DNA of 64,000 bases. Origin: Shinella lacus (GTDB taxonomy: Bacteria > Pseudomonadota > Alphaproteobacteria > Rhizobiales > Rhizobiaceae). Location: positions 434,001 through 498,000 of the forward strand of contig NZ_WHSB02000001.1 in NCBI RefSeq assembly GCF_010994755.1, given 5' to 3'. Position numbers and translations under genes: made by a program. Each line of letters begins with the position of its first letter. Within the stretch, counting starts at the first letter, position 1. This document shows, in pieces, positions 1 to 64,000 of this stretch. Below the pieces are notes generated by a model. The model worked only from the letters and a program-made list of their open reading frames with translations, made no database searches and was not told the DNA's origin.

Positions 1-60
1 ATGGGCCGGCAGACATGCGGCACCGGCCGCGACGATCATCGCAAAAACTGTCCTGTTCAT
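1..60 (-). CDS. N-terminus of an exported protein (cut by window edge)
   Basis: Reading leftward from an ATG at 60, the 20 codons encode a typical Sec signal start: M-N-R-T, then a hydrophobic Ala/Val-rich run ending ...AACLPAH. A good ribosome site (AAGGGGAA in the minus sense, around 66-73) precedes the ATG. The gene runs off the left edge, so the product is unknown. It diverges from the TetR gene at 163, and BetI-like regulators often sit beside transporter or dehydrogenase genes, so a periplasmic binding protein is a reasonable guess only. Confidence 0.6.
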   Translation of the reverse strand, partial: MNRTVFAMIVAAGAACLPAH

Positions 61-162
61 TGGCGTTCCCCTTGTGGTTTTGACAAAGGATACGGACGGT
101 AATTTTTAAGACAAGCAAAAAATTGTTAAAGCGTACAAAAATTTGATCTGCTAGGGAAAACC

Positions 163-801
163 ATGCAGCAGAAGCCAAAGAAGCAGCGCACCCGCATCGA
201 GGACGTCCGGCGCGTCGAACTGATCGACGCCGCCCATCGCATCTTCCTGAAGGAGGGTTTGCGCGGCCTGACGAGCGCAAAAATCTGCGCGGAGGCCGGC
301 CTCTCGCAGGGCATCCTCACCTATTACTTCAAGGACAAGGAAGAGGTGCTCTTCGAGATGGTACGGATGAACAACCGCATCCTCGCCAACGAGATCGTCG
401 GCAACCTGCGCCGCTCGCGCTGCGGCTGGGAGCGGCTCATCGCCCTTATCGACGGAAATTTTCCCGCACAGCGTTTCGACCAGCCCACGGCGAGCGCCTG
501 GATATCGCTTTACTCAGAAGCCTCGCACAACGAGCGCTACGCGCGCCTGCTGCGCCCCTATTACCGCCGTCTCAAGTCCAATGTGTCGGATATCCTGAAG
601 CCCCATCTCGGCCCGACCGAGATCGACCACTTCATCCGCGGTTTTGCGGCGCTCATCGACGGCCTCTGGCTGCGCCGCGGTCATGCGGATATCGACCTCC
701 CGCTGGAAGCGGCCAAATCCATCCTGATCGACTATGCGCGAAACACGCTCGGCCCGGAACTGGTGCGCCAGTTGAACAGCGTGCGTGCGCCCGGGGTCTG
801 A
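163..801 (+). CDS. TetR family transcriptional regulator, BetI-like
   Basis: 212 residues. The N-terminus (about 15-65) is a TetR helix-turn-helix: RRVELIDAAHRIF, then GLTSAKICAEAGLSQGILTYYFKDKEEVL. The C-terminal ligand domain has the BetI-type pattern WISLYSEASHNERYARLLRPYYRRL and a late IDGLWLR motif. BetI-type proteins are small-molecule-responsive repressors of neighbouring uptake or oxidation genes. The start is ATG 163 after AGGGAAAACC. It diverges from the exported-protein gene at 60 and probably controls it and itself through the AT-rich 100-base gap. It is convergent with the diguanylate cyclase gene, whose stop lies 10 bases away. The family call is secure; ligand and targets are unknown. 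Confidence 0.88.
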   Translation: MQQKPKKQRTRIEDVRRVELIDAAHRIFLKEGLRGLTSAKICAEAGLSQGILTYYFKDKEEVLFEMVRMNNRILANEIVGNLRRSRCGWERLIALIDGNFPAQRFDQPTASAWISLYSEASHNERYARLLRPYYRRLKSNVSDILKPHLGPTEIDHFIRGFAALIDGLWLRRGHADIDLPLEAAKSILIDYARNTLGPELVRQLNSVRAPGV

Positions 802-810
802 CGGCGCGGA

Positions 811-2598
811 TCAACTCTTCCGGTGAATGGCGCTTGCGGCAATCGCCCTGTCGCGGCCTTCCGCCTTGGCTTGCAGCAGCGCGGCATCCGCACGCGTGAC
901 AAGGGTTTCCACCGAGCCCTCCCCCGGCGACGCCGCCACCCCGACGGAGATGGAAACCGTGCCGAGGATCTGGCCGGCATGGGAGAGCGCGACGCTGCTG
1001 ATCTTGTCGCGCAGCGTGTCTGCAAGCTCGATCCCCTCCTGTTCGCCGAGGAACGGCAGAAGGGCCGTGAACTCCTCCCCGCCGAACCGGAAGGCGTTGC
1101 CGGTCGGCGCGCAGGTTTCGCGCAGCGTCTGCCCCACGAACTGCATGACGAGATCGCCCGCATCGTGCCCGAACTGGTCGTTGAAGCGCTTGAAGTGGTC
1201 GATGTCGATCATCAGGCAGACCAGCGGTTCGCCGGCATGGTCCCTGGTGTGACGCTGCAAGGTTTCCTCCAGGAAGCGACGGTTGAAGAGGCCGGTCAGC
1301 GGATCGCGCACGGCAAGCGTCGTCAGCTTCTCCCGCAATTGCAGGTTCGCGATCGCCAGGCCGACATTCTCGGCAATCAGTTCGAGATAGAGCCGCGCGC
1401 CCAAGGGTCCGAGCGCGTCCTCGTCGCGTTCTTCGAGGGAGAGAAGCCCGATCATGTCGCCCTGCGCCGTCAGGGGAACGCAGAGCGCCGTCACGCCGGG
1501 CGGATCGAGGTGCTGGCAGGGCACATCGGACCCGTTGGCGCTGCTCTGGTGCGAGCGGCCGCGCCGCATGCTCCAGCATGCGGTGGCGGGAAAGACCGCC
1601 GCCGAATGTTGCGGATCGAGCCATGCCCCCGTGCGCACCAGCGACGTATTGCCTTCGTTCAGAATATAGAGGCCGCCGGCAAGGCCCGGAAAGATCTGCG
1701 GCGCAAACCGGACGACGACGTCGGTCAATTCTGCCTGGTTCTGGCACGCCTGCACGCGGTGCATCATCTGGAGAATGAGGTCCTTGGTGTGTTGGTCGGC
1801 GCGGCGCTCGGAATCAAGCCGCTCGCGCTCGATCAGGTTTGTCCGGAAGACGTCGATCGCCTCGTTCATCTCGCCGATTTCGTCGCCCCGCCGGTCGATA
1901 GGGAGCTCGACGGTGTAATCCTGCTTGGCGAGCCGGCTGACGATCCCCGTCATGCGCATCAGCGGCATCGCTACCCGTCGCCTCAAAACGAAATAAAGCA
2001 CGGCGACGAACAGCGCACCCGTGACGGCAAGCATGATCTCGGCGGCGAGGCTCCACCAGTCACTGCGCGCGCGGGCAGCTTCAAGCTCCGACGTCGCACG
2101 CGTCGCCGTCAGGTCGCGAAAATGGGCAACCGTCTGGAGAAGGGCTTTCTGGACCCGTTCATGCTCCGCACCGAAGAGAACGCCCTGCGCAGCGACCTTG
2201 TCCCCACGTTGAAATGCCTCGACCGCAGCCACCTCGATCTTGTCCAGTTCCTCCGCGTCTCTCGCGACATCCGCCAGCGCCGCCACCTCGGCCGGCGTCA
2301 GTTTCTGCGCGCCGAGTTTCTGCGCGGCGTCCTCGCGGCGCCGTTCCGTCTGCTCTTCCGCGTGAAACGCCTGCAGGTGGCGCTCCTCGCCGCGCATCAC
2401 GTAAAGCCGCGCCTCGTCGCTCCGCACCTCGGCGCCGAGTGCCAGTTCCTCGGCAAGCGTGTCGAGCGTCAGGTGCTCCTCGACCGCGACCCGTTCATGA
2501 AGGGCGCTGCGGGAAGACATGATGAAGGACGCACCGGAAAGCGCCGTCAGAACGACGGTGATGCCGTAGGCCCAATTGGTGATGGTAGTGATTCGCAT
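811..2598 (-). CDS. Membrane diguanylate cyclase (HAMP-GAF-GGDEF)
   Basis: 595 residues. Two membrane segments (about 10-28 and 183-205) flank a helical extracytoplasmic domain of about 150 residues. A HAMP linker follows (206-258), then a GAF-like domain (about 270-425) and a C-terminal GGDEF domain containing DPLTGLFNRRF, DIDHFKRFND and the active-site loop GGEEF at 506-510. The enzyme should make cyclic di-GMP from two GTP at the inner membrane in response to an external or cytosolic cue. The RxxD inhibitory site normally just before the GGDEF loop is absent (the matching residues read A-P-T-G), so product inhibition through it is not expected. It is a single gene with no obvious operon partner. 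Family and activity are well supported; the signal is unknown. Confidence 0.92.
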   Translation of the reverse strand: MRITTITNWAYGITVVLTALSGASFIMSSRSALHERVAVEEHLTLDTLAEELALGAEVRSDEARLYVMRGEERHLQAFHAEEQTERRREDAAQKLGAQKLTPAEVAALADVARDAEELDKIEVAAVEAFQRGDKVAAQGVLFGAEHERVQKALLQTVAHFRDLTATRATSELEAARARSDWWSLAAEIMLAVTGALFVAVLYFVLRRRVAMPLMRMTGIVSRLAKQDYTVELPIDRRGDEIGEMNEAIDVFRTNLIERERLDSERRADQHTKDLILQMMHRVQACQNQAELTDVVVRFAPQIFPGLAGGLYILNEGNTSLVRTGAWLDPQHSAAVFPATACWSMRRGRSHQSSANGSDVPCQHLDPPGVTALCVPLTAQGDMIGLLSLEERDEDALGPLGARLYLELIAENVGLAIANLQLREKLTTLAVRDPLTGLFNRRFLEETLQRHTRDHAGEPLVCLMIDIDHFKRFNDQFGHDAGDLVMQFVGQTLRETCAPTGNAFRFGGEEFTALLPFLGEQEGIELADTLRDKISSVALSHAGQILGTVSISVGVAASPGEGSVETLVTRADAALLQAKAEGRDRAIAASAIHRKS

Positions 2599-2734
2599 CC
2601 CCGCACAGTGCCAGCCTCTGCTTGCGGGAGGATTAAGGAAATATTGCTGATTGTGCTGGGGCCGAAACCCGCCTGCATCGTACCGCTAATATACTCTATT
2701 CGATGGACTTTGCGGCAAGGAAGGTGCTTTACCG

Positions 2735-4297
2735 GTGTCCACGCACGAACAGGCGGCCGACTCGCCAGAGCCGACGGGCCAAAATCCAGCTGTCGACATC
2801 GGAATTGCAGGAATGAATGAAGCACGTCACCCGAGCGGAACGGTAACGGCGATACCCGCTTTGTCCGAGCCGGAAAAGAACGTCATCATCGCCGGTGTTC
2901 TCCTCTCCATGCTGCTCGCCGCGCTCGACCAGACGATCGTGGCCCCCGCCATGCCGACGATCGGCAGGGCGCTCGGGCACAGCGACTACCTACCGTGGAT
3001 CGTCACGGGTTACCTCCTGACCGCCACCGCGATGGCGCCGCTTTACGGCAAGATCGCCGATGTGCACGGGCGACGTCCGACGATCTTCGCCGCCATCATT
3101 ATCTTCCTCGTCGGATCGCTGATCAGCGCGCTGGCGCCCAACATGCTGACCCTGATCATCGGCCGCGCCGTGCAGGGGCTTGGCGGCGGCGGCCTGTTCG
3201 CGCTCTCGCAAACGGTGATCGGCGATCTCGTTCCGCCCCGCGAACGCGCGCGTTACGCCGCCTGGATATCCGGAACCTGGGCGGTGGCCTGCATCGCGGG
3301 GCCGCTGCTCGGCGGCACCTTCGCCGAGCATCTCCACTGGTCCCTGATCTTCTGGATCAACATTCCGCTCGGGCTGGCGGCGATGATGATCATCAACAAC
3401 CCGCTGAAGAAGCTGCCCGCCATCACGCGCAAACACCGCATCGACGGTGCCGGCGCGGTGCTGCTCATCGTCGCGACGACGCTCCTGCTGCTCGCCCTCA
3501 ACTGGGGCGGCAGCCGCTATTCCTGGGTCTCGCCCGTCATCATCGGGCTGCTGGGCGCTTCGGCCGTCATCTGGGCGATTTTTGCCCTGCGGCTGCGGCA
3601 GACGGCCGAGCCGCTGATCTCGCTCGAAGTGCTCGGCAATCCGATCGTGCGCTACGGAACCCTGGCCATGTTCCTGGTGCAGGCCGCCAATGTCGGCCTT
3701 TCGGTCTATATTCCGGTCTATGTGCAGTCGTTCCACGGGCTTTCCGCAAGCGGATCGGGCATCGCCCTGCTGGGCCTGTTGCTCGGCACCGTGCTCGGCG
3801 CGACGACCAGCGGACGGACGATCCCGCGTTTCACCCATTACAAAAGGATCGCGCTGGTCGGAGGCGTGATCAGCTTCCTCTGCCTGATCGCGCTCGCATT
3901 TCTCGCCGGGCGCACGTCGTTGCTCGTGCTGGAAGCTCTGACGGCGGGCGTGGGCTTCGGCACCGGCATGACCTTCCCGGTCGCGACCGTCTCCGTCCAG
4001 AACGCGGTCGACCAGGCGCATCTCGGCGTCGCGACGGGCGTCCTGACATTCCTGCGCTCCCTCGGCAGCGCGCTCGGCGTCGCGATCCTCGGCGCCATCG
4101 CGCTCGGCAACGGCCTGCCGCTCGGCGGCGAAGCCATCCAGACGGTGAGCACCGGCGTCACTTCGGCACTACCCTTCACCTATATTTTCCTCGCCTGCGC
4201 CGTCACGATGGCGCTGTCGCTCGTCATCTTCCAACTCATGCCGGAAAAGCCGCTGCGCGGCCGCGAAGACGGCGAGATGCCGCCTGCCATCGAATAA
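2735..4297 (+). CDS. MFS drug efflux transporter, DHA2 (EmrB/QacA) type
   Basis: 520 residues with about 14 hydrophobic segments, the DHA2 hallmark. Family motifs are visible: LDQTIVAPAMPTIGRALG at the end of helix 1, the loop 2-3 motif GRRPTIFAA, and the motif C-like segment in helix 5 (GTWAVACIAGPLLGGTFAE). Such proteins export drugs or metabolites across the inner membrane by proton antiport. I take the GTG at 2735, preceded by AAGGAAGG. An internal ATG at 2813 would remove only a polar tail and cannot be excluded. It stands alone, divergent from the cyclase and convergent with the SDR at 4319. The substrate is not predictable. Confidence 0.9.
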   Translation: MSTHEQAADSPEPTGQNPAVDIGIAGMNEARHPSGTVTAIPALSEPEKNVIIAGVLLSMLLAALDQTIVAPAMPTIGRALGHSDYLPWIVTGYLLTATAMAPLYGKIADVHGRRPTIFAAIIIFLVGSLISALAPNMLTLIIGRAVQGLGGGGLFALSQTVIGDLVPPRERARYAAWISGTWAVACIAGPLLGGTFAEHLHWSLIFWINIPLGLAAMMIINNPLKKLPAITRKHRIDGAGAVLLIVATTLLLLALNWGGSRYSWVSPVIIGLLGASAVIWAIFALRLRQTAEPLISLEVLGNPIVRYGTLAMFLVQAANVGLSVYIPVYVQSFHGLSASGSGIALLGLLLGTVLGATTSGRTIPRFTHYKRIALVGGVISFLCLIALAFLAGRTSLLVLEALTAGVGFGTGMTFPVATVSVQNAVDQAHLGVATGVLTFLRSLGSALGVAILGAIALGNGLPLGGEAIQTVSTGVTSALPFTYIFLACAVTMALSLVIFQLMPEKPLRGREDGEMPPAIE

Positions 4298-4318
4298 GGC
4301 GTCGAAGGAAGCCGACGT

Positions 4319-5107
4319 TCACCAGCAGCAGAAGCCGCCATCGACGAGAAGGTCGACACCGGTCACGTAGCTTGCCGCGCCGGACAGCAGGAAAACGGCG
4401 GGGCCGACCATCTCGTCGACGCTGGCCATGCGCTGCATCGGCGTCTGCTCCTCGAACAGCTTCGTCTGGTGCACCATTTCCGGCCGCGTGTTCATCGGCG
4501 TTGCCGTATAGCCGGGGCTGATCGTGTTGACCCGGATGCCGCGGCCCACCCATTCCATCGCCATCGACTTCGTCATGTGGATGACGCCGGCCTTGGAGGC
4601 GTTGTAGTGGCACTGGCTGAGGCCGCGGTTGACGATGACGCCGGACATGGAGGCGATGTTGACGATGGAGCCGCGGCCGGTCTTCAGCATGGCGCGCGCT
4701 TCCGCCTGACAGGAGAGGAAAACGCCCTTCAGGTTGATGTCCATCATCGTCTGGAACTGGCTTTCCTCCATCTCCTCCGCCGGATTCGCATTGGCGATGC
4801 CGGCTGCGTTGACGGCGAGCGTGAGCGCGCCCAGTTCCGCCTCGGTGCGAGCGACCGCCACGTTCAGCGCCGCACCGCTGGTAACGTCGGCCGCGATCTG
4901 GATGCTGCGACGGCCTGCCTTCGCGATGAAATCGGCGGTGGTCGCGAGGCCGTCATCGGTACGGCGATCGAGCAGTGCGACATCCGCACCGCACTGGGCA
5001 AGACCCATGGCGATGCGCTGACCGATGCCGCTGCCGGCGCCGGTCACGAAGGCGACGTTTCCGGAAAGATCGAACAATTTCGGCGCGTTGAGGGTGATTT
5101 CGGACAT
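4319..5107 (-). CDS. SDR oxidoreductase, last gene of the sugar ABC operon
   Basis: 262 residues of classical short-chain dehydrogenase. The NAD(P) site TGAGSGIG is near the N-terminus, followed by NAAG, the catalytic Ser (NIASMSG) and Y-N-A-S-K, and the C-terminal VDGGFC. Expected role: NAD(P)-dependent oxidation or reduction of the sugar or polyol imported by the preceding ABC genes. ATG 5107 has an AGGAAG ribosome site and lies 14 bases after the ATPase stop; an upstream TTG at 5125 would overlap that stop and is less likely. With the SDR at 13215 this gives two dehydrogenases in one locus, suggesting two oxidation steps or two stereoisomers. The substrate is an inference from context. Confidence 0.87.
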   Translation of the reverse strand: MSEITLNAPKLFDLSGNVAFVTGAGSGIGQRIAMGLAQCGADVALLDRRTDDGLATTADFIAKAGRRSIQIAADVTSGAALNVAVARTEAELGALTLAVNAAGIANANPAEEMEESQFQTMMDINLKGVFLSCQAEARAMLKTGRGSIVNIASMSGVIVNRGLSQCHYNASKAGVIHMTKSMAMEWVGRGIRVNTISPGYTATPMNTRPEMVHQTKLFEEQTPMQRMASVDEMVGPAVFLLSGAASYVTGVDLLVDGGFCCW

Positions 5108-5121
5108 GATGCTCTTCCTGT

Positions 5122-6609
5122 TCAAATCGTCGCCAATTCCATGACCGAGACGTCGTTGGCGTCCGCGCGGTCCAGGATGCCGGCCTGCCTGCCCTGAGCC
5201 ATGACCATGATGCGGCTGGAGACGCCGAGCACTTCTTCAAGGTCGGAACTGACCACGATGACTGCGACGCCAGCGCGGGCAAGGTCCATGATCAGATCGT
5301 AGATCGAGGAGCGGGCGCCGACATCGATGCCGCGCGTCGGTTCGTCCAGCACCACCACCTGCGGCTTGCGCGCCAGCCACTTGGCAAGCACCACCTTCTG
5401 CTGGTTGCCGCCGGAGAGTTCACCCGCATTCTGCCCGCCGCGACCCTTCACGCCGAAGCGCGTGATATAGTCCTCGGCGAATTCGCGGATGCGGCGCGAC
5501 GAGAGCCAGCCATTGCGGGAAATCTCGCCGAGATTGGCATAGCCAATATTTTCCGCGATCGAATGTTCGAGCACCACGCCCTGGAGCTTGCGGTCCTCCG
5601 GCACGAGCACAATGCCGTTGCGGATCGCGTCGATCGGCGAGCGCGGCGTGACGGCCTTGCCGCGCAGCAGCACTTCGCCGCCGGAAATCGGATCGGCGCC
5701 CGTGATGGCGCGCACGAGCTCGGTGCGGCCCGCGCCCATGAGGCCGGCAATGCCGAAGACCTCGCCCTTGCGAACGGAAAAACTGATGTTGCGAAACGTA
5801 TTGGATGGCGAGGAGAGGTTGCGCACCTCCAGCGTCACCTCATCCGTCGGCGCGGGCAGCGTCGGGAACATTCGCTCCAGCGAGCGCCCGACCATCGCCT
5901 CGACGATGGTGCGGACCGGCACGTCGCCGCTGTCGAATTCCTGCACCTTGGCGCCATCGCGCATAACGACGATGCGGTCGGCGATCTGGCGGATTTCTTC
6001 GAGGCGATGCGAAATGTAGACGATGCCGACGCCGTCAGCCTTCAGCCGTTCGATCTGCTGGAAGAGAAGCTGGGTCTCCTCGCCGCCAAGTGCCGCGGTC
6101 GGCTCGTCGAGGATGAGCAGGCGCGCGTTGAGCGTCAGTGCCTTGGCGATCTCGATGAGCTGCTGTTTCCCGGTCGAAAGCCCCTCGACGAGACGATCGG
6201 GCGAAATGTCGAGGCCGAGCCGCTTGAGGCCGCTCCTCGCCCGCTCTTCCATCGCCTTGCGGTCGATGCGGCCGGCCTTCATGGGATAGCGGCCGACGAA
6301 GACGTTTTCGGCGATGGAAAGTTTTGGCAGCAGCTTCAGTTCCTGGTGGATCATGCCCACGCCCTCGTCCATCGCGGCGCGCGGATTGGCGGGCGCATAG
6401 GGCTTGCCGAGCCAGGTCATCTCGCCCGCGGAGGGCTGCACGGTGCCGGAAATGATATTCGACAGGGTCGATTTTCCGGCACCGTTTTCACCCAGCAGCG
6501 CCACGACCTCTCCCGGATGGATGTCGAGATCGACACCATGGAGAACCTTGACCGGACCGTAGGATTTCTGGATCCCACGGAGCGACAGGATGGGAGAGCG
6601 TGTCGTCAT
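5122..6609 (-). CDS. Sugar ABC transporter ATPase, RbsA/XylG type
   Basis: 495 residues with two tandem ABC domains, as in RbsA, XylG and AraG. Domain 1 has Walker A GENGAGKST, the signature LSTGKQQLIEIA and Walker B LLILDEPTAAL. Domain 2 has the degenerate Walker A usual in this family (GLMGAGRTEL), the signature LSGGNQQKVVLA and Walker B VVVLDEPTRGID. It powers uptake with the permease at 7688 and the binding protein at 6635, and starts 25 bases after the latter's stop. The family is secure. The transported sugar is unknown but is probably the substrate of the kinase/transketolase operon on the other strand. Confidence 0.94.
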   Translation of the reverse strand: MTTRSPILSLRGIQKSYGPVKVLHGVDLDIHPGEVVALLGENGAGKSTLSNIISGTVQPSAGEMTWLGKPYAPANPRAAMDEGVGMIHQELKLLPKLSIAENVFVGRYPMKAGRIDRKAMEERARSGLKRLGLDISPDRLVEGLSTGKQQLIEIAKALTLNARLLILDEPTAALGGEETQLLFQQIERLKADGVGIVYISHRLEEIRQIADRIVVMRDGAKVQEFDSGDVPVRTIVEAMVGRSLERMFPTLPAPTDEVTLEVRNLSSPSNTFRNISFSVRKGEVFGIAGLMGAGRTELVRAITGADPISGGEVLLRGKAVTPRSPIDAIRNGIVLVPEDRKLQGVVLEHSIAENIGYANLGEISRNGWLSSRRIREFAEDYITRFGVKGRGGQNAGELSGGNQQKVVLAKWLARKPQVVVLDEPTRGIDVGARSSIYDLIMDLARAGVAVIVVSSDLEEVLGVSSRIMVMAQGRQAGILDRADANDVSVMELATI

Positions 6610-6634
6610 GGCGCTGCTGCCTTTCGTGTCCGGA

Positions 6635-7567
6635 TTACGGATGGCTCTTGACGAATTCCGGTGCGTTTTCGCAGGTCGTCAGCACGGCATTCGGCGTCTG
6701 GCGCTCTTCGACCTTCTGGCCGGCGGCAACAGCGAGCGCGGATTCGACGGCGAGGACGCCCATCTTCTGCGTGCTCTGCGTCGCGGTGGCGATAAACGGG
6801 CCGTTGCACTTAGCGAGGTATTCGAGCGCCGAGACGTCGCCGTCATAACCGCCGATGATCACCTTGTCCGAGAGATTGGCGACGTCGACCGCCTTGGCCG
6901 CACCCATGGCGAGACCGTCAGCCTGGCCGAAGATGATCGTGATGTCCGGGTTTGCCTGCAGCATGTTCTGCGCGATCGTGAAGCCCTCGTCGGCCGACCA
7001 CATGTTGCTCCACTGCTGGTCGACCAACTCGATGCCCTTGTTCTCGTCGATGGCGCGCTTGCAGCCGGTGAAGCGGTCGACTTCCGGTGTCGTGCCCTTC
7101 TGGCCGTGGATGATCGCCATCTTGCCCGAGCCGCCGGCCTTCTCGATGATGTGCTTGCAGACGGCATAGGCGGATTCGACGCTCTCGCCGGCGATGAAGG
7201 TGTCACCCGGTGCGCCATCCGGAACGCGGTCGACGTTGATCACCGGAATGCCGGCTTCGCGGGCAAGGCGGGTCGGCACGGCGGCAGCGGCAGCACCGGC
7301 GGGAATGTAGATAAAGGCGTCGATGCCCTGGGTCATCAGGTCCTGCACCTGGCTGACCTGCGTGGCCGTGTCGTTCTTCGCGTCGACGACGATGACCGTG
7401 AGGCCCTTTTCCTTGGCGTATTTTTCGACGCCGAGCTTGATCTGGTTGAAGAAGTCGGCCTGGAGGTTCGGGACGGCAAGGCCGATCGTCTTGACCTCCG
7501 CGGCAGCCGCGGGAGAGGCAAGGACCGCAGCCGCGGTTGCCGCCATCAGCAGTTTGGACAGTTTCAT
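6635..7567 (-). CDS. Periplasmic sugar-binding protein, RbsB type
   Basis: 310 residues. A signal peptide (MKLSKLLMAATAAAVLASPAAA) precedes a type I periplasmic binding fold starting KTIGLAVPNLQADFF. Typical ribose-family stretches follow: IPAGAAAAAVPTRLAREAGIPVINVDR, ATQVSQVQDLMTQGIDAFIY and GGYDGD. It captures the sugar in the periplasm and delivers it to the permease. The start is ATG 7567, with GGAGGAG just upstream. It is the second gene of a permease, binding protein, ATPase, SDR operon; having the permease first is less usual, and a hairpin sits between permease and this gene. The ligand is unknown; a polyol, pentose or branched sugar fits the neighbours. Confidence 0.93.
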   Translation of the reverse strand: MKLSKLLMAATAAAVLASPAAAAEVKTIGLAVPNLQADFFNQIKLGVEKYAKEKGLTVIVVDAKNDTATQVSQVQDLMTQGIDAFIYIPAGAAAAAVPTRLAREAGIPVINVDRVPDGAPGDTFIAGESVESAYAVCKHIIEKAGGSGKMAIIHGQKGTTPEVDRFTGCKRAIDENKGIELVDQQWSNMWSADEGFTIAQNMLQANPDITIIFGQADGLAMGAAKAVDVANLSDKVIIGGYDGDVSALEYLAKCNGPFIATATQSTQKMGVLAVESALAVAAGQKVEERQTPNAVLTTCENAPEFVKSHP

Positions 7568-7655
7568 GGTTTCTCCTCCGAGTTTCCCGGTGGTTTCCGT
7601 TTGCCGGAGACCACCTTCCCTTTTGCCGGTCCGCACCATTGCCGACCGTTTTCCG

Positions 7656-7680
7656 CACCCCGCCGCGTGGCCGCGGGGTG
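7656..7680 (-). repeat. Intercistronic hairpin between permease and binding-protein genes
   Basis: An 8-bp inverted repeat, CACCCCGC at 7656-7663 and GCGGGGTG at 7673-7680, lies just after the permease stop and about 90 bases before the binding-protein start. There is no U-run, so a complete terminator is unlikely. Such structures can mark RNA processing and let binding-protein mRNA outlast permease mRNA. That role is inferred. Confidence 0.4.
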
Positions 7681-7687
7681 AAAGCCG

Positions 7688-8662
7688 TTATTTGCGCTTG
7701 CGATAGGTTTCGGCCGTGACGGCGAGCACGATGACGGCGCCGATGATGACCTGCTGCATGAAGGGCGAGACGCTGAGCAGGTTGAGGCCGTTGCGCAGCA
7801 CGCCGATGATGAGAACGCCGATGATCGTGCCGCCGATACCGCCCGTGCCACCCGATAGCGACGTGCCGCCAATAACGACCGCCGCGATGGCGTCGAGTTC
7901 GTAGGAAACGCCCGAGGACGGCTGGACCGAGTCGAGGCGCGCGGCGAGCACCATGCCGGCAAGTCCGGCGAGGAAGCTGCACACGACATAGACGAGCACG
8001 GTCGCGCGCTGGACATTGATGCCGGCAAGCCGCGCCACTTCCGCATTGCCGCCGATGGCGTAGAGCACGCGCCCGCCATGGCGGTAGCGCTGATAGAGCA
8101 GGCCGACGATGAAGACCACGACCATCACGGCGACGGTCAGCGTCAGGAAGCCGCCGAAACGCACGATCGCCATCATGTTGAACCAGGTCGGAAAACCGAT
8201 GATCTGCTGGCCGTCGGTGATCATGTTCGCAAGGCCGCGCGCAATCGACATCATGGCGAGCGTCGCGATGAAGGCGGGCACGTTGAAGCGCGTGATCAAC
8301 AGGCCCGCGACGAGACCGTTGAGCGAGGCGACGAGCAAAGCGAGCGGAATGGCAAGCCCCATCGGCACGCCGGCAACGACGTGGAGATAGCCGAGCACCA
8401 TCATCGCCAGCGCCATGACGGAACCCACCGCAAGATCGATGCCGCCGATCAGGATGACCAGCGTCATGCCCACGGCCATGACGCCCAGCACCGTGATCTG
8501 GTCGAGCACGTTGAGGAAGTTGCGGATCGACAGGAACTTGTCCGTCGCAAACGTGAGGAAAAGGCACAGAACGATCAGGCCAATCAGCGGCCCGGTGGCC
8601 CCGCGCAGGGATGGCAGCAGCCCGCCCACGATGCCCTGTTTTTCCTTCGCTGCAACCAGCAT
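7688..8662 (-). CDS. Sugar ABC transporter permease, RbsC type
   Basis: 324 residues, highly hydrophobic with 8 to 10 membrane segments, matching RbsC/XylH-type permeases. Characteristic stretches are GMTLVILIGGIDLAVGSVMAL, RFNVPAFIATLAMMSIARGLA and the late GGTSLSGGTGGIGGTIIGVLI. It forms the inner-membrane channel of the importer. The start is ATG 8662 with a GGGAGGAG ribosome site. It is the first gene of the minus-strand operon and diverges from the transketolase operon across a 210-base control region. Confidence 0.93.
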   Translation of the reverse strand: MLVAAKEKQGIVGGLLPSLRGATGPLIGLIVLCLFLTFATDKFLSIRNFLNVLDQITVLGVMAVGMTLVILIGGIDLAVGSVMALAMMVLGYLHVVAGVPMGLAIPLALLVASLNGLVAGLLITRFNVPAFIATLAMMSIARGLANMITDGQQIIGFPTWFNMMAIVRFGGFLTLTVAVMVVVFIVGLLYQRYRHGGRVLYAIGGNAEVARLAGINVQRATVLVYVVCSFLAGLAGMVLAARLDSVQPSSGVSYELDAIAAVVIGGTSLSGGTGGIGGTIIGVLIIGVLRNGLNLLSVSPFMQQVIIGAVIVLAVTAETYRKRK

Positions 8663-8734
8663 GAACGCTCCTCCCGGTCAGCCAGCCACCTTAGATTGGC
8701 GGCACGCATAAATATTCATTACCGTGTGTAAATT

Positions 8735-8762
8735 CGTATATGATCGATCCGGGTCCTGTCAA
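8735..8762 (-). promoter_or_regulatory. Candidate promoter for the sugar ABC/SDR operon
   Basis: In the minus sense, TTGACA (8762-8757) is followed after 16 bases by TATACG (8740-8735), a plausible sigma-70 pair about 75 bases upstream of the permease ATG. Just downstream, 8706-8721 reads ATAAATATTCATTACC on the + strand, which resembles the TTTATTCAC motif of the facing operon and may be an operator copy. Seen by eye; not tested. Confidence 0.45.
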
Positions 8763-8808
8763 TACGATGCGGCCAGCTAATTTTTGTGCCCCCATCCGCG
8801 ATTTCCGC

Positions 8809-8860
8809 TTGACTTGCCCGATCTCCATGCAAGTATATAGGCAACTGTATATTTATTCAC
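8809..8860 (+). promoter_or_regulatory. Candidate promoter and operator for the transketolase/kinase operon
   Basis: TTGACT at 8809-8814 and TATATA at 8834-8839 (19-base spacing; GTATAT one base earlier gives 18) form a candidate sigma-70 promoter ahead of ATG 8873. TTTATTCAC at 8852-8860 falls around the expected transcription start, where a repressor would block. Its complement GTGAATAAA is the left arm of the palindrome at 12194-12209 in front of the SorC-type regulator gene, suggesting the same protein binds both. The sharing is visible; the binding is inferred. Confidence 0.5.
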
Positions 8861-8872
8861 TATGAGGGTTTC

Positions 8873-9682
8873 ATGCAGCCGAACGATCTCGACCGCATCG
8901 CTCGCCAGATCCGCCTTCGCGATCTGCAAGCGGTTTTCGAAGCCGGCGCCGGACACATTGGCGGGGAGATGTCGGCCATCGACATCCTGACCGCGCTCTA
9001 TTTCCGCGTGCTGCGCATCTGGCCCGACCAGCCGACAAACCCGGACCGCGACCGTTTCGTGCTGTCGAAGGGCCATGTGGCACTGGCGCTTTACGTGACG
9101 CTCGCCAAGCGCGGCTTCATTCCGGAAGAAGAGGTCGCGACGTTCCTGAAGCCGCATTCGCGCCTCAACGGCCATCCGAACTGCAACAAGGTGCCGGGCG
9201 TCGAGACCAATACGGGGCCGCTCGGCCATGGCCTGCCGGTCGCGGTCGGCATGGCGAAGGCCGCCAAGCTGACGGGGGCCGCCTACCGCACCTATGTCAT
9301 GACCGGCGACGGCGAAATGCAGGAAGGCTCGAACTGGGAGGCGATTGCGGCCGCCGCACAGTTCGGCCTCGACAACCTGACGCTGATCATCGACCACAAC
9401 CGCTTCCAGCAGGGCGCGTCGCTGAAGGACACCAACAACCTTGCCCCCTTCCCGGCCAAGCTCGAAGCGTTCGGCTGGGATGTCACCGAGATCAACGGCA
9501 ATGTGATGGACGAGATCGTGCCGGCGCTGGAAAAGCGCGGCAGCCGCCCGCACTGCATCGTCGCCCACACCAACAAGGGCCACGGCATCTCCTTCATGCA
9601 GGACACGGTGGACTGGCACCACAAGGTGCCGAACGCCGAACAATACAAGATTGCCGTGGCTGAGCTTTCGGAGACGCTGTGA
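8873..9682 (+). CDS. Transketolase, N-terminal (TPP-binding) subunit
   Basis: 269 residues, matching only the first half of a normal transketolase of about 660. It carries GHIGGEMSAIDILTALYF, SKGHVALALY and the thiamine diphosphate motif GDGEMQEGSNWEA...N (GDG to N). Together with the next gene it makes a split transketolase, as in some bacterial and archaeal enzymes and in the apulose-4-phosphate transketolase subunits AptA/AptB. It should transfer a two-carbon ketol unit from a ketose phosphate. The start is ATG 8873 after GAGGG, and it is the first gene of the operon. The reaction type is firm; the specific ketose phosphate is unknown. Confidence 0.92.
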   Translation: MQPNDLDRIARQIRLRDLQAVFEAGAGHIGGEMSAIDILTALYFRVLRIWPDQPTNPDRDRFVLSKGHVALALYVTLAKRGFIPEEEVATFLKPHSRLNGHPNCNKVPGVETNTGPLGHGLPVAVGMAKAAKLTGAAYRTYVMTGDGEMQEGSNWEAIAAAAQFGLDNLTLIIDHNRFQQGASLKDTNNLAPFPAKLEAFGWDVTEINGNVMDEIVPALEKRGSRPHCIVAHTNKGHGISFMQDTVDWHHKVPNAEQYKIAVAELSETL

Positions 9683-10650
9683 TGAAAGACGTGATGACCT
9701 CTCCCAAGCTGCACGATTGCCGCGACGCCTTCGTCGCCACGCTGGAACGCCTCGGGGCGGACAATCCGAAGATCGTGGCCGTCTGCAACGATTCCGTCGG
9801 CTCCTCGAAGCTCGGCGGCTTCAAGTCCCGCTGGCCGGAACGGCTGGTCAATGTCGGCATTGCCGAACAGAACATGGTGGGCGTCGGCGCCGGCCTTGCC
9901 AATGGCGGGCTGCTGCCCTTCGTCTGCGGCGCCGCCTGCTTTTTGACCGGCCGCTCGCTGGAGCAGATCAAGGCCGACATCGCCTATTCCAACGCCAATG
10001 TGAAGCTGATCGGCATTTCCTCCGGCATGGCTTACGGCGAACTCGGCCCGACGCACCATTCCATCGAGGATTTCGCCTGGACCCGCGTGCTGCCGAACCT
10101 GCCGGTCGTGGCGCCCTGCGATTCGATCGAGACGGCCGCCGCCGTGGAATGGGCCGCGCATTATGACGGGCCGGTCTTCCTGCGCCTCTCGCGCGTCGGC
10201 GTGCCGGACCTGTTGCCGGCGGGCCATAAGTTCGAGCTGGGCAAGGCGAACCTGCTGCGTGACGGCGATGCCGTTACCCTCATCGCCAACGGCACGGTCA
10301 CGCACCGCATCCTGAAAGCGGCCGAGCTTCTCGCCGAGCAGGGCATCGAGGCCCGTGTGCTGAACATGGCGACGGTCCGTCCGATCGACGTCGAGGCCGT
10401 GGTGGCTGCCGCGCGCGAAACCGGCGCCATCCTGACGGCGGAGGAACATTCCACCATCGGCGGCCTCGGCTCGGCCATCGCTGAATATGTGGTGGCCGAA
10501 GCGCCCGTGCCGATGAAGATCCTCGGCGTGCCCGGCATCTTCGCCCCCACCGGTTCGGCTGAGTTCCTGCTCAACGAATTCGGCATGTCGCCCGCGGCAA
10601 TCGCCGAGGCCGCCATCGCTTTGATTGCACGGAAGTCTTCCCGCGCGTGA
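9682..10650 (+). CDS. Transketolase, C-terminal (pyrimidine-binding) subunit
   Basis: 322 residues covering the pyrimidine-binding and C-terminal transketolase domains. The catalytic Glu lies in NVGIAEQNMVGVGAGLA; substrate-site motifs include SSGMAYGELGPTHHS and TAEEHSTIGGLGSAIAE. ATG 9682 shares its A with the TGA stop of the N-terminal subunit, so the two are translationally coupled and should form a heteromer with the TPP site at the interface. A GTG three bases earlier is an alternative start. An 81-base gap separates it from the kinase gene. Confidence 0.92.
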   Translation: MKDVMTSPKLHDCRDAFVATLERLGADNPKIVAVCNDSVGSSKLGGFKSRWPERLVNVGIAEQNMVGVGAGLANGGLLPFVCGAACFLTGRSLEQIKADIAYSNANVKLIGISSGMAYGELGPTHHSIEDFAWTRVLPNLPVVAPCDSIETAAAVEWAAHYDGPVFLRLSRVGVPDLLPAGHKFELGKANLLRDGDAVTLIANGTVTHRILKAAELLAEQGIEARVLNMATVRPIDVEAVVAAARETGAILTAEEHSTIGGLGSAIAEYVVAEAPVPMKILGVPGIFAPTGSAEFLLNEFGMSPAAIAEAAIALIARKSSRA

Positions 10651-10731
10651 TCGCGCTGGATTAGATGACGTGCCGGGCGCGGCAAGGCCTCCCTTTCGCC
10701 GCGCCCCCCATTTCTGCCTGCCGGAGCCGCC

Positions 10732-12201
10732 ATGACGACCGCCATCCTCGCCATCGACCAGGGCACCACGAATTCCAAGGCCGTGCTTGTCTCCACGGCC
10801 GGCGAAATTCTGTCGCGCGGCGCTTCTCCGGTCGGCATCGAGCATCCGCAACCCGGCTGGGTCGAACAGAGCCCGCTGCGCATCTGGCAATCGGTTCAGG
10901 AAGCGATCGCCGCCTGCCTGCAGGCCGGACCCGCAGTCGATATCCTCGGCATCGCGATCTCCAACCAGCGCGAATCCGTCACCGTCTGGGATGCCGAGAC
11001 CGGCGAACCGCTCGGCCCGGTGGTGAGCTGGCAGTGCCGCCGCAGCGCGCCGGCCTGCGCCGAGTTGATCGCGGCCGGCCATGCGCCGCGCGTGCAGGCG
11101 CTCACCGGCCTGCCCATCGACCCGATGTTCCCCGGCCCCAAGATGAAGTGGCTGCTCGACCGCGTGCCCGCTGGAAAAACGGTCCGACTCGGCACCATCG
11201 ACGCCTGGCTGATCCATTGCTTCACGGATGGCGCGGTGCATGCCTGCGATGCCGCCAATGCCGCCCGCAGCCAGCTTTACGACCTCAACCGGCAGACCTG
11301 CAGCGACGAGCTCTGCACCCTCTTCGGCGTGCCGAAATCCGCCATTCCCGAGGTGCGCGACAGCGCCTCCCGCTTCGGTGCCACCAAGAACGTGCCGGGC
11401 CTCCGGGACGGCATCCCGATTGCCTCCGCCATCGGCGACAGCCATGCCGCGCTCTTCGGCCACGGCGCCTTCAATCCCGGCGACGGCAAAGTGACCTTCG
11501 GCACCGGCTCGTCGATCATGACGACGCTGCCCCGGTTCATCGCGCCCGAACAGGGCATCACCACGACCATCGCCTGGTCGATCGGCGGCAAGCCGACCTA
11601 TGCCTTCGAGGGCAACATCCTCGTCTCCGCGGCCGCCCTGCCCTGGATGGCAGAGATGCTCGGCCTGCCGGATGTGCAGGCCCTCACCGATCTCGCCGCC
11701 ACCGCCCAGCCCGGCGGGCCGGGCTTCGTGCCGGCCTTCGTCGGCCTTGGCGCGCCCTATTGGCAGGCCGATGCGCGGGCGCTGTTTTCCGGCATCACCT
11801 TCACCACCACCCGCGCCCAGATGGCCCGCGCGGTGACGGATTCCATGGCGTTCCAGGTCCATGACGTCTTCAAGGCCATGTCCGCGCAATCGCCGACGCC
11901 GCTCGGCCGCCTCTATGCCGATGGCGGGCCGAGCCGGAACACGTTCCTGATGCAATGCGTCGCCAACACGCTGAACCATGTCATCACGCAATGCGATGCG
12001 CCGGAGGCTTCGGCCCTTGGCGCCGCCTATCTCGCCGGCCTTTCGCTGGGCGTCTGGACCGATCTTGCCGCCATTGCCGCCCTGCCGCGCGCCGGTAATC
12101 CCATCGTCCCGCGCAACGCCGATACCGCGGATCGTCTTGCGGTCTGGCAGGACGCAATCTACCGCTCGACCGTTCCGGGTCCTTCAACTATGAGTGAATA
12201 A
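10732..12201 (+). CDS. FGGY family carbohydrate kinase
   Basis: 489 residues, the usual FGGY kinase length (glycerol kinase, xylulokinase, apulose kinase). The N-terminal ATP loop is AIDQGTTNSKAVLV. The substrate-proximal region has NQRESVTVWD and the C-terminal ATPase lobe has GDSHAALFGHGAF, FGTGSSIM and ADGGPSRNTFLMQ. It should phosphorylate a ketose made by one of the two SDRs, giving the phospho-sugar that the split transketolase cleaves. The start is ATG 10732. Its last codons overlap the operator-like palindrome that precedes the regulator gene. The substrate is unassigned; an unusual ketose such as apulose or a tetrulose/pentulose derived from a polyol fits. Confidence 0.9.
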   Translation: MTTAILAIDQGTTNSKAVLVSTAGEILSRGASPVGIEHPQPGWVEQSPLRIWQSVQEAIAACLQAGPAVDILGIAISNQRESVTVWDAETGEPLGPVVSWQCRRSAPACAELIAAGHAPRVQALTGLPIDPMFPGPKMKWLLDRVPAGKTVRLGTIDAWLIHCFTDGAVHACDAANAARSQLYDLNRQTCSDELCTLFGVPKSAIPEVRDSASRFGATKNVPGLRDGIPIASAIGDSHAALFGHGAFNPGDGKVTFGTGSSIMTTLPRFIAPEQGITTTIAWSIGGKPTYAFEGNILVSAAALPWMAEMLGLPDVQALTDLAATAQPGGPGFVPAFVGLGAPYWQADARALFSGITFTTTRAQMARAVTDSMAFQVHDVFKAMSAQSPTPLGRLYADGGPSRNTFLMQCVANTLNHVITQCDAPEASALGAAYLAGLSLGVWTDLAAIAALPRAGNPIVPRNADTADRLAVWQDAIYRSTVPGPSTMSE

Positions 12202-12209
12202 AAATTCAC
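12194..12209. promoter_or_regulatory. Operator-like palindrome before the SorC-type regulator gene
   Basis: GTGAATAAAAATTCAC is a perfect 6-bp inverted repeat with a 4-base spacer. It overlaps the kinase stop codon and lies 15 bases upstream of the regulator ATG. Half of it (GTGAATAAA) recurs in reverse at 8852-8860 near the operon promoter. This pattern is expected for autoregulation by the encoded protein; binding is inferred. Confidence 0.5.
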
Positions 12210-12223
12210 CAATGGAGGACTGC

Positions 12224-13174
12224 ATGGGACGATTGAACGAGCTGCGACTGATCGCCCGCATCGCCCAGATGTACCATATCGAGGGCAAGCGGCAGGCGGA
12301 GATCGCCGAGACCATGCACATGTCGCAGGCCACCGTTTCGCGCATGCTGAAGCGGGCCGAGCAGGAAGACATCGTGCGCACCACGGTCATCCCCCCCGCC
12401 GGCACCTTCGCGGACCTCGAAAACGCGTTGCGCGAACGCTACGGCCTCACCGAAGCCATCGTCATAGACTGTTCAGAAGACCGCGACGGCGCCATCATGG
12501 CCCGCATCGGTGAAGCCGCCGCCCACTTCCTCGAAGTCACCCTGCAGCAGGACGAGATTATCGGCGTCTCCAGCTGGAGCCAGACGATCCTGCGCATGGT
12601 GGACAACATCCATCCGCTGAAGAACGCCAAGGCCAAATACATCGCGCAAATCCTCGGCGGCATGGGCGATGCATCCGTGCAAACGCATGCCACGCAGCTT
12701 ACCGCGCGCCTCGCGAGGCTCACCGGCGGTGAGCCGCGGCTGCTGCTCGTGCAGGGCATCACCTCGTCGCGCGAGGCAAAACTCGTCATGCTGGCCGACC
12801 CGGTCGTGCGCGAGACGATGGACCTCTTTGGCCGCCTCAGCCTCGCCATCATCGGCATCGGCGCCGTCGAGCCGTCCGAACTGCTCGCCCGCTCCGGCAA
12901 CACCTTTTCCCGCCAGGAAATGGCGATGCTGCACGAGGCCGGCGCGGTCGGCGAAATTTCCTACCGGTTCTACGACAGCCAGGGCAAGCCGGTGGAAACA
13001 CCACTCAACGAGCGCGTCATCGGTATCTCCCTGGAGGACCTGCGCCGGACGAACCGCGTCATGGCGCTCGCGGGCGGAGAATCGAAAACCCAGGCCATCG
13101 CCGGCGCCCTGAAACTGGGCGTCATCGATGTGCTTGTCACCGACAAGTTCACAGCAGCGCGGCTGACGGCCTGA
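12224..13174 (+). CDS. SorC/DeoR-type sugar-binding transcriptional regulator
   Basis: 316 residues. The N-terminal helix-turn-helix reads [34 protein letters not shown]. The remainder is a SorC-type sugar-phosphate-binding domain with [50 protein letters not shown] and a closing [17 protein letters not shown]. SorC-family proteins sense phosphorylated sugars, so it likely responds to the kinase product. I chose ATG 12224 because GGAGG lies 5 bases upstream; GTG 12194 and ATG 12212 lack a ribosome site. It sits between the kinase and the SDR in the same operon. Confidence 0.9.
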
Positions 13175-13214
13175 TTTCAGCCGCCGGCCTGCTGCGCATT
13201 ATGGAGAAGAGACC

Positions 13215-14000
13215 ATGAGACGTTTTGCAGGCCAGACGGTTTTCGTCACCGGGGGCAACAAGGGCATCGGGCGCGGCATCGCCAAGCGCTTCGCGGAAGA
13301 AGGCGCGAAGGTCGCCATCGCCGCGATCGAGAAGGATACGGTCGCGGCGGCCGCGACGCTCGCCGAGGAAACCGGCGCCGAGGTGCTGGGCCTCGCGCTG
13401 GACGTGACCGACGCCAAGGCCGTTCAGGAGGCTTACGGTGAGGCCGAGGCGAAGCTCGGCGCCCTGTCCGTCTCCGTCCAGAATGCCGGCGTCATCACCA
13501 TCGCCAAGGTCGAGAACCTCACCGAGCGCGAATGGGACCTCAACCTCGACGTCAACACCAAGGGCGTCTTCCTGTGCTGCCAGGAGGCGATCCGCCGCTT
13601 TCGCGCCAGCGGCACCAAGGGACGCCTCGTCAACACCGCCTCCGGCCAGGCCCGCCAGGGCTTCATCTACACGCCCCACTATGCCGCCTCGAAATTCGGC
13701 GTGGTCGGCCTGACGCAGAGCCTTGCCAAGGAACTCGCCCGCGAAGGCATCACGGCGAACGCCATTTGCCCCGGCATCATCCACACCGAGATGTGGGACT
13801 ATAACGACCGCGTCTGGGGCCAGATGCTCGGCGAATACGGCCCGGGCGAGCTGATGGCCGAATGGGTGGAAGGCATCCCCATGGGCCGCGCCGGCACGCC
13901 CGCCGAAGTCGCCGCCCTCGTCGCCTTCCTCGCATCGCCCGATGCCGCCTACATCACCGGCCAGACGATCAATGTGGATGGCGGCCTGATCATGTCTTGA
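13215..14000 (+). CDS. SDR polyol/sugar dehydrogenase of the transketolase operon
   Basis: 261 residues, classical SDR. The nucleotide-binding motif is TGGNKGIG, then QNAG, catalytic Ser in TASGQ, Y-A-A-S-K, and C-terminal [12 protein letters not shown]. The sequence resembles sorbitol/galactitol/acetoin-type dehydrogenases. The [10 protein letters not shown] segment lies where such enzymes bind substrate. It should oxidise a polyol to the ketose used by the kinase. The start is ATG 13215 after GGAGAAGAG, 40 bases after the regulator stop; it is the last gene of the operon. Its stop directly abuts the stop of the convergent gene at 14001. The precise substrate is unknown. Confidence 0.88.
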
Positions 14001-14270
14001 TCAGCGCCTGACACGCGACGGTGGAGCCACAGGAGGCCGGAACTCGACGGGTTTGCCGCGGCGCTGGCACCGCACGGCGTTCCGGTCCCGGTTGCTCTCT
14101 TCCAAGGCATAATGCATCGCGGCGTCTTCGCTTGCGAAAATGCCGCCGACGCGGCCGAGGCGATCATCGACGACCCACCAGCCGTGGCAATCGCGGCCGA
14201 CGGTGAAGCGGGGTGGTTCTGTCCGGCTCGTCACGCGAGGAGGACGCGGCTGTCTGGCATGCGGATGCAT
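14001..14270 (-). CDS. Small hypothetical protein, Arg/Pro-rich with a WWVVDD core
   Basis: 89 residues. The N-terminus and C-terminus are Arg/Pro-rich and probably disordered. The middle forms a compact beta-alpha unit (FTVGRDCHGWWVVDD, then IFASEDAAMHYALEES), reminiscent of small DUF2188-like domains, though I cannot assign a family. ATG 14270 has an AGGAAG ribosome site; a TTG at 14288 is the only longer option. It is the last gene of a minus-strand cluster of small proteins around the DapA-like gene. Function unknown. Confidence 0.6.
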   Translation of the reverse strand: MHPHARQPRPPRVTSRTEPPRFTVGRDCHGWWVVDDRLGRVGGIFASEDAAMHYALEESNRDRNAVRCQRRGKPVEFRPPVAPPSRVRR

Positions 14271-14302
14271 GGTTCTTCCTTTCTTCAATGGGGAGAGGTG
14301 GC

Positions 14303-14449
14303 TCAGGGATGCGGCAGGAAATGCTGGACGAGCGCGGCCGCGGCGAGGATCAGGACCACACGCAACACCAGCGCCGGCATCGGGAGTTCAGGCCGTGGCG
14401 ACGGCATGGTGGTCGCGACGGCCTTGGGATTTTTCCGTTTGCGTTTCAT
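14303..14449 (-). CDS. Tiny single-pass membrane protein
   Basis: 48 residues: a highly basic start (MKRKRKNPK), a Pro-rich linker, one membrane helix (PALVLRVVLILAAAALVQ) and a short tail (HFLPHP). ATG 14449 has a strong ribosome site (TCTGGAGG in the minus sense), which supports real translation. It begins 13 bases after the DapA-like gene's stop, so the two are probably co-transcribed. The basic N-terminus predicts a cytosolic N-terminus. No known family recognised. Confidence 0.6.
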   Translation of the reverse strand: MKRKRKNPKAVATTMPSPRPELPMPALVLRVVLILAAAALVQHFLPHP

Positions 14450-14462
14450 GGGAGCCTCCAGA

Positions 14463-15383
14463 TCAGCTTGCCTTGGCGAGCTGTGCCGCGCATTCCGGCA
14501 GGCCAGCCAGCGCATGGCGAATAGCCACACCGGCCGGCACTGAGGCGGATACCAGCGGTAGCCGCACCGTTTCGTCGATGCCCAGCAAGGGCGCGAGACC
14601 GTGCTTGAGCATGGCGGGATCGGGCATGTCGCCAAGGGCGGCGAAGAGCGGGGCGAGCCGATCCTTCAGGTCGAGCGCGAGATCGACACTGCGGGTGCGC
14701 AGGGCCTGGTGGAGCGCGCTTGTCATGCGCGGGGCAAGATTTGCGGCGGGCGATAGCGTTCCGCATCCGCCGAGCACATTGAAGGCGAAGGCGGTCGCGT
14801 CGTGGGCGGAATAGAGCGCCAACCGCTCGCGCAACGGCCGGTCGATCACGGCGAGCCGCGCGATGTCGCCGGAGGCGTCGATGAAGCCATGAATGCCGGG
14901 GATCTCGCCGAGTTCGCTCAGCGTTTCGGGCGTGACGTCCGATCGGGTTACGGCAGGATCCGCAAGAACCAGGACCGGAAGCGTGGTGGCTTCCGCAACG
15001 GCGCGCAGATGGGCGATGATGCCTTTCTGCGTCGGCTTGCTGTAATAGGGTGTCGTGACGACCAGTCCGTCTGCACCTTCCGCTTCCGCATCCAGCGCGA
15101 GGCCGATGGTGGTCTCCGTCGCATAGGTGCCGACAGAGGCCAGAACCGGAACGGCGAGCCCCGTCGCCCGCACCACCGTGGCAAGCACGGCACGGCGCTC
15201 CTCGCGACTGAGCGCGCCGACCTCGCCGACCCTGCCGCAGACCGAGAGCCCCGAGACGCCGCTGGCGATCTGCCAGTGCACGAGCACGGCAAGGCCGTCA
15301 TGGTCCACGGCATCCCCGCGGAAGGGCGTAACGAGGTCGCAGACCAATCCCTGCACGGGAAGACGGCGTCGATAATCCTGCAT
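14463..15383 (-). CDS. DapA/NAL-family (beta/alpha)8 protein lacking catalytic residues
   Basis: 306 residues, full length for the dihydrodipicolinate synthase / N-acetylneuraminate lyase family. The family frame is clear: VCDLVTPFRGDAVDHDGL near the start, GRVGEVGALSREERR, and VVTTPYYSKPTQKGI. The Schiff-base lysine, normally in G-(I/F)-K-(D/E)-A-(S/T)-G-D, is Ile 168 here (HGFIDASGD). The conserved tyrosine of YNxP is Leu 140 (VLVLADP). Without these residues the usual aldolase chemistry is not possible, so this is probably a pseudoenzyme, a binding protein or an enzyme with different chemistry. The start is ATG 15383 after AAAGGA; the longer frame upstream belongs to the neighbouring gene's region. 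Confidence 0.85.
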   Translation of the reverse strand: MQDYRRRLPVQGLVCDLVTPFRGDAVDHDGLAVLVHWQIASGVSGLSVCGRVGEVGALSREERRAVLATVVRATGLAVPVLASVGTYATETTIGLALDAEAEGADGLVVTTPYYSKPTQKGIIAHLRAVAEATTLPVLVLADPAVTRSDVTPETLSELGEIPGIHGFIDASGDIARLAVIDRPLRERLALYSAHDATAFAFNVLGGCGTLSPAANLAPRMTSALHQALRTRSVDLALDLKDRLAPLFAALGDMPDPAMLKHGLAPLLGIDETVRLPLVSASVPAGVAIRHALAGLPECAAQLAKAS

Positions 15384-15396
15384 GATGCAAATCCTT

Positions 15397-15822
15397 TCAG
15401 TGTTTTGCGGGACCGTCAGCCCGCCGGTCCGCCGCAACCAGGGCCGCCATGATGGCGGCCACGCGGTCGACATGGACGGCGACGGAGCGGGAGGGCGTGG
15501 TCTCGCGGGAGAGAATGCGGGCGATCCAGTTGCCGTCGATGAATTGCAGGCGATCCAGATGGCGCCTCGGACGGGCCGCATCGACCAGCGCGCGGCTTGC
15601 ACCCTCCAGGTCATCGCGTTCCATCAACGCGCGGAACTGCTGCCGGAAGACGACGTCGTCGCGCACTTCGGCAAGCGAGGGCAAGCAGCGCAGGATTTCC
15701 CACAGGTGATGTTCGCGCAGGCGCCGGGCGGCGCTGATCCGCTCCGCGAGTTCATGCGCAGCGGTCAACACACCCTCGCCGCCTTGGGAACGATGCGCGT
15801 TGGACGTGGAGGCCCTAGGCAT
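15397..15822 (-). CDS. Hypothetical helical protein upstream of the DapA-like gene
   Basis: 141 residues, mostly helical, soluble and rich in Arg/Glu/Leu (ELAERISAARRLREHHLWEILRCLPSLAEVRDD, then LQFIDGNWIARIL). I recognise no family. ATG 15822 overlaps the end of the upstream 64-residue gene by 8 bases, so translation is likely coupled, and it ends 13 bases before the DapA-like start. The tight spacing suggests one transcript for all five small-cluster genes. A role as regulator or adaptor of the DapA-like protein is only a guess. Confidence 0.6.
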   Translation of the reverse strand: MPRASTSNAHRSQGGEGVLTAAHELAERISAARRLREHHLWEILRCLPSLAEVRDDVVFRQQFRALMERDDLEGASRALVDAARPRRHLDRLQFIDGNWIARILSRETTPSRSVAVHVDRVAAIMAALVAADRRADGPAKH

Positions 15823-16009
15823 GGATGACGCCGATCAAAACCACGATGGCGACGGCAAGCGCCAGGAGCGAAAGACGCACAGCGAGCGACGGGCTTTGCG
15901 TTCCCACGCTGCCGTGGTGAAAACGATGGTGCATCCGCACGCGATGATGGAGAAAGATCATCCGCGTCGATAGCGGTGGAAGCGAGTGTTTCGGAAAATC
16001 GTTCCGCAT
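15815..16009 (-). CDS. Small His-rich tail-anchored membrane protein
   Basis: 64 residues. The first half is basic and His-rich (IFLHHRVRMHHRFHHG). The C-terminal third is one membrane helix (LSLLALAVAIVVLIGVIHA), a tail-anchored layout. ATG 16009 follows GAGG. The last codons overlap the next gene's start by 8 bases. It is the first gene of the cluster. The clustered histidines could bind metal, which is an inference. No family recognised. Confidence 0.55.
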   Translation of the reverse strand: MRNDFPKHSLPPLSTRMIFLHHRVRMHHRFHHGSVGTQSPSLAVRLSLLALAVAIVVLIGVIHA

Positions 16010-16145
16010 GGCGGCACCTCACAAGAGATCGCAGCCATCCATTGCTGACTGCCATCTCAAGTTAGGCGCGCCGGCATAACTTCTCGATTGGGAAACAGGG
16101 CGGAACGAATAGGGATTTCATAAAGACGGCTGCGGCCTCGGCGCA

Positions 16146-17030
16146 TCACACCCGCATGGCGTCGATGACGGCTCTCAGGCCCGCGGACATGTGCCGGCGC
16201 GTCGGGTAATACAGATAGAGCCAATCCTCCGGCGGGCACCACGCCTGGAGGCACTCGACCAGCCGGCCGCTCTCGACGTAGGGCTTGGCGCGCGCCTCCC
16301 AGATATAGGCGAGCCCGATGCCGGCAAGGGCTGCCTCCACCATCAATTCGTGGTCATGCAAGGCCAGCGGTCCGCGCGGTTCGACGTCGATCGCCTCGCC
16401 GTCCCGCGCGAAAGACCAAGGATAAAAGGCGCCGCTCGGGTACATGTTGCGGATGCAGACATGGGCCGTCAGGTCGGCCGGCGACCGGGGGATGGGCTTC
16501 GTTTCAAAATAGGCGGGAGATCCCACCACGGCAAAGCGCAGCCGCGGCCTGATCTTGACGGCCACCATGCCTTCCCGAAGGCTTTCGCCCAGCCGGATGC
16601 CCGCATCGAACCCATCCTCGACAATGTCGACGAGCCGATCGGTCGCGACGATTTCCAGTTCCAGCTTGGGATTGTCCCGGATCAGCTCGCCCATGACAGG
16701 CCCCAGCACGAAGGGCGCGATCGAATTGGGGGCGTTGATGCGGACCTTGCCGAAGGGCGTCTCGCGGAACTGGTTGAGCGCGTCGAGCGCCGAACCAATA
16801 TCGCGCAGGGCCGGCGACAGCTGCGCAAGAAGCATCGCGCCCGCATCGGTGGCGGAGACATTTCGCGTGGTGCGGTTCAGCAGGCGGATGCCGACGCGGG
16901 TCTCCAGATTGCTCACCGCATGGCTGATCGCCGAAGCGGTCACGCCGCGCTCCTCGCTCGCTTTTCGAAAACTGCGATGGCGGGCGACAGCCTCGAAGGC
17001 TGCGAGTTCGGAAAGGTCGGTCGCGCGCAT
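16146..17030 (-). CDS. LysR family transcriptional regulator
   Basis: 294 residues, standard LysR length. The N-terminal winged helix-turn-helix reads LAAFEAVARHRSFRKASEERGVTASAISHAVSNLETRVGIRLLNRTTRN. The effector domain has FGKVRINAPNSIA, DAGIRLGESLREGMVAV and AGIGLAYIWEA. The group resembles regulators that control a divergently transcribed oxidoreductase. It lies 120 bases from the SDR at 17151, with a candidate operator between. The ribosome site is weak. Effector unknown. Confidence 0.92.
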   Translation of the reverse strand: MRATDLSELAAFEAVARHRSFRKASEERGVTASAISHAVSNLETRVGIRLLNRTTRNVSATDAGAMLLAQLSPALRDIGSALDALNQFRETPFGKVRINAPNSIAPFVLGPVMGELIRDNPKLELEIVATDRLVDIVEDGFDAGIRLGESLREGMVAVKIRPRLRFAVVGSPAYFETKPIPRSPADLTAHVCIRNMYPSGAFYPWSFARDGEAIDVEPRGPLALHDHELMVEAALAGIGLAYIWEARAKPYVESGRLVECLQAWCPPEDWLYLYYPTRRHMSAGLRAVIDAMRV

Positions 17031-17060
17031 TGCTGAGCCAGATTCATGATGATCGACAAT

Positions 17061-17074
17061 ATTATCTCGCTAAT
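17061..17074. promoter_or_regulatory. Candidate LysR binding site (T-N11-A type)
   Basis: ATTATCTCGCTAAT is an inverted repeat (ATTA-N6-TAAT) in the gap between the divergent LysR and SDR genes, the usual place and form of a LysR box. Assigned by eye only. Confidence 0.35.
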
Positions 17075-17150
17075 CGGCGGAATGGCAAAGGCCTAAATTC
17101 ATCTTGCCGGCCAACGATGGCCGCTCAAATTCAAACCTGAGGTCATTCCT

Positions 17151-17981
17151 ATGAAAACCTGGTTCATCACTGGCGCCTCGCGTGGCTTCGGCGCCCTCAT
17201 CACGGAACGCGCGCTTGCCAAGGGCGACAACGTCGTCGCCACGGCGCGCAATCCCAAAGCCATCCTCGACCGCTTCGGCGACCATGCCAACCTGCTCGCA
17301 GTGGCGCTCGACGTCACCAACGAGGACCAGGCGATCGCCGCCGCCCATTCGGCCATCCAGCGCTTCGGGCGCATCGACGTCCTCTTGAACAATGCCGGCT
17401 TCGGCCTGCTGGGCGCCATCGAGGAGGCAACCGCGGCCGAAGTGGAAGCGATCTACCGCACCAATGTGTTCGGCCTCCTCAATGTCACGCGCGCCGTCCT
17501 GCCGCATATGCGGAAGGCCCGTTCGGGCCGCATCCTCAACATCTCGTCGATCGGCGGGTATCGGGCAGGCGCCGGGTTCGGCGTCTATTCGTCGGCAAAG
17601 TTCGCGGTCGAGGGCCTCAGCGAATCGCTGCATGCGGAGCTCACCCCGCTCGGCATCCACGTTACCGCCGTGGAGCCCGGATATTTCCGGACGGACTTCC
17701 TGGATGCCTCCTCGCTCTCCGTCAGCTCGCCGATCATTGAAGACTATGACGGCACCGCGGGCGCCGTCCGGCGGCTGGCCGCCGAAGTGAGCCACAACCA
17801 GCCGGGCGATCCCTCGAAACTGGCGGACGTACTGATCGACTTCGTCGACGCCCCCAATCCGCCGGTCCGCCTGCCCCTCGGCAGCGACACCGTCGCGGCG
17901 ATCGAGAAGAAACATGCCTCCGATGCCGAAATCCTGGCAGCTTGGCGGAGCGTTTCGGTCTCAACCGACTTCACGCGATAA
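17151..17981 (+). CDS. SDR family oxidoreductase, LysR-controlled
   Basis: 276 residues. The nucleotide motif TGASRGFG is followed by NNAG, the catalytic Ser in NISSIGG and Y-S-S-A-K. The early segment FITGASRGFGALITERALAKGDNVVATARNP and the C-terminal part place it with NADPH-preferring classical SDRs that reduce carbonyls or xenobiotics. The start is ATG 17151 after GAGGTC. It is divergent from the LysR gene, a common regulator/target pair. Substrate unknown. Confidence 0.87.
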   Translation: MKTWFITGASRGFGALITERALAKGDNVVATARNPKAILDRFGDHANLLAVALDVTNEDQAIAAAHSAIQRFGRIDVLLNNAGFGLLGAIEEATAAEVEAIYRTNVFGLLNVTRAVLPHMRKARSGRILNISSIGGYRAGAGFGVYSSAKFAVEGLSESLHAELTPLGIHVTAVEPGYFRTDFLDASSLSVSSPIIEDYDGTAGAVRRLAAEVSHNQPGDPSKLADVLIDFVDAPNPPVRLPLGSDTVAAIEKKHASDAEILAAWRSVSVSTDFTR

Positions 17982-18048
17982 CGCGTGCTGCTGGCCTTCT
18001 TGGATCTGGAAGAATCAATCCCCGCCGACACGCTTTCTATGGTCGGCG

Positions 18049-18159
18049 GGATTGTGGGACGGCGCCATCGTCATCTGCGCCGCCGGCACGCTTCTCGTCT
18101 CGCTCTCCTGGGCGATCATGTTCCCGCAATTGCGAAAGCGCGATCGCCTCGTCGACTGA
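18049..18159 (+). pseudogene. C-terminal remnant of an MFS-type transporter
   Basis: In this frame the DNA reads one membrane helix followed by a basic tail (AIVICAAGTLLVSLSWAIMF, then PQLRKRDRL) and a stop at 18157-18159. This looks like the last helix and cytosolic tail of an MFS exporter. The preceding 60 bases do not continue the helix pattern and no start with a ribosome site fits, so I read it as the end of a deleted transporter gene. Weak by size alone. Confidence 0.35.
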
Positions 18160-18162
18160 GCC

Positions 18163-19032
18163 TCAGGATGATGGCTTTATGGTCATTCGGCCATAGGCGA
18201 CGAGGCTGAAGCCGACGGCGTACATGAGCAGGCCGAACAGCGCGGGCGGGACGGCGATCTCGGGCGAATTCATCATGGTGATCGCGAGCAACATGCCGAT
18301 CGCGGCGTTTCGGATGCTGATCGACAGGGCGACGGTCACCGTCTCGGGGCCGGACAGGCCGAGAATGCGGGAGCCGAGAAAACCAATGGCGATCCCGCTG
18401 AAGACCAGAGCGATGACGGCAGGCCCGGCGCTGGCAAGGATTTCCGCCCAGCGGCCATAGACCGAAACACCGATGCCGACGATCAGCACCACCAGCACGA
18501 CCGCGCCGAATGCGCCCACCATCCGTTCGGCGCGGGCTGCGAATGTCGGGATCCTGTGCCGGATGCCCATGCCGACGATGACGGGCAGCAGGATGAGGCC
18601 GACCATGATGCCGATCGTGCGCAGCACGGGCAGGTAGACACGCCCGTCGCCATCGCTGAAGCGCTCGATGGCGAAGTTGGCAAACAGCGGCAGCGTGGCA
18701 ATCGCCACGAGGCTGCCGACCGCGCTCAACGCGATCGACAGCGCGACGTTTCCGCGCGCAAAATAGGAAAACAGGCTGGACGTGGTGCCGATCGGGCAGG
18801 CGGCAACGATCACGAGGCCGACGGCGATCTTGGGCGGCAGGCCGAGGAGTATGGCAATCAGCATGCCCGCCATCGGGACAAGGAAGAGTGCGGCAACGAT
18901 GCCCCAGATCAGCGCTTTCGGCCGCGCCACCACCCGTTGGAAATCGGTGGGCACCAGCGTCATGCCGATGCCGGTCATGATGACGAACACGGCGATCGGC
19001 AAACCAATCTCGATCAGGGCGGACTGCTCCAT
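18163..19032 (-). CDS. Bile acid:sodium symporter (BASS) family transporter
   Basis: 289 residues with about nine hydrophobic segments. BASS-type landmarks are GIGMTLVPTDFQRVVARPKAL after helix 1, the crossover VIVAACPIGTTSSLFSYFARGNVALS, and ALSISIRNAAIGMLLA near the C-terminus. Such carriers move organic acids, often with sodium. I start at ATG 19032 (MEQSALIEIG), which has AAGGAAGAAAG before it; the 26 extra upstream codons have no membrane or family features. It is monocistronic, divergent from the desaturase. Substrate unknown. Confidence 0.87.
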   Translation of the reverse strand: MEQSALIEIGLPIAVFVIMTGIGMTLVPTDFQRVVARPKALIWGIVAALFLVPMAGMLIAILLGLPPKIAVGLVIVAACPIGTTSSLFSYFARGNVALSIALSAVGSLVAIATLPLFANFAIERFSDGDGRVYLPVLRTIGIMVGLILLPVIVGMGIRHRIPTFAARAERMVGAFGAVVLVVLIVGIGVSVYGRWAEILASAGPAVIALVFSGIAIGFLGSRILGLSGPETVTVALSISIRNAAIGMLLAITMMNSPEIAVPPALFGLLMYAVGFSLVAYGRMTIKPSS

Positions 19033-19256
19033 CTTTCTTCCTTTTCCACAGAGGCCGTTGATCGCGCCCGTGTGGATCGTAGCATTGTTCCATTGTCCCG
19101 CCAGATGCAATCGATCCCGCCAAGATGCGCACGCCCGTTCACAAACACGTTGGGAACACGAAAAAGAGGATCTATCGCTTGCCCAGGAGGCGTCGGCAGG
19201 CTACGCCATCGGCGCCGAGCAGCATGCACTGCAGAACCGAAAGTCACCCCACACCT

Positions 19257-20297
19257 ATGACTGCCATAAAAACGACCGCCCATGACGGCGGCGACCCGGG
19301 AAAAGCCTGGCTCAAGATCCTCGCCGCCTATCGCAAGCCGAGTACGGGCCGCAGCGTGTTCGAACTGGCGGTGACGCTCATCCCCTTCGCGCTCCTCTGG
19401 GCCGCCGCATGGGCCTCGATGCATTTTGGCTATTGGTTCGGATTGATCCTGATCGTCCCGGCCGCAGGCTTTCTGCTGCGCCTCTTCATGCTGCAACATG
19501 ATTGCGGGCACGGCTCGCTCTTCGGCCGGCGCGGCCTGGATGACTGGACGGGCCGGGCGATCGGCGTTCTCACCCTGACGCCCTACGATTACTGGCGCCG
19601 CGCCCACTCGCAGCACCATGCCTCGGCGGGCAACCTCGATGAGCGCGGAGTGGGTGACATCACCACCCTCACCGTCGCGGAATACCGGGCCTTGAAGCCG
19701 CGGGGGCGGCTCGGCTATCGCCTCTACCGGCATCCCCTGGTCATGTTCGGAATTGGCCCTGCCTGGCTCTTTCTCTTCCAACAGAGACTGCCGTTCGGCA
19801 TGATGCGATCCGGCGCACTGCCCTGGATTTCAACGATGGCAACCAACGCCGCCATCCTCGTGCTCGCGGCCCTCGTCATCTGGTGCGTCGGAATTGTGCC
19901 TTTCCTGCTGATCCACCTGCCGATCGTGCTGATTGCCGGGTCAGCCGGTGTGTGGCTGTTCTATGTCCAGCACCAGTTCGAGGATACGCACTGGTCGAAG
20001 CCGCCGGAATGGACCTTCCAGCACGCGGCCCTGCACGGCGCCTCGCACTATGACCTGCCGCGCCCCCTGCGCTGGATGACCGGCAATATCGGGCTGCACC
20101 ACATCCATCACCTTTCGAGCCGCGTCCCGTTCTACCGGCTTCCGGAGGTCATGCGCGATCACCCGGAACTGGGCGACCTGGGACGCATCACGCTCAGGGA
20201 CAGCCTGCGATGCGTAAAACTCATCCTCTGGGATGAGGCATCCAAGAGGCTGGTGACGCTGCGCGAAGTGGAACCGAGGCTTCAGACGGCGGCATAA
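19257..20297 (+). CDS. Membrane fatty acid desaturase
   Basis: 346 residues. Three histidine boxes bind the di-iron centre: HDCGHG, HSQHH and HHIHH. Spacing and flanks match delta-12/omega-type acyl-lipid desaturases (TPYDYWRRAHSQHHASAGNLDERG; VWLFYVQHQFEDTHW; NIGLHHIHHLSSRVPFYRLPE). Four to six membrane segments surround them. It inserts a double bond into membrane acyl chains using oxygen and an electron donor. The start ATG 19257 has a poor ribosome site; no better in-frame start was found. No operon partner. Confidence 0.88.
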   Translation: MTAIKTTAHDGGDPGKAWLKILAAYRKPSTGRSVFELAVTLIPFALLWAAAWASMHFGYWFGLILIVPAAGFLLRLFMLQHDCGHGSLFGRRGLDDWTGRAIGVLTLTPYDYWRRAHSQHHASAGNLDERGVGDITTLTVAEYRALKPRGRLGYRLYRHPLVMFGIGPAWLFLFQQRLPFGMMRSGALPWISTMATNAAILVLAALVIWCVGIVPFLLIHLPIVLIAGSAGVWLFYVQHQFEDTHWSKPPEWTFQHAALHGASHYDLPRPLRWMTGNIGLHHIHHLSSRVPFYRLPEVMRDHPELGDLGRITLRDSLRCVKLILWDEASKRLVTLREVEPRLQTAA

Positions 20298-20434
20298 GGA
20301 CATCAAAACGGCACCGCCCTTGTCGCGAAGGCGAACCGAAGGACGAGGCTTGCCATCCCCTTCCGGGTGGATGGCACGCGCGGTGGTCTTGCTTTAGGCC
20401 TGTTGCATGCCGGCGAGAAGCAAGGAGAGCGCCC

Positions 20435-21547
20435 ATGAAATATGTCCGCATGCCCATCGAACTCGAATCGCCCGAACAGCTCGGCTACGACACGATCCGC
20501 TGCAACCTGTCGGAAAGTTCGGTTGCCGACCGGCGTCTCGGCGAACTCAACGTGAAGCTCGACGACATCCTGCTGTGTTACGGCGATCATCGCGGCGCGC
20601 CGGACTTGCGCGGCCTGATCGCCGGCACGGGCGAAGGGCTTGCGGCGGACGACGTGCTGGTGACGGCGGGGGCCGCGGGCGCGCTGTTCATCATCTCGAC
20701 CTCGATGCTTCAGGCCGGCGACCACATTGTCGTGGTGCGGCCGAACTACGCGACCAACATCGAGACGCCGCGCGCCATCGGCTGCGAACTGAGCCTCATC
20801 GACCTGACCTTCGAGGAGGGTTACCGGCTGGACCTCGGAAAAATCGAAGCGGCGATCCGGCCGGAGACGAAATACGTCTCGGTCACCTATCCGCACAATC
20901 CGACGGGCGTGATGCTGTCGCCGGCCGAGCTTGATGCGCTCGTCGCGCTGGTGGAGCGCAAGGGCATCCATCTGCTGTTCGACGAGACCTATCGCGAGAT
21001 GACCTTCGGCCCGATGCTGCCGGTCGCCGCCAGCCTGTCGGATCGGGTGATCAGCGTCTCGTCGCTATCGAAGACCTATGGCATTCCCGGCATCCGCATC
21101 GGCTGGCTGATCACCCGCGATGCTGCGTTGATGGACACCCTCCTCGCCGCGCGCGAGCAGATCGGCATTTCCGGCAGCATGGTGGACGAATATATCGCTT
21201 ATGTTGCGCTCAGCCAGCGCGACGAATGGCTTACCTTCAACAATGCCCGCATCGCCAGCGCCTTTGCCATCGTCAAGGATTGGATCGCCGGCGAGCCGCT
21301 GGTCGAGTGGGTCGAACCGTCCGGCGGCTGCGTCTGCTTCCCCCGCATCGTGCCCTCGGCGAATGTCGATCTCGCCGCCTTCCACGACCGGCTCTATCGC
21401 GCGCATCACGCCTATGTCGGGCGTGGTCGCTGGTTCGAACAGGACGACCGGCATTTCCGCATCGGCTATGCCTGGCCGACCGAGGACGAACTGCGGCTGG
21501 GTCTCGCCGCGATCTCCACCGCCATCCGCGAGAGCCTCACGGACTGA
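20435..21547 (+). CDS. Class I/II PLP-dependent aminotransferase
   Basis: 370 residues, fold type I. The PLP lysine lies in VSSLSKTYGIPGIRIGW. Other landmarks are TAGAAGALFII (phosphate cup), YPHNPTGVM, LLFDETYREM and the C-terminal FRIGYAWP with the carboxylate-binding Arg. It should transfer an amino group between an amino acid and a keto acid. The start is ATG 20435 after AAGGAGAG. It ends 10 bases from the convergent LuxR gene, and a second PLP enzyme (22444) lies beyond that, so all three may serve one amine or amino acid pathway. Substrate unknown. Confidence 0.88.
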   Translation: MKYVRMPIELESPEQLGYDTIRCNLSESSVADRRLGELNVKLDDILLCYGDHRGAPDLRGLIAGTGEGLAADDVLVTAGAAGALFIISTSMLQAGDHIVVVRPNYATNIETPRAIGCELSLIDLTFEEGYRLDLGKIEAAIRPETKYVSVTYPHNPTGVMLSPAELDALVALVERKGIHLLFDETYREMTFGPMLPVAASLSDRVISVSSLSKTYGIPGIRIGWLITRDAALMDTLLAAREQIGISGSMVDEYIAYVALSQRDEWLTFNNARIASAFAIVKDWIAGEPLVEWVEPSGGCVCFPRIVPSANVDLAAFHDRLYRAHHAYVGRGRWFEQDDRHFRIGYAWPTEDELRLGLAAISTAIRESLTD

Positions 21548-21557
21548 GCGGGGCGGC

Positions 21558-22379
21558 TTACAGATTGAGGCTGCGCAGAAACGTGGAAAACAGCTCCTGC
21601 TGGGTCGAAAGATTGAGTTTGGCGTAAAGCTTCTGCCGGTGGGTCTTCACCGTCGCGATCGAAATGCCGAGATGGTAGCCGATCGATTCGCTGGAATGGC
21701 CCTTCAGGATGAGCAGGGCCACCTCGCGCTCGCGCGGGCTAAGCAGCCCGCGTCCGAAATCGGTGAACAGATGGTCGATAGGGCGCGGCTGCGGCTGCGC
21801 GTCGCCGCGCGACAGATGCGCCCAAAGGCGCCGGAAGATCGCGGCGATCAGGGCATGCGCCTCCCGAAGCCGGGCGACGGATGCTTCATCGAAACCACCT
21901 TCGCTGCGGATGCGCGATAGGCTGATTTCCGCCATCTCGCCGCCGGGCAGGTCGATGGCGATGAGCAGCTCCTCCATGCCCTCCGGCCAGCCATGCGTGC
22001 GGTATCCCAACTCCTCGTCTTCATGGCGGCGGATGTCGAGGCCGCGATACAGGTCCGAGGCGAGGTAATTGTCGGGTGCGAGGTCCCGCATCAGGTAGAC
22101 GCCCGAAGACAGGCCGCCGAGATAGGCGTTGTGGAAGGGGTTCAGCACATAGGTGCCGGCGATGAACAGCGCGACAGCGCGCTTGGCGCGCGGGCCGGAG
22201 AATGTGTCGAAGACATAGCTCGGCCCGCCGTCGCGCCGGTGGACCACCGACAGCGCCAGGTGAAAGCGCGCAACCGAACCGATCGCCGCCAGAAGCGCCG
22301 TGGCAGCGTCCGGCTGGTCATACCGGTCGAGGGCGTGGGCGAAGGGCGCTATCCAGCTGGCAGCGAGGGGTTCCGACAT
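21558..22379 (-). CDS. LuxR family transcriptional regulator
   Basis: 273 residues from ATG 22379 (a TTG at 22394 is the alternative). The C-terminus is a LuxR/GerE helix-turn-helix: LSPREREVALLILKGHSSESIGYHLGISIATVKTHRQKLYAKL. The N-terminal 190 residues have no autoinducer-domain signature I recognise; they include GLSSGVYLMRDLAP and YRTHGWPEGMEELLIAIDLP. This type is common next to PLP-enzyme and amine genes in proteobacteria. It is probably a regulator of the flanking aminotransferase genes; its start is 65 bases from the stop of the class V gene. Confidence 0.85.
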   Translation of the reverse strand: MSEPLAASWIAPFAHALDRYDQPDAATALLAAIGSVARFHLALSVVHRRDGGPSYVFDTFSGPRAKRAVALFIAGTYVLNPFHNAYLGGLSSGVYLMRDLAPDNYLASDLYRGLDIRRHEDEELGYRTHGWPEGMEELLIAIDLPGGEMAEISLSRIRSEGGFDEASVARLREAHALIAAIFRRLWAHLSRGDAQPQPRPIDHLFTDFGRGLLSPREREVALLILKGHSSESIGYHLGISIATVKTHRQKLYAKLNLSTQQELFSTFLRSLNL

Positions 22380-22443
22380 GGGGCCATCTGTCAAATTCCT
22401 GAGGGAAACCGGCTATTTGCCCGCATGGTTAGGGCATGGCGGC

Positions 22444-23679
22444 CTATGAGACAAGCCGCTCGATGACCGCCAGGGTGCGCTCGATCTCGTCTTCACGATT
22501 GTAGTGCGCGATGCCGATGCGCACGACGCCTTCCTCCTCGGAAAGGCCGAGATGGCGGGCAGGCTCCAGCGCGTAATTGTGGCCCGACCAGACATTGATG
22601 TCCTCCGCCGCCAGCGCCTCGGCGAAGCGATGGGTCGAGACGCTTTCGTGGGTGAAGGAGATGGTCGGCACGCGATGGGCAAAGAGGTTCGGGTTGGCGA
22701 TCCCCATCAGCTTGACACCGGGCAGCGCCGTCAGGCCACCGATCAGCCGGCGCGTCAGGCCGGCCTCGTAGGCGTCGAAGGCGTTGTAGGCGCCCGCCAT
22801 CCGTTCGCGCCGCGTGCCGGCATGGCCCGTCGCCTCGCCGGCCCAGGCCAGGTAGTCGATCGTCGCGGTCAGGCCGGCGAGAAGCTCGGTCTGCGGCGTG
22901 CCGGTGCAGAAGCGGTCGGGAATATCGTCGCTCGCGCAGCGCACGCGGTGCGGCGGCAGCGACCGCAGCAGCGCCTCGCGTCCCCACAGGATGCCGAGAT
23001 GCGGGCCAAAGAACTTGTAGGACGAACAGGCCAGGAAGTCGCAGCCGATCGCTTGGACATCCGGCAGCCTGTGCGGCGCCAGCTGCACCGCGTCGATCCA
23101 GACGAGCGCGCCCGCAGCCCGCGCCAGCGCCGTCAACGCGGCGACGTCGTTGACGCTGCCGGTCATGTTCGAGGCATAGTTGAGCGCGAGGAATTTCGTG
23201 CGCGGCGACAGGAGGGCCGAAAGATCCTCGGGCTCGATGCGCCAGCTTTCCCTGTTGAAGGGCAGCCATTTCACCACTAGGCCGCGTGCCTCGGCCATGG
23301 CAAGCCAGGGCGAGATGTTGCCCTCGTGGTCCATGCGCGTGACGATGATCTCGTCGCCGGGCGACAGCGTCTGGCTGATGACCTGCGCCATCTGGAAGGC
23401 CAGCGTCGTCATGTTCGGGCCGATCACCATCTCCTGCCAGGAGGCGGCATTGACGAATTCCGCGGCCGCCTCATGCGCCGCCCGCCAGATCGCATCGGCC
23501 CGTTGCGAGGCGGCGAAACGACCACCCAGATTGGAGGATGCCGTCGCCATGGTCTGGGCGACGGCCGCGATGACCTGTTCGGGAACCAGCGTTCCGGCCG
23601 GATTGTCGAGATAGGCGGTGCGGGACTGGAGCAAGGCCGGGAAAGCGGCGCGGATCAGGTCGATCGGATAGGCGGTCAT
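22444..23679 (-). CDS. Class V aminotransferase, cysteine-desulfurase-like (VC1184 subfamily)
   Basis: 411 residues, fold type I PLP enzyme. The PLP lysine is in CSSYKFFGPHLGILWG, with RMDHEGNISPW and NYASNMTGSV typical of the VC1184 group. The position of the catalytic cysteine of true desulfurases (GHHCA) reads GHNYA, so sulfur transfer from cysteine is unlikely. An amine lyase, racemase or transaminase-like role fits better. The start is ATG 23679, with AGGAGT upstream. It lies upstream of the LuxR gene on the same strand. Confidence 0.87.
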   Translation of the reverse strand: MTAYPIDLIRAAFPALLQSRTAYLDNPAGTLVPEQVIAAVAQTMATASSNLGGRFAASQRADAIWRAAHEAAAEFVNAASWQEMVIGPNMTTLAFQMAQVISQTLSPGDEIIVTRMDHEGNISPWLAMAEARGLVVKWLPFNRESWRIEPEDLSALLSPRTKFLALNYASNMTGSVNDVAALTALARAAGALVWIDAVQLAPHRLPDVQAIGCDFLACSSYKFFGPHLGILWGREALLRSLPPHRVRCASDDIPDRFCTGTPQTELLAGLTATIDYLAWAGEATGHAGTRRERMAGAYNAFDAYEAGLTRRLIGGLTALPGVKLMGIANPNLFAHRVPTISFTHESVSTHRFAEALAAEDINVWSGHNYALEPARHLGLSEEEGVVRIGIAHYNREDEIERTLAVIERLVS

Positions 23680-23781
23680 GGGCAACACTCCTGCGGAATA
23701 GGTCTGTTCGATCGCTTATCCTGCGCCCGGAGCACCGTCGCAATCCACCTGACGGAGGATGGGCCGTATCCGTGGTGACAG

Positions 23782-25284
23782 CTAGGCCCTTATTTCGACC
23801 GCCTTTCGCCGGCTATAGGACGCAATACCGGCCATGCCGCTTTCGATGCCGAAGCCCGACTGTTTCCAGGGCGCCGAGCCGAGGGCGAAGCCGGAACCCT
23901 CGCCGGCCGCGTCGTCGCCCATGACGACCACCTTGCCGGCCTGGATCGTGCGGGCCGCTTCCATGGCGATCGTCAGGTCGCGGGTATAGACGGTGGCGGC
24001 AAGCCCGTAGATCGTATCGTTCGCCAAAGCGAAGGCCTCGTCAGCGGTGCGGAACGACTGGATCGTCAGCACCGGCCCGAAAATCTCCTCCTGTACGACG
24101 CGCATTCCCTGCGAAACACCATCGAAGACAGTAGGGGCGACATAGCTACCCTCCACCGAAGGCACCGCCTGCCCGGCCGTCACCCGGCGCGCGCCGTCGC
24201 GGAGCGCGGACTGGATGTGTCCATCGACGCGCCGCTTCTGTGATTCGCTGGCGAGCGGCCCCAGCCCGGCCTCGCCGGAAAACGGCGCGATCAGGCGCAT
24301 CGCATCGACCTTCGCGGCGAGCGCTTCGGTGAACGGTTTCATGATCGCATCCGCGACGAGGATGCGGGTTCGGGCGACGCAGAGCTGGCCGGCATTCCAG
24401 AGACCCGCCTGCGCGATGCTTGCGGCAATGCGTTCGATGTCGCCGGCCATGTCCTCGAACACCAGCGCCGGCGACTTGCCGCCGCATTCGAGCAGCAGCG
24501 GCTTGCCGTTCGATTGCGCGGCGAGCATCATGAGCGCCCTGCCTGTCGCCGTCGATCCGGTAAAGCTCATCAGGTCGACATCCGGATGCCCGCCGAGCGC
24601 CGCGCCGGCATCCGCGCCAAACCCGGTCACCACGTTCAGTACGCCCTCCGGCACGCCGGCCTCTACCGCGATCTCCGCGAGCTTCAGTGTCGAATAGGAC
24701 GCGATCTCGGATGGCTTCAGCACGATCGAATTGCCCGCCGCCAGCGCCGGCGCAATCTTCAGGGCGGCGTTGACGAGCGGGAAATTCCAGGGGGTGATCG
24801 CGCCGACGACGCCATGCGGCTCGTCGCGCGAAAAGGCGAGCGTACGCGGATCGGCGCTCATGACCGCGCCCTCCGTCTTGTCCACCGCGCCGGTGAAGAA
24901 GCGGATCAGGCCTTCGGCGATCGACACGTCAAACCGGGCGTCGGCGAGCGGCTTGCCCATCTCCAGCGTATCGAAAAGCGCCAGCGTCTCCGTGTTCTCC
25001 CGCACGAGATCGGCAAAACGGTTGAGGATCGCCTGGCGCCGCAACGGGCCGAGCGACCGCCAGCGGCCATCCACAAAGGCCCTCCGCGCAGCCTGGACCG
25101 CGCCGTCCACATCCTGCGCATCGCAGGCCGCCACGGCCGGCAACCGACGGCCGTCAGCGGGGTGGACGGGCTCGAAAGTCTTCCCCGCGCTTGACGGACG
25201 AAAGGCGCCGTCGATGAATGGCTGGACGGGGAACGCGAGCGCGTTCAAAGCAGCGTCGAAATCAGGAGAAAGGGAAGGCAGCAT
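23782..25284 (-). CDS. Aldehyde dehydrogenase, PuuC-like
   Basis: 500 residues. Catalytic Cys lies in NAGQLCVARTR, general-base Glu in LLLECGGKSP, and the NAD-binding stretch is PWNFPLVNAALKIAPALAAGNSIVLKPSE with FTGSTATGR. Closest in type to PuuC/AldA enzymes that oxidise amino- or gamma-glutamylamino-aldehydes. The start MLPSLSPDFD at 25284 gives the normal ALDH length; the longer frame adds 29 poor codons. It diverges from the amidohydrolase gene, which begins a run of genes for a gamma-glutamylation-like pathway, so it probably oxidises that pathway's aldehyde. Confidence 0.9.
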   Translation of the reverse strand: MLPSLSPDFDAALNALAFPVQPFIDGAFRPSSAGKTFEPVHPADGRRLPAVAACDAQDVDGAVQAARRAFVDGRWRSLGPLRRQAILNRFADLVRENTETLALFDTLEMGKPLADARFDVSIAEGLIRFFTGAVDKTEGAVMSADPRTLAFSRDEPHGVVGAITPWNFPLVNAALKIAPALAAGNSIVLKPSEIASYSTLKLAEIAVEAGVPEGVLNVVTGFGADAGAALGGHPDVDLMSFTGSTATGRALMMLAAQSNGKPLLLECGGKSPALVFEDMAGDIERIAASIAQAGLWNAGQLCVARTRILVADAIMKPFTEALAAKVDAMRLIAPFSGEAGLGPLASESQKRRVDGHIQSALRDGARRVTAGQAVPSVEGSYVAPTVFDGVSQGMRVVQEEIFGPVLTIQSFRTADEAFALANDTIYGLAATVYTRDLTIAMEAARTIQAGKVVVMGDDAAGEGSGFALGSAPWKQSGFGIESGMAGIASYSRRKAVEIRA

Positions 25285-25438
25285 GAGGTCGGTGTCCTTG
25301 AAAAATCCCACGCCGTTTAAGCACGCGTATCCATCCGCAGGGAGACGACCATTGGGCGTCACTCGATGCATTTGGATGTCTTATGCGCAGGGTGCCGTTG
25401 GCCTAGCGTCGTTGCCAGCATATCGGAGCCAGGCACCA

Positions 25439-26209
25439 TTGATAAACGCAGACCAGCATTTTTCGCATCCCCAGTCCGACGAGGCGTCGATCGAGGAAAT
25501 CGGCGGCCGTCGTTCGGGCCTCGTGCTGATCTGCGAACATGCAGGGCGCGAGGTGCCGGAAGCATGGAACCGGCTCGGCCTCGGCGAGGACTATTTCGGC
25601 ACGCATTTCTCGCACGATATCGGCGCGGCGGCGCTTACCCGCGCGCTCAGCGCCCAGCTCGCCGCACCTGCGATCCTCGCGCGCTATTCCCGGCTGTTCT
25701 ACGACATCAACCGTGGTTCGCGCTCGTGGGATTGCATTCGCCCGGACATGGGCGGCATTCCCGTGCCGGGCAACCAGAACCTGACGGATGCGGAACGGGA
25801 TCTGCGCGATGCGCTGGTGCGCGAGCCCTTCGACCGCGCCGTCATCCGCGGCCTGCGGCCGGGCGACGTGCTGGTCGGCATCCACAGCTTCTCCGGCATC
25901 TATGACGGCAAGGCGCGCCGCACGGAAATCGGCGTGCTGCGCGCGGATGGCTGCCGGACCGGCCAGGCGATGCTCGACTGGCTGAAGCAGGACGGCCGTT
26001 TCGTCATCGGCGACAACGATCCCTACGACCTGCGCAAGGTGGCGCCGGGCACGACGACCCGCATCCAGGCCGCGGTCAACGTCGAGGCCATCATCATCGA
26101 AGTGCGTAACGACATCATCGACACAGCGGACGGCGTTGAGCAGGTGGCAGCCTGCCTTGCCGATGCGCTTACGGCTCTCGTCTCCTCGAAAGAGGAGGTG
26201 CAGCCATGA
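25439..26209 (+). CDS. N-formylglutamate amidohydrolase family protein
   Basis: About 256 residues from a TTG at 25439 with GGAGCCAGG just upstream; ATG 25376 is the in-frame alternative but has no ribosome site. Family motifs: LVLICEHAGREVPEAW near the N-terminus, THFSHDIGAAALTRALS, ARYSRLFYDINR, VGIHSFSGIY and a late IIIEVRNDII. The His/Glu/Asp residues of these motifs bind the metal. The classical family member HutG hydrolyses N-formylglutamate. Beside a glutamine-synthetase-like ligase it may instead cleave a gamma-glutamyl amide. Its stop overlaps the LysR start by 4 bases. Confidence 0.85.
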   Translation: MINADQHFSHPQSDEASIEEIGGRRSGLVLICEHAGREVPEAWNRLGLGEDYFGTHFSHDIGAAALTRALSAQLAAPAILARYSRLFYDINRGSRSWDCIRPDMGGIPVPGNQNLTDAERDLRDALVREPFDRAVIRGLRPGDVLVGIHSFSGIYDGKARRTEIGVLRADGCRTGQAMLDWLKQDGRFVIGDNDPYDLRKVAPGTTTRIQAAVNVEAIIIEVRNDIIDTADGVEQVAACLADALTALVSSKEEVQP

Positions 26210-27114
26210 AATTCCACCAGATCAGCGCCTTCGAGGCCGTGACGCGCGCCGGCGGCATCCGGGCGGCCGCGCGCACGCTCGGCCTGACGCAAAGCGCCAT
26301 CACCAAGGCGATCCGCGAGCTGGAGGCCGAGGCCGGCGTGTCGCTTCTGCTGCGTAGCGCCCGCGGCGTCGTGCTCACCGAGAGCGGCCGGCAGCTTGCG
26401 GCGCGCGCGCATCTCCTCGTCGAGCAGATGCGCGCCGCGCAGGACGATATCCGCCAGCTCAATGCCGGCACCGGCGGCAAGCTGGTCGTCGGCCTGACGC
26501 CGACCATCATCGAGACGGTGCTGTCCGAGATCATCCGCCATTTCCGAACCCGCATGCCGGGCGTGCGGCTGGTCATTCACGAGGCGTCGTTGCCAGGCTC
26601 CCTGCCCGACATCCGCGACGGCACCTTCGACCTCGCCGTCGTGGGCGCCGGCCGGGAGCCGGCAACCGCCAGCGACCTCGCCTGCGAATTCCTGCTCAGC
26701 GTCAACAAGCGCATCGCGCTGCGCCGCGGCCATCCGCTGGCCGGGATCCGCAACCCGGCGGAGCTTGCCGATGCGGTCTGGGTACTGCCGCAGGAGCCGA
26801 GCGACCCGTCAGACCCGATGCATGCCTTCATGCAGGAAGCGGGCCTCGCCATGCCGCCGAAGCTGGTCGAATGCGTGAGCCTGCCGGCCACGGTTTCGAT
26901 CATCGCCAACAGCGACATGGTGTCCGCCCTGCCGGAACCCCTGATCGACCAGCCGCATGTCGCAAGCCGCATCGTCAGCCTCGCCTTCGAGCAGAAGCTC
27001 CAGCCGAGCCGCTACTGGCTGCTGCGGCGTTCCGCCGTGCCGCTGTCGCCGGCCGCGCTCTTCATGTGCGACCTGCTGCGCACCTATTCGAAAGACATCA
27101 AGGACAAACGATGA
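26206..27114 (+). CDS. LysR family transcriptional regulator
   Basis: 302 residues. The N-terminal helix-turn-helix reads ISAFEAVTRAGGIRAAARTLGLTQSAITKAIRELE, followed by GVVLTESGRQLAARA and a standard effector domain (LVVGLTPTIIETVLSEIIRHF; DGTFDLAVVGAG). It is sandwiched by ATGA overlaps between the amidohydrolase and the GMC gene, so it belongs to the same transcript and most likely controls it. Effector unknown; a substrate or intermediate of the amine pathway is probable. Confidence 0.92.
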   Translation: MKFHQISAFEAVTRAGGIRAAARTLGLTQSAITKAIRELEAEAGVSLLLRSARGVVLTESGRQLAARAHLLVEQMRAAQDDIRQLNAGTGGKLVVGLTPTIIETVLSEIIRHFRTRMPGVRLVIHEASLPGSLPDIRDGTFDLAVVGAGREPATASDLACEFLLSVNKRIALRRGHPLAGIRNPAELADAVWVLPQEPSDPSDPMHAFMQEAGLAMPPKLVECVSLPATVSIIANSDMVSALPEPLIDQPHVASRIVSLAFEQKLQPSRYWLLRRSAVPLSPAALFMCDLLRTYSKDIKDKR

Positions 27115-28706
27115 CGACCAAGACCACGGACATTGTCGTCATCGGCGCGGGCTCAGCCGGATCGGTCGTCGCCAACCGCCTTTCGGCGGACGGCACGCGG
27201 CGCGTGCTGCTGCTGGAGGCCGGCGGCTGGGACTGGTCACCGGTGTTCAGCGTGCCAGCCGGTGAAGAGAAGGCGATCGGCAACCCCGATTATGCCTGGG
27301 CCTACCGGACGGAACCGGACGCCACCCGCGACGGACGGCAGGAGAACTGGCCGGCCGGGCGCGTGCTCGGCGGCAGTTCCTCGATCAACGGCATGATCTT
27401 TCTGCGCGGCAACCGCAGCGATTTCGACGCCTGGGCCGAGGCGGGTGCCGCGGGCTGGGATTATGAAAGCGTGCTGCCCTATTTCAAGCGGCTGGAGCAC
27501 AACTCCCGCGGCGGCGACGCCTTTCGCGGCGCCGATGGTCCTTTGAGTGTCTCGGACGTGCGCACGCCGCACGCGCTGGTCAAGACCTTCATCACGGCTG
27601 CGCAGCAGGCGGGCCACGCCTACAATCCGAACGTCAACGGCGAGACGCAGCTCGGCGTCGGCCCCTTGCAGGCCTCCCAGAAGCGCGGCTGGCGGCACAG
27701 CGCTGCGCGCGCCTATCTCTGGCCGGCCCTCTTCCGCCGCAACCTGACGATCCGCACACGGGCGCAGGTCACCCGCATCCTGATCGATCGCGGGCAGGTC
27801 ACCGGCCTCGACTATGTGCAGGACGGCACGACGCACCGCATCCATGCGGGCGCCGTCGTGCTCAGCGCCGGTGCGCTCGCCTCCCCGCGCCTCCTCATGC
27901 TGTCGGGCATCGGCCCGGCCGATCACCTCCGCGCGCATGGCATCGACGTGGTTGCAGACCTGCCGGGCGTCGGCCAGAACCTGCAGGAGCATCCGGGCGT
28001 GCTGGTCACGGCGGCCGTTCGCACGCGCACCTACAATGTCGAGACGGACCCGCTCAGCGTCGTCAAACACGGGCTGAACTGGATGCTGCGCGGCTGCGGG
28101 CCGGGTGCGACGCCCATCGGCCACGCCGTCGCCTTTGCCCGCACGCGCGATGGGCTTGCGGATGGCGACGTGCAGATCACCTTCACGCCGATCGGCTACA
28201 ACACCGATGGCGACGGACCGATGCTGCTGCCGTTTCCGGCGATCGTGCTCGCCGTCAATGTCTGCCGCCCGCTGTCGCGCGGCACGCTTCGCCTGCGCTC
28301 CGCCGATCCGCACGCGCTTCCCGTCATCGACCACCCGATGTTCGGCGATCCGCAAGACCTCGACACGCTGCGGCGCGGGGCGCTGATGGCCCGCGACATC
28401 CTTGCCGCGCCCGCCTTCGCCGCGACCTATGAGCGGGAGGTCAAGCCGGGGCCGGAGACGCGCAGCGACGAGGACTGGAACGCGTTCCTGCGCCAGAAAT
28501 CGATGCGCTTCAGCCATCCCGCAGGCACCTGCCGGATGGGGCGCGACGGCGGCGCCGTCGTCGATGAGACGCTGCGCGTGCACGGCCTGTCCGGCCTCTT
28601 CGTCGCCGATGCCTCGATCATGCCGACGCTGCCCAGCGCCAACACCAATGCAGCCGCGATCATGATCGGAGAAAAGGCCTCCGATCACATCAAGGCCCGT
28701 CTATAA
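27111..28706 (+). CDS. GMC family FAD-dependent oxidoreductase, choline-dehydrogenase-like
   Basis: 531 residues. The N-terminal FAD site is VVIGAGSAGSVVANRLS. GMC signature 1 is GRVLGGSSSINGMIFLRGN, signature 2 is GALASPRLLMLSGIGP, and the catalytic His/Asn pair lies in SHPAGTCRMG and PSANTNAAA. These enzymes oxidise primary or secondary alcohols to aldehydes or ketones. ATG 27111 overlaps the LysR stop (ATGA); a much longer upstream frame is the LysR gene read out of frame. In this operon it would oxidise an alcohol, where the classic Puu pathway uses an amine oxidase, pointing to an amino-alcohol substrate. Confidence 0.92.
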   Translation: MTTKTTDIVVIGAGSAGSVVANRLSADGTRRVLLLEAGGWDWSPVFSVPAGEEKAIGNPDYAWAYRTEPDATRDGRQENWPAGRVLGGSSSINGMIFLRGNRSDFDAWAEAGAAGWDYESVLPYFKRLEHNSRGGDAFRGADGPLSVSDVRTPHALVKTFITAAQQAGHAYNPNVNGETQLGVGPLQASQKRGWRHSAARAYLWPALFRRNLTIRTRAQVTRILIDRGQVTGLDYVQDGTTHRIHAGAVVLSAGALASPRLLMLSGIGPADHLRAHGIDVVADLPGVGQNLQEHPGVLVTAAVRTRTYNVETDPLSVVKHGLNWMLRGCGPGATPIGHAVAFARTRDGLADGDVQITFTPIGYNTDGDGPMLLPFPAIVLAVNVCRPLSRGTLRLRSADPHALPVIDHPMFGDPQDLDTLRRGALMARDILAAPAFAATYEREVKPGPETRSDEDWNAFLRQKSMRFSHPAGTCRMGRDGGAVVDETLRVHGLSGLFVADASIMPTLPSANTNAAAIMIGEKASDHIKARL

Positions 28707-28724
28707 GCCAAAAGGGGAACCCGC

Positions 28725-30104
28725 GTGTCCAACGATTACGAAACCGCCCGCGCCGAAAGGGCGCCCGCCCTCGACGACTTCCAGGCGTCGCTTGCGAAGA
28801 ACGGCGCCCAGTTCATCCAGGTCCACCTGCCGGATATCAACGGCAACTTCCGCACCAAGATCGCCCCCTTCAAGATCTCCTCGCAGGGTGAGGCGGTGAA
28901 CTGTAATTTCTTCTGCACCGCGCCCGGCGAAGGTGCGCCGCTGCTGGAGCCGCTCTTCCCGGCCGAGGTCTCCAACGAGACGAACGGTTTTCCCAACATG
29001 CGCGGCCTCATCGATCCCGCGACGGTGCGCCAGCATGAATGGGCGCCGGAATGGGCCTCGGCGATCGTCGATTCCTTCGAGATCGGCGGCCGGCGCAATC
29101 CGCTCGATCTGCGCGGCATCATCGCGCGTCATGAACAGCGGGCGACCGATCTCGGCTACGAGGTGAAGTTCGCGCTCGAATACGAGTTCGGCATCTTCGA
29201 GATCGACGAGGAGAAGATGCGGGCCGGGCGTTACCGCGACCTCAAACCCTGGGGCCATGGCGACATCAACTATTCGCTGATGCGCTCCAAGGGTTTCCAG
29301 GCCTTCTTCGCCGAGCTCATCCGCCGGCTGAAGGGCGTCGGCATCACGCTGGCCGCGGTAACGACGGAATACGGCTACGGCATGTACGAATATGCGCTCG
29401 GGCCTAAATCGCCGTTGGAGGCAGCCGACGACGCCGTGCGTGCCAAGATCGTCCTTCAGGAACTCTGCCTGGAGCACGGCCTCACCGCCACCTTCATGGC
29501 CCGCTTCCAGCCGCTCGGCACGCACAGCGCCTCCGGCGCGCACCACCACCAGAGCCTCTGGAAGGACGGTCGCAACGTCACCGCGACCGGCGAAAACCAG
29601 CTGAGTGCGGTCGGCCGGCACTATCTCGGCGGCCTGCTGCAACACCTTCCGGCCTCGCACCTCGCCTTCCGGCCGAACATCAACTCCTACCGCCGCTTCG
29701 ACCGGGGCGCCTGGTCGCCCACGACGATCGGCTGGGGCCACGAGGATCGCACGAAATCGATCCGCGCCATCACCATCCCGTCGGAGCCCGCTGCGCGCTT
29801 CGAACACCGCGTTCCGGGCTCGGACATCAACCCGTATCTCAGCGTCGCGATGATGCTCGCCGCCGGCCTCGACGGTATCGAGAAACGCCTCGATCCGGAT
29901 GCCATCGCCGACCGGGAGCTGCCCGATACGCTGGAAGGCTCGATCGCGCTCTTCGAAAAGGACGCCTTCGTGACCGAGGCGCTCGGCGCCGGATTCCAGG
30001 CCCACTACGCGGCGAGCCGGCATTTCGAGGCAGCGGCCTTCAAGGCCTGGCTCGACCGGCACATCACCGATTTCGAATTCCAGCGTTATTTCGCCGGCCT
30101 CTAG
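28725..30104 (+). CDS. Glutamine synthetase family ligase (gamma-glutamyl-amine synthetase type)
   Basis: 459 residues. Glutamine-synthetase fold with metal-binding Glu residues in KFALEYEFGIFE and TTEYGYGMYE, the His loop GAHHHQSLW, NSYRRFDRG, and the active-site Arg stretch RFEHRVPGSDINPYLSVAMMLAAGLDGI. The divergent N-terminus and the catabolic neighbours separate it from assimilatory GlnA and place it with PuuA/GlnA3/GlnA4-type enzymes that join glutamate to an amine using ATP. It starts at GTG 28725 after AAAGGGGAA, 18 bases from the GMC stop. The amine is unknown. Confidence 0.88.
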   Translation: MSNDYETARAERAPALDDFQASLAKNGAQFIQVHLPDINGNFRTKIAPFKISSQGEAVNCNFFCTAPGEGAPLLEPLFPAEVSNETNGFPNMRGLIDPATVRQHEWAPEWASAIVDSFEIGGRRNPLDLRGIIARHEQRATDLGYEVKFALEYEFGIFEIDEEKMRAGRYRDLKPWGHGDINYSLMRSKGFQAFFAELIRRLKGVGITLAAVTTEYGYGMYEYALGPKSPLEAADDAVRAKIVLQELCLEHGLTATFMARFQPLGTHSASGAHHHQSLWKDGRNVTATGENQLSAVGRHYLGGLLQHLPASHLAFRPNINSYRRFDRGAWSPTTIGWGHEDRTKSIRAITIPSEPAARFEHRVPGSDINPYLSVAMMLAAGLDGIEKRLDPDAIADRELPDTLEGSIALFEKDAFVTEALGAGFQAHYAASRHFEAAAFKAWLDRHITDFEFQRYFAGL

Positions 30105-30140
30105 GCCGGCCTTTGCTTGACGACAAAAAAGGGGAACCAG

Positions 30141-31586
30141 ATGTCAAAGCAAGCCTCCGCAGATACACCAGCCAACCAGCTAAGGCCGGATTCTCTCGGC
30201 GTCGGCGCCATTACCTTTCTCGTGGTGTCGGCGGCAGCACCCCTCACCGCCACCGCAGGCGGCGTGCCCATGTCCATGCTGCTCGGCAACGGCGCCGGCA
30301 TTCCGGCGGCCTTTCTCGTCGTGGTCGCCGTGCTGCTGCTCTTTTCCGTCGGCTACGTGACCATGACGCGCTATGTGCGCAATGCCGGCGCCTTCTATGC
30401 CTATGCCTCGCAGGGCATCGGCGGCATCGCCGGCGGGGCGGCCTCGCTGGTCGCCATCCTCGCCTATAATTCCATGCAGATCGGCGTCTACGGCCTGTTC
30501 GGCGCAGCGACCGCCGGCTTCCTCGCCACGCTCGGCATCACCCTGCCCTGGTGGGCCTGCGCCTTTGCCGGCATCGCGATCGTCGCCGTCTGCGGCTACC
30601 GCCATGTTGACCTCTCGGCCAAGATCCTGGCGGTGCTCGTGCTGCTCGAATTCCTCGTCGTCATCATCGTCGATGTCGCGATTCTCGTGAGCGGCGGCGA
30701 TTCCGGCTTCACCTTCACCCCGTTCACCCCCGCCGCCTTCTTCTCCGGCTCGCCGGCGATCGGCCTGCTCTTCTGCTTCGCATCCTTCGTCGGCTTCGAG
30801 GCGACGGCGATCTACAGCGAGGAGGCGCGCGATCCGCTGAAGACCGTGCCGCGCGCGACCTATGTCTCCGTGCTCACCATCGGCATCTTCTACATGCTCA
30901 CCTCCTGGCTGATGGTCATCGGCGCCGGTGAGGCAAAGCTGTTGCCGGAATTGCAGAGCCTCGCCGATCCGACCACCTTCCTCTTTGCGCTGGCCGAACG
31001 TTATGTCGGCAGCTGGATCGTGCCGATCATGAGCCTGCTCTTCATCAGCAGCCTCTTTGCCGCCGTGCTGGCGCTGCACAACGCCGTCGCCCGCTATGTC
31101 TATGTCGGTGGCCGTGAGGGGTTGTTTCCGAAAATCTGCGGCACCACGCATGGCCTCTTCCAGAGCCCGCATGTCGGCTCGGTGGTCCAGACGGTTATCG
31201 CGATCGTGGTCATCGCCTATTTCGCGATCGCGGGGCTTGATCCGGTGCTGGCGCTCTTCGCCTGGCTCACCATGCTGGCGACGCTTGCCGTCATGGTGCT
31301 GATGGCGCTCACCGCCGTGGCGATCTTCTGCTATTTCCGCAAGAACCCGCAGTTGCAGCATAGCATCTTCGTCACGACGATCGCACCGCTCGCGGTGGCG
31401 GTCACGCTTGCCGCGATGATCTACTTCGTGACGGTGAATTTTGGCGTGCTGACGGGGGCCAGTTCGGTGCTTGCCGTGGCGCTTCCGGCCCTGATCCCGG
31501 CCGCGGCGATCATCGGCATCCTGCTCGCCACGCGCCTCAAGGGCGCAAGCCCCGACCGCTTCGCACAGCTCGGTTTCGGCATCTGA
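30141..31586 (+). CDS. APC superfamily amino acid/amine permease
   Basis: 481 residues with about 12 membrane segments. The APC N-terminal motif is GVGAITFLVVSAAAPLTATAGGVP; helices 3 and 6 have RNAGAFYAYASQGIGG and FASFVGFEATAIYSEEARDP. These carriers import amino acids or amines by proton symport. ATG 30141 follows AGGGGAACC. It is the last gene of the +-strand run, 36 bases after the ligase gene, and ends just before a strong terminator hairpin. It probably imports the amine acted on by the ligase. Confidence 0.9.
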   Translation: MSKQASADTPANQLRPDSLGVGAITFLVVSAAAPLTATAGGVPMSMLLGNGAGIPAAFLVVVAVLLLFSVGYVTMTRYVRNAGAFYAYASQGIGGIAGGAASLVAILAYNSMQIGVYGLFGAATAGFLATLGITLPWWACAFAGIAIVAVCGYRHVDLSAKILAVLVLLEFLVVIIVDVAILVSGGDSGFTFTPFTPAAFFSGSPAIGLLFCFASFVGFEATAIYSEEARDPLKTVPRATYVSVLTIGIFYMLTSWLMVIGAGEAKLLPELQSLADPTTFLFALAERYVGSWIVPIMSLLFISSLFAAVLALHNAVARYVYVGGREGLFPKICGTTHGLFQSPHVGSVVQTVIAIVVIAYFAIAGLDPVLALFAWLTMLATLAVMVLMALTAVAIFCYFRKNPQLQHSIFVTTIAPLAVAVTLAAMIYFVTVNFGVLTGASSVLAVALPALIPAAAIIGILLATRLKGASPDRFAQLGFGI

Positions 31587-31589
31587 GTA

Positions 31590-31620
31590 AGAACCGGCAC
31601 GCTCCCGGCGTGCCGGTTCT
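31590..31620. terminator. Bidirectional terminator hairpin
   Basis: A perfect 13-bp inverted repeat (AGAACCGGCACGC at 31590-31602, complement at 31608-31620) with a 5-base loop lies between the convergent APC and SDR genes, 3 bases from each stop. U-runs are short on both sides, so efficiency is uncertain. Confidence 0.65.
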
Positions 31621-31622
31621 GC

Positions 31623-32309
31623 CTACCAGGCGATCGTCTCGTTGCGATAATCGACGAAATGCACGCCGCCGCTGCCGGCGCGGGCAACCAGCGTGCCGAC
31701 GATGCCTGCGGCGCTCGTTTCGACATCGAGCGGTGCGCTATCGCCACCCATGTCGGTGCGCACCCAGCCGGGCGAAACGGCGAGATAGGTTTTGCCGTCC
31801 GCATGCCGGGCGGCGAAACTCTTCATCAACTGGTTGAGGGCCGCCTTGCTGGCGCGATAGACGTCCCAACCGCCACCGGCATTGCCGCTGACGCTGCCCA
31901 TGTTCGAGGACATGGCAGCGGCGACGCCGTCGGTCGCCATCAGACCGTGCAGCGCGCCGATGACGCGGAAGGGCGCCAGTGCATTCGTGGCCATGACATC
32001 CAGGAAATCCTGCTCCGGCACGCTCTCGATGGGGGATGCAGGATCATTGGCGATGCCGGCATTGACGAACAACACGTCCAGCCTGCGCCCGGACAGGGTT
32101 TTCCGCACACGCTCGATATCCTCGGCGATCGTGATGTCCATCGTCACGATCGAGAGCGTGCCCTTCCCCGCCAGCGTTTCGAGGGCTACGCGGCCGCGCT
32201 CATTGCGCACGGTCGCGATTACCTCCCATCCGCGGGCAAGAAAGGCTTCCGCTAGGCCCAGGCCGAGGCCTCGCGACGCTCCAACGATCAACGCCACCTT
32301 TTGCGACAT
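31623..32309 (-). CDS. Small SDR oxidoreductase (C-factor/carbonyl-reductase-like)
   Basis: 228 residues. The nucleotide motif is VGASRGLGLG, followed by NAG, and the catalytic region reads MSSNMGSVSG...YRASKAALNQ. The short length and the form VSPGWVRTDMGG match the CsgA/C-factor-like SDR group. It lies 8 bases after the GabD stop and closes the long minus-strand operon. It could reduce a semialdehyde to the hydroxy acid or remove a toxic aldehyde; that is inferred only from position. Confidence 0.85.
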   Translation of the reverse strand: MSQKVALIVGASRGLGLGLAEAFLARGWEVIATVRNERGRVALETLAGKGTLSIVTMDITIAEDIERVRKTLSGRRLDVLFVNAGIANDPASPIESVPEQDFLDVMATNALAPFRVIGALHGLMATDGVAAAMSSNMGSVSGNAGGGWDVYRASKAALNQLMKSFAARHADGKTYLAVSPGWVRTDMGGDSAPLDVETSAAGIVGTLVARAGSGGVHFVDYRNETIAW

Positions 32310-32317
32310 GCTGTCCC

Positions 32318-33772
32318 TTATGCTCTCTTCAGCCCGCCGAAGCAGGCATATTTCAGCTCCACATATTCCTCGATACCATATTTGGAGCCCTCGCGACCGA
32401 AACCGCTCTCCTTGATGCCGCCGAAGGGCGCGAGTTCGGTGGAGATGAGGCCCTCGTTGATGCCGACCATGCCGAATTGCAGCTCTTCGAGCACATGCCA
32501 GATCCGATTGATATCGCGCGCGTAAAAATAGGCCATCAGGCCGTAGCGCGTGTCGTTGGCGAGCCGGATGACCTCGGCTTCATCCTTGAAGCGGAAGACC
32601 GGGGCGACCGGGCCAAACGCCTCTTCCTGCGCAAGCCGCATCGAGGCCTGCATGCCGCTCAGCACCGTCGGCTCGAACCAGGTACCGCCAAGCGCATGCG
32701 GCTTGCCGCCGGTTTCGACGCTGGCGCCATGGTCCACGGCATCGCCGATCAGCTCCGCCACCTTCGCCACGGCCTTCGCATTGATGAGCGGCCCCTGCAC
32801 CACCTCCGGCGCGGCACCGTCTCCCACCTTCAGCTTCGCAACCTCTTCCCTCAGCTTCGCCACGAAGGCATCGTGGATGCCGTCCTGCACATAGATGCGG
32901 TTGGTGCACACACAGGTCTGGCCGGAATTGCGGAACTTCGAGGCGATGGCGCCGGCGACGGCGAGATCGAGGTCGGCGTCGTCGAAGACGATGAACGGCG
33001 CATTGCCACCGAGTTCCAGCGACAGCTTTTTCAGCGTGTCAGAGCACTGCCGCATCAACAGCTTGCCGACTGCGGTCGAGCCGGTGAAGGAGAGTTTTCG
33101 GATAACCGGATGTTCGCAGAGCAGGCGGCCGATGCCCGCAGAATCTTTCGACGGCACGATGTTGAGCACGCCGGCCGGAATGCCGGCCTGCCGGGCAAGC
33201 TCGGCCATGGCCAACGCCGTCAGCGGCGTTTCCTCGGAGGGTTTGACGACCATGGTGCAGCCGGCGGCAAGGGCTGCGGCGGCCTTGCGGGTGATCATCG
33301 CCAGCGGAAAATTCCAGGGCGTGATGGCGGCGCAGACGCCGATCGGCTGTTTTAGCACGACGAAACGCCGGTCGCGCCCGGCCGAGGGGATGACGTCGCC
33401 ATAGACGCGCTTGGCCTCCTCGGAAAACCAGTCGACGAAGGAAGCGCCGAACGCCACCTCGCCCCGCGCCTCGTACAGCGGCTTGCCCTGCTCGGCTGTG
33501 ATCAGCCGGGCAAGGTCTTCCGTATGCGCGGTGATGAGGTCGAACCAGGCGCGCAGCAGTTTTGCCCGTTCCTTGGCCGGACGCTCGCGCCAGTCGATTT
33601 GCGCGCGCTCGGCGGCAAGGATGGCGCGTTCGACATCGGCGGCGGCCAGATCGGCGACGCGGGCGAGAACCTCGCCCGTCGCCGGGTTGCGCACCTCGAA
33701 GGTCGCGCCCCCATCCGCGTCCACCCATTCACCGTCGATGAAGGCGCGGTCATGCAGCAGCGCGAGCGTCAT
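32318..33772 (-). CDS. gabD: Succinate/glutarate-semialdehyde dehydrogenase (GabD type)
   Basis: 484 residues, the GabD/DavD length. NAD(P) site PWNFPLAMITRKAAAALAAGCTMVVKPSEETPL, Glu in LELGGNAPFIVFDDADLD, catalytic Cys in NSGQTCVCTNRIYVQ with the second Cys two residues on, as in GabD. It oxidises succinate semialdehyde to succinate, or glutarate semialdehyde to glutarate. It overlaps the transaminase stop by 4 bases, as expected for the omega-amino acid two-step pathway. Confidence 0.92.
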   Translation of the reverse strand: MTLALLHDRAFIDGEWVDADGGATFEVRNPATGEVLARVADLAAADVERAILAAERAQIDWRERPAKERAKLLRAWFDLITAHTEDLARLITAEQGKPLYEARGEVAFGASFVDWFSEEAKRVYGDVIPSAGRDRRFVVLKQPIGVCAAITPWNFPLAMITRKAAAALAAGCTMVVKPSEETPLTALAMAELARQAGIPAGVLNIVPSKDSAGIGRLLCEHPVIRKLSFTGSTAVGKLLMRQCSDTLKKLSLELGGNAPFIVFDDADLDLAVAGAIASKFRNSGQTCVCTNRIYVQDGIHDAFVAKLREEVAKLKVGDGAAPEVVQGPLINAKAVAKVAELIGDAVDHGASVETGGKPHALGGTWFEPTVLSGMQASMRLAQEEAFGPVAPVFRFKDEAEVIRLANDTRYGLMAYFYARDINRIWHVLEELQFGMVGINEGLISTELAPFGGIKESGFGREGSKYGIEEYVELKYACFGGLKRA

Positions 33773-35073
33773 TGCCCGGCCTCCACCTTTTCCAGCGCCG
33801 CCCGCAGGCTGTCCTTCAGGATGGTGATGCCTTCGTCGAGATGCTCGAAGGGGATGGTCAGCGGCGTCAGAACACGCACAACATTGCCGTGCACGCCGCA
33901 GGAGAGCAGCAGCAGACCTTTTTCGGCGGCGGTGTGGGTGATCGCCTTCACCAGTTCCGGCCAGGGCTGGCGCGTCTCGCGGTCGCGCACGAACTCGATC
34001 GCCACCATGGCGCCGAGGCCGCGCACCTCGCCGATGCAGGCAAACTCATTGCCCTCCTGCCAGTCCTCGAAGACCGCCTTCAGCCGGCTGCCGACCTCGT
34101 TGGCGCGGTCGATCAGTTTTTCATCCTCGATGATCTCCATCACGGCGAGCGACGCCGCGCAGGACAGCGGATTGCCGGCGAAGGTCGAGCCGACACCGCC
34201 CATCGGGATCTTGTCCATGATATCGGCGCGGCCGGTGACGGCGGCGATCGGGAAGCCGCCGCCGAGCCCCTTCGCCATGGTGACGATATCGGCGGCAACG
34301 CCGGCATGTTCCATCGCGAACATTTTGCCGGTGCGGGCAAAACCCGTCTGGATTTCGTCGGCGATCAGCAGGATGCCGTGTTTGTCGCAGATCTCGCGCA
34401 GCGTGCGCAGAAAGGTGACGGGCGCGGGGTAGAAGCCGCCCTCGCCCTGCACCGGCTCGACGAAGATGCCGGCGACGCGGGTGGGATCGACCTCGGAGCG
34501 GAAGAAACGGTCGAGCGCGGTCAGCGATTCCTGTTCGGAAATGCCGTGGTAGGGGATCGGGAACGGCAGGTGGAAGACATCGGGCACCAGCGGACCGAAG
34601 CCCGCCTTGTAGGGTGTGGTCTTGCCGGTCAGCGTCATCGCCATCAGCGTGCGGCCGTGGAAGGCGCCGGAGAAGGCGACGAAGGCCGAGCGGCCGGTCG
34701 CGGCGCGGGCGATTTTGGCAGCGTTCTCGATGGCCTCGGCGCCGGTGGAGACGAGGAAGGTCTTCTTCGGGAAATCGCCCGGCACCAGTTCGTTCAGCTT
34801 CTCGCAGACCGTGACATAGTCGATATAGGGCGTGGTCTGGAACGAGGTGTGCGTGACTTTGTCGAGCTGGTTGCGCACCCGCTCGACCACCTTGGGATGA
34901 CGGTGACCCGTGTTGTTGACGGCGATGCCGGCGGCAAAATCGATATAGCGCTTGCCTTCGACGTCCCACAGTTCGGCGTTCTCCGCCTTCTCGATATAGA
35001 CGTCGAGATGTTTCGACAGGCCAGCCGGAATAGCGGCAGCGCGCCGCGCCATGAAGGCAGCGTTCGTGGACAT
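33769..35073 (-). CDS. gabT: 4-aminobutyrate/5-aminovalerate aminotransferase (GabT/DavT type)
   Basis: 434 residues, class III aminotransferase. Motifs: GIAVNNTGHRHPKVVERV, STGAEAIENAAKIARAATGR, the GGFYPAP/VEPVQGEGG segment, ADEIQTGFARTGKMFA and the PLP lysine in TMAKGLGGGFPIAAV. It transfers the terminal amino group of GABA or 5-aminovalerate to 2-oxoglutarate. Its partner GabD follows with an ATGA overlap. A hairpin and 97 bases separate it from the zinc-ribbon gene, so its expression may be partly decoupled from the hydrolase. Confidence 0.93.
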   Translation of the reverse strand: MSTNAAFMARRAAAIPAGLSKHLDVYIEKAENAELWDVEGKRYIDFAAGIAVNNTGHRHPKVVERVRNQLDKVTHTSFQTTPYIDYVTVCEKLNELVPGDFPKKTFLVSTGAEAIENAAKIARAATGRSAFVAFSGAFHGRTLMAMTLTGKTTPYKAGFGPLVPDVFHLPFPIPYHGISEQESLTALDRFFRSEVDPTRVAGIFVEPVQGEGGFYPAPVTFLRTLREICDKHGILLIADEIQTGFARTGKMFAMEHAGVAADIVTMAKGLGGGFPIAAVTGRADIMDKIPMGGVGSTFAGNPLSCAASLAVMEIIEDEKLIDRANEVGSRLKAVFEDWQEGNEFACIGEVRGLGAMVAIEFVRDRETRQPWPELVKAITHTAAEKGLLLLSCGVHGNVVRVLTPLTIPFEHLDEGITILKDSLRAALEKVEAGQ

Positions 35074-35129
35074 GGATGTCTCCTTGGACAGTTTGTTATG
35101 GCGCGGCGCTATCGCGGCGCTTCAAGTTG

Positions 35130-35159
35130 GCCGGCCCCACCTTCTCGGACGGGGCCGGC
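35130..35159 (-). repeat. Intercistronic hairpin between zinc-ribbon and gabT genes
   Basis: GCCGGCCCC (35130-35138) and GGGGCCGGC (35151-35159) form a perfect 9-bp stem with a 12-base loop. No U-run follows in the minus sense, so it is more likely an mRNA-stability or partial-termination element than a terminator. Confidence 0.4.
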
Positions 35160-35170
35160 GCATCAATTAC

Positions 35171-35362
35171 TCAGACGGCCGCCTTGGCGCGGCGGGCGTC
35201 CCGGGCAAGCTTCCAGTCAACGCATTCCTCGGAGCAATAGATGCCCCCGTCATGCACCTTCTTGCGGGCGGAATCCTCGGCCGAGGCCTCGTAGATCAGC
35301 ACGCCGCAATTGGCGCATTTCGTGTAGCTTTCGATGTAAAGCCCGTTCAGCGAAAACTTCAT
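35171..35362 (-). CDS. Zinc-ribbon miniprotein next to the hydantoinase/oxoprolinase B subunit
   Basis: 63 residues. Two cysteine pairs, C16-x2-C19 (CANC) and C43-x3-C47 (CSEEC), predict a small zinc-binding ribbon, followed by a basic tail (KLARDARRAKAAV). ATG 35362 has GGAGG upstream and lies just 4 bases after the hydrolase B stop, so it is almost certainly made with the hydrolase. It could be a structural accessory subunit or metal chaperone for it. I know no named family; earlier starts lie inside the B-subunit gene and are unlikely. Confidence 0.72.
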   Translation of the reverse strand: MKFSLNGLYIESYTKCANCGVLIYEASAEDSARKKVHDGGIYCSEECVDWKLARDARRAKAAV

Positions 35363-35366
35363 GGTC

Positions 35367-37064
35367 TCAGGCCTCCTGGTAGCCGTAATGTTTCTGGGCG
35401 GCCGCCTTGGAGACGTAGCCCTCGCGGACATCCTCTGCGACCGCTGCCGGATCGCGCTTTGCCGGTTCGCCGTAACCGCCACCGCCCGGGGTGACGAGCC
35501 GCACGCGGTCGCCGCGGCGGATCGAGACGTTGGAATAGCGGCTGGTCGAGGCCTTGCCGTAGGCTTCGCGCATCGTCTGCCAGTCCTCGCGGCCGTTCTT
35601 CATGACCAGCGTCGCGCCGACGCCGCCTTCCGTGCCGCCGTTGAGGCCCCAGGGGGCGAGCAGGTGGCGGTCGGTCATCTGCGAGCAGATGATCTCGTCG
35701 TTGAGGCACAGCATCTGCTTGGAATAACCGACCCCGCCGCGGTACTCGCCGGCACCGCCGGCATCGACGTTGAAGGCAAGGCTTTCGATGCGCCAGGGGA
35801 AGCGCGTCTCGTAGACTTCGACCGGCGTGATGCGGCAATTGCCGTTGATCGAGTCGACACCGTCATTGCCATCCGCGAAGGCACGGCCGCCCCAGCCGAC
35901 AGCTTCTAGGTCGTAGCAGGCGAAATATTCGCCCGTATCCGCATCGACGCCGCCGAAGACGAAGTTGCAGTGCGTCGCCCCTTCCGCCGCCATGACGCGG
36001 TTCGGAATGGCCGGCGCCATGGCGCCGAGGATGGTGCCGACGATGCGCGGATGCGTCTCGGTGTTGCCGCCGACTTCCGGTGCCGGGAAATCCACGTTGA
36101 CGATGGTGCCGGGTGGCGCCATCACGCGGATCGGCCGGAAGCAGCCGGAATTGCGCGGGATCGTCGGGTCGGTCATGTGCAGCACGGCATTGTAGGCGGC
36201 CGAGGTGGCGACGCCCAACGTCGCGTTGATCGGGCCTGAGGCCTGCGGCGAGGAACCATGATAGTCGACGATGATCTCGCCGCCGCGCTTGTGCACTTCG
36301 ACGGCGACAGTATAGGTGCGGTCGGCGTCGATGCCGTCGCTCTCGATCGTGTCGGAGAAGGCGTAGATGCCGTCCGGGATCAGTTCCAGTTCGGCGCGCA
36401 TGCGGCGCTCCGAATAGAGCAGCAGGTCGTTGACGGTCTCCTTGATCTTCTCCTTGCCGTATTTCTTGTAGATCTGCGTCATCTGCTTTTCGCCGAGATC
36501 GACGGCGGCGATGAGGGCGCGAAGGTCGCCATAGTTGACGCGCGGCGTGCGCACATTGGCGAGAAGCAGCTTCCAGACCTCGATATTGTCCTTTCCGCGC
36601 TTCTTGATCTTCACCGGCGGAATGCGAAGGCCTTCCTGGAAGATTTCCGTCGCCTCACCGCAGAAGCCACCCGGCGCCATGCCGCCGACTTCGGCGATAT
36701 GGCCGATCGCCACCGCAAAGCCCATGATCTCGCCATCCACGAAGATCGGCTTGAAGAAGGTGTGCTCCGGCGTGTGCAGGCCGCCGCGATAGGGGTCGTT
36801 GTGGAGGATAACGTCACCCTCCTCGATCTCGTCGATCGGGATTTCCTTAAGGCACGACTTGACGAGCAGCGGCATGCCGCCGATCTGCGCCGGGCAATAG
36901 TCGGCGACGGCGATCATGTCGCCGTTCATGTCCGCGAGGCCGCAGGTGAAGTCGAGCGCCTCGTTGAAGATCGTCGAATAGGACGTCTTCATCAGCACGA
37001 TCCCCATCTCCTTGCAGAGAGAGACCATGCTGGATTCCAGGATGTTCATCGTAACGAAGTCCAT
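35367..37064 (-). CDS. hyuB: Hydantoinase/oxoprolinase B subunit (HyuB/OplB family)
   Basis: 565 residues, the family length. N-terminal VTMNILESSMVSLCKEMGIVLMKTSYS and SCLKEIPIDEIEEGDVILHNDPYRGGLHTPEHTFF, then AVAIGHIAEVGGMAPGG, YHGSSPQASGPINATLG and PEVGGNTETHPRIV; the C-terminal GEYRGGVGYSKQM is also typical. With the A subunit it performs ATP-dependent hydrolysis of a cyclic amide (hydantoin, 5-oxoproline or lactam). It starts 11 bases after the A-subunit stop. The neighbouring GabT/GabD favours a lactam that opens to an omega-amino acid. Confidence 0.9.
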   Translation of the reverse strand: MDFVTMNILESSMVSLCKEMGIVLMKTSYSTIFNEALDFTCGLADMNGDMIAVADYCPAQIGGMPLLVKSCLKEIPIDEIEEGDVILHNDPYRGGLHTPEHTFFKPIFVDGEIMGFAVAIGHIAEVGGMAPGGFCGEATEIFQEGLRIPPVKIKKRGKDNIEVWKLLLANVRTPRVNYGDLRALIAAVDLGEKQMTQIYKKYGKEKIKETVNDLLLYSERRMRAELELIPDGIYAFSDTIESDGIDADRTYTVAVEVHKRGGEIIVDYHGSSPQASGPINATLGVATSAAYNAVLHMTDPTIPRNSGCFRPIRVMAPPGTIVNVDFPAPEVGGNTETHPRIVGTILGAMAPAIPNRVMAAEGATHCNFVFGGVDADTGEYFACYDLEAVGWGGRAFADGNDGVDSINGNCRITPVEVYETRFPWRIESLAFNVDAGGAGEYRGGVGYSKQMLCLNDEIICSQMTDRHLLAPWGLNGGTEGGVGATLVMKNGREDWQTMREAYGKASTSRYSNVSIRRGDRVRLVTPGGGGYGEPAKRDPAAVAEDVREGYVSKAAAQKHYGYQEA

Positions 37065-37075
37065 GACGGTACTCC

Positions 37076-39106
37076 TCAGGCCGAAATGATCAGGTTGCCG
37101 AGCCGGTCGACGCGAAGCGTCTGTTGCGGCTGCAGGATGGTGACGGAGGCGTTTTCTTCGACAATGGCCGGACCGGTGACGGTCTGCCCCTGCTTGAAGG
37201 TGCCGCGGTCGTAGGTCTTCACCTCGTGCCAGCCGTCCTCGAAGCGCACCTTGCGGCTACCGGAAGAGGCAGGCGTACCCTCGCCCTTTTCGAGCTCCCG
37301 CATCTGCGGCTTTTCGGAAACGGCAACGGCCACGACCTTGAGATTGACCGTCTCGATGGTCTCACCGGGAATGGAGAAGCCGAAGCGGTTCTGGTGCTCC
37401 TCATGGAAGCGCTCCCAGAGGCTTGCGATGGTTTCTTCCGTGAACTGGTTGGCCGGGAAGCTCAGTTCCAGCTCGTGGTTCTGGCCGAAATAGCGCGCCT
37501 CGATAGAACGGTAGATCTCCACCTTCTGCTGGTAACCCTGCGAGACCAGCTCGGCGATGGCGCCATCCACCAGCTCCGTCATCGCCGCCGTGGCGCGGGC
37601 ACCGTCGAAATATTTCGAGATCTGCTGCACGGTACGGTGCCGGTCGACGCGGGCATCCGTCATGATGAAGCCGAAGGCGGAGAACTGGCCGGGATAGTTC
37701 GGTACGATACCCTGCGGAATGCCGGAAATATCCATCAGGTCGCAGATATGCACCGGACCTGCACCGCCCGAGGCGACGAGCGAGAAGTCGCGCGGATCGA
37801 GCCCGCGCTGGAGCAGGACGGCACGCAGCGCGCCGAGCATGTTGTTGTTGGCGATCTGCACCATGGCGAAGGCCGCCGCATCGACTTCAAGGCCGAGCTG
37901 GTCGGCAATCTTCTTCACCGCACGATGCGCCGCCTCGGCGTCGAGCTTCATCTTGCCGCCGAGAAAGTAGTCGGGGTTGATGCGGCCGAGCACGACGTTC
38001 GCATCGGTCACGGTAGCATTCTCGCCGCCGCGGCCATAGCAGGCCGGACCCGGTGCGGCACCGGCCGATTGCGGGCCCATGCGCAGCATACCGCCCTTGT
38101 CGATCCAGGCAATCGAGCCGCCGCCGGCGCCGATCGTGTGGATGTCGATCATCGGGATCTGGATCGGCAGGCCCCATTCGATCTCGAAGCTGGTCGTCAC
38201 ATGCTCCATGCCGTCGACGACGGTCGAGCAATCGGTAGAGGTGCCGCCCATGTCGAAGGTGACGAGGTTCTTGATGCCGGTCAGTTCGGAAAGAACGCGG
38301 GTTGCGACGACCGCGCCGGTCGGGCCGGACAGCGTCATCTGCACCGGCGCTTCAGCCGCACCCTTCAGCGTCGATTCACCACCGTTCGACTTGATCACGC
38401 CAATGCGGTCGCCGATGCCGATGGCGTCAAGGCGCTTCTGCATACGGTGGAAATTGTCGGAGACGATGGGCTTCAGGTAGGCGTCGGCGATGGTGGTGGA
38501 GGCGCGGTCGTATTCCTTCCACTTCGGCAGGACCTCGTAGGAAATCGAGATCGGCATGCCGGGCAGCTCTTCCGCAAGGATATTGCGAATGCGCTGCTCG
38601 TGGCTCGGGTCGATATAGGAGAACAGCGTGCAGACGGCGATCGCCTCGATCGTGCCGTCGGCCTTGATCGTCGCGGCAAGCTCGCGCACGGCCGCCTCGT
38701 CGAGCGCCGTGACCAGCTCGCCCTTGGCGCTGAAACGGCCACCGATCTCATAGGTGTCGGCGCGCTTCATCAGCGGCTTGGTCTTGATCCAGGTGATGTC
38801 GTAGTGGCTGCGGCGGTCACCGCGCTGGATGAAGGGAACATCGCGAAAGCCGGTGGTCGTGACATAGGCCACCTTGGCGCCACGACGCGTCAGGAGCGCA
38901 TTGGTCGCAATCGTCGTGCCGAGACGGATCTTGTCGACGCTGGCAACATCCTCCACCTGACCGAGGCCCTGGAGCACGCCTTCGATCGGTTCGGAGGGCG
39001 TCGTCAGGTTCTTCCAGTTCTCGATGGTGCCGGTCGCCGCATCGTAGGAAACGAAGTCGGTGAACGTTCCCCCAATATCGATGCCGATGATTTTTCTGTC
39101 AGGCAT
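37076..39106 (-). CDS. hyuA: Hydantoinase/oxoprolinase A subunit (HyuA/OplA family)
   Basis: 676 residues. The N-terminus has the ASKHA-type ATP site IGIDIGGTFTDFVSYD. Family blocks follow: GTTIATNALLTRRGAKVAYVTT, EYDRASTTIADAYLKPIV, SNGGESTLKGAAEAP, TFDMGGTSTDCS and a C-terminal GPAIVEENASVTILQP. It phosphorylates or activates the cyclic amide at ATP cost for hydrolysis with the B subunit. ATG 39106 follows GAGGGAACA; the in-frame ATG at 39124 lacks a ribosome site. It begins 26 bases after the GntR gene in the same operon. Confidence 0.9.
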   Translation of the reverse strand: MPDRKIIGIDIGGTFTDFVSYDAATGTIENWKNLTTPSEPIEGVLQGLGQVEDVASVDKIRLGTTIATNALLTRRGAKVAYVTTTGFRDVPFIQRGDRRSHYDITWIKTKPLMKRADTYEIGGRFSAKGELVTALDEAAVRELAATIKADGTIEAIAVCTLFSYIDPSHEQRIRNILAEELPGMPISISYEVLPKWKEYDRASTTIADAYLKPIVSDNFHRMQKRLDAIGIGDRIGVIKSNGGESTLKGAAEAPVQMTLSGPTGAVVATRVLSELTGIKNLVTFDMGGTSTDCSTVVDGMEHVTTSFEIEWGLPIQIPMIDIHTIGAGGGSIAWIDKGGMLRMGPQSAGAAPGPACYGRGGENATVTDANVVLGRINPDYFLGGKMKLDAEAAHRAVKKIADQLGLEVDAAAFAMVQIANNNMLGALRAVLLQRGLDPRDFSLVASGGAGPVHICDLMDISGIPQGIVPNYPGQFSAFGFIMTDARVDRHRTVQQISKYFDGARATAAMTELVDGAIAELVSQGYQQKVEIYRSIEARYFGQNHELELSFPANQFTEETIASLWERFHEEHQNRFGFSIPGETIETVNLKVVAVAVSEKPQMRELEKGEGTPASSGSRKVRFEDGWHEVKTYDRGTFKQGQTVTGPAIVEENASVTILQPQQTLRVDRLGNLIISA

Positions 39107-39132
39107 TGTTCCCTCTTTTCTCATGGATAGGG

Positions 39133-39837
39133 TCAGGACGAGCGGGGTTTTTCCCGCTCGTAAGCTTCAAGCAGGTGGCGCCAGGAATCGCGGATGTGAT
39201 CGCGGATGGCGTCCATCGCCTTTTCGGGGTTGCGGGTGCGCAGCGCCTCGACGACCGGCCAGTGGTCGACGGCGGCCGCCATCTGGCTCTCGAACTGGCG
39301 CTCGGCCATGGTGATGAGCATCTGCACTTCCGCCTGGATGTTGGTGAAGGCGTGCAGCGTCTGGCGGTTCTTCGAGAGCCGGCAGATTTCGAGGTGGAAG
39401 GCGAGGTCGTTTTCGACCAGCGCGATCTCGTCATTGGCATTGGCGGCCGCGACCATCGCATCGACGAAACCGGCAATGCGCTCGATGTCGGCGTCGGTCA
39501 TCTGCGGCAGCGCCTGCTCGACGGCGAAGCGCTCGACCACGACGCGGAACGAGAAGATCTCGTCGATATCGCTGTGCAGGAAGGTGCGAACGAAGGTGCC
39601 CTTGCGGGGAACCGCGACGAGCAGGCCGCGCTCCTCGAGCCGGCGGATCGCCTCGCGGATGGGGTTGCGGCTGATGCCGAGCTGGCGCGCCAGTTCCGCC
39701 TCGTTGATGCGCTGGCCGGGCTGGAGCCGGCCGAAGATCAGTTCGCGCACGAGAAAGGTCGAAACCTGGTCAGACAGCATCCGGTGGTCGATGATGCCAA
39801 TCGGCTCGTCGGTATTGAAGAGTAGATTGTTAGCCAT
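39133..39837 (-). CDS. GntR family regulator, FCD (FadR) subfamily
   Basis: 234 residues. The winged helix-turn-helix (about 20-85) has LIFGRLQPGQRINEAELARQLGISRNPIREAIRRLEERGLL. The C-terminal FCD effector domain has the helical metal-binding pattern FRVVVERFAVEQALPQM, ENDLAFHLEICRLS and the late H-x3-H region. It lies inside the transport/hydrolase operon, its ATG overlapping the permease stop by 8 bases, so it likely represses this operon and responds to a carboxylate intermediate. Candidate operators are at 43911-43968. Confidence 0.92.
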   Translation of the reverse strand: MANNLLFNTDEPIGIIDHRMLSDQVSTFLVRELIFGRLQPGQRINEAELARQLGISRNPIREAIRRLEERGLLVAVPRKGTFVRTFLHSDIDEIFSFRVVVERFAVEQALPQMTDADIERIAGFVDAMVAAANANDEIALVENDLAFHLEICRLSKNRQTLHAFTNIQAEVQMLITMAERQFESQMAAAVDHWPVVEALRTRNPEKAMDAIRDHIRDSWRHLLEAYEREKPRSS

Positions 39838-40888
39838 TGATGAGCCCTTTCTCGCGATGTTCCTGCTCCGGCAGGGTCATTTCTCGCCCTGCCATGATTC
39901 CGTCTTTGCGGAAGACCAGTATCAACAGCATAAAGGCCGCGATGATAAGCTCCTGCGTGCCCGCCGGCAGCGACCACTGCTCGCCGCCGATCGAAATCCC
40001 GCCTTCAAGCCGGCGGAAGATATCGACCATCGCCGTGATGACGACGACGCCGACCACAGCACCCGCAAGACTGCCCATGCCGCCGACGATGAGCATGGCG
40101 AGCGCCAGGAAGGTGAAGCTCAGGAAGAAACTGTTGATCGACACCGTGCCGAGGTAGTGCGCCTGAAGCACCCCGCCGAGGCCGACCATGAAGCCCGAGA
40201 GCGTGAAGGCGATCAGCCGCGACCAGTAGAGCGAGATGCCCGACGCCGCCGCCGCGACCTCGTCTTCGCGTGTTGCGCGGATCGCCAGCCCAAAGGCTGA
40301 GACCTGGTAGAGATAGGCGACGACGATGGCGACAACGGCGCAGCCGAGCGCCAGCCAGGCCGTCACATAGGTCGGCAGGCCGACGATCGAGGCGGAACCC
40401 ATCGTGACGCTGTCCCAGTTGGAATAGACGACGTTCAAGATGAACAGCACGGCGAGCGTGGAGATCGAGGCCGCAAGGCCGGTGAGCCGCATGATGACGA
40501 GGCCGGTGAGGAAGGCGGCACCGCCAGCGAGCAGCACCGAGACCACGGCCGACGGCAGGAGCGGAATGCTCTGGTCGCGCAGGAACGGCGGCAGGCCGGA
40601 CATGGTGATCGGCTTCAGCATCTCGCAGCAGGTCTGCCAGGCGGAAGCGTAGGCGGCGATCGCCATGAAGGTGGCATGGCCGAAGGAGATGATGCCGGAA
40701 TTGCCGACGAAGACGTAGAGCCCGACAACGATGACGATGCTGATCAGCATTTCGATGACGGTGCGCTGGATGGAGAGGCCGCCGAACTGGCCTGTCACCA
40801 CCACGATAATCGCAAGCGGTATGACGAGGGCGAGCACCGGAAACCAGAAGCGGCCGATCGTTGCGAAGGACATGGTATCGCTCTTCAT
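39830..40888 (-). CDS. Branched-chain-type ABC permease (LivM)
   Basis: 352 residues, about ten membrane segments. LivM landmarks: GNSGIISFGHATFMAIAAYASAW, SAFGLAIRATREDEVAAAASGISLYWSRLIAFTLSG and MLIVGGMGSLAGAVVG. ATG 40888 overlaps the TAA of the LivH gene (TAATG). The longer upstream open frame belongs to a different reading of the LivH gene and is not used. It forms the import channel with LivH; substrate inferred to be the cyclic amide or related amide handled by HyuA/B. Confidence 0.9.
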   Translation of the reverse strand: MKSDTMSFATIGRFWFPVLALVIPLAIIVVVTGQFGGLSIQRTVIEMLISIVIVVGLYVFVGNSGIISFGHATFMAIAAYASAWQTCCEMLKPITMSGLPPFLRDQSIPLLPSAVVSVLLAGGAAFLTGLVIMRLTGLAASISTLAVLFILNVVYSNWDSVTMGSASIVGLPTYVTAWLALGCAVVAIVVAYLYQVSAFGLAIRATREDEVAAAASGISLYWSRLIAFTLSGFMVGLGGVLQAHYLGTVSINSFFLSFTFLALAMLIVGGMGSLAGAVVGVVVITAMVDIFRRLEGGISIGGEQWSLPAGTQELIIAAFMLLILVFRKDGIMAGREMTLPEQEHREKGLING

Positions 40889-41802
40889 TATACGCGCTCC
40901 TTCGCGGCGCTGGTGACGATCAGGCCCTGCGGGCGCACGAGGAGGATCAGGATGACCATCATGAACACGCCGGCATCGCGGAAGGGTCGCAGGTCCGCCG
41001 GCAGGTAGGTTTGCAGAAGCACGCTGGCGACGCCGACGAGGAACCCGCCAAGTGCCGCGCCCGGCAGCGAGCCCATGCCGCCGATGACGGTGGCGAAGAA
41101 GGCGTAGACGACGGGCATCAGGCCCATGCGCAGGTCGAGCGTGCCGGTCTGGATGGTCAGCAGCAGCGAGACCGCACCGCCGAGCAGGCCCGAGATGGCG
41201 AAGGCGAGCGCGATGACCCGGTTTGCCGGCATGCCGAGCAGGCGGGCCATCTGGAAGTTTTCGGCCGCCGCCCGCATCTGGATGCCGAGCGGCGTCTTCT
41301 TGAGGAAGAGCACCAGGGCGACCAGCAAGCCGGCGGTGACGACCATGGTGAGGAGCTGCACGCCCGGAACCCGCACGCCGCCGATCTCCACTGCATTTGC
41401 CAGCCCCTGCCCGATGCCGACCGATTTCGGCCGGCCGGTATGGATGAGCATGACGAGGTTTTGCAGGAAATAGCTGACGGCGAAGGAGGAGATCAGCAGC
41501 GTCGACGGATTGGAGTTGCGCAGCGGCCGGAAGGCGACGCGCTCGGTCAGCAGCGCCAGCACGACGACCACGAACAGCACGCCGCCGATCATCAGGGCCG
41601 CGGGCAGCGCGCCCAGAAGCAGCGGCGGCGTGACGCTCGCGGTCGGCACGACCAGCGCATAGGCGCCGATGGTGATGTAATCGGCCTGCGCGAAATTGAC
41701 GAGCCGCATGACGCCGAAGACGAGGCCGATCGCCAGCGCGACGAGGGCGTAGAGGCTGCCCAGCGCGATGGCATCGACGAGAACTTGAACGATGTTGGCC
41801 AT
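40888..41802 (-). CDS. Branched-chain-type ABC permease (LivH)
   Basis: 304 residues, eight to nine membrane segments. LivH landmarks: MVDAIALGSLYALVALAIGLVFGVMRLVNFAQAD near the N-terminus, PLGIQMRAAAENFQMARLLGM, and MPVVYAFFATVIGGMGSLPGAALGG. It starts 12 bases after the LivG stop and is coupled to LivM by a one-base overlap. Confidence 0.91.
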   Translation of the reverse strand: MANIVQVLVDAIALGSLYALVALAIGLVFGVMRLVNFAQADYITIGAYALVVPTASVTPPLLLGALPAALMIGGVLFVVVVLALLTERVAFRPLRNSNPSTLLISSFAVSYFLQNLVMLIHTGRPKSVGIGQGLANAVEIGGVRVPGVQLLTMVVTAGLLVALVLFLKKTPLGIQMRAAAENFQMARLLGMPANRVIALAFAISGLLGGAVSLLLTIQTGTLDLRMGLMPVVYAFFATVIGGMGSLPGAALGGFLVGVASVLLQTYLPADLRPFRDAGVFMMVILILLVRPQGLIVTSAAKERV

Positions 41803-41814
41803 GGCGTCCGGTTC

Positions 41815-42570
41815 CTAGATCGCAAGGGTGCTGTCGGTCGCCTTCTCGCCGAGATAGGCGCGGCGGACGGCGGGGTTTTTCTGGATGTCCTGCGGCGAGC
41901 CCTCGGCAAGACTCTGGCCGCCGTCGAGCACATGGATGCGCTGGCAGACGCCCATGATCACTTTCATATTGTGTTCGATCAGCAGCACGCCGCAGCCGAA
42001 GCGGGCCGGCAGCTCGGAAATCACCTCCATCAGTGCCTCGCATTCGGCGTCGTTCATGCCGGAGGCCGGCTCGTCGAGCAGCGCGAAGGACGGCTGCAAG
42101 GCGAGCGCCCGGGCGATGCTGACACGCCGCTCGTCGCCATAGGACAGGCTGTCGCAGCGGTGATCGGCCTTTCTCTCCAGCCCCATCCAGCGCAGGATAT
42201 CGAGCGCCCGCTCGCGGGCCTCCCGGCGCGAAAGCCCGCTGCCGATGGCGGCGACGGAAAGGTTCTGCTCCACCGTCATCGCCCGGAAGAGACGGGCGGC
42301 CTGAAAGCTGCGGCCGACGCCGGCCTGGGCGATTTTGCGCGCCGTGAGCCGCGAGACATCGATGCCGTCGAGGCTGATGCTGCCGCTGGTCGGGCGCTGG
42401 AAGCCGCTCAGCACATTGACCATGGTCGTCTTGCCGGCGCCGTTCGGGCCGATCAGGCCGAGCACTTCGCCGCGCCAGATCTCCAGGTCGACCCCGCTCA
42501 AGGCCCGGATGCCGCCGAAGGCGACGGCGACGCCGCGGGCTTCCAGCCTTTGTTTTTGTGGACGTGACAT
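41815..42570 (-). CDS. Branched-chain-type ABC ATPase (LivG)
   Basis: 251 residues. Walker A GPNGAGKTTMVNVLSG, signature LSYGDERRVSIARAL, Walker B FALLDEPASGM, and the LivG-type tail VLLIEHNMKVIMGVCQRIHVLD and VRRAYLGEKA. It drives transport with LivF, which is encoded separately on the other strand at 44024. It begins 92 bases after the binding-protein gene, downstream of a stable hairpin. Confidence 0.92.
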   Translation of the reverse strand: MSRPQKQRLEARGVAVAFGGIRALSGVDLEIWRGEVLGLIGPNGAGKTTMVNVLSGFQRPTSGSISLDGIDVSRLTARKIAQAGVGRSFQAARLFRAMTVEQNLSVAAIGSGLSRREARERALDILRWMGLERKADHRCDSLSYGDERRVSIARALALQPSFALLDEPASGMNDAECEALMEVISELPARFGCGVLLIEHNMKVIMGVCQRIHVLDGGQSLAEGSPQDIQKNPAVRRAYLGEKATDSTLAI

Positions 42571-42624
42571 ATCGGACGAGACCTAACCGTAAGCTCGACT
42601 AAGGGGATTTCGGAAGCGTTGAGC

Positions 42625-42656
42625 CCCGTCGGCCGCACCGCCATGCGGCCGACGGG
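42625..42656 (-). repeat. Stable hairpin after the binding-protein gene
   Basis: CCCGTCGGCCGC (42625-42636) pairs perfectly with 42645-42656 around an 8-base loop, starting 6 bases after the binding-protein stop. No U-run follows. Position and strength fit the common element that protects the binding-protein mRNA end and reduces downstream ATPase/permease expression. Confidence 0.55.
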
Positions 42657-42662
42657 CGGCGG

Positions 42663-43859
42663 TCACTGACCGACGCGGAACAGGAGCTTCACATCCGGCT
42701 TGAACGAGTTCCGGTAGACTTCCACGGCGCGGAAGGAGTCGTTCTCGACCTTCATGATCAGCCAGGGCCGGTCGACCTGGATATGAAGCTGATCGGTGAA
42801 GGAGGTCGGGCCGGCGGTGAACGGCTGGTCCTTGAAGGTGTTCATGACGCCGACCACAGCTTCGGAGTCCGTCGTTTTGGCTTGTTCGACCGCATAGGCC
42901 CACTGTTCGACGAGGCTGTAGCCGAGCACCGAATAGGAGGAGACCGGCGGCTCGCCGTAGCGTGCCTTGTGGCTTTCGAGGAACGTGTTCATCTCCGGCC
43001 GCGGGTCATCGCCATAGAGCGACATGAAGGCGGGCAGATAAAAATCCTTGAGGCCGGGCACGGCGTTCAGCCAGTAGTTGTCGACCATCGCGGTGTTGGC
43101 GAGGATCGGCAGGTCGATGCCGGCGGCGCGAAGCTGGCGCACGGCGGACGCCCCGCCCGGCGTGAAGGAGCAGACGAAGACCGCGTCCGGCTGCGTCGCC
43201 AGGCCCTTGAGGCGGGTGATCTGCGAGGCGATCGACGGGTCGTCGTTCTTGAACGTGTCGTTGCCGAGGATCGTCTCCTCGCCGCCGCCCGCCGCCCAGG
43301 CCGCGCGAAAACCGGCGCAGGCCGACTTGTTGTATTCGATCGTCAGGTCTTCCAGCACGTAGACCGACTTGAGGTTCATCTTCTTCTGGCCGTATTCGGC
43401 AATGGCGATGCCTTCCGACTGCGCCGCACTGTTGGCGGTGAAGGCGAGCGGGCCGACGCCCTGCACGCCCATCTTCGGATCGGCCGCGCACAGGCTGAAG
43501 GCGATCTTCCCGGCCTGCTTGGCGGCAAGCGCCGCCGGCGCGCCGAAATCGTAGTCGCAGGAGACGACCAGCATGTCGACGCCGCCATCGACGAGCTGCG
43601 CGCCGACGCTCGCGGCGCGGGCCTGCTCGGTCTTGGTGTCCATGACGGAATATTCGATCTGGCGACCCAAGAGGCCGCCGGCCTTGTTGATCTCCTCGAT
43701 CTTCATGACGGCCGCCTTGAAGGGCGCGCTGTCGTAGTTCGAAAGCCAGCCGGATTCCGCGATGGCGAAGCCGATCTTGATCGGCTCTTCGGCCTGAACG
43801 CTGGTCACCGGCAACAGGAGGGCGATTGCGGCCGAGGCGGCCACAGCAACAGATTTCAT
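42663..43859 (-). CDS. Branched-chain-type substrate-binding protein
   Basis: 398 residues. A signal peptide (MKSVAVAASAAIALLLPVTSVQA) precedes a type I periplasmic binding fold: PIKIGFAIAESGWLSNYDSAPFKAAVMKIEEINKAGGLLGRQIEYSVMDTKTEQARAASVGAQLV. This Leu/amide-type family (AmiC, LivK, UrtA) binds amino acids, amides or urea. ATG 43859 follows AAGGGGAACGACG. It is the first gene of the minus-strand operon ending at 31623. The ligand is not deducible, but an amide or lactam matches the downstream enzymes. Confidence 0.91.
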   Translation of the reverse strand: MKSVAVAASAAIALLLPVTSVQAEEPIKIGFAIAESGWLSNYDSAPFKAAVMKIEEINKAGGLLGRQIEYSVMDTKTEQARAASVGAQLVDGGVDMLVVSCDYDFGAPAALAAKQAGKIAFSLCAADPKMGVQGVGPLAFTANSAAQSEGIAIAEYGQKKMNLKSVYVLEDLTIEYNKSACAGFRAAWAAGGGEETILGNDTFKNDDPSIASQITRLKGLATQPDAVFVCSFTPGGASAVRQLRAAGIDLPILANTAMVDNYWLNAVPGLKDFYLPAFMSLYGDDPRPEMNTFLESHKARYGEPPVSSYSVLGYSLVEQWAYAVEQAKTTDSEAVVGVMNTFKDQPFTAGPTSFTDQLHIQVDRPWLIMKVENDSFRAVEVYRNSFKPDVKLLFRVGQ

Positions 43860-43910
43860 CGTCGTTCCCCTTTGGCGATGAACGATGCACCGCCATAATT
43901 TTTGCACATA

Positions 43911-43968
43911 GTCCTCTGTGGACAGAAGACAGAATGCGGGTTAGATTTTTTTTGTCAACGGCAAAAAA
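43911..43968. promoter_or_regulatory. Candidate GntR operator region between binding-protein and livF genes
   Basis: The 164-base divergent gap holds two dyads. One is GTCC-N5-GGAC at 43911-43923. The other is a long near-palindrome of T6GTC, 3 bases, GGCA6 at 43948-43968. Either could be the site of the FCD-type GntR encoded in the operon and regulate both directions at once. Seen by eye; no promoter boxes assigned with confidence. Confidence 0.4.
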
Positions 43969-44023
43969 CGGTGAGCCTTTCCGATTTCGATCGACGGCCT
44001 CAACCGCGCTAAAGGGGAACGAC

Positions 44024-44752
<729 letters not shown>

Positions 44753-44775
44753 TCGGCCAGGCAGGGGCGGGACAG

Positions 44776-45972
44776 ATGATTTTCGACTATTGCGTTATCG
44801 GCGGCGGCATCGTCGGGCTGGCGACGGCCATGCGGCTTCTGGAAGGCCAGCCCGGCAGCAGCCTGATCCTCATCGAGAAGGAGGATGCGCTCGGCAAGCA
44901 CCAGACTGGCCACAACAGCGGCGTCATCCATGCCGGCATCTATTATCCGCCCGGCAGCCTGAAGGCCGAACTCTGCCGCAAGGGCGCCGAGGCCACCAAG
45001 GCCTTCTGCCTGGAGAACGGCATCCGCTTCGAGGTCTGCGGCAAGCTGCTCGTCGCCACCTCCGATCTCGAAGTGGAGCGCATGGAAGCGCTCTACGAAC
45101 GCTCGAAACAGAACACGATCGAAGTCCAGCGCATCAGCGAGGGCGAATTGAAGGAGCGGGAGCCGAACATCCGCGGCCGTGGGGCGCTCTTTGTGCCCTC
45201 GACCGGCATCGTCAGCTATGCCGAAGTCTGCCAGGCCATGGGACGGCGCATCAGGGCGCTCGGCGGCGAAATCCGCCTTTCGACGCGCATCACCGGCATT
45301 CGCGAATCCATCGATTCCGTCGATATCGCATCGGCCGGCGAAAGCTGGCAGGCGAAAAAGCTGGTGGTCTGCGGCGGCCTCCAGTCCGACCGGCTGGCCG
45401 TGCTCGCCGGGCTTTCGATCGAGCACCGCATCGTTCCCTTCCGCGGCGAATATTATCGCCTTCCGGCAGCCAAGAACGACATCGTCCGCCACCTGATCTA
45501 CCCGATCCCCGATCCTGCCCTGCCCTTCCTCGGCGTGCACCTGACGCGCATGATCGACGGCAGCGTGACCGTCGGGCCAAATGCCGTGATCGGTTTTGCC
45601 CGCGAAGGCTACCCACGCCTTTCCGTCAATTTTGCCGACATGGCCGACTACGCGCTGTTTCCCGGTTTCTGGAAAACCGTATTCGCCAACCGAAAATCCG
45701 CGGTCACCGAACTCAAAAACTCGCTCTGGAAGCCGGGCTACCTCGAAGAATGCCGAAAATACTGCCCAAGCCTCGACCTCACCGACCTACTCCCGCACGA
45801 AGCCGGCATTCGTGCCCAGGCCGTGCGCAAGGACGGCGCCCTGATCCACGATTTCCTCTTCGCGCAGACCGACCGCATGCTGCACGTCTGCAACGCCCCC
45901 TCCCCCGCCGCCACCTCGGCGATCCCGATCGCCGAAATGATCGTCGAGCGCATGGCAAACAAGGGTCGGTAA
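44776..45972 (+). CDS. lhgO: L-2-hydroxyglutarate dehydrogenase/oxidase
   Basis: 398 residues, DAO-type FAD enzyme. The FAD site is FDYCVIGGGIVGLATAMRLL, with the family block HQTGHNSGVIHAGIYYPPGSLKAELCRKGAEATKAFC and PFRGEYYRLP; the C-terminus has the FLFAQTDRMLHVCNAPSPAATSA block. It oxidises L-2-hydroxyglutarate to 2-oxoglutarate and passes electrons to the quinone pool. In the glutarate route CsiD makes L-2-hydroxyglutarate and LhgO consumes it, so its presence points to a five-carbon (5-aminovalerate, glutarate) substrate. No csiD homologue is in the window. Confidence 0.92.
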   Translation: MIFDYCVIGGGIVGLATAMRLLEGQPGSSLILIEKEDALGKHQTGHNSGVIHAGIYYPPGSLKAELCRKGAEATKAFCLENGIRFEVCGKLLVATSDLEVERMEALYERSKQNTIEVQRISEGELKEREPNIRGRGALFVPSTGIVSYAEVCQAMGRRIRALGGEIRLSTRITGIRESIDSVDIASAGESWQAKKLVVCGGLQSDRLAVLAGLSIEHRIVPFRGEYYRLPAAKNDIVRHLIYPIPDPALPFLGVHLTRMIDGSVTVGPNAVIGFAREGYPRLSVNFADMADYALFPGFWKTVFANRKSAVTELKNSLWKPGYLEECRKYCPSLDLTDLLPHEAGIRAQAVRKDGALIHDFLFAQTDRMLHVCNAPSPAATSAIPIAEMIVERMANKGR

Positions 45973-46060
45973 AACCATACGTGCGGCGGCGGGCCGCGGC
46001 GGTTGTTAAACGGATGATTGCCCGCTAATCTTGCCGCCAACCTTTCGAAAGCATAGCCCG

Positions 46061-46945
46061 ATGGCGCCTCATGCAGCGCAGATCCTGTTGACAAGCGCCG
46101 GCAGGAATTGGACCGGACTCGACGCCGATTTCCTGCATATCCCCCGCGGCCTGTCGCATGTGCCGGGCGGAAAACTGCATACACTGGGCATGCACTTCGG
46201 TCCGCCCGTAAAGGCCGATTGTTCGATCGGCGGCCGGCGCATGCGCCGGGTGCAGAAACCGGGCGATATCGACATCGTTCCAGCGGGCATGGATGGCTCA
46301 TGGGAGGACGATGCCGACTGCCGGATCCTGCGACTGAGCCTCCACCCTTCGCTGCTTGATCAGGTTGCCGGGGAACTCGGTCGCGACGCCGGCAAGATCG
46401 AGCTTATGCCCAGATTTCAGGTTCGCGATGCGCGCCTCGAAGGCATCGGTTTGGCCATCAAGGCGGATCTGGAGGCGGACACGCCGTCCGATCCTCTCTT
46501 CATCGATCTTCTCGCCAACGCGCTCGCCGTGCGGTTGATCGAGACAGCCAGCGGCGATTTTCGGGCGCGGGATGATCGCAGCGAGCCCAAACTCTCGGCG
46601 CGTCAGCTTCGTATATTGACGGACTTCATCGAGGCCAATCTCGATCAACGACTCCGGCTTGCCGATCTGGCAATGGTCGCAGGCGTCAGCGTCACGCGCC
46701 TGAAGACCCTGTTTCGCAACAGCACCGGCGCCCCGGTGCATCAATATGTCATCCGCCGCCGCGTTGAATATGCGCGCGCCCTGATGGTCACGACGACGAT
46801 GCCCGCAAGTGAGATCGCGGTCGCCGCCGGGTTCGCGCATCAAAGCCATATGACCTTGACAATGCGCCGGCTGCTCGGCCAGACCCCTGGCGAGATCGCC
46901 CGGCAGACGAATGAATTCCGCCCGAATCTGCAAAAATCCGCCTGA
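46061..46945 (+). CDS. AraC family transcriptional regulator
   Basis: 294 residues from ATG 46061 (TTG 46031 is the longer option). The C-terminal two helix-turn-helix motifs are LTDFIEANLDQRLRLADLAMVAGVSVTRLKTLFRNSTGAPVHQYVIRRRVEYARAL and MPASEIAVAAGFAHQSHMTLTMRRLLGQTPGEIARQ. The N-terminal half is a cupin-like ligand domain. It precedes, and probably controls, the NAD(P)-binding protein gene at 47009 on the same strand. Effector unknown. Confidence 0.9.
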   Translation: MAPHAAQILLTSAGRNWTGLDADFLHIPRGLSHVPGGKLHTLGMHFGPPVKADCSIGGRRMRRVQKPGDIDIVPAGMDGSWEDDADCRILRLSLHPSLLDQVAGELGRDAGKIELMPRFQVRDARLEGIGLAIKADLEADTPSDPLFIDLLANALAVRLIETASGDFRARDDRSEPKLSARQLRILTDFIEANLDQRLRLADLAMVAGVSVTRLKTLFRNSTGAPVHQYVIRRRVEYARALMVTTTMPASEIAVAAGFAHQSHMTLTMRRLLGQTPGEIARQTNEFRPNLQKSA

Positions 46946-47008
46946 ATCTGTGCGACGAATTCTGTACCGCTCCCTACTCCTTGCCCATCTTCAGCAAGGA
47001 AATGCACC

Positions 47009-47893
47009 ATGTTTGCAATCGTCGGAGCCGCCGGTAAGGTCGGTTATTCCACATCATTGGCACTGCGCAAGGCCGGCATGCCCGTTCGGGCGATCCTGCG
47101 TGACGAGGCAAAGGCGGGCCGGCTCCGCGAAATAGGCTGCGACATCGCGCTCGCCGATCTGCAGGACCCCACCGCCCTCGGCTGGGCGATCGCGAATGCG
47201 GATGCCGTGCAGGTCATTCTTCCGCCTCCAACGCAGGCCGAGGATGCCCCCGGCGACATGCGCCGGTCGATCGAAAGCATGGCCATGGCGCTGGAGCGGC
47301 CGAAACGTGTCCTGGCGATTTCCGACTATGGCGCCCATATCGGCCGTGATATCGGGATGCCCACCCTCTTTCGCATTTTCGAGGAGCGCTTTCGCAGACT
47401 GGACATGCCGAAGATTTTCCTGCGATCGGCAGAACATATGGAAGGCTGGGGCGCGTTCGTTCCAATGGCGATCACGACCGGCATCTTGCCCAGCCTGCAC
47501 CACCCGGTCGAAATGGATTTTCCGACGGTTTCGGCGGCAGATGTCGGCTTGATGGCCGCGGACCTCCTGCTTGGCCCAAGCGGCGGAACCGATGTGCAAA
47601 TCGTCCATGCGGAAGGGCCACGCCGCTACAGCGCTGCCGATGTGGCCGCGGTTCTGAGTCAATTGCGCGGCCGCACGATCACCGCACAGGCGCTGCCTCG
47701 TGCGCAGTGGCAGGAAAGCCTGGAGCGGGTTGTGAGCGCAAGCACTACCAAGCTGCTGATCGACCTTTACGACGCACATAACACAGGCGGTCTCATCGAC
47801 GTCGAGCCCGGCATGGGCGAGGTTCGGCATGGCACCACCACATTGATCGACGCGCTTCGGCCACTGGTCCCGGCTGCAGTGGATCTCGAATGA
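47009..47893 (+). CDS. NmrA/NAD(P)-binding Rossmann protein
   Basis: 294 residues. The N-terminal GAAGKVGYSTSLALRKAGMPVRAILRDEAKAGRLREIGCDIALADLQDP is an atypical SDR of the NmrA/azoreductase-like type. The usual Tyr-x3-Lys active site is absent, as in that group. These act as redox sensors or quinone/azo reductases. The start is ATG 47009 after AAGGAA. It probably belongs with the AraC gene upstream. Confidence 0.85.
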   Translation: MFAIVGAAGKVGYSTSLALRKAGMPVRAILRDEAKAGRLREIGCDIALADLQDPTALGWAIANADAVQVILPPPTQAEDAPGDMRRSIESMAMALERPKRVLAISDYGAHIGRDIGMPTLFRIFEERFRRLDMPKIFLRSAEHMEGWGAFVPMAITTGILPSLHHPVEMDFPTVSAADVGLMAADLLLGPSGGTDVQIVHAEGPRRYSAADVAAVLSQLRGRTITAQALPRAQWQESLERVVSASTTKLLIDLYDAHNTGGLIDVEPGMGEVRHGTTTLIDALRPLVPAAVDLE

Positions 47894-47967
47894 AATCCAG
47901 CCGCGCGCGATCGACAGACTGAAAAAAGCTCCGGTTGTGATCCGCGAGCTGATTTCCGCCTGGCCCT

Positions 47968-48339
47968 TCAACCGGTGTCGGGAAGCAGCTTCTCGATCTT
48001 GCCGATCAGCCGCGGCAGGTCGATCGGCTTGGTGTCGAAGTCGTCGCAGCCGGCTTCGCGGGCGCGGGCCTCGTCGACATTCATGGCGTGGGCGGTGAGT
48101 GCGATGATGGGCAGGCCGGTGCCGGCGGGGCCGCTGCGGATGCGGCGCGTCGCCTCGCAGCCGTCGATGCCGGGCAGGCCGATGTCCATCAGGACGAGGT
48201 CGGGGGCGTCGGCCTCTGCCCGCGCGACGGCCTCTTCGCCATCATGGGCGAAGATGACCTCGTAGCCCCGGCGTTCCAGCCGGCGCGAGAGCATGTCGCG
48301 GTTCATTTCATTGTCTTCGACAAGCAGGATCTTCACCAT
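47968..48339 (-). CDS. Single-domain response regulator, DivK/CheY-like
   Basis: 123 residues, only a receiver domain: acidic pocket in ILLVEDNEMN, phospho-Asp in DLVLMDIGLPGIDG, Thr in IIALTAHAMN and Lys in FDTKPID. There is no output domain, so it acts by protein contact, as in DivK or CheY. ATG 48339 lies 2 bases after the hybrid kinase stop; it is the last gene of the haem-protein, kinase, receiver operon. It probably takes phosphate from that kinase. Confidence 0.93.
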   Translation of the reverse strand: MVKILLVEDNEMNRDMLSRRLERRGYEVIFAHDGEEAVARAEADAPDLVLMDIGLPGIDGCEATRRIRSGPAGTGLPIIALTAHAMNVDEARAREAGCDDFDTKPIDLPRLIGKIEKLLPDTG

Positions 48340-48341
48340 CT

Positions 48342-51058
<2,717 letters not shown>

Positions 51059-51062
<4 letters not shown>

Positions 51063-51814
51063 TGCGGAATGAGCCCGATGCTGATCACGCCGCCGAGATC
51101 GCCCTCATGCGCGCCTTCTTTCGGGTAGCCGGTGATGTCGAGTTCGCCGGCCGGGTCGCCGTGACAGGTGAGACAGGATGGCACGTAATATTCGGGCACC
51201 ATGATGCGTGCCCTCTCCTGGCCGTCCGCCGAAACCAGCGCCGAATAGATCTGCCCCTTCGGCCAGTCGGCGGCTTCCAGATAATCGCGGATCGCGGCCG
51301 CCTCGAAGGCGTCCGGGCGTGCCTTGCGGTTGCGGATCAACACGGGCGGCGCGGTGAACTTCATGCTTGCCTCCTCGCCGACGCGGGCCTGAAAGGCCTC
51401 GGTGACCAGGCGTGTGAAGGTGGCGGGGATGAAGCCCTTGAAGCCCTCTCCCTCGGCGTTGATCGTCGCCTGGTTGGCGTCCATCACCTCGACAACGGCA
51501 TCCATCTGCGCCCGGATGAGCCGCCCCTCATAGGAGGTCGGATCGATGGTGTTCGGGTCGCGGCCGGTGGCCTGCGTGTAATTGGCGATGGCCTTTTCCA
51601 AGACGGCCGCACCCGACAAGCCCTTGTCGCCGAGCGCCGGATCGTTGATCCGCTCCTGGTTGACGGAAATCACCGAGCGCGCCGATTGCAGCATGGTCGC
51701 GAGGCTGCGCGCGATCGCAAGGTCGGCCGGCGCCGCCTCAGTAGCGGCGGCGCTCCCGGACAGCATCTGGAGAACCAAGAGCGCGGCCAGGCCGCATTTC
51801 ATGAACGAGACCAT
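51059..51814 (-). CDS. Exported c-type haem protein, Tll0287-like (DUF3365)
   Basis: 251 residues. A signal peptide (MVSFMKCGLAALLVLQMLSGSAAA) precedes a DUF3365/Tll0287-type PAS-like haem domain. The haem motif C-x2-C-H is CLTCH at 214-218, followed by the typical HGDPAGELDITGYPKEGAHEGDLGGVISI. The domain often forms the sensor part of histidine kinases; here it is a free periplasmic protein made with the kinase. It probably senses redox state, oxygen or NO. ATG 51814 follows GGAGGAGGTG; the longer frame upstream lacks support. Confidence 0.9.
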
Positions 51815-51884
51815 GACCACACCTCCTCCAGCATGCTGCAAAGATAGCGGAATTAAGCTCCCCGGCAACCGGCAATTGATTCGA

Positions 51885-52826
51885 TCAGAAACGGATTTCG
51901 AGCAGCGAGAAGTCGTCCGGCAGCGGGCCTTCCGCGTTGAACGAACGCACCCAGGCGAGAACGCCCTTGGGACCGCATCCTTCCTTCTCCGCGTGCTCGG
52001 CCAGCGCCTCGACGCTCAGCATCTCGTCGCCGGGACCATTCACCTCAAATGTTCCATCACTTATAACGAGCAACCGGTCACCCGGGAAAACACGCGTGAC
52101 TTCGCTGTCGTAGTCCATTTCCGAAAGCGCGCCGATCGCGACGCCGCCGACGGTGATGAGCAGTTCGCGCGACGGCGTGCCTTCCGGCCGGTTCTCACCG
52201 CGCAGCAGGATCGACGGCGGATGGCCGCCTGTCGCATAGCGCAACTCGCCGGTGCTCGCCTTGTAGACGCCGTACCAGATGGTGAAAAACATGTTGTTCT
52301 GCTTTTCCATCGGGAACGTATCGTTGAGCGCCTTCAGGACCGTGGAGGGATCGCGGAAATCCGCATTCGACAGAGCTGACGCCCTCAACACATTGATAAC
52401 AGTGACGGAAAGCAGAGCGGCGCCGACACCGTGGCCGCAGACATCCAAGAGGTAGATGGCGAAATGGTCGTGGTCGATCTGATGGTAGCCGAAGGAATCG
52501 CCGCCGAGTTCGGTGGAGGGCACCAGTAGCCAGTCTGTCGCGGGGGCGGCAATGCGCTTGTCGGGCAAGATGGAGAAGACGTAGCGGCCGGCATCGTTCA
52601 GTTCCTCGTCGAGTCGCGCCTGCGTTCGCTCCAGCAGCAGATTCTGTTCAGCGAGCTGGTCTTCCACGGCCTCGCCATGTTCGATCATCGCCTCGTAGAG
52701 AAGCTTCAGGTCGTCATATTCCTCCTGGAGCTGCGCGAAATCGAGGCGCACCCGGGCAAGTTCCGCGGCGTCATCGCCCGCGGGGGTTGCTGAAGAAGCA
52801 ACGGTTGAGTTTGACAAATCCTTCAT
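51885..52826 (-). CDS. RsbU/SpoIIE-type PP2C phosphatase with N-terminal coiled coil
   Basis: 313 residues. A coiled coil (about 20-80) precedes a SpoIIE-type phosphatase domain with GGDSF (109-113), LLDVCGHGVGAALLS, ATGGHPPSILLRG, GDRLLVISDGTFEV and the last motif DDFSLLEIRF. Such enzymes dephosphorylate STAS-domain antagonists in partner switching. It has no receiver or sensor of its own. It diverges from the partner-switching operon starting at 53021 across 194 bases, so it may act on one of its STAS proteins. Confidence 0.9.
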   Translation of the reverse strand: MKDLSNSTVASSATPAGDDAAELARVRLDFAQLQEEYDDLKLLYEAMIEHGEAVEDQLAEQNLLLERTQARLDEELNDAGRYVFSILPDKRIAAPATDWLLVPSTELGGDSFGYHQIDHDHFAIYLLDVCGHGVGAALLSVTVINVLRASALSNADFRDPSTVLKALNDTFPMEKQNNMFFTIWYGVYKASTGELRYATGGHPPSILLRGENRPEGTPSRELLITVGGVAIGALSEMDYDSEVTRVFPGDRLLVISDGTFEVNGPGDEMLSVEALAEHAEKEGCGPKGVLAWVRSFNAEGPLPDDFSLLEIRF

Positions 52827-53020
52827 GATTGTATGGAAAGCTTTCTTCTTGAGTTCGGAGGGGACGGCGCAACCCGCGATATCATATCGCTAACGTCGAT
52901 CTCCGCTGGCTGCCATGCGCATCGCCCGCACTTCGGACATTACATAGTTTAGGTTTTTCCTGAAAGATATGTAAGCGCGCGGCCGTGATGCCCCCTTACG
53001 AAATCATGAGGCAGGGGCGA

Positions 53021-53539
53021 ATGGATCTGGGTGCAGGGCAGACGGAGGCAGGCGAATTCACGCTGCTTCTGGAATTCGATATGGATATGGCTGGTTTCAC
53101 CTCAAACTGGTCATATTGCGACCGGCTGTCGACCTATTTCGCGCGCATGATCAGTCACAACCGTAGTGATTCGCTGCTTTACTCCAATCTTTTCTCCTCG
53201 GCGCTCAACGAGCTTCTGGAAACCGTGTACCGTCTCCATGCACCGACCGGCAGCTTCGTTTGCTCCGTTTCGCGCAATGGCGCGAAAGACCGGATCGCCC
53301 TCACCATCCCGGTCGATACGGAAACAGAAGGTTTTTATCGGGATGCGGTCGTCGTCCTCAACGGTGGCGACGTTTCGCCGCGCTACCACAACGCGCTGTT
53401 TTCCGACGGGCCATTGCAGCCGAATATCGGCCTGCTCGAACTCGCAGTCGACTACGCCGCCTGCTTCTCCATTGAACCAGCCGACGGAAACGCCATCCGT
53501 CTCATCGCCGAACTCACGCTCGAGGCCAGTGCACCATGA
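53021..53539 (+). CDS. Degenerate GHKL-ATPase-like partner-switch protein
   Basis: 172 residues from ATG 53021 (AGGGGC just upstream); GTG 52985 and two ATGs between are alternatives. No family is obvious alone, but it aligns along its length with the HATPase protein at 57073. NELLETV (63-69) matches the N-box NELLENA, and PNIGLLELAVDYAA matches GSGLGLLTLMSDYGA. The metal-binding Asn of the N-box is Thr and the glycine-rich ATP lid is lost, so it should not phosphorylate anything. It overlaps the STAS-methyltransferase gene by 4 bases and is probably its binding partner. The paralogy is my reading from sequence. Confidence 0.65.
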   Translation: MDLGAGQTEAGEFTLLLEFDMDMAGFTSNWSYCDRLSTYFARMISHNRSDSLLYSNLFSSALNELLETVYRLHAPTGSFVCSVSRNGAKDRIALTIPVDTETEGFYRDAVVVLNGGDVSPRYHNALFSDGPLQPNIGLLELAVDYAACFSIEPADGNAIRLIAELTLEASAP

Positions 53540-54714
53540 TCGCCGAAAAGCTTGTCCAGACCTACAAGGTTTCCTTCGACCAGAACAACCAGGAGCTCGC
53601 ACTTGCAGGCTCGATGCGGCCGCAGCGCGCCGCCGAGATGGCCGATTGCGTCAAGCTTCTGGAAACGTCGCTCGCCTCGATCAGGGGAACGTTCTACGTA
53701 AACGTGAAACGCCTCGTGCGCCTCAACAACGTGGCATTCCATTCGCTTGCGGGTGCCTTGCTGAAAGCGGCGGAAGAACGGCCGGACATCAAGATCACCA
53801 TCATCACGTCGAGCGTGATCGGCTGGTCAACGAAGAAATTCGGTACACTCACGGCGAAGAACCCGAAAATCGTCGTCGAGGAATATGACAGCGAGTTCTA
53901 TCCCGGCCAGGCTTTCCTCGAAGAAGGCGGCTTCGTGCCGGTGCTACGCACCCAGACGAAGCTCACCTGGAAGCACGAACGCGCCATCTTGCCGCGTCAT
54001 GGGCTGGAGCCCGGCATGACCATGGCCGACATCTGCTGCGGCATCGGCGACTTCGCGGTGCTGGTCGCCAAGGAGTTTTCGCCGTCGCGCATCGTGGCAC
54101 TCGACCATTCCAAGTCGAGCCTCGCCTATGCCCGCCAGGTCGCCAGTGAATTCGACATCGGCGGCATCGAGTATATCTACGGCGACGCCGCCGAGATGCT
54201 GCTGGAAGACGGCCAGTTCGATTTCGTTTCTTGCCGCCACGCACTGCAGATCTTCAACAAGCCGGAAATGATCGTCAACGAGCTCGTGCGCATCTGCAAG
54301 CCGGGCGGCCGTGTCTACGTCACCAACGAAAAAATCTCCCAGTGCCTCGGCGAACCGCGCGGTCCCTCCATCGAGTGGACCTACGAACAACTCTCGAAAC
54401 TCTTCGCGGATTTCGACATGGACCTCGAATTCGGTCCGAAGAGCTACCAGGCCCTGCAACGTGCAGGTCTTGAGGACCTTCGCATCGAAAGCTTCATGGT
54501 GACCAACCGCGACGGGGACGCACAAGCCTTCGCTGACATGATCATGGCCTGGGAAGAAATGTTCGCAGGCGGCATGTCGGAAAAACGCGGTGATGACGCC
54601 GCCTTCGTCGAAAAATTCCGCCGCGGCTTCGAAGATCACATTGCTGCTGCCCTTCATCCCGGCGGTTATGCCGGCTGGCCGGTCTGGGTGGCATCGGGAC
54701 GCAAGCCGCGATGA
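53536..54714 (+). CDS. STAS-like domain fused to SAM-dependent methyltransferase
   Basis: 392 residues. Residues 10-117 align with the STAS protein at 57652: YKVSF.../YRVWS... at the start, FYVNVKRLVRLNNVAF against [16 protein letters not shown], and IGW-x2-K against IPW-x2-K. The phospho-acceptor Ser of NSSG is replaced (NNVA, 64-67). Residues 150-390 are a class I methyltransferase: motif I MADICCGIGDF, acidic VALDHSKSS, DFVSCRHALQIFNKP, and VRICKPGGRVYVTNEKI. It should methylate an unknown substrate under control of the STAS-like domain. ATGA overlaps on both sides tie it to the ATPase-like and PP2C genes. Confidence 0.8.
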   Translation: MIAEKLVQTYKVSFDQNNQELALAGSMRPQRAAEMADCVKLLETSLASIRGTFYVNVKRLVRLNNVAFHSLAGALLKAAEERPDIKITIITSSVIGWSTKKFGTLTAKNPKIVVEEYDSEFYPGQAFLEEGGFVPVLRTQTKLTWKHERAILPRHGLEPGMTMADICCGIGDFAVLVAKEFSPSRIVALDHSKSSLAYARQVASEFDIGGIEYIYGDAAEMLLEDGQFDFVSCRHALQIFNKPEMIVNELVRICKPGGRVYVTNEKISQCLGEPRGPSIEWTYEQLSKLFADFDMDLEFGPKSYQALQRAGLEDLRIESFMVTNRDGDAQAFADMIMAWEEMFAGGMSEKRGDDAAFVEKFRRGFEDHIAAALHPGGYAGWPVWVASGRKPR

Positions 54715-57068
54715 GCGAGATTGCAGGGACACCACCCTCGCGTTGGGGATTTTCACTGACGTCGTTCCGCGCGAAATTCGTGCTGGTCGTCGGCGGCGCC
54801 GTGCTGGTGGACCTGTTGGTTGCCGGCGGCATCGCGCTATGGAACGTCAATCGCCTCTCCACCAATGCGATGGACGAGGTCGGTCGCGGTCTCGAAAAGG
54901 CGAACATCGAATATCTGCAGAACTATCTCGAGACGACGGTCGAGCGCACCGACCTCCTGCTCGACCGTTACCATGCGGAAGTGACCGGCCTTGCCGGGTC
55001 GATGCAGACGTTCATCGACAATCCTGCGCTGTCCGACAAGCTTGGCCAGCAGCTTCAAACCGATGGTGTGACCACCCCGCTTACCTATAACCAGGCGGGC
55101 AATTGGTGGCAGAACCAGGCAGGCGAGGCTTCGGCTGTCACCGTCTGGGGTTATCTGCTCGACGAAAACAAGCAGCCGACCCCGGAGGCGATGAAAACCG
55201 TGCGCGAAAGCGCCATTTTCAACCTCGTCGGCCCAAGCTTCCTTTCGGCCGGTCCGCCGAAATTGCAGATGTACTATATCGGCCCCCGCGCAAACCCGAT
55301 CCTGCGCTCGACGCCCTACAACGACCAGGGCTCGGTCTTCGACAAGGTCTATCCGGGCCACAATGAGACGAATTGGTGGGACTTCTACTTCCCCGGCCTC
55401 TACGAGACGTGGCAGTCGTGGCTCGCCACACCGACGGAGCGCCCCGTCGACAGCCAGATCACCATGCTGTCGCCCTATCTCGACGGCATCACGGGCAAGA
55501 TCATCGTCAGCTTCTTCCAGCCGTTGGCGACACCCGACCGCAAGGACCTGAACGGCATCGTCGGCGTCGACCTGACGCTCGACCAGCTCGCCGATATCGT
55601 CAAGAGCGTCAAGATCGCAGAGACGGGCTTCGCGTTCCTCACCATGTCGAACGGCAACGTGCTTGCCGTCACCGAACAGGGCGAGAAGACGCTCGGCGTC
55701 AAGATAAACAATGAAAGCGGCTTCGACCGGCGGCTGGCGCACAGCAATCAGGCCGCCATCGCTTCGCTCGCCATGCCGTCAACAACCGAGACCGTGCTCA
55801 CCAATGTGACGCTGAAGGAGAACGGTGAGGACGTGCCTTATGTCGTGTTGCTCAAGCAACTCGAGGCGGAGAACCTCTATACCGGCAAGGTCCCCGTCAC
55901 CCGCGAAGTCATGTCGCTCGGCTTCATGGTTCCGGAACACGAGATCTATGCCTCGCTGATTGCAGCCAAGCAGGGCATTTCCGACGAGACGCGCCAGGTC
56001 GTAACTTGGCAGATCGGCACCGTCATCCTTTCACTGCTGGTCGTTCTCAGCGCCGTCTTCGCGATTTCCGGCCGAATCACCGCCGGCCTTCGGGCACTGG
56101 TCGAGGCGGCTCAGCGCTTGCAGAACAAGGATTACTCCGTCCGTGTGGCCATTCCCGCGCGCGACGAGGTGGCCGCGGTCGGCATCGCCTTCAACCGCAT
56201 GGCGGAAGAGATCAGCTACCACACGGAAAATCTTGAAAACCTGGTGGCTGTGCGCACGAAAGCGCTCGAAACCGCCAATGGCGAAATCAACGCGCTGAAT
56301 GCCAAGCTGAAGAGCGAGAACCTGCGGCTTGGCGCCGAGCTCGACGTCGCGCGGCAGATCCAGATGATGGTGCTGCCGCGGCGCGACGAGCTCGACGAGA
56401 TCAAGGGCATCGACGTTTCCGGTTACATGGAGCCAGCCGACGAAGTGGGCGGCGACTATTTCGACGTGCTGCACGACGATCGGCGCATGAAGGTCGGTAT
56501 CGGCGACGTGACGGGCCACGGGCTCGAAAGCGGCGTGTTGATGCTGATGGTGCAATCCGTGGCGCGCGCGCTCCAGGAACAGGGCGACGAGAACCCGCGC
56601 GAATTCCTGGAAGTCCTCAATCGCGCCGTCTTCAAGAACATCCAGCGCACCAAGACCGACAAACATCTTTCGCTCGCCTTCCTCGACTACGCAGATCGCA
56701 AGATGACCCTGTCGGGCCAGCACGAGGAAGTGCTCGTGCTGCGCGACAATGACGAGGTCGAGCGCATCGATACCGTCGACCTCGGCTTCCCGATCGGCCT
56801 TGAAAGCGACATCGGCCCGTTCATCTCCACGCATGAATTCCCGTTCGATACCGGCGATGTCATCGTGTTGCATACGGACGGTGTTACCGAGGCGGAAAGC
56901 CCCGGGGGCGAACTCTTCGGGTTCGACCGGCTGTGCGAGAGCGCCAAGAAACGCCGCAGGGAAACCGCCGACGAGATCAAGGATGGCATCATCGCCGATC
57001 TCATGGCGCATATCGGCACGCAGAAAATCCACGACGACATCACGCTCGTCGTCATGAAACACAGGTAA
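54711..57068 (+). CDS. Membrane sensor PP2C phosphatase (dCache-HAMP-SpoIIE)
   Basis: 785 residues. TM1 about 22-45, a large periplasmic dCache-like domain (about 46-430), TM2 433-455, HAMP 455-505, a coiled coil, and a SpoIIE-type phosphatase domain (about 570-785). Phosphatase motifs: RQIQMMVLPRR, GGDYFD (580-), GIGDVTGHGLESG, HTDGVTEAES and DDITLVVMKHR. This is the SiaA/RsbU-like layout: a signal outside controls removal of phosphate from a STAS partner. It overlaps the methyltransferase gene by 4 bases and precedes the HATPase gene by 4 bases. Its most likely substrate is phospho-Ser of the 57652 STAS protein. Confidence 0.9.
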   Translation: MSEIAGTPPSRWGFSLTSFRAKFVLVVGGAVLVDLLVAGGIALWNVNRLSTNAMDEVGRGLEKANIEYLQNYLETTVERTDLLLDRYHAEVTGLAGSMQTFIDNPALSDKLGQQLQTDGVTTPLTYNQAGNWWQNQAGEASAVTVWGYLLDENKQPTPEAMKTVRESAIFNLVGPSFLSAGPPKLQMYYIGPRANPILRSTPYNDQGSVFDKVYPGHNETNWWDFYFPGLYETWQSWLATPTERPVDSQITMLSPYLDGITGKIIVSFFQPLATPDRKDLNGIVGVDLTLDQLADIVKSVKIAETGFAFLTMSNGNVLAVTEQGEKTLGVKINNESGFDRRLAHSNQAAIASLAMPSTTETVLTNVTLKENGEDVPYVVLLKQLEAENLYTGKVPVTREVMSLGFMVPEHEIYASLIAAKQGISDETRQVVTWQIGTVILSLLVVLSAVFAISGRITAGLRALVEAAQRLQNKDYSVRVAIPARDEVAAVGIAFNRMAEEISYHTENLENLVAVRTKALETANGEINALNAKLKSENLRLGAELDVARQIQMMVLPRRDELDEIKGIDVSGYMEPADEVGGDYFDVLHDDRRMKVGIGDVTGHGLESGVLMLMVQSVARALQEQGDENPREFLEVLNRAVFKNIQRTKTDKHLSLAFLDYADRKMTLSGQHEEVLVLRDNDEVERIDTVDLGFPIGLESDIGPFISTHEFPFDTGDVIVLHTDGVTEAESPGGELFGFDRLCESAKKRRRETADEIKDGIIADLMAHIGTQKIHDDITLVVMKHR

Positions 57069-57072
57069 GGTC

Positions 57073-57621
57073 ATGGAAGCCACATTCGGACAGGTGGAAT
57101 TCACCAATGGCGCCGGCGCGCTGAAGAACCGCATCCGTCTTGCCGACGGTCCGCTCGACCTCACCTGGCAGCATTGCGGCGTTACCTCGGAGTTCCTGGG
57201 CGACTTCTTCGCCCTGCAACGGGTGGAGAAGGGCGGCGACTATAACGAAGCGCGTCACTCGATCGGCTACCTGACGAACGAGCTTTTGGAAAACGCGCTG
57301 AAATTCCGCCATGGTAACGGCATCACGCTGGAAGCCTCGCTTGACGGCGCCTCCTTTGAGATCCGTATCAGCAACGTGATCACCCAGGAGACGGCCGGAA
57401 AATTCCAGGCGCTGCTCGCCGAACTGACGACGCGCGATCCGGGCGAGCTTCTCATCGAACGCATCGAAGAAAATGCGGAGAACATGAATTCGAGCGGCTC
57501 GGGCCTTGGCCTGCTCACCTTAATGAGCGACTATGGCGCGCGTCTCGGCTGGCGTTTTCAACCGGCGACTGAGCCGGATACAATGCGCCTCGAAACCTAC
57601 GCCGCCCTCGAGATCGTTTGA
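57073..57621 (+). CDS. GHKL-type kinase/anti-STAS protein (slr1658-like)
   Basis: 182 residues. The N-box is NELLENALKF (69-78) with Asn 74 present, and the G2 box is SGSGLGLLTL (141-150). The layout matches the slr1658-type regulators that pair with an slr1659-type STAS protein. It should phosphorylate the STAS protein encoded 30 bases downstream, while the PP2C upstream reverses this. Its relative at 53021 has lost the key residues. Kinase activity and partner are inferred from family context. Confidence 0.8.
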   Translation: MEATFGQVEFTNGAGALKNRIRLADGPLDLTWQHCGVTSEFLGDFFALQRVEKGGDYNEARHSIGYLTNELLENALKFRHGNGITLEASLDGASFEIRISNVITQETAGKFQALLAELTTRDPGELLIERIEENAENMNSSGSGLGLLTLMSDYGARLGWRFQPATEPDTMRLETYAALEIV

Positions 57622-57651
57622 GCAGATATTACCGGGAGTTGATTGTAAAAA

Positions 57652-57990
57652 ATGGAAATCAAGACAAACGAATATAGGGTCTGGAGCGAGGGTTCGGCGA
57701 TCCATTACGAAGGCACGATGCGCCTTTCCGGTACGGAAGCCTATGCGCCCATCCTCGACCTCATGAAACAGGTGCTGGACGAGAAGCCGGAGAGCATCAC
57801 GCTCGATTTGTCCGGGCTCGAATTTCTGAACTCCTCCGGCATCAACCTGCTCGCGAAATTCACCATCGACGTGCGCAAGCAGCCGGGCACCGGCCTGATG
57901 GTCAAGGGCAGCACGCAGATTCCGTGGCAGTCGAAATCCCTGCCGAACCTCAAGAAGCTGCATCCCGCCGTCAACCTGGTAATCGCCTGA
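57652..57990 (+). CDS. STAS-domain partner-switch protein (slr1659-like)
   Basis: 112 residues, a single STAS domain. [22 protein letters not shown] carries the phospho-acceptor serines S61/S62 (N60-S-S-G), and the C-terminus has [23 protein letters not shown] as in the slr1659 group. It probably cycles between phosphorylated (by 57073) and free (via a PP2C) forms and passes the state to an unknown target. Its last 20 bases overlap the 3' end of the kinase gene on the opposite strand. Confidence 0.85.
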
Positions 57991-58729
57991 CCGCCAGCAG
58001 CCGCACGAAATCTGCGGCGGACGGACGTTTCGCCGCTTCCCCCAACCCGGTCCGCAGCAGACGCAGCAGGTCGGGCTCGTCGTGTTCCAAGGCATCCGGA
58101 ACCGCGAATGCCGACTGTTCTCCGGCGATCCGCCGGCACACCACAGCTTCCGCATCGCCGGAATAGGGTTTCTGCCCCGTCAGCAGGAACAGGCCGAGGG
58201 CTGCGAGCGACCATAGGTCCGCTTCCGGCCCGACGGCTCCGCCGGTAAGCTGCTCGGGCGCCATCCAGGCCGGCGTGCCGGAAAGCTCTTCACGCTGGAG
58301 ATCGTCGCCGGGCGTTCCGGCAATGCCGAAATCGATAAGCACCGGCGTCTCGCCGCGAAATAGCACATGCGCAGGCTTCACATCGCGATGCACCACGCCT
58401 CGAGCGTGGATGTAGGCAAGCGCATCGGCTAGGCGAGAAAGCAATGCCGCGACCACGGAAGGCACGACCGGCGGCTCAGGCAGCGCGTCTTCCAGCGCTT
58501 CGAAGGCGATCCAGTTTTCGCCCTCGCCAAGAAGTCGCGGCAGCGCGGGATGCGGCAGGAGATGCGTGAACCGGCGCTCCCGCTCGAACCGGCGCAAGGC
58601 CCCGGTGTCCTGCACCTCCACCACCCGCTTGACGACGACGGGCGTGCCCTCCCCGATCCGCGATCGGTAGACCAGGACGGGGCCACGCCCGCGCAGCACC
58701 TCCCAAACCGGCGGCACGCCGTCGCCCAT
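57971..58729 (-). CDS. Ser/Thr protein kinase of the T6SS locus (PpkA/ImpN-like)
   Basis: 252 residues, a bare kinase domain. ATP lysine in VVVKRVV, catalytic loop [14 protein letters not shown] in LIDFGIAG, and the activation segment [14 protein letters not shown] with [19 protein letters not shown]. The Asn of HRDxKxxN is His here, so metal handling may be altered. In rhizobial imp clusters a Ser/Thr kinase (ImpN) controls assembly by phosphorylating FHA proteins. ATG 58729 lies 4 bases after the methyltransferase stop. Its 3' end overlaps the STAS gene tail to tail. Confidence 0.85.
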
Positions 58730-58733
58730 GGCG

Positions 58734-60272
58734 CTAGATCGCGCCGACCCGCCGCCACATCGGCAGGGCCACGGCAATGATCATTTCGACATTCTCCCGG
58801 ATGACGCGCAGCGCCTGCGCATCGTCCTCGATCGGCACGCCGCCGTTGCGCAGACGGTCGCCGCGCTCCTGCAACTGGGCGTGAATGGCAGTTGTCACCG
58901 CGTCGGCCTCCGGCTCGGCGCCATCGACCAGCACCTCGTAGGCCAGCATTTCGAACAGGCGCACTGTGATACCGGAGCCAAGACCGGCGGCGGCCAGCGC
59001 GCAGACGGCACGCGCCTCGTCGGCGCAGATACGCAGGTGGGCGCGGTTGTAACGCCGTACCGAGGCCACCCCCTCCTCCGTCACAGCATTCGGCAGTGCC
59101 ATCGCCTGGCGCGAGCCGATCAGCATACCCAGTACCTCGCGCTCAGTAGCGCTCGAACCGTCCGCCTCCGGCAGGCTCCTGAGTTCACCGATCGTCATCG
59201 GGCGTGCGACAAGGGCATCCAGGGCTGGGCGGTAGAAACTCTCATTGAGAGCCGCCTCACCGACAGGCACCTTCACTGCCAGCTTGATCTCAGACGGTGG
59301 CACGACGAGGCAGAGCCCGCGGGCCGCAAGCCGCTGCTCCAACCGCCGTGGCGCGATCGGTCGAGCACCGCGCATGTAAATGTCGCGGCGGAAGCTGCGG
59401 ACAAGGAAAAAATCCCTGGCGGTTTCGGCATAGACCTCAGGAAAACCCTCGACGAGACTGCGCTGTTCGGCGGTCATGGAAAGGTCTGGATAGTTCTCGA
59501 AGAGATTGGCGGTCGCAGCGAAGGAAAGTTTCGCCTCCGCCAGATCCCGCGCAACGTCGATCTGGTAGCAGGGCGCCCAATGCGCGTTCAAATATTCGTG
59601 GCTGAGGTAAGCGGTGCCATCCGCCCGCTCCGTATCCAGTCGGTCGAGCATGTCGATCGAGATCATGTCGGCGCCGGCGGCGGAAAAGGCGCGCGCCATG
59701 TCGAGCCCGCGCAGCACGCGTCGGTCGCTGCGATCATTGTCGAGCGACGCGGTGAGGCTGACCAGCCGCTGCATCGGCATCGACGACGTCCAGCGTGGCA
59801 GGGCATTATAAGTGACATAGAGCAGCCCGCCGGGCTTCAGATAACGCGCGGCAAAGCGAACGATATGGCCACGGTTTTCCGTGCTGACCCAACTCCAGAC
59901 GCCGTGCAGCGCGATATAGTCGAACATCGGCAGGCCAGCGTAACCGCCATCGGCGAGGTCTTCGAAGGACGCTTCTTCCAGGCGGATGTTGCCTACCCCG
60001 CCGGCGTCAGCAAGCGCGCGGCCTCTTGCGATATGGGCCGGGTTGAAATCAAAGCCCCAGACGCTGCTTTGCGGATTGGCCGCGGCGATCGTCAGCGCCG
60101 TCTCGCCGACCCCGCAACCCAGCTCGCAATAGGCGAAGGGCGCGCCCTCCTCGACCGGCGGCTCGATGCCGCGCAACAGGCAGGCCACATCCATATGTGC
60201 TGGCGTCTGCTCGACATAAAATCCGGGCAGATATTCGATGTCGGAAACGTAGCCGTTGGTCCAGTCGTTCAT
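58734..60272 (-). CDS. SAM methyltransferase with regulatory domain, T6SS-linked
   Basis: 512 residues. The class I methyltransferase core is N-terminal (CELGCGVGETALTIAAANP, WGFDFNPAHI, FDYIALHGVWSWVS, LKPGGLLYVTYNALPRW). The C-terminal half resembles the methyltransferase regulatory domain family (MethyTransf_Reg), found after such cores. It lies between tssG and the kinase gene, 12 bases from tssG. Substrate unknown; methylation of a secretion or signalling protein is possible. It is not related in domain layout to the STAS-methyltransferase at 53536. Confidence 0.85.
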   Translation of the reverse strand: MNDWTNGYVSDIEYLPGFYVEQTPAHMDVACLLRGIEPPVEEGAPFAYCELGCGVGETALTIAAANPQSSVWGFDFNPAHIARGRALADAGGVGNIRLEEASFEDLADGGYAGLPMFDYIALHGVWSWVSTENRGHIVRFAARYLKPGGLLYVTYNALPRWTSSMPMQRLVSLTASLDNDRSDRRVLRGLDMARAFSAAGADMISIDMLDRLDTERADGTAYLSHEYLNAHWAPCYQIDVARDLAEAKLSFAATANLFENYPDLSMTAEQRSLVEGFPEVYAETARDFFLVRSFRRDIYMRGARPIAPRRLEQRLAARGLCLVVPPSEIKLAVKVPVGEAALNESFYRPALDALVARPMTIGELRSLPEADGSSATEREVLGMLIGSRQAMALPNAVTEEGVASVRRYNRAHLRICADEARAVCALAAAGLGSGITVRLFEMLAYEVLVDGAEPEADAVTTAIHAQLQERGDRLRNGGVPIEDDAQALRVIRENVEMIIAVALPMWRRVGAI

Positions 60273-60284
60273 GAAAAATCCTAA

Positions 60285-61376
60285 CTAGCGCAAATGTGGC
60301 GGCGGGCGGAATTGGATGGAAGCGGGTTTTTGGCGCGGGCGGGCGGGCTGGAGCCAGGTGTTCCAGCCGAGACGGCTTGCCTTCGGCTCTTCGCGATGCC
60401 CGCCGAGTTGCAACGCCGGAACTTGGTCGGGCTTTAGTTCCAAGCGGATGTTGAACATCTTGTCGGCGCCGAGTGCGCCCGCAGCAAGGTCCGTGAGCAG
60501 GCGCGCGCGTTTTCCATCCGGCAGCAGCGAACGGAAGGCGGGATAATCCAGCGCCTCCAGGCAGATCGTCACGGCGGACTGGATGTCGAAGGTCTTCGTG
60601 CCGATCACCGCGTCGTCGCCCAGACGCGCGAAGGCGCCCTTCGGCTGGGCGCGGTCAGGCAGGCGCGTGCGGTCGGAAGACGCGATCGGATACCATTCCC
60701 CGGAAAACTGCTCGACGCGCAGCCTGTGGCCGAGCGCGCCGGAGAGCGCCCGCTCGATCGCCGTGGCGGAGCGGCCCTGCCGGGCAAGCAGGCCACCGAA
60801 GAAGACGAAGGCGTGATCGCCGATATGCGTCCGGTTCGCTGTCGCCGGAAGCCCAAGCCCGACGAGGGATTTCAACGCATGGTCGATGGTGGCGGCGGTG
60901 CCAAGCTGGGCCGCCCGCTCACGCTCGATGGCGGGACGGTATTTTGCCCAGGCGTTGTAAAGCAACCCGGAAAGCCGGTTGTTGAAGACGTCGAAGAATT
61001 CGCGCAGCGCAAAATTGCGCTCGCGCACGCTTACCTGCACGAGTTCGCTCAGCGCATGCGGAAGCACTCCCGAAGGGCCTGTGAGACCGACCAGCGTCTG
61101 CGTCATCTCGACCGGCCCGCCACCACGTGGCCTGCGCACGGAGAGAACCTCGGCAGAGGCGAAACCGAGTGGCACCGACGAGCGGATTTTTAGCGCCGCG
61201 CGCTCTGGATCCACGCCCTGCCCGACGGGATCGACCGGCTGATGCGAAACGTCACGCCCCTTCTCGGCGCCGAGCGCCTCCAGCAGGCGAACCATCTGGA
61301 AGAGCTCGAAAGCCTGCGGTGCCTCAAAGACACTCGCAACTAGAGAAGAATTCGATCGCCTGCCCGTGCCGGCCAT
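60285..61376 (-). CDS. tssG: Type VI secretion baseplate protein TssG
   Basis: 363 residues. TssG (ImpH/VasB) landmarks: FELFQMVRLLEALG near the N-terminus, KIRSSVPLGFASAEVLSV, LTGPSGVLPHALSELV, FNNRLSGLLYNAWAKYRPAIE, FQQFSGEW-type segment VEQFSGEWYP, and a C-terminal LGWNTWLQ. It is part of the baseplate wedge with TssE, TssF and TssK. ATG 61376 lies inside tssF (37-base overlap), so it depends on tssF translation. Confidence 0.92.
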   Translation of the reverse strand: MAGTGRRSNSSLVASVFEAPQAFELFQMVRLLEALGAEKGRDVSHQPVDPVGQGVDPERAALKIRSSVPLGFASAEVLSVRRPRGGGPVEMTQTLVGLTGPSGVLPHALSELVQVSVRERNFALREFFDVFNNRLSGLLYNAWAKYRPAIERERAAQLGTAATIDHALKSLVGLGLPATANRTHIGDHAFVFFGGLLARQGRSATAIERALSGALGHRLRVEQFSGEWYPIASSDRTRLPDRAQPKGAFARLGDDAVIGTKTFDIQSAVTICLEALDYPAFRSLLPDGKRARLLTDLAAGALGADKMFNIRLELKPDQVPALQLGGHREEPKASRLGWNTWLQPARPRQKPASIQFRPPPHLR

Positions 61377-63175
61377 GTCTTCAGCTTTCCGCTTCGCCCC
61401 CTCACCAGGGCGGTGAGCCGTGAGAATGAATTGACGCTCGCATAGAGACCCAGGAAGCGCTCGATGATGCTGGCCATCAGGAAGACGCCGTTGCCGGAGA
61501 AATTGCTCTCCTCGAAGGTCATCGTCACATCGACCCCCCGGCAGAAAGCGCTTTGGCCAAAACTCCTGACACGCGCCGTACCGCTTTGCGATGACAGCGC
61601 CGTGATGCCGTCGATCAGGGCGCGGGTTTCGGCGGAATTGCGGAAATCGTAGAGCAGCAGGATTTCCTTCAACGCCTCTACGCCGCCATCCGAGACGAGC
61701 GAGAGATGGTTGAGCGCCAGATGCGAGATCAGCCGCCAGCGCCCGCCCTGGCCATAATGCGGCCGGATCGTCGGGGTCGGCACGGTGAGGAGACGCATGG
61801 TCTTCACCATCGGCACCGGCTCGACCATGCGCAGTAGCGGCTGGCCGCCGCCGAAGGGCAGACGCTCTGGCCGGTTGCGGTTGAGGCAGAGCGTCTCCAC
61901 CGAAAGCACGTCGTCGGCAATGGCCTTCGGGTTGAAATCCGGATCGGAGAGCGAGAGGAACACCTCGCTGCCGGGGTTCTCTTCCTCGGCCTGCCGGCGA
62001 TGGGAAAGCCACCAGGCGGCCGACCGTTCCTCGCCGCGCAGCGCCTCGCCATCGGCGCCGTGGCGGATTCCGTAGAACGGCAGCAGCGCCCGCGCGTCGC
62101 CTTCGGCGGTTACGGTGGAGACGCCTTCGATGCTGTAGACTTCCAGCGCATGCAGCCGGCGGCTATCGGGCACGACGCGGTATTCGGTGACGGTCCGGTC
62201 GAGCTTGATCGGCTCGGCCGCCTGCGGAAACAGGTTGACGATCGGCGTGCAGCCGAGCGCGAAGGCGGCAGCCGTGAGCGAACGTTCGAGACTCGGCACG
62301 GAACGGTTGAGATAGATGAAGACGTCGAGCGTGCGGCCCTTGCCGGCAAGGCGGGCCGCGTCCGGGAAAGCGAGATCGACGAACAGGAACTTTTCCGGGA
62401 AGGCGAAATATTCGGTGAGCAGCCGGTAGGCCGGGTGCGAGGCCTGCGGATAGGGCAACATGCTCTCGTCCTGGCCGAAACCGCCGGGCGACAGCGCCGA
62501 AGCATCGAGCATCGCCGGATTGCGGTCGTTTGCGCCTTCGGCGAAGGCGACAGCCACCGCGTCGTTCAACAGAAGCTCGTAGAGGGGATAGACCAACTGC
62601 GGCTGGCCGCGCAGGAAGAAGCGCAGGCGACCGGGATTATAGCTCGAAAAATCGAGGCCCTCGCCGGCCATTTCCAGCGTGAGGCGCAAGCAACCCGCCG
62701 CATTGTGCGCCTGCGGCGTCTCCGGCGCGGTGATGGGACGGCCGGTCAGCGTCGCGGAACGAACGACGACCGGGTGCAACGTGACGTCGAAACAGGTGGA
62801 GAAGCGGCAGCGCTCGCCGTCGACGGGCTCGGTATCGAGCAAAGTGCCCACGGGTACGTGATGTGGCTCCTGAAGCTCGACCTTCGGGTCGAGCTGGAGG
62901 ATGGACATGGAGGGGATCGGGCGGTCGAAATGCGGATAGAGGATGCCGAGCATGGCATTGGTCAGCTCGGGAAAATCGTCGTCCATCTTCTGCCGCACGC
63001 GGGCGGTGAGATAGGCGAAGGCCTCGATCAGGCGGCCGACATGCGGGTCTTCGATCGCATCCTCGGACAGCCGCAACCGGCCGGCAATGCGCGGGTTTTC
63101 CGCGGCAAAGGCGGCGGCGGCCCTGCGGATGCTGAGAAGTTCGCGGTTATAGTGGACGAGCAGATCATCCGACAT
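61340..63175 (-). CDS. tssF: Type VI secretion baseplate protein TssF
   Basis: 611 residues, TssF (ImpG/VasA) length. It begins MSDDLLVHYNRELLSIRRAAAAFAAENPRIAGRL and RLIEAFAYLTARVRQKMDDDFPELTNAMLGILYPH, and has FFLRGQPQLVYPLYELLLND and DVTMTFEESNFSGNGVFLMASIIERFLGLYASVNSFSRL, all TssF hallmarks. It builds the wedge with TssG at the cytosolic face. The ribosome site is modest (GAGAGGGG 12 bases away), and a short open frame with a strong site overlaps the start (see 63165-63242). Confidence 0.93.
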   Translation of the reverse strand: MSDDLLVHYNRELLSIRRAAAAFAAENPRIAGRLRLSEDAIEDPHVGRLIEAFAYLTARVRQKMDDDFPELTNAMLGILYPHFDRPIPSMSILQLDPKVELQEPHHVPVGTLLDTEPVDGERCRFSTCFDVTLHPVVVRSATLTGRPITAPETPQAHNAAGCLRLTLEMAGEGLDFSSYNPGRLRFFLRGQPQLVYPLYELLLNDAVAVAFAEGANDRNPAMLDASALSPGGFGQDESMLPYPQASHPAYRLLTEYFAFPEKFLFVDLAFPDAARLAGKGRTLDVFIYLNRSVPSLERSLTAAAFALGCTPIVNLFPQAAEPIKLDRTVTEYRVVPDSRRLHALEVYSIEGVSTVTAEGDARALLPFYGIRHGADGEALRGEERSAAWWLSHRRQAEEENPGSEVFLSLSDPDFNPKAIADDVLSVETLCLNRNRPERLPFGGGQPLLRMVEPVPMVKTMRLLTVPTPTIRPHYGQGGRWRLISHLALNHLSLVSDGGVEALKEILLLYDFRNSAETRALIDGITALSSQSGTARVRSFGQSAFCRGVDVTMTFEESNFSGNGVFLMASIIERFLGLYASVNSFSRLTALVRGRSGKLKTWPARAGDRILL

Positions 63176-63242
63176 GGGCTGGCCGAACCCCTCTCCAACG
63201 CCTTGTCGATTCGTAACGGCATCCCGGCGGTTGCGCGGACAT
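63165..63242 (-). other. Possible 25-codon leader frame overlapping the tssF start
   Basis: ATG 63242 is preceded by AAGGAG with ideal spacing, and the frame (M-S-A-Q-P-P...V-G) ends at TGA 63167, 11 bases inside tssF. The peptide itself is featureless. It may couple ribosome flow into tssF, whose own ribosome site is weak; it could equally be chance. Confidence 0.3.
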
Positions 63243-63286
63243 TGGCGTACTCCTTCTCACCCTGTCAAGGAACCGTCGGGACCTCG

Positions 63287-64000
63287 TCATAGGGTGGGGC
63301 ACTTGAAATCGGACAACGTATCGCGCGCGAACGGATTGCGGGTCGCGGGTGCCGTCAGCCGCATGAGAACGGCCCGGTTGCCGACCCGGAACTGGTAGGT
63401 CACCACGTCGGTCGGGTTCTTGTCGACTTTGCGGCCCTGGTCGAAAAGCCGGAAGAGCGCCCAGGCGCCCTGCTCCGTCAGGATATTGCGCTGGCCGGCG
63501 ACCTCGGGCGTCATCGACATGGAGGCGCCCGCCACCAGGTTTTCCGGCGGCCAGAGATATTGCGTGCCCGCCGGCGGGCCGTGGCTGTAACTGGCCACCT
63601 TGCCGCCAATATCGAGCAGGAAGGCCCGCGCGGTCGCATCGAGCTTGCCGACCTCGACGGTGAAATCGACATTCGGTTTCTCCTGCCCGGCGAAGAAGAC
63701 CGTCTCGATATCATCCGCCTTCTCGAAGGCCGCGAGCACGGCATCGGGGAAACCGAGACCGAATTGCTGGCCGGCCTTCCAGCGCCAAGGCTTCGTCGTC
63801 CGGTCTATATAGGGTTTCAGGTAGTCGTTGCGGAACCCGGCAATGGCACCCTGCGGCCCGAAGAGCCGCGAAAAATCGTCGAGCGAGGCATCGTTGATAC
63901 TCTCGGTGTCGAAGGGATAGCGGCCGATCGTCGTCGCGGTGCAGAGCGGCAGCACCGTCGAGGTCCAGATTTCCGCCAGCCGCTCGCGCGAGCTTCCCCC
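63287..64000 (-). CDS. tssM: C-terminus of type VI secretion protein TssM (IcmF/ImpL), cut by window edge
   Basis: The frame is open from the right edge through 63287, giving about 237 residues: ...IWTSTVLPLCTATTIGRYPFD, LFGPQGAIAGF, YIDRTTKPWRWKAGQQFGL and SYSHGPPAGTQYLWPP, the signature of the TssM C-terminal domain. TssM is an inner-membrane protein of the TssJLM channel that contacts TssJ outside. The stop is 111 bases before tssF. Only the periplasmic end is visible. Confidence 0.93.
   Translation of the reverse strand, partial: GGSSRERLAEIWTSTVLPLCTATTIGRYPFDTESINDASLDDFSRLFGPQGAIAGFRNDYLKPYIDRTTKPWRWKAGQQFGLGFPDAVLAAFEKADDIETVFFAGQEKPNVDFTVEVGKLDATARAFLLDIGGKVASYSHGPPAGTQYLWPPENLVAGASMSMTPEVAGQRNILTEQGAWALFRLFDQGRKVDKNPTDVVTYQFRVGNRAVLMRLTAPATRNPFARDTLSDFKCPTL

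Follow-up and report, generated by a model that had tools for sequence, protein, structure and literature searches.

Partner switches are generally seen as devices that work by phosphorylation and act on sigma factors or diguanylate cyclases. The bgrRSTUWV operon of Sinorhizobium meliloti was reportedly described by Baena et al. in Environ Microbiol in 2019. Excerpts of two articles use the name string BgrSTUWV, present BgrU and BgrW as a phosphatase/kinase couple and BgrV as a STAS protein, and have these three proteins control the diguanylate cyclase BgrR, the known biochemistry being that of the U/W/V part and confined to S. meliloti (PMC7647112, PMC8457831). In the same excerpts, the target of SiaABCD in Pseudomonas aeruginosa is a diguanylate cyclase with stalk docking motifs and that of HsbA is the cyclase HsbD (PMC8457831, PMC7647112); the loop N67, T68, S69 of SiaC touches the SiaD stalk, and once T68 is phosphorylated the two no longer bind (PMC8457831). 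Our literature search, with most subscription papers outside its scope, gave no account of what BgrS and BgrT do, the two proteins that form the degenerate pair discussed here. Nothing was found on partner-switching with STAS and pseudokinase, and the excerpts retrieved on mixed-linkage glucan mention no methyltransferase.

The operon in Shinella lacus and its neighbours

The window analysed here is a stretch of 64,000 nucleotides from Shinella lacus, to which all positions refer. Its features in and around the operon are:

51885..52826, - strand: divergent soluble PP2C (PP2C_s) with the N-terminal coil motif DLKLLYEAMIEHGEAVEDQLA; proposed effector or antagonist
53021..53539, + strand: slr1658-type pseudokinase, BgrS-like; 172 aa from ATG, with a GTG at 52985 as a possible start
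53536..54714, + strand: STAS-methyltransferase fusion, BgrT-like; 392 aa, with STAS at about residues 8-115 and a class I SAM methyltransferase at about 140-392
54711..57068, + strand: membrane PP2C, BgrU-like; 785 aa, with sensor region, HAMP and SpoIIE
57073..57621, + strand: intact slr1658-family kinase, BgrW-like; 182 aa, with NELLENA, SN and SGSGLG
57652..57990, + strand: intact slr1659-family STAS protein, BgrV-like; 112 aa, with LNSSGI
57971..58777, - strand: Hanks-type Ser/Thr kinase, convergent with STAS gene 57652; first of the genes on the T6SS side
58734..60272, - strand: SAM methyltransferase with a MethyTransf_Reg domain; second methyltransferase, on the T6SS side
60285..61328, - strand: TssG; start chosen by eye within a longer ORF
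61340..63175, - strand: TssF; the T6SS cluster runs on past the window

The order on the + strand, S-T-U-W-V, is that of the bgrSTUWV operon. Genes 53021/53536 and 53536/54711 overlap by 4 bp each, the later gaps are of 4 bp and 30 bp (ORF coordinates), and the last 20 bp of STAS gene 57652 are overlapped by the Hanks-type kinase gene. Judged by content and order, the operon is already known, being bgrS-T-U-W-V of S. meliloti, where the loci of strain 1021 (L085) and of one other entry (L119) carry these five genes in identical order. The first-pass annotation, made from the letters of the window, had missed this identity and with it the diguanylate cyclase that, as the excerpts have it, is the output in S. 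meliloti.

The annotation had seen two kinase-like/STAS pairs flanking one membrane PP2C, and the ORFs and the NCBIfam and domain matches agree with it. It had also read the N-box Asn (NELLENA) and the phospho-Ser (NSSG) as kept in the downstream pair, and so they are: 57073 belongs to slr1658_superfam (NF047703; E 3.2e-55, 186.4 bits) and 57652 to slr1659_superfam (NF047705; E 2e-42, 144 bits), both over the 100-bit NCBIfam cut-off. Among the relatives, the G1-like Asn and the G2 box are present in 79-80 of 80 kinase rows and the phospho-Ser in 80 of 80 STAS rows. Judged by these residues, 57073/57652 is an intact slr1658/slr1659-type kinase/STAS pair; a PDB search with the kinase gave no match. 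Phosphatase 54711 combines HAMP with a SpoIIE PP2C, a dCache match staying sub-threshold, and the Asp and Gly residues checked in the four catalytic motifs of its family are invariant (80/80 rows).

Gene order is strictly conserved. All five genes stand in one order on one strand in the 79 of 79 loci that hold them all, as do the first three genes in 104 of 104 loci; where the set of five is incomplete (25 loci), the locus is short. The operon is patchy, the fusion being found in 21 of 397 genomes of the host's order, and the intact kinase passes its cut-off in the same 21; in the class sample, both occur in the same 4 of 385 genomes. This answers the co-occurrence survey suggested with the annotation in favour of linkage between the two pairs.

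The surroundings vary more. Of the 80 loci compared, 53 have a GGDEF-EAL gene immediately upstream and 27 have none at that place. The window operon has no BgrR-type GGDEF-EAL gene beside it; the place of the S. meliloti gene (bgrR) is occupied by PP2C_s, and on the far side of the operon, past STAS gene 57652, lies the type VI secretion (T6SS) cluster. PP2C_s, which the annotation had passed over here, is probably part of the window's partner-switch system. Its PDB matches are PP2C-type proteins, the best being a response-regulator entry, and its coil motif is shared with a diguanylate cyclase beside a plain slr1658/slr1659 pair in another genome (G819). In the loci scanned, no BgrR-type protein showed the motif, and the coil of the G819 cyclase gave chance-level matches only in the PDB (best E 0.063).

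The degenerate pair and its methyltransferase

Pseudokinase 53021 matches slr1658_superfam (NF047703) at E 7.6e-9 and 35.2 bits, and residues 8-110 of fusion 53536 match slr1659_superfam (NF047705) at E 8.7e-10 and 38.9 bits, each under the curated 100-bit NCBIfam cut-off. This pair was said to have lost exactly two residues. The two losses were read correctly, with NELLETV in 53021 where kinase 57073 has NELLENA, and NNVA in the fusion, with Asn65 at the phosphosite, against NSSG in 57652, but more has gone: the G1-like Asn is present in 0 of 105 pseudokinases, and the G2 box keeps its first Gly in 5 and its second in 42 of 105, one of the 42 being that of the window. Across the family, the N-box Asn is found in 0 of 105 aligned degenerate kinases (0 of 99 when identical rows are counted once) and the N-box Glu in all 105. 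Loss of the phospho-Ser is near-complete: the position holds Asn in 99, Met in 3 and Ser in 3 of 105 fusions (Asn in 93 of 99 distinct ones), and these six exceptions mean that the change from Ser to Asn is not absolute.

Protein 53021 thus has neither the N-box Asn nor the glycine-rich G2 box expected of a GHKL protein kinase, and as far as residues tell it is a GHKL-derived, slr1658-like protein that also lacks the G1-like Asn. Since the second G2 Gly is kept in 42 pseudokinases including that of the window, residual nucleotide binding could still occur. The fusion does not look like a phosphorylatable STAS protein. In the pseudokinases, whose mean pairwise identity is 54.0%, N63, E64 and E67 of the N-box helix are invariant (26-row alignment); the only PDB match to their profile was a designed protein (E 1.1).

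Chance resemblance between the two pairs is ruled out by profile-profile comparison. As the annotation had proposed, they are paralogues: hhalign gave a probability of 95.7% (E 1e-8) for the kinases and 95.0% (E 3.6e-8) for the STAS proteins, against 0.1-0.8% in four cross-controls. Pairwise BLASTP is weak (E 0.001 and 0.003), and by these comparisons 53021/53536 are remote paralogues of 57073/57652. For the STAS half, recent duplication within the operon is ruled out: the degenerate STAS profile scored plain slr1659 proteins of two other lineages at 47.6 and 40.6 bits and the operon's own STAS proteins at a mean of 21.4 and a maximum of 29.3 bits (79 sequences), so that the two STAS proteins are not the product of a recent duplication. 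They may bind different partners. With the degenerate kinase profile, the scores did not fall into a clear order (alpha mean of 18.3 bits and range of 5.7-27.9, versus 22.5 and 11.4 for the two distant proteins). Inter-protein mutual information did not set cognate pairs (maximum z 7.1 and 7.3) apart from crossed ones (7.4 and 7.5), at an effective number of 34 sequences.

The annotation's account of 53536 as a STAS-like domain fused to a SAM methyltransferase was borne out at both ends, the second half matching PF08241 over its cut-off (E 1.4e-17), as expected of class I SAM methyltransferases, and UbiE-type methyltransferases at about residues 139-265 (NCBIfam). PDB matches to the fusion cover the methyltransferase half only. 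In its four motifs the commonest residue occurs in 97-105 of 105 rows, except at Tyr215 (90) and at position 236, which is Ser in 95 rows and Ala in the window; the SAM site is intact, with nearly invariant residues. Mean pairwise identity is 79.8% in the methyltransferase domain and 61.4% in the STAS domain, which makes the former the best-conserved part measured in the operon; the C-terminal region is conserved too.

A methyltransferase occurring without the pair, which would have told against the annotation, was sought with a 215-residue query and a length window that left out most full fusions. Of the 60 matches, 59 were aligned to the fusion (P0123, listed earlier, was left out), and neither these 59, judged as proteins, nor the genomes of the order sample revealed a methyltransferase without the pair. 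The 59 resemble fragments, products of alternative starts or pieces whose ends have changed, and stand-alone relatives were rejected on that ground. Some of the shorter matches, from contigs of 16-19 kb, start near residues 136-143 and might conceivably be genes of their own. The pseudokinase adjoins the fusion at 104 of 104 loci. A pair that is blind to phosphorylation and carries a methyltransferase is, on the sequences compared, a real and conserved variant.

Possible roles of the degenerate pair

Our preferred reading, to which we give somewhat less than an even chance, is that of a bgrSTUWV switch in which the phosphorylation-blind pair gates the methyltransferase by binding competition, with PP2C_s as the other output. 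Membrane phosphatase 54711 and intact kinase 57073 would set the phosphorylation of STAS protein 57652. The 53021/53536 pair, of the same kinase/STAS type, would neither phosphorylate nor be phosphorylated, and for want of that capacity the STAS domain of 53536 would be locked in its unphosphorylated, binding-competent state. Pseudokinase 53021 might then be a constant subunit of an active methyltransferase, bound to this domain as inhibitor or scaffold. Competition by unphosphorylated 57652 for 53021, or for a docking partner in common, would carry the signal read by the phosphatase to the methyltransferase by binding alone. The sequences themselves show the families, the lost residues, the conservation of operon and methyltransferase and the exchange of the neighbouring gene; we infer all of the binding and the competition, as well as a methyl acceptor and what the soluble PP2C does. 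Docked via its coil motif, this PP2C would probably be the window's other output, replacing BgrR. We are more doubtful of the version in which such a pseudo-partner-switch, with methyltransfer as output, is joined by a Shinella-type PP2C whose SiaD-like docking helix governs the neighbouring T6SS.

The near-uniform Asn at the STAS site (99 of 105 rows) suggests selection for one unphosphorylatable residue, and could point to a decoy or clamp. The STAS domain, with its Asn, would bind 57073, or the target of 57652, as a permanent unphosphorylated stand-in that sets the switching threshold; the methyltransferase would modify a component of the switch or its target, and 53021 would be only a folding or solubility partner. 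The excerpted work on SiaC, in which the N67/T68/S69 loop docks on the SiaD stalk until T68 is phosphorylated, fits such a stand-in (PMC8457831). Yet 53021 accompanies the fusion in every one of the 104 loci, and its partly kept N-box helix (N63, E64, E67) goes beyond the needs of a passive chaperone; we think this reading unlikely. The upstream GGDEF-EAL gene of 53 of 80 loci, the diguanylate cyclase adjoining the plain pair in G819 and the coil motif that the latter shares with PP2C_s would instead suit a second-messenger or envelope module switched jointly with c-di-GMP, where 53536 docks on BgrR (on PP2C_s in the window) and one complex under the switch holds methyltransferase and diguanylate cyclase together. 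This is rather improbable, as the coil motif did not turn up in the BgrR-type proteins scanned and the five genes are kept in those 27 of the 80 loci that lack a GGDEF-EAL gene at that place, which argues that the methyltransferase arm is independent of that gene. Finally, the loss of catalytic and acceptor residues in both proteins might suggest decaying remnants of a duplicated pair without switch function, but the losses are common to all or nearly all loci, the proteins are complete and no domain measured is more conserved than the methyltransferase, so that we find decay very hard to believe.

The finding matters in that a phosphorylation-dead pair is kept in all 104 related loci examined, and beside a live pair in the 79 that reach that far. 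Its retention with a methyltransferase attached suggests that a system studied in rhizobia has an output so far unrecognised.

Comparison with known partner switches

The slr1658/slr1659 pairs of the G819 locus (L141) and of a Kovacikia minuta plasmid locus (L147) belong to the same kinase and STAS families, the former being a plain pair beside genes for a SpoIIE PP2C and a diguanylate cyclase; in the 16 kb stretches around them, neither the fusion's methyltransferase half nor the pseudokinase gene had a match. HsbA-HsbD and Rsb-type switches are alike, in the excerpts seen, in that the phosphorylation state of a STAS-type protein governs a target (PMC8457831, PMC7647112). SiaABCD shares with the operon a PP2C phosphatase, a kinase and a STAS-like phosphoprotein, as excerpted, but has Thr68 where this operon has a Ser site (PMC8457831, PMC7647112). 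The NCBIfam models of SiaA, SiaB and SiaC stay below cut-off here (124.9 of 700, 22 of 85 and 14.2 of 150 bits). To our knowledge, the Sia system has no methyltransferase arm, and we know of neither a phosphorylation-blind second pair nor a methyltransferase in HsbA-HsbD or the Rsb-type switches.

The closest relative is the bgr operon, with which the window shares degenerate kinase S, STAS-methyltransferase T, PP2C U, kinase W and STAS protein V. The window's genome gave no full-length match to BgrR, its 19 matches at E <= 1e-30 starting at least at residue 89 of 564. The window differs from the six-gene bgrRSTUWV form in having a PP2C gene in the place of BgrR beside the operon, and from the S. 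meliloti operon in its divergent soluble PP2C and T6SS cluster. As S. meliloti 1021 itself carries the operon, the question of a methyltransferase output is directly testable there.

Operon layout and paralogy of the two pairs

Reading the open reading frames of the window places five co-directional genes with almost no gaps between them at 53021-57990, with four-base overlaps between genes 1 and 2 and between genes 2 and 3. Named by their start positions, they are:

53021: remote relative of the slr1658 family (35 bits, under the curated cut-off)
53536: fusion of a remote slr1659-family relative (first 110 residues; 39 bits, under the curated cut-off) with a UbiE-type SAM methyltransferase (remainder)
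54711: membrane PP2C phosphatase with HAMP and SpoIIE domains
57073: intact GHKL-like kinase, a full member of the slr1658 regulator superfamily by family profile match
57652: intact STAS protein, a full member of the slr1659 regulator superfamily by family profile match

The intact pair is single-copy in the window's genome: besides the pair itself there is just one kinase match, with an E-value of 0.43, and the slr1659 search at E <= 0.01 finds the fusion and nothing else. Comparisons of 53021 with 57073 and of 53536 with 57652 are weak when made between two sequences. Nevertheless, the paralogy of the two pairs, claimed by the first-pass annotation, is borne out by profiles built from related loci, which match with a probability of 95.7% over 132 columns for the kinase halves and 95.0% over 96 columns for the STAS halves, against 0.1-0.8% in four cross-comparisons used as controls.

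Relatives of the fusion were collected by scanning GTDB contigs with two conserved stretches of the methyltransferase part as patterns, and the best 80 of 266, one S. meliloti plasmid locus and 23 genomic stretches make up 104 loci. Some genomes are counted twice (6 of 99 distinct pseudokinase sequences are present in two loci), and the counts leave out the window's own copies (L001, L003, L004, L086, L111), two off-target loci (L002, L090) and a set retrieved around the intact kinase alone (L112-L118). The first three genes keep order and strand in 104/104 loci. The five-gene set is complete in 79 loci, always in a single order and on a single strand; the remaining 25 stop at a contig end or short flank. 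The complete six-gene form is also found in a contig titled Mycobacterium sp. KBS0706 (L034), an assembly that is probably mislabelled or mixed.

Degenerate pair and conserved methyltransferase

It had been noted that the degenerate pair lost the N-box Asn and the phospho-Ser, both kept by the intact pair. This observation is right, and stronger than first stated. None of the 105 degenerate kinases (window included) has the Asn, which is replaced by Val (51), Thr (36), Ile (6), Leu (5), Ala (4) or Met (3), and all 105 keep the N-box Glu. The phosphosite of the fusion STAS domain is Asn in 99 of 105 sequences, Ser in 3 and Met in 3, and the kinases adjacent to these last six also lack the N-box Asn. 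The intact kinase has the Asn in 80/84 rows, the other four being degenerate kinases caught from short loci, and the intact STAS protein has the Ser in 80/80. The degeneracy is fixed across loci, not local to the window. The G1-like Asn is kept in 0/105 degenerate kinases, and the first and second glycines of the G2 box in 5 and 42 of them, respectively; 79/80 intact kinases retain both glycines. Because the N-box Asn, the G1-like Asn and an intact G2 box are missing, 53021 is best called a pseudokinase, and it has presumably lost ATP binding. In the public annotation of L119, L148 and several plasmid records the pseudokinase is labelled 'ubiquinone biosynthesis methyltransferase UbiE', a name that may have been transferred from the adjacent downstream gene.

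The methyltransferase domain (METHYLTRANSFERASE) is under the strongest constraint among the operon parts. Across the window plus the 79 complete loci, mean pairwise identity is 79.8% for this domain, 73.6% for the PP2C catalytic domain, 70.0% for the intact STAS protein, 62.9% for the PP2C sensor part, 61.4% for the fusion STAS domain, 60.3% for the intact kinase and 54.0% for the pseudokinase, a ranking somewhat biased toward the methyltransferase because the loci were picked by likeness to the fusion. Since its identity is the highest and its SAM-site residues are almost invariant (105 rows), conservation speaks for an active methyltransferase that has a single conserved acceptor. At E <= 0.01, 42 solved chains match the domain, the best being 3mgg, a methyltransferase without a specific name; their varied titles (small molecules, lipid headgroups, peptides) do not indicate a substrate.

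It is most likely that 57652 owes its phosphorylation state to the membrane PP2C and the intact kinase, with the locked pair contributing through binding alone. The pseudokinase would hold the methyltransferase via the STAS domain of the fusion, and unphosphorylated 57652 would compete it off. Alternatively, the fusion could be a permanent competitor of the unphosphorylated STAS form. For either course the binding steps are our inference, and mutual information over 80 paired sequences (effective number 34) is alike for cognate and crossed pairs.

Distribution and genomic surroundings

The operon is patchy within the window's order, since only 21 of 397 genomes (host included) have it. All 21 contain both the fusion and an slr1658 kinase over the cut-off, about 3.5 kb apart start-to-start. 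In the class sample (385 genomes) the full fusion occurs in 4 genomes and the kinase in the same 4; a fifth match covers the methyltransferase part only (82 bits). Among the shorter protein matches aligned to the fusion, no STAS-free methyltransferase of its family could be demonstrated. In the alphaproteobacterial samples the intact pair accompanies the degenerate one, but beyond them it does not always do so. In the phylum sample (398 genomes), the kinase is over the cut-off in 7, six from the window's own family and one from another class (G819); eight further genomes have below-cut-off matches only. Among 31 genomes searched in its neighbourhood, G819 included, the kinase is found solely in G819, whose locus combines a plain pair with a diguanylate cyclase and a SpoIIE PP2C; the open reading frames of this 16 kb contig include no methyltransferase match. 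A cyanobacterial plasmid has a plain pair adjoining SulP-like transporters, identified by direct reading of the open reading frames. The intact pair can therefore stand without the degenerate one. On this plasmid (L147, Kovacikia minuta pA) the slr1658/slr1659 pair lies between two transporter-like genes, which by eye continue into STAS-like and cyclic-nucleotide-binding-like regions.

Several further genes surround the operon:

window 48342-51868 (-): histidine kinase of hybrid type, with two receiver domains, after a Tll0287-domain protein, co-directional with the soluble PP2C
window 57971-60272 (-): gene for a Hanks-type kinase, convergent to the STAS gene, then a second SAM methyltransferase (MethyTransf_Reg), running into TssG/TssF
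L159 11373-12713 (+), past the window's right end: protein with a C-terminal STAS domain, in the T6SS region beside the operon
L160 5871-7037 (+), past the window's right end: response regulator in the same T6SS region, best match RssB of Pseudomonas, under the model cut-off

The Tll0287 protein is present solely in four Shinella loci among those searched; Shinella loci are also the window's nearest named relatives (fusion identity 91-92%, among the best 80 of 266). The T6SS region may have its own partner switch. TssF occurs in the flanking DNA (up to 10 kb) of 12 named loci, all 12 with the soluble PP2C. The link between T6SS and operon is loose, because only 7 of the 12 share the window's kinase/methyltransferase/TssG/TssF run (TssF 1007-1286 bits); the other 5 have a distant TssF (167-188 bits) beyond the soluble PP2C.

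The exchanged upstream gene and the bgr operon

Among the window and 79 complete loci, a GGDEF-EAL gene lies directly upstream of the pseudokinase in 53/80, which group as a single clade with local support 0.999 under midpoint rooting. The soluble PP2C, on the opposite strand, occurs in 19/80, among them the window, where it spans 51885-52826 (-). It adjoins the pseudokinase in all but L078, where the two are 2.5 kb apart. Eight have neither gene, one of them cut off. Most soluble PP2Cs have the N-terminal coil motif DLxLLYxA(T/M)IEHGEAVEDQLA, and HGEAVED is present in 23/23, all selected by similarity to the window's PP2C, with variable flanks. A degenerate motif search of the open reading frames of the window and nearly all collected loci retrieved only soluble PP2Cs and the G819 cyclase, and the N-terminal part has one match in 72,556 plasmid records, in Rhizobium jaguaris, adjoining its operon copy. 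Over residues 69-270 the G819 cyclase (L141 8322-9140), beside the plain pair, matches 7e6g_A (E 1.1e-23), which we take to be SiaD, with 18 other chains ranking above. It carries two motif copies, and the stalk of SiaD, the SiaC-activated cyclase, likewise bears two motifs that bind SiaC (PMC8457831). From this shared context, the motif is a candidate docking helix for an slr1659-type STAS partner.

The system is a variant of an already known operon. In S. meliloti the six-gene order is GGDEF-EAL protein, pseudokinase, fusion, PP2C, kinase and STAS protein, and gene order and assigned activities of its bgr operon agree gene by gene with the window-type operon, which is almost certainly of the bgrSTUWV type. 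The abstract of Baena et al. 2019 reportedly describes the operon as hexacistronic, with bgrR as SMb20447. The BgrSTUWV partner switch controls the diguanylate cyclase BgrR, BgrU being the phosphatase, BgrW its partner kinase and BgrV the STAS protein, according to articles citing Baena et al. 2019 (PMC8457831, PMC7647112). In these passages the published function covers BgrU, BgrW, BgrV and BgrR; the literature searched yielded no description of the roles of BgrS and BgrT. The phosphorylation-blind arm with its methyltransferase is the testable part of the system. In S. meliloti a GGDEF-EAL gene lies upstream of the pseudokinase, whereas the window has the soluble PP2C in that place.
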